A stretch of 8,517 nt of DNA from DASVDK01 sp036381125 [NCBI: Thermodesulfobacteriota bacterium] (GTDB lineage Bacteria; DASVDK01), in assembly GCA_036381125.1 (NCBI GenBank), contig DASVDK010000268.1, positions 1-8,517 on the forward strand, in the 5' to 3' direction. Made by a program: the position numbers and the translations under genes. Below the pieces are notes generated by a model, which worked only from the letters and a program-made list of their open reading frames with translations, searched no databases and was not told the origin of the DNA. Below are positions 1-8,517 of this stretch, in pieces. The stretch's first letter is position 1, and each line of letters opens with the position of its first letter.

Positions 1-89
1 AACTCCACGCGACCCATCTGCCGGGGGCGTGCCGGCGACGGCTTCGGGTGCGCCTGGCACCGTGCGGCTCCGAGGTCCGCCCAATCCAC
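1..89 (-). other. Downstream flank of the aldolase gene; possible start of a further gene
   Basis: Reading leftward after the aldolase stop, no intrinsic terminator with a U-tract is visible. A frame beginning with the GTG at 89 stays open to the window edge. It contains an ATG at 17 (MGRVE and onward), but no convincing Shine-Dalgarno precedes it. The operon may continue, but 89 bases are too few to decide. Confidence 0.2.
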
Positions 90-875
90 CTAGCTCTTGT
101 ACTCGGGGCACTCCCGGTCGAGCAGCCGCAGGAGGGCCGGCCAGGCGCGGTGGCCCGACGGGCGGCCGCCCTGCTCGAACTGCCGGGCGGTCTTCTCGCA
201 GACCTCCGGCGGCGGGATGACGAGCGGGGCGCCGGTGGACTGCGCGTCGATCTGCACCTCGCAGGCGCGGTTGAGGTTGAACATGAGGCCGAACGCCTCC
301 GGGATCGTCCGCCCGGCGGTGAGCAGCCCGTGGTTGCGCAGGATCATGGCCCGTCTGTCGCCCAGGTCGGCCACCAGGCGCGCCCGCTCGTCGAGGTCGA
401 GCGCGATCCCCTCGTAGTCGTGGTAGGCGACGCGGTTGTAGAACTGGAGCGCGTGCTGCGAGATCGGCAGGAGCCCGCAGGCGAGCGCCGACACCGCCTC
501 GCCCGCACGCGTGTGCGTGTGGAGCACGCACTCGACGTCGGGCCTGGCCATGTGGACCGCGGAGTGGATGGTGAAGCCCGCCTTGTTGATCGTGTAGGGC
601 GACTCGTCGAGGAGGTTGCCCTCGAGGTCGACCTTGACCAGGCTCGAGGCCGTGACCTCGTCGAACGTGAGCCCGTACGGATTGATGAGGAACTGATCGT
701 GCCGCCCTGGCACCCGCGCCGAGATGTGGGTGAAGATGAGGTCGGTCATCCGGAAGTGGTGGACCAGCCGGTAGCAGGCGGCCAGCTCCACCCGGACCTC
801 CCATTCGGTCTTCCGGGCCACCGGCGCCCCCTGGAGGTCGGGGATGCGCGCCAGGGCGTCGATCGTCGTCGTCAT
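90..875 (-). CDS. Class II aldolase/adducin family protein
   Basis: Cytoplasmic protein of 261 aa with the class II aldolase/adducin fold. Metal-ligand histidines are in place: H119 and H121 in CVLHTHTRAGEAVSAL, and H182 in MILRNHGLL. Another family hallmark is FTHISARVPGRHDQFLINP at 48-66. At the position of the catalytic glutamate of fuculose- and rhamnulose-phosphate aldolases, the sequence reads INKAGFTIH (96-104), with G100 where Glu is expected. This protein therefore probably belongs to the non-aldolase or atypical branch, which includes decarboxylases, dehydratases and uncharacterised proteins. It starts 17 nt after tcuB, with AGGA 8 nt before the ATG, and is the last complete gene of the operon. 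A role in handling a product of tricarboxylate oxidation is inferred from position only. The family call is firm; the reaction is unknown. Confidence 0.92.
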   Translation of the reverse strand: MTTTIDALARIPDLQGAPVARKTEWEVRVELAACYRLVHHFRMTDLIFTHISARVPGRHDQFLINPYGLTFDEVTASSLVKVDLEGNLLDESPYTINKAGFTIHSAVHMARPDVECVLHTHTRAGEAVSALACGLLPISQHALQFYNRVAYHDYEGIALDLDERARLVADLGDRRAMILRNHGLLTAGRTIPEAFGLMFNLNRACEVQIDAQSTGAPLVIPPPEVCEKTARQFEQGGRPSGHRAWPALLRLLDRECPEYKS

Positions 876-892
876 GTCCTCGATCCTACCGC

Positions 893-2005
893 TCAATGGC
901 CCCCGACCGCCGGGCGGTCGCGCTCGATGGCGTTGCGGACCAGCGCGGCGTACCGGTACCAGACGTGGGCGAACTTCCCGTAGGGCGCCGTGACGAAGAA
1001 CGCCGCCACGAAGCCGAGGTGGATCGTGAGCAGGGTCCCCATCGCCGCGGTCTCGCGGAAGGCGAGGAGCGCGAGCCCCGTGACGTTCGTCAGGTTGAGG
1101 ATGACGAGGAACGCCACGTCCATGCCGAGCATCCGCCGCTCGGCCGGCGCCCGGTCGGCCTTCGCCTTGAGCCAGAGGAGGCCCGTCGTGCCGATCACCA
1201 TCATGATCCCGCCGGACGTCCCGAGCAGCACCGGGACGCTGAAGAACGGGTAGGGGGCCTGCCAGTGGAGGAAGTGGTCGTAGATCGCCGCCGTCGTCGT
1301 CGACGCGAACGCGAGGAGGAAGCCGTAGAAGACGAGGTGGTGGTGCCACCGCCTCGACTGCGAGAAGCGCTCGTCGGGGTAGTTGCAGCCGTCCCCCCCG
1401 CCGTCCAGGTACCGGAGGCTGAAGGCGTCCTCGACCGCCTTCCAGAACGCACTGGGCGAGATCACCTGCCGGAGGCTCCCGCGCGTGTCGCGCCAGAAGC
1501 GCACGGTCCCGACGGCGAGCGCGCCGACGCCGTACAGGGTGATCGCCAGGGCCGGCAGCACCATGGCGAGGTACGGGACGACCCGGTAGAAGGCCCCTTC
1601 GCCCCGGTGGATCGAGAAGAGCACCTCGGGCCCCTGCCAGGCCAGCGTCAGGAGGAAGACGATCGCGATGGCGATCAGGCTCACCACAAGGCCCGACCGG
1701 GCGCTCTGCCGGTAGAACCGCCCGAAGATCCCCGGCCACGTGTAGTCGCGGTACGTCTCGGTGCGGAGCGCCGAGAGGATCTGCGGCACGTTGATGGCGA
1801 ACTCGTGCGGCGGGGCGTACTGGCAGGCGTAGTAGCAGGCCCGGCAGTCGAAGCAGAGGTTGGCCAGGTACGTGACGTCCGCCGCCGTGAAGACGCGCCG
1901 CCGCTCCATCGCGGGGAAGACCGCGCAAAAGCCTTCGCAGTAGCGGCAGGCGTTGCAGATGACCATCTGCCGCTCGGCCTCTCTCAGCACCTCAAGCCCG
2001 GGCAT
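893..2005 (-). CDS. tcuB: TcuB (CitB-like) iron-sulfur/membrane electron-transfer partner of TcuA
   Basis: Membrane electron-transfer protein of 370 aa that reoxidises FADH2 in TcuA and passes electrons to quinone. Two ferredoxin-type cysteine sets are intact: C17-x2-C20-x2-C23-x3-C27 and C51-x2-C54-x2-C57-x3-C61, consistent with two 4Fe-4S clusters. About six hydrophobic segments follow, near 105-122, 141-165, 222-242, 256-278, 296-316 and 322-342. Several membrane-edge histidines (H221-H223, H244, H247, H329, H346) are candidate heme ligands. The ATG at 2005 is chosen because GGGAGG lies 9 nt upstream and the protein then begins just before the first cysteine cluster; upstream in-frame sequence is low-complexity Ser/Arg/Pro and overlaps tcuA. 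The 14-nt overlap with tcuA implies coupled translation and roughly equal amounts of the two subunits. The length matches known TcuB proteins. Confidence 0.93.
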   Translation of the reverse strand: MPGLEVLREAERQMVICNACRYCEGFCAVFPAMERRRVFTAADVTYLANLCFDCRACYYACQYAPPHEFAINVPQILSALRTETYRDYTWPGIFGRFYRQSARSGLVVSLIAIAIVFLLTLAWQGPEVLFSIHRGEGAFYRVVPYLAMVLPALAITLYGVGALAVGTVRFWRDTRGSLRQVISPSAFWKAVEDAFSLRYLDGGGDGCNYPDERFSQSRRWHHHLVFYGFLLAFASTTTAAIYDHFLHWQAPYPFFSVPVLLGTSGGIMMVIGTTGLLWLKAKADRAPAERRMLGMDVAFLVILNLTNVTGLALLAFRETAAMGTLLTIHLGFVAAFFVTAPYGKFAHVWYRYAALVRNAIERDRPAVGGH

Positions 2006-3380
2006 GTCGTGCGGCCTCCCGTCCCGCGATCCTGCCGAATACCGTTCCGATGGTGAGCCCGAAGCCCGCGAGGTAGCCGCGGCCGAGGATGTTCCCGGCC
2101 ATGACCTCTCCCGCGGCGAAGACGTTGGGGGAGGGCCGCTCGCTGCGGAAGAGCACGCGCGCGTGGTCGTCGACGGCCACCCCGAGGTACGTGAACGTGA
2201 TGCCCGGCCGCAGGGGATAGGCCCAGAAGGGGGGCCGGTCGATCGGGCGGGCCCAGTGGCTCTTGACCGGCGTGATCCCCTCGGTGCGGCAGTCGTCGAG
2301 CGCGCCCGGATCGAAGCGCCCCGGCCGGACGGCGCGGTTGAAGGCGTCGACCGTCGCCTCGAGGGCGCCGGGGTCGAGGTGCAGCTCGGCGGCAAGCTCC
2401 TCGAGGCTGCCGCGCTCGATCGGCGGGAACACCGACGGCATGAAGAGGTCGAACGACTTCGAGTCGATGATGGAGTAGGCGACCTGGCCCGGCTGCTCGG
2501 CGATGAGCCCGCCCCAGATGGCGTAGCGCTTGGGCCAGAAGTCCTCCCCCTCGTCGTAGAACCGGCGCGCCTCCCGGTTGACCACGATCCCGAAGGGGAC
2601 GCTGTCGAGGCGGGTGATGATGCCGCCGTCGGTCATCGGCGCGCGGGCGTCGACCGCCACGGCGTGGAACCGGCGCGGGTTGCCGACCGGCGTGGCGCCG
2701 TGCTCGAGGAGCGCCTCGAGGACGCGGCCCTGGTTGTAGGGGGTCCCGCGGACGACGAAGTTGTCCGCGGCATCGCCCCAGTACTTCCTGAGCCACTCCC
2801 GGTTGGCCTCGAAGCCGCCCGAGGCGACGACGACCGCCTTCGCGCGGACCTCCTCCTCCCGCCCCGCGTGCGCCACGACGGCCGAGTGGAAGACGCCGTC
2901 GCGCACGTCGAGGCGCCGCACCTCCGCCTCGTAGCGGATCTCGACGCCGAGGGCGCGCGCGGTCGCGTAGTAGGCGTTCATCATCGCCTTGCCGCCGCCG
3001 AGGAAGAAGAGGTTCGTCCGGGCGAGGTGGAGCGTGCCGGAGAGGGGGCGCTGCCACCTGACGCCGTGGGCCCACATCCACTCGTCGAAGTCGGCCGACT
3101 CCCGGATCGTCAGCCGCGCCAGCGCCTCGTTGGTCTCGCCCCCCGTGACCCGGACGAGGTCGTCCCAGAACTCCTCCTCCGAGTACGGGCCGGTCACGTA
3201 CTGGGTGGCGGCGGGGTGGACGTAGCGGATGTCGCGCGTGTGGCGGCTGTTGCCGCCCCGGTAGACCTCCGGCGCCGCCTCGAGCAGGAGCACGCTCGCC
3301 CCGGCGCGGCGCGCGGTCATGGCCGCGCAGAGGGCGGCGTTGCCCCCGCCGATGACAAGGACATCGAACACGTGGCTCAC
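1992..3380 (-). CDS. tcuA: FAD-dependent tricarballylate dehydrogenase TcuA
   Basis: Flavoprotein of 462 aa, close to the length of characterised TcuA. TcuA oxidises tricarballylate to cis-aconitate and passes electrons to TcuB. The N-terminal FAD-binding Rossmann motif is VLVIGGGNAALCAA at 7-20, with ribose-binding E34. RGGNSRHTRD at 41-50 is typical of this subgroup. The substrate/capping region includes NREARRFYDEGEDFWPKRYA at 268-287, where the fumarate reductase family has its RF-x-(N/D)E motif and catalytic arginine; R285 is a candidate for the latter. The C-terminal FAD site is NVFAAGEVMAGNILGRGYLA at 419-438. TFTYLGVAVD at 395-404 replaces the TxGG motif of ordinary fumarate reductases. 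No signal peptide is present, so it is cytoplasmic or membrane-associated through TcuB. The start is GTG at 3380 with GGAGA 5 nt upstream, 15 nt after the permease stop. The gene end overlaps tcuB by 14 nt. A related tricarboxylate as substrate cannot be excluded. Confidence 0.93.
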   Translation of the reverse strand: MSHVFDVLVIGGGNAALCAAMTARRAGASVLLLEAAPEVYRGGNSRHTRDIRYVHPAATQYVTGPYSEEEFWDDLVRVTGGETNEALARLTIRESADFDEWMWAHGVRWQRPLSGTLHLARTNLFFLGGGKAMMNAYYATARALGVEIRYEAEVRRLDVRDGVFHSAVVAHAGREEEVRAKAVVVASGGFEANREWLRKYWGDAADNFVVRGTPYNQGRVLEALLEHGATPVGNPRRFHAVAVDARAPMTDGGIITRLDSVPFGIVVNREARRFYDEGEDFWPKRYAIWGGLIAEQPGQVAYSIIDSKSFDLFMPSVFPPIERGSLEELAAELHLDPGALEATVDAFNRAVRPGRFDPGALDDCRTEGITPVKSHWARPIDRPPFWAYPLRPGITFTYLGVAVDDHARVLFRSERPSPNVFAAGEVMAGNILGRGYLAGFGLTIGTVFGRIAGREAARHARA

Positions 3381-3395
3381 GTCTTTCTCCGAGGG

Positions 3396-5318
3396 TTAGA
3401 TCACGCCATGGGGCCAGGTGAGTCCGAAGAGCCGGGTCAGCCCCGACAACGCGAGGAGCACGACCAGCGTGTAGGCCGCCACGCCGGCCCACCGCATGCG
3501 GGCCATCGTGGCGAGGAAGAGCGGCACGAAGACGCCGGCGGCGACGTACGGGCCGAAGAGCCAGAGGAGGATCACGAAGGCGACCATCCACCCGAACGCC
3601 GTCAGCGCGGACCGCACCGCCGCGCCGTCGGCGGCCGGGCCCTCGGGGCCGCGCCGCATCCGACGCACGTCGAGCACGAGCTGCGCGAGGCTGACGGCCA
3701 CGCCGGGGATCGTGGCCAGCAGCGGCAGGAGCCTCGCCCCCTCGTCGAAGCCGAAGCTCGCGACGAGCGCCGCCGAGAAGACCACGAGGGTGCCGGCGCT
3801 GACCGCGACGTGCCAGGCCGGGCCGCCCTGCGGCTCCGCCTCCGCGTCGTGGCTGCGGCTCGACTTCAGGCTGCTCCGGATGCCCCACACCACCGAGAAG
3901 AGGAGGAGGAGCAGCAGGACGATGACCCAGGGCCTCGTCACCCACGAGGCGCCGTGCAGGTTCACGGTGAGCCAGTAGTACCGCTCCGTCGGGAGGCTGA
4001 GGACGTAGCCGATGAGGAGCGGCGCCCGGGGATAGTCGGCCCGCTTCATGATCCAGGCGGCGACGCCGAGGAGGATCATGGCGACGAGCGTGCCGATGTT
4101 CGGGCTGTCCTGGTAGGCGCCGACGAGCATGATGAGGAGGACCGCGGGCGCGAGCCGGACGAAGGGGACGTACGTGAGCCGGGCCAGGAGCGGGCTCATG
4201 AGGAACGCCAGCCCGGCCCCGACCACGTTGGCGATCGCGAAGCTCCAGACGATCGTGTAGACGAGGTCGAGGTGCTCGGTCATGATGCGGGGCCCCGGCT
4301 GGACGCCGAAGACCAGCAGGGCGCCCATCATGATGGCGGCCGGCACGCCGCCGGGGACGCCGAAGAGGAGCGTCGGGATGAGGTCGCCCGCCTCGACGGC
4401 GTTGTTCGCGCTCTCCGGCGCGATGATGCCCCGCACGTCGCCCCGGCCGAAGCGGCTCTTGTCGCGGCTCGACGCGACGACCTGCCCGTAGGCCATCCAG
4501 GTCCCCGCCGTGGCGCCGATCCCGGGGAGGATGCCGGCCCAGATGCCGATCAGGGCGCCGCGCAGGACGAGCCACCGGTGCCGGACGATGTCCCGGATCC
4601 CCTCGAGCCAGCCGCCGCCGATCGCCGTGAGGCTGGAGGCGACCGCGCCGCGGTGGAGGAAGTCGGCCATCTCCGCGAGGCCGAAGACGCCGAGCGCGAT
4701 CGCGATCAGCGGCAGCCCCTCCATGAGGGCGGTCGTGCCGAAGGTGAACCGGTACTCGGCGGCGTTCGGGGCCGAGCCGACCGTCCCGAGCAGGAGCCCG
4801 AGGAGGCCGGCCGCCGCCCCCTTGAGGATCTTCCCCTCGGCGAGCGACACCGCGAAGCTGACGCCGAGGAGGCAGAGCACGAAGATCTCGGGCGATCCGA
4901 ACGCGAGGACCAGCGGTCTCGCGATCGGGATCGAGAGCGTCAACCCGAACGCCCCGATGAGGCCGCCGAGCATCGAGGCGAGGAACGAGACGGCGAGCGC
5001 CCGGCCGGCCTGTCCCTGGCGGGCCAGGGCGTGCCCATCCATCATGACGACCGCCGCGGACGCCGATCCCGGGGCCGCGAGCAGGACCGCCGAGATGACG
5101 TCCGCGGTGTGGACCACCGCCACGGCGCCCACCATCAGCGCCATGGCGTGGGCCGCCTGGAGTCCGAAGACGAACGGCAGGAGAAGGGAGACCGCCGCCG
5201 TGCCCCCCAGCCCCGGAATGACGCCCACCAGCGTGCCGGTGAGCACGCCGACGAGCAGCATCCCGAGGAGACCGGGGTCGGCGAAGGCGGCGAGGGCGTC
5301 GAGGGCGGCTCCCGGCAC
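3396..5318 (-). CDS. tctA: TctA-TctB fusion permease of a tripartite tricarboxylate transporter
   Basis: Inner-membrane permease of 640 aa combining both membrane subunits of a TTT system. Residues 1 to about 485 are TctA, with its repeated hallmark loops: GVIPGLGGTAAVSLLLP at 32-48, LAAPGSASAAVVMMDGHALA at 80-99, GILPGIGATAGTWMAYGQ at 262-279 and APESANNAVEAGDLIPTLLF at 300-319. After a charged linker (about 481-500: SLKSSRSHDAEAEPQGG), residues 502-640 form a TctB-like domain with membrane segments near 503-522, 528-548, 571-589 and 592-628. TctA alone is usually about 500 aa and TctB about 150, so the length matches a fusion. The start is GTG at 5318 with GGGAG 9 nt upstream; the N-terminus aligns with typical TctA starts, so the internal ATG at residue 20 is less likely. 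The gene lies between tctC and tcuA. The transported acid is inferred from neighbours. Confidence 0.93.
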   Translation of the reverse strand: MPGAALDALAAFADPGLLGMLLVGVLTGTLVGVIPGLGGTAAVSLLLPFVFGLQAAHAMALMVGAVAVVHTADVISAVLLAAPGSASAAVVMMDGHALARQGQAGRALAVSFLASMLGGLIGAFGLTLSIPIARPLVLAFGSPEIFVLCLLGVSFAVSLAEGKILKGAAAGLLGLLLGTVGSAPNAAEYRFTFGTTALMEGLPLIAIALGVFGLAEMADFLHRGAVASSLTAIGGGWLEGIRDIVRHRWLVLRGALIGIWAGILPGIGATAGTWMAYGQVVASSRDKSRFGRGDVRGIIAPESANNAVEAGDLIPTLLFGVPGGVPAAIMMGALLVFGVQPGPRIMTEHLDLVYTIVWSFAIANVVGAGLAFLMSPLLARLTYVPFVRLAPAVLLIMLVGAYQDSPNIGTLVAMILLGVAAWIMKRADYPRAPLLIGYVLSLPTERYYWLTVNLHGASWVTRPWVIVLLLLLLFSVVWGIRSSLKSSRSHDAEAEPQGGPAWHVAVSAGTLVVFSAALVASFGFDEGARLLPLLATIPGVAVSLAQLVLDVRRMRRGPEGPAADGAAVRSALTAFGWMVAFVILLWLFGPYVAAGVFVPLFLATMARMRWAGVAAYTLVVLLALSGLTRLFGLTWPHGVI

Positions 5319-5336
5319 GGACGGCGGCTCCCGGCC

Positions 5337-6431
5337 CTAGAACTTCACGCCGAACTTCGTCGAGACGAGGTCGCGCGCGAACGCCCGGACCTCGGGCGGC
5401 AGCGACAGGGCCTCGCGCAGCGCCTTCTCGACGGCGTCGCCGGAGAAGGTCGGGTAGCCCTCCATGAGGTCCTCGCTCTTCTCCTTGAACTCGGGGCTCT
5501 CGATGAGGCGCCGCGAGCCCTCGTAGAGGGCTGCCAGCACCTCCTTCGGCGTCCCTTCGGGCGCCCAGAGCGCCTTCTGGTAGGCGAACCCGGCGGCCAT
5601 GAAGGCGAGGTACGCCCGCCAGGCCACGCCGCCGGGGGCCTCGTTGTAGATCCGCTGGTAGACCTCCGGCACGGTCGGCAGGTCGGGCACGGTCGGGTCG
5701 CGCTCGACCTTGCCCGGCCCGGTGAGGAGGCCGAACGACATGAGCGGCGTCACCTTGCCCTGGGAGATCAACGGGACGACCTGGGTCTGGTAGGCGGTCG
5801 TCGTCTGGTAGTCGACGGTCGTCTCGCCCCGCTCGAAGGCGAGCCGCGCCGGCCCGCGCCCCTCGAAGCCGAGCACCGACTTCACGTCGAGCTTGAGCAG
5901 CTCGAAGGTGAGCAGCGTGACCAGGTCGAGGCCGGTCGCGCTGATGCCGCCGTAGACGAGCGGCGTCTTCGGCTTGAGGAGGTCGGCCGGCACCTTCACC
6001 CCCGTACGGGGCGAGGTGTAGATGACGCCGCCGGTGGCGGTGACGATGACCGGCGTCAGCTTCTCGAAGTCGTAGCGGACCTGCGGCCGCCCGAGGAGGT
6101 AGTGGAACGCGGTCGTGCCCGACGTGGCCAGCAGCGTGAGGCCGTCGGGACGGGCGGAGGTGGCGAAGTGGTTGGCTCCGGTGATGCTCTCGCCGCCCGG
6201 CATGTTCCGGACGATGACGCGGGGGTTCCCCGGGACGTGCCGCTCGAGGTAGGGGGCGATGAAGCGGGCCCAGACGTCGGTGCCGCCGCCGGCGCCGAAG
6301 GGGACCACGATCTCGATCGTCTTGCCCGCGTAGTACTCGGCGGCCTGTGCCGGGGGCGCGACGAGCATCAGGCTCAGTGCCAGGACGGCGATGACGACTC
6401 GGCGGGATCCTCTCCATCGGGTGAGGGTCAT
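5337..6431 (-). CDS. tctC: TctC-like periplasmic tricarboxylate-binding protein (TTT transporter, Bug family)
   Basis: Extracytoplasmic solute receptor that captures a carboxylic acid and delivers it to the TctA/TctB permease. From the ATG at 6431 it has 364 aa. A Sec-type signal peptide is clear: basic N-region (RWRGSRR), hydrophobic core at about 12-25, and cleavage after AQA near residue 30. The mature protein starts AEYYAGKTIEIVVPFGAGGG, with the family hallmark beta-strand and glycine loop (VVPFGAGGGTDVWAR), followed by RVIVRNMPGGESITGAN at 71-87. This start is chosen over an upstream in-frame ATG at 6512 because AAGGAGGT lies 7 nt before it and the signal peptide begins there. The upstream extension is Arg-rich and leader-like only by chance. 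It is followed 18 nt later by the permease gene. The ligand cannot be read from the sequence; a tricarboxylate such as tricarballylate is inferred from tcuA and tcuB in the operon. Confidence 0.94.
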   Translation of the reverse strand: MTLTRWRGSRRVVIAVLALSLMLVAPPAQAAEYYAGKTIEIVVPFGAGGGTDVWARFIAPYLERHVPGNPRVIVRNMPGGESITGANHFATSARPDGLTLLATSGTTAFHYLLGRPQVRYDFEKLTPVIVTATGGVIYTSPRTGVKVPADLLKPKTPLVYGGISATGLDLVTLLTFELLKLDVKSVLGFEGRGPARLAFERGETTVDYQTTTAYQTQVVPLISQGKVTPLMSFGLLTGPGKVERDPTVPDLPTVPEVYQRIYNEAPGGVAWRAYLAFMAAGFAYQKALWAPEGTPKEVLAALYEGSRRLIESPEFKEKSEDLMEGYPTFSGDAVEKALREALSLPPEVRAFARDLVSTKFGVKF

Positions 6432-6438
6432 GTCGACC

Positions 6439-6446
6439 ACCTCCTT
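6439..6446 (-). promoter_or_regulatory. Near-perfect Shine-Dalgarno of tctC
   Basis: AAGGAGGT on the minus strand lies 7 nt before the ATG at 6431 and matches the full anti-Shine-Dalgarno core. The other genes of the operon have only 4-6 base matches or a bare G-run. It fixes the tctC start and suggests the binding protein is made in excess over the permease, as is usual for solute-binding-protein transporters. Confidence 0.8.
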
Positions 6447-6517
6447 GGGTAGTATCGATCCACGATGATCGCCCCGGGCGGCGGTGCGCCACACCGCTCC
6501 CGCTCGGCGCACGTTGT
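6447..6517 (-). promoter_or_regulatory. Longest intergenic gap of the operon, with two small hairpins
   Basis: This leader lies between the dehydrogenase and tctC. It holds a 6-bp perfect stem with a 5-nt loop (GCGGTG/CACCGC, 6481-6497) and a 5-bp stem with a 6-nt loop (CGATC/GATCG, 6456-6471). A GATACT close to the Shine-Dalgarno resembles a -10 box but has no matching -35. No U-tract follows either stem, so neither looks like an intrinsic terminator. Possible roles are mRNA processing or stability separating regulator/dehydrogenase from transporter expression, or a secondary promoter. Confidence 0.35.
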
Positions 6518-7612
6518 CTAGCGCGCCCGGACCGCCTCGACGACCGCCCGGGCCACGTCGCCCGTCCGGTCGCGGCCGCCGAGGTCGGGCGTGCGCACCC
6601 GTCCCTCCGCGATCACCCGGTCGACCGCGCGCGCAATCCGCGCGGCGGCGGCCCTGGCCGCGTCGTCGTCGTGACGCTGGCCGAGCCAGGCGAGCAGCAT
6701 CTGCATCGACAGGATCTCGGCCACCGGGTTGGCCATCCCGCGGCCGGCGATGTCGGGCGCCGAGCCGTGCACCGCCTGCGCCATGGCCGTCCCGGCGCCG
6801 ACGTTCAGCGACGGCGCCAGGCCGAGGCCGCCCACGAGCCCGGCCGCCTCGTCGGACAGGACGTCGCCGAAGAGGTTCGTCGTCACGACGACGTCGTACG
6901 CCTCCGGCCGCTGGACCAGGAACATGGCGAACGCGTCGACGTGGGCCGTGTCGAAGGCCACCTCGGGGTAGCGCGCCGCCGCCTCGCGGCAGCAGTCGAG
7001 GAAGAGCCCGTCGCCCAGCTTGAGCACGTTCTGCTTGTGCACGGCGGTGACGCGCCCCTGCCGGCCCCGGGCGCGCGCGCGCTCGGCCGCGAGCGCGAAG
7101 GCGTACTCCGCGATCCGGCTCGAGGCCCTGCGGGTGACGACCCGCACCGAGATCACCGTGTCGGCGTCGGGCCGGATCTCGCCGTTGCCGTCGAGCACGT
7201 TCCGGTCGGCGTAGAACCCCTCGGTGTTCTCGCGCACGACGACGAGGTCGACGCCGGCGAACCGCGTCTGGACCCCGGCGAACGACCGGGCCGGCCGCAC
7301 GTTGGCGTAGAGGTCGAACCGCTTGCGCAGGGTCCCGCTCGGGTTGGCCATCTCCGGCCGCCCGGCGGCGTAGGTGTGGTGGCTCACCGGGCCGAGGAGG
7401 AAGCCGTCGCAGGTCTCGAGCGCCGCCACCGTCGCGGCCGGCAGGGTCGAGCCCTCCCGCTCGTAGGCCGAGAGGCCCATCGGGAGCGGCACCCAGTCGA
7501 TGGCCGGGCCGCCGATCACGGCCCGCGCCGCCTCGACGGCGTCCACCGCGGGCGGGACCACTTCCGGTCCGATGCCGTCCCCCTCGAGGACGCCGATCCG
7601 GTACGGGCGCAT
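6518..7612 (-). CDS. NAD-dependent beta-decarboxylating dehydrogenase (isocitrate/isopropylmalate dehydrogenase family)
   Basis: Cytoplasmic enzyme of 364 aa, full length for the family, which oxidises a 2-hydroxy acid with a 3-carboxylate and releases CO2. Visible motifs: GDGIGPEV at 11-18; the substrate loop SGTLRKRFDLYANVRP at 92-107 with S92, R96 and R106; RENTEGFY at 127-134; catalytic K193 in VHKQN; D226, D250 and D254 binding the divalent metal; and the cofactor loop HGSAPDIAG at 282-290. D287-I288 in that loop is the NAD-type signature rather than the Lys-Tyr pair of NADP isocitrate dehydrogenase. The serine followed by LRKRFDLYANVRP resembles NAD-isocitrate and homoisocitrate dehydrogenases more than LeuB. 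No leuA, leuC or leuD is nearby, so leucine synthesis is unlikely. In this operon isocitrate is a reasonable substrate, with D-malate, tartrate or homoisocitrate as alternatives. The Shine-Dalgarno is only a G-run about 10 nt upstream, overlapping the end of the regulator gene, which suggests translational coupling. Confidence 0.92.
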   Translation of the reverse strand: MRPYRIGVLEGDGIGPEVVPPAVDAVEAARAVIGGPAIDWVPLPMGLSAYEREGSTLPAATVAALETCDGFLLGPVSHHTYAAGRPEMANPSGTLRKRFDLYANVRPARSFAGVQTRFAGVDLVVVRENTEGFYADRNVLDGNGEIRPDADTVISVRVVTRRASSRIAEYAFALAAERARARGRQGRVTAVHKQNVLKLGDGLFLDCCREAAARYPEVAFDTAHVDAFAMFLVQRPEAYDVVVTTNLFGDVLSDEAAGLVGGLGLAPSLNVGAGTAMAQAVHGSAPDIAGRGMANPVAEILSMQMLLAWLGQRHDDDAARAAAARIARAVDRVIAEGRVRTPDLGGRDRTGDVARAVVEAVRAR

Positions 7613-7619
7613 CGCGAGA

Positions 7620-8345
7620 CTACCCCCCGATCCGCGTCCGGCGCCCGGGGGGCGGGCCGTCGAGTGAGGTGCCGTAATGGTCGCGGGCCATCGCGAGGCG
7701 GACCGCCATCGCGTGCTCCATGTGCGTCCGGGCGACCGCCTCGGCCCGGGCGGAGTCGCGGTCGCGCAGCGCGCCGACGAGCGCCTCGTGCTCCGCGGCG
7801 ACCTCGGCCAGGCGACCGGGGTGCTCGAAGGTGGTCCGGCGGAAGCGGCCGAGCGTGTCGTAGATCCTCGACATGAAGTCGAGGAGGAGCGGGTTGCGCG
7901 CCGCCTGGCAGATCGCCCGGTGCAGCTCGAGGTTCAGCGCGGCGAGCGCCTTCGCGTCGGGACGGGGCTTGCGGAGCCCCGCGGTGAACCGCTCGTGCAG
8001 CGCCTCGATCTGCGCGAGGTGCAGCGGCGTGAGGCGCGTCGCGGCGAGCCGGGCCGCGGTTGCCTCGAGGGGGACCCGCACCTCGTAGAGGTCCGCGATC
8101 TGCTCCTCCGTCAGCTCCCGGACCACGAGGCCCGCCGGCGTCTCCTCGGCGAACCCCTCGGTCACGAGGCGCAGGATCGCCTCGCGCACCGGCGTCCGGC
8201 TCGCCTTGACCGACGCGGCGATCTGCCCCGCGACGAGCCTCGTCCCGGGAGCGAGGTCGCCGTTCAGGATCCGCTGCCGGATGAGGGCGTAGACGCGATC
8301 CCGGGTCGACGACCGTCCGGAGGGCGCGGCCGCATTCACCTGCAT
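7620..8345 (-). CDS. GntR-family transcriptional regulator, FCD (FadR C-terminal domain) subfamily
   Basis: Ligand-responsive DNA-binding protein of 241 aa, a normal length for the FCD subfamily. The N-terminal winged helix-turn-helix spans about residues 14-75, with the recognition part near 41-65 (QIAASVKASRTPVREAILRL). The C-terminal all-helical FCD domain spans about 80-225. Its expected metal/ligand residues are visible: N138 and H142 in LNLELH, H186 in AAEHEAL and H208 in RTHMEH. FCD domains typically sense carboxylic acids, which fits the transporter and tricarboxylate enzymes downstream. It is the first gene of the operon and ends 7 nt before the dehydrogenase, so it should be co-transcribed and probably self-regulating. 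The ATG at 8345 lies inside a palindrome and has only a close AGGTG as Shine-Dalgarno. A GTG two codons later is an alternative start. The family call is firm; the effector, presumably the transported acid, is inferred. Confidence 0.93.
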   Translation of the reverse strand: MQVNAAAPSGRSSTRDRVYALIRQRILNGDLAPGTRLVAGQIAASVKASRTPVREAILRLVTEGFAEETPAGLVVRELTEEQIADLYEVRVPLEATAARLAATRLTPLHLAQIEALHERFTAGLRKPRPDAKALAALNLELHRAICQAARNPLLLDFMSRIYDTLGRFRRTTFEHPGRLAEVAAEHEALVGALRDRDSARAEAVARTHMEHAMAVRLAMARDHYGTSLDGPPPGRRTRIGG

Positions 8346-8359
8346 GCACCTGTATGCAG
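8340..8359. promoter_or_regulatory. Candidate GntR operator: 20-bp imperfect palindrome over the regulator start codon
   Basis: Arms CTGCATGCA (8340-8348) and TGTATGCAG (8351-8359) are inverted repeats matching at 8 of 9 positions around a CC centre. The same stretch also reads as a tandem direct repeat, ACCTGCATGC (8338-8347) then ACCTGTATGC (8348-8357). TGTATGCA resembles the TGTATACA-type cores bound by several FCD-subfamily GntR proteins (established for the family, recalled here). Its position directly in front of a GntR gene supports autoregulation of the whole operon. The regulator ATG (8343-8345) is inside the left arm. Confidence 0.6.
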
Positions 8360-8370
8360 CATCACGAACA

Positions 8371-8400
8371 CCGTTAGCACGAGCGCGGGCCGGGCGTCAA
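8371..8400 (-). promoter_or_regulatory. Possible sigma-70-type promoter of the operon
   Basis: On the minus strand TTGACG (8395-8400) is a good -35 match. A weak -10 candidate, TAACGG, lies 18 bp downstream at 8371-8376, or CTAACG with 17 bp spacing. Transcription would begin near 8363, a few bases before the palindrome at 8340-8359, so a bound regulator could block initiation or early elongation. The poor -10 keeps confidence low. Confidence 0.35.
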
Positions 8401-8418
8401 GGCAGCGCATCCCCGCAA

Positions 8419-8517
8419 GCGGCCCCTGGGGTCAGGTCTTTCCATTTTCCAGGGGGTCAGGTCTTTCCATTTTCCAGACGCGGCCCCTGGGGTCAGGTCT
8501 TTCCATTTTCCAGGGGG
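8419..8517. repeat. Short tandem repeat array: 25-bp unit in a 61-bp higher-order period
   Basis: Three identical 25-bp copies, beginning GGGGTCAGGTC and ending CCATTTTCCAG, lie at 8428-8452, 8453-8477 and 8489-8513. GGGG at 8514-8517 begins a fourth. Copies 1 and 2 abut. Copies 1 and 3 are each preceded by GCGGCCCCT (8419-8427 and 8480-8488), giving a 61-bp super-repeat. CCCCTGGGG at each junction is a small palindrome. The AT-richer repeat contrasts with the surrounding GC-rich DNA. The array runs off the right edge. I recall similar GGGGTCAGGTCTT elements beside IS200/REP-associated transposases in high-GC genomes, but this is unverified and no transposase is in the window. Confidence 0.9.

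Follow-up and report, generated by a model that had tools for sequence, protein, structure and literature searches.

The window, as we call the whole stretch of 8,517 nucleotides analysed here, carries seven genes that lie on the minus strand in an operon-like row from position 90 to 8345. With moderate confidence, we read them as an operon under GntR control that breaks down a tricarboxylate, tricarballylate and/or aconitate being the most likely substrates. A TctC-like protein would capture the tricarboxylate in the periplasm, and a TctA–TctB fusion protein would take it in. The FAD-dependent TcuA would convert tricarballylate to cis-aconitate, with the electrons passing via TcuB to the quinone pool. 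An aconitase encoded outside the window would then hydrate cis-aconitate to isocitrate, and a dehydrogenase of the NPSG type would use NAD to decarboxylate isocitrate, or a tricarboxylate closely related to it, oxidatively to a 2-oxo acid. A further protein with an aldolase fold would be accessory. Such a substrate and such an order of reactions are what we infer for the operon, and they would extend the use of tricarballylate and aconitate from the Salmonella operon to a form of many lineages that is fed by a tripartite tricarboxylate transporter (TTT).

The seven genes, beginning with the first of the unit, are the following:
7620–8345, minus strand: GntR-family regulator with an FCD ligand domain (PF00392, 52.6 bits; PF07729, 106.8 bits; ATG start)
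6518–7612, minus strand: isocitrate/isopropylmalate-family (beta-decarboxylating) dehydrogenase (Iso_dh), NPSG subfamily, probably NAD-dependent (PF00180, 298.6 bits)
5337–6431 (open reading frame to 6512), minus strand: TctC-like periplasmic binding protein with a signal-like N terminus (PF03401, PDB matches)
3396–5318, minus strand: fusion of TctA with a TctB-like C-terminal part of four helices (PF01970, PF07331, hydropathy)
1992–3380, minus strand: TcuA, FAD-dependent tricarballylate dehydrogenase family (NCBIfam)
893–2005, minus strand: TcuB, electron-transfer partner in the membrane, with two four-cysteine motifs of the 4Fe-4S type (TIGR02484)
90–875, minus strand: class II aldolase/adducin-fold protein, NF005451 (PRK07044) subfamily (PF00596, NF005451)

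Profile matches and coordinates confirmed all seven genes and thereby the first-pass annotation, which had described seven co-directional genes. Most of the encoded proteins fall into known families. According to the coordinates, the GntR gene lies 7 nt ahead of the dehydrogenase gene, and the remaining gaps down to the aldolase-fold gene measure 86, 18, 15, and 17 nt, with tcuA and tcuB overlapping by 14 nt. This layout suggests that the seven genes are co-transcribed. The GC content of 68–76% goes along with long out-of-frame open reading frames in the window (1499 aa on the plus and 1502 aa on the minus strand). No aconitase gene is present in the window, and none of its seven genes encodes an MFS protein (TcuC-type permease), the TTT genes occupying that place. 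The same seven-gene set was not found in any relative among the loci and genomes examined.

TcuA matched NF006130 with 706.9 bits (cut-off 369) and TIGR02485 with 618.2 bits (cut-off 372.55), and TcuB matched TIGR02484 with 430.4 bits (cut-off 246.6), both proteins passing equivalog cut-offs. Against the subfamily model NF011607, TcuB scored 437.5, below the cut-off of 524. Its cysteine motifs span residues 17–27 and 51–61. The best full-length TcuA relatives were 71–74% identical to the window protein, and full-length close TcuA proteins (65–74%) occurred in 5 of 297 genomes, with a fragment in one more (G091). By the equivalog cut-offs, the window thus shares with Salmonella tcuRABC the dehydrogenase TcuA and its membrane electron-transfer partner TcuB. 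It differs from the Salmonella operon in three respects: TTT genes stand in for the permease gene tcuC, the regulator belongs to the GntR family rather than being LysR-type, and two additional enzyme genes are present.

To place these features in context, we compared 103 distinct tcuA loci, 80 from set A and 26 from set B with 3 common to both (106 places). Set C comprised 11 plasmid loci, picked partly via TctC hits; this set and set D (4 loci) were kept outside the enrichment calculation given below. A GntR gene was found near tcuA in 16/80 loci of set A, 9/26 of set B, and 10/11 of set C, and set A had TctC in 26/80 and TctA in 19/80 loci. The GntR and TTT genes had been set against Salmonella tcuRABC in the first-pass annotation. 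Their presence holds, but as a distinctive trait of the window operon they were overstated, and we rejected this idea because both are common beside tcuAB in the surveyed loci.

The TctA part of the transporter scored well above its cut-off (PF01970, 399.7 bits, cut-off 28.9, residues 18–435). The TctB-like C-terminal part gave a weak PF07331 score (20.5 bits, cut-off 29.1), yet covered the whole profile and showed four hydrophobic segments by hydropathy. With 25.9 bits, the TctC-like protein fell just below the 27-bit Pfam cut-off of PF03401; solved TctC/Bug proteins matched it at values down to 6.8e-12 (PDB TctC 6hke). Its probable start is the ATG at 6431, which is preceded by the Shine–Dalgarno-like AAGGAGGTG. 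The window resembles known tripartite transporters (TctCBA) in its TctA domain and TctC-like binding protein, whereas its TctC and its TctB part have diverged and score below the Pfam cut-offs. PMC5812351 describes fused TctAB for some rare cases. TTT, PrpF, and tcuAB do not form a fixed gene set: locus L084 (Sagittula) carries TctC and TctAB but neither PrpF nor tcuAB.

The dehydrogenase did not reach any NCBIfam cut-off; the best isocitrate dehydrogenase (IDH) model, NF006529, gave 308.7 versus a cut-off of 510. The enzyme retains R96, R106, R127, Y134, K193, D226, D250, and D254, the catalytic residues of the Iso_dh family, and a D287–I288 pair. As such a pair is typical of NAD enzymes, the dehydrogenase probably uses NAD; the aspartate is replaced by serine in two Paracoccus relatives. 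Its loop reads GPVSH..NPSGTLR, with N and S at the positions of E. coli Icd S113 and N115 in the specificity loop; LeuB/DmlA have Gly and Leu there. The loop residues, the retained catalytic residues, and the D–I pair speak for the tricarballylate/aconitate reading. In the tree, the window enzyme belongs to a clade (support 100/98) apart from both Icd-type IDH and the LeuB/DmlA clade. Because it stands outside these clades, the isocitrate to 2-oxoglutarate step is one that we infer. The enzyme shares its fold (judged by sequence), catalytic residues, and D–I pair with NAD-isocitrate and homoisocitrate dehydrogenases. It differs from the former in its NPSG loop (S-x-N in IDH) and its separation from the Icd-type clade, and from Thermus homoisocitrate dehydrogenase, which is outside the tree, likewise in its loop. 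Among 247 genomes from a single phylum, Iso_dh matches reached at most 49% identity. We regard this NPSG clade, which can be recognised by its loop and to which the searched libraries assign no substrate, as the main interest of the window.

The clade and loop, being unlike those of E. coli Icd, LeuB, DmlA, solved IDH, and homoisocitrate dehydrogenases, would also suit a different tricarboxylate, for example a tricarballylate with a hydroxyl, methyl, or other substituent. The NPSG enzyme would then act on an isocitrate substituted in the same way, and cleavage or decarboxylation of the product would fall to the aldolase-fold protein. A Bradyrhizobium plasmid cluster hints at other isocitrate analogues: alongside a clade member, it holds an aconitase-like gene and a gene of the PEP-mutase/isocitrate-lyase family. 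We nevertheless consider this explanation unlikely, as IDH of ordinary types is likewise encoded near tcuAB. Equally doubtful is its wider form, in which the NPSG clade would serve substituted isocitrates outside the TCA cycle and, together with TcuAB, the TTT importer, and the aldolase-fold protein, which lacks the Glu73 of FucA, as a lyase or decarboxylase, would constitute an undescribed route for modified tricarballylate.

The tree also bears on how the unit is divided. The window enzyme is sister to a group of seven rows, mainly Burkholderiales enzymes (MmgE/PrpD genes in 2/3 neighbourhoods examined), and not to the other members that neighbour tcuAB. NPSG-clade members were moreover found in DNA stretches of about 19 kb that lack tcuAB; some of these members occur with TTT genes, e.g., in L243 and L244, which have an Asp/Glu-racemase-family gene. 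Both observations would fit two modules under one regulator, with GntR, dehydrogenase, and TTT handling another hydroxy-acid, tcuAB being separate, and the dehydrogenase serving only the first module. Against this rather unlikely arrangement, tctC–tctAB–tcuA–tcuB is contiguous and in the order of the window in L015 and L002, where no such dehydrogenase is present, and L235 and L236 have the dehydrogenase next to TTT and PrpF genes, with tcuAB alongside. The shared gene order of L015 and L002 also speaks for the main reading. An MmgE/PrpD gene takes the place of the window's Iso_dh in L015, L002, and L001. The last of these, which has a close TcuA, lacks tctC/tctAB within 10 kb upstream, and in L259, also with a close TcuA, the TctC and TctA genes are of another type. 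Such variation among close TcuA relatives counts against the main reading, as does the occurrence of clade members away from tcuAB.

The tricarballylate/aconitate reading is supported by the gene content of other tcuA loci. An Iso_dh gene was located near tcuA in 9 of the 103 distinct loci (7/80 in set A, 2/26 in set B), compared with an expected 1.6 for 106 places at 0.90 per Mb, or about 1.5 for 103. The resulting P of 4e-5 (106 places) takes related genomes as independent and compares tblastn hits with an HMM-derived background. No Iso_dh gene was detected in the other 94 loci within the examined DNA, many contigs being short. The distance to tcuA was 0.75–8.2 kb, mostly kilobases, so that some of these genes may be mere neighbours. 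By best match and loop they belong to several subfamilies, suggesting repeated recruitment; one (L057) is closest to the D-malate dehydrogenase DmlA and thus fits poorly with an isocitrate step. Iso_dh is a minority but recurrent partner of tcuA.

In a second sample, defined by full-length close TcuA, three of five genomes had Iso_dh (L260, L261, and L262, but not L259 and L015). The gene row in L260 is Iso_dh–tcuA–tcuB–aconitate hydratase (PRK07229, 885.6 bits, cut-off 612). L261 combines tcuAB and tctC/tctAB with AcnA (TIGR01341, 1293.9, cut-off 945), a PrpF-family gene, and an NADP-IDH (PRK08299, 627, cut-off 335), and a Desulfacinum MAG (L010) has counterparts of its AcnA (75%), PrpF (76%), and IDH (83%). 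The proximity of Iso_dh to tcuAB, together with aconitase in L260, L261, and L010, fits a route from tricarballylate via cis-aconitate and isocitrate to 2-oxoglutarate. These three loci hold all enzyme steps and offer a direct test bed for it. The earlier proposal that the operon is of the tricarballylate type, takes up its substrate through a TTT, and has a dehydrogenase of its own thus gains support from loci in which Iso_dh, and in a few of them also aconitase, is encoded close to tcuAB.

PrpF-family genes were found near tcuA in 9/80 loci of set A, and the 11 plasmid loci of set C had PrpF in 7, Iso_dh in 3, and aconitase in 1. According to PMC11495376, the tarABR system of Bacillus velezensis assimilates trans-aconitate into the TCA cycle by means of the isomerase TarA, a member of the PrpF superfamily, and an MFS importer. 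The recurrence of PrpF-family genes near tcuA and the feeding of aconitate into the TCA cycle are common ground with that system as described there, whereas the window has no PrpF gene and tar has an MFS importer. The main text of PMC11495376 does not mention tcuA. Among the matches listed for the open-access literature, judged by titles and the starts of abstracts, none combined TcuAB with TTT and an Iso_dh gene.

The aldolase-fold protein scored 174.4 bits with PF00596 and 386 bits with NF005451 (cut-off 207). By sequence, it shares with FucA-type class II aldolases the fold and three histidines, H119, H121, and H182, in the columns that hold the zinc ligands of FucA; all three are invariant in 8 aligned rows. 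In contrast to FucA, Gly100 aligns with the catalytic Glu73, and Gly occupies this column in all 7 non-FucA rows (window plus 6 relatives). The window protein is probably not an ordinary aldolase. Strong relatives occurred in 26/79 tcuA-bearing genomes (53 places), but within the examined DNA only one strong case lay beside tcuA (G007; L044 and L253 denote the same place), a further match near tcuA being weak (L284, 34%). With 1 strong case in 103 tcuAB loci and Gly at the catalytic Glu position, the class II aldolase, previously counted as part of the pathway, was rejected as an unsupported pathway enzyme. The expectation that both additional enzymes accompany tcuAB therefore failed for the aldolase and held for the dehydrogenase, though in a minority of loci. 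The position of the aldolase-fold gene 17 nt after tcuB would favour a substituted tricarboxylate; the lack of conservation with tcuAB argues against it, as does the survey of this dehydrogenase clade, in which an aldolase gene was seen near a member in L245 alone, 14 kb away. Dehydrogenase and aldolase might also be passengers, brought together by chance in one lineage and sharing no pathway. In the neighbourhood survey, 0/121 places had tcuAB with both the NPSG dehydrogenase and the aldolase-fold gene, in line with such passengers. The row of seven same-strand genes with gaps of 7–86 nt or an overlap, and the higher than expected frequency of Iso_dh near tcuA, make this very unlikely for the pair; it is credible for the aldolase and less so for the dehydrogenase. 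Elsewhere, the aldolase relatives had mixed neighbours: in six incompletely annotated plasmid neighbourhoods no tcu genes were seen, and one of these (L232) contained an unaccompanied TctC gene.

All seven genes of the window, which has a GC content of 68–76%, lie on the minus strand, and profile matches for each of them bore out the gene list of the first-pass annotation. The intergenic gaps measure 7 to 86 nt, except between tcuA and tcuB, which share 14 nt. Two very long open reading frames (ORFs) in other frames than the genes are attributed to the high GC content. No tRNA genes were found in the window.

Features of the window
90–8345, minus strand: seven genes, from upstream to downstream GntR/FCD, isocitrate/isopropylmalate-family dehydrogenase (Iso_dh), TctC-like, TctA fusion, TcuA, TcuB, class II aldolase-fold protein
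6431, minus strand: likely start of the TctC-like gene, with a good ribosome site before it and a signal-like N terminus after it
1953–6452, plus strand: out-of-frame ORF, 1499 aa
1984–6492, minus strand: out-of-frame ORF, 1502 aa
8419–8517: repeat around GGGGTCAGGTCTTTCCATTTTCC, three copies, at the window end upstream of the GntR gene

The exact 13-mer GGGGTCAGGTCTT of the repeat was absent from all other loci compared; presumably, these repeats resemble REP-like elements.

Both TcuA and TcuB passed the curated NCBIfam equivalog cut-offs. The solved proteins nearest to TcuA are distant fumarate reductases. In TcuB, two motifs of four cysteines each accompany several hydrophobic segments. The TctC-like protein scores just below the Pfam cut-off, yet it matches solved TctC/Bug proteins. 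In the transporter fusion, the TctA domain is clear, and the C-terminal part, with four hydrophobic segments, gives a weak match that spans the full TctB profile. According to a passage in a review, fused TctAB proteins are possible in some rare cases (PMC5812351).

The tcu operon of Salmonella is controlled by a LysR-type regulator. A passage of PMC10468695 lists tcuA and tcuB in this operon along with tcuC, which encodes the transporter. Compared with this operon, the window retains the enzyme pair, whereas uptake and regulation are replaced. None of the open-access matches listed dealt with tcuAB together with a tripartite tricarboxylate transporter (TTT) and an Iso_dh gene. A passage on a sponge metaproteome counts tricarballylate dehydrogenase (CobZ) among the functions most detected for a putative Tectomicrobium (PMC6081418).

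The gene order tctC-tctAB-tcuA-tcuB is shared by two comparison loci, L015 and L002, among those with a TcuA identity of at least 71%. Of the others, L001 lacks tctC and tctAB in the 10 kb upstream, L259 has TctC and TctA genes of another type downstream of tcuB, and L003 is too short to judge. Within the available DNA, neither the dehydrogenase nor the aldolase of the window was seen in any of the five. An MmgE/PrpD-family gene lies close to tcuAB in L015, L002, and L001.

Flanking DNA was taken for the best 80 of at least 577 confirmed TcuA relatives in the genome collection and for 26 TcuA places from one class, in which 25 of 385 genomes had such a place; removal of three overlaps left 103 distinct loci. 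Among the best 80, the neighbors were TcuB (78), TctC (26), TctA (19), GntR (16), MmgE/PrpD (13), PrpF (9), Iso_dh (7), aconitase family (2, one weak), and aldolase (1). The 26 places had TcuB throughout, GntR in nine, PrpF in six, TctC and TctA in five each, Iso_dh in two, MmgE/PrpD in one, and aconitase in none; an aldolase occurred in two, one weak and the other already counted among the 80. With an Iso_dh background of 202 in 224 Mb (51 of these genomes), nine genes were seen at 0.75–8.2 kb from tcuA against 1.6 expected in 106 places, or about 1.5 in 103, which shows enrichment and not a rate, because shared ancestry is ignored and many contigs are short. Conservation of the dehydrogenase with tcuAB therefore holds in part: Iso_dh genes are enriched, but they are present in only 9/103 loci. 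By best match and specificity loop, the Iso_dh genes near tcuA are of several kinds, and their apparent recruitment to the tcuA neighborhood is a repeated one.

Kinds of Iso_dh gene near tcuA
NPSG type (named after the loop motif of the window enzyme): L028, L235, L236; plasmids L082, L083, L142
LGG-loop type: L004, L260
NAD-IDH type: L042; L062 (from a partial gene)
NADP-IDH type: L010, L261, L262
Icd type: L007
DmlA type: L057, a misfit with an isocitrate step

Locus L260 has consecutive genes for Iso_dh, TcuA, TcuB, and aconitate hydratase. In L261, AcnA, tctAB, tctC, tcuB, and tcuA occupy one strand, and a PrpR-like activator, PrpF, a LarA-family racemase, MmgE/PrpD, and NADP-IDH the opposite one; its AcnA, PrpF, IDH, and TTT genes have relatives in L010. 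L262 combines NADP-IDH with PrpF and a weak aconitase-family match (28%), and on a Shinella plasmid AcnA is 0.4 kb from tcuA. These loci support a route that would lead from tricarballylate via cis-aconitate and isocitrate to 2-oxoglutarate, as initially proposed for the window. The proposal is thus backed by comparison loci with Iso_dh, some also with aconitase; for the window itself, however, we infer the route, because its dehydrogenase clade is unassigned and aconitase is not in view. TctC, a TctAB fusion, and a PrpF-family isomerase ("4-oxalomesaconate tautomerase") recur in L081, L082, L083, L085, L136, L140, L142, L235, and L236, with tcuAB and GntR close by except in L081 (tcuAB ~15 kb off).

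The window dehydrogenase reached no NCBIfam cut-off. It keeps the superfamily catalytic residues, whose roles we assume, and a D287-I288 pair, which we take to be that expected of NAD enzymes; the Asp varies among its relatives. In its specificity loop, GPVSH..NPSGTLR, N and S align with S113 and N115 of E. coli Icd; in LeuB and DmlA, these positions hold Gly and Leu. Such a polar pocket would favor a carboxylate-bearing substrate over an alkyl malate. A 54-row tree placed the enzyme in a clade of 32 rows (support 100/98) that is separate from both the Icd-type clade and LeuB/DmlA. Its sister group consists of seven rows, mainly Burkholderiales enzymes and not other tcuAB-neighboring clade members; therefore, the enzyme may have become associated with tcuAB independently. 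In L243 and L244, a dehydrogenase of the window enzyme's clade and a gene of the Asp/Glu-racemase family adjoin TctC and TctA genes, and L244 also has AcnA. A Bradyrhizobium plasmid (L086) carries a relative of the window enzyme alongside an aconitase-like gene and one of the PEP-mutase/isocitrate-lyase family, a cluster that presumably resembles a phosphonate-type biosynthetic set.

The aldolase-fold protein falls in NCBIfam NF005451, a subfamily whose name is no more specific than "aldolase II superfamily protein". The histidines in the zinc-ligand columns of FucA are retained, but Gly occupies the column of FucA Glu73. The name "aldolase" should not be applied to its function. Its conservation with tcuAB did not hold up: among the tcuA loci examined, a strong relative lies beside tcuAB in one genome only, and the relatives have mixed neighbors, including peptide-type ABC transporters with deacylases, transhydrogenase genes, and electron-transfer flavoprotein genes. 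In four genomes (L208, L209, L212, L214), a TcuA-like flavoprotein (33–34% identity) adjoins an aldolase of the same subfamily.
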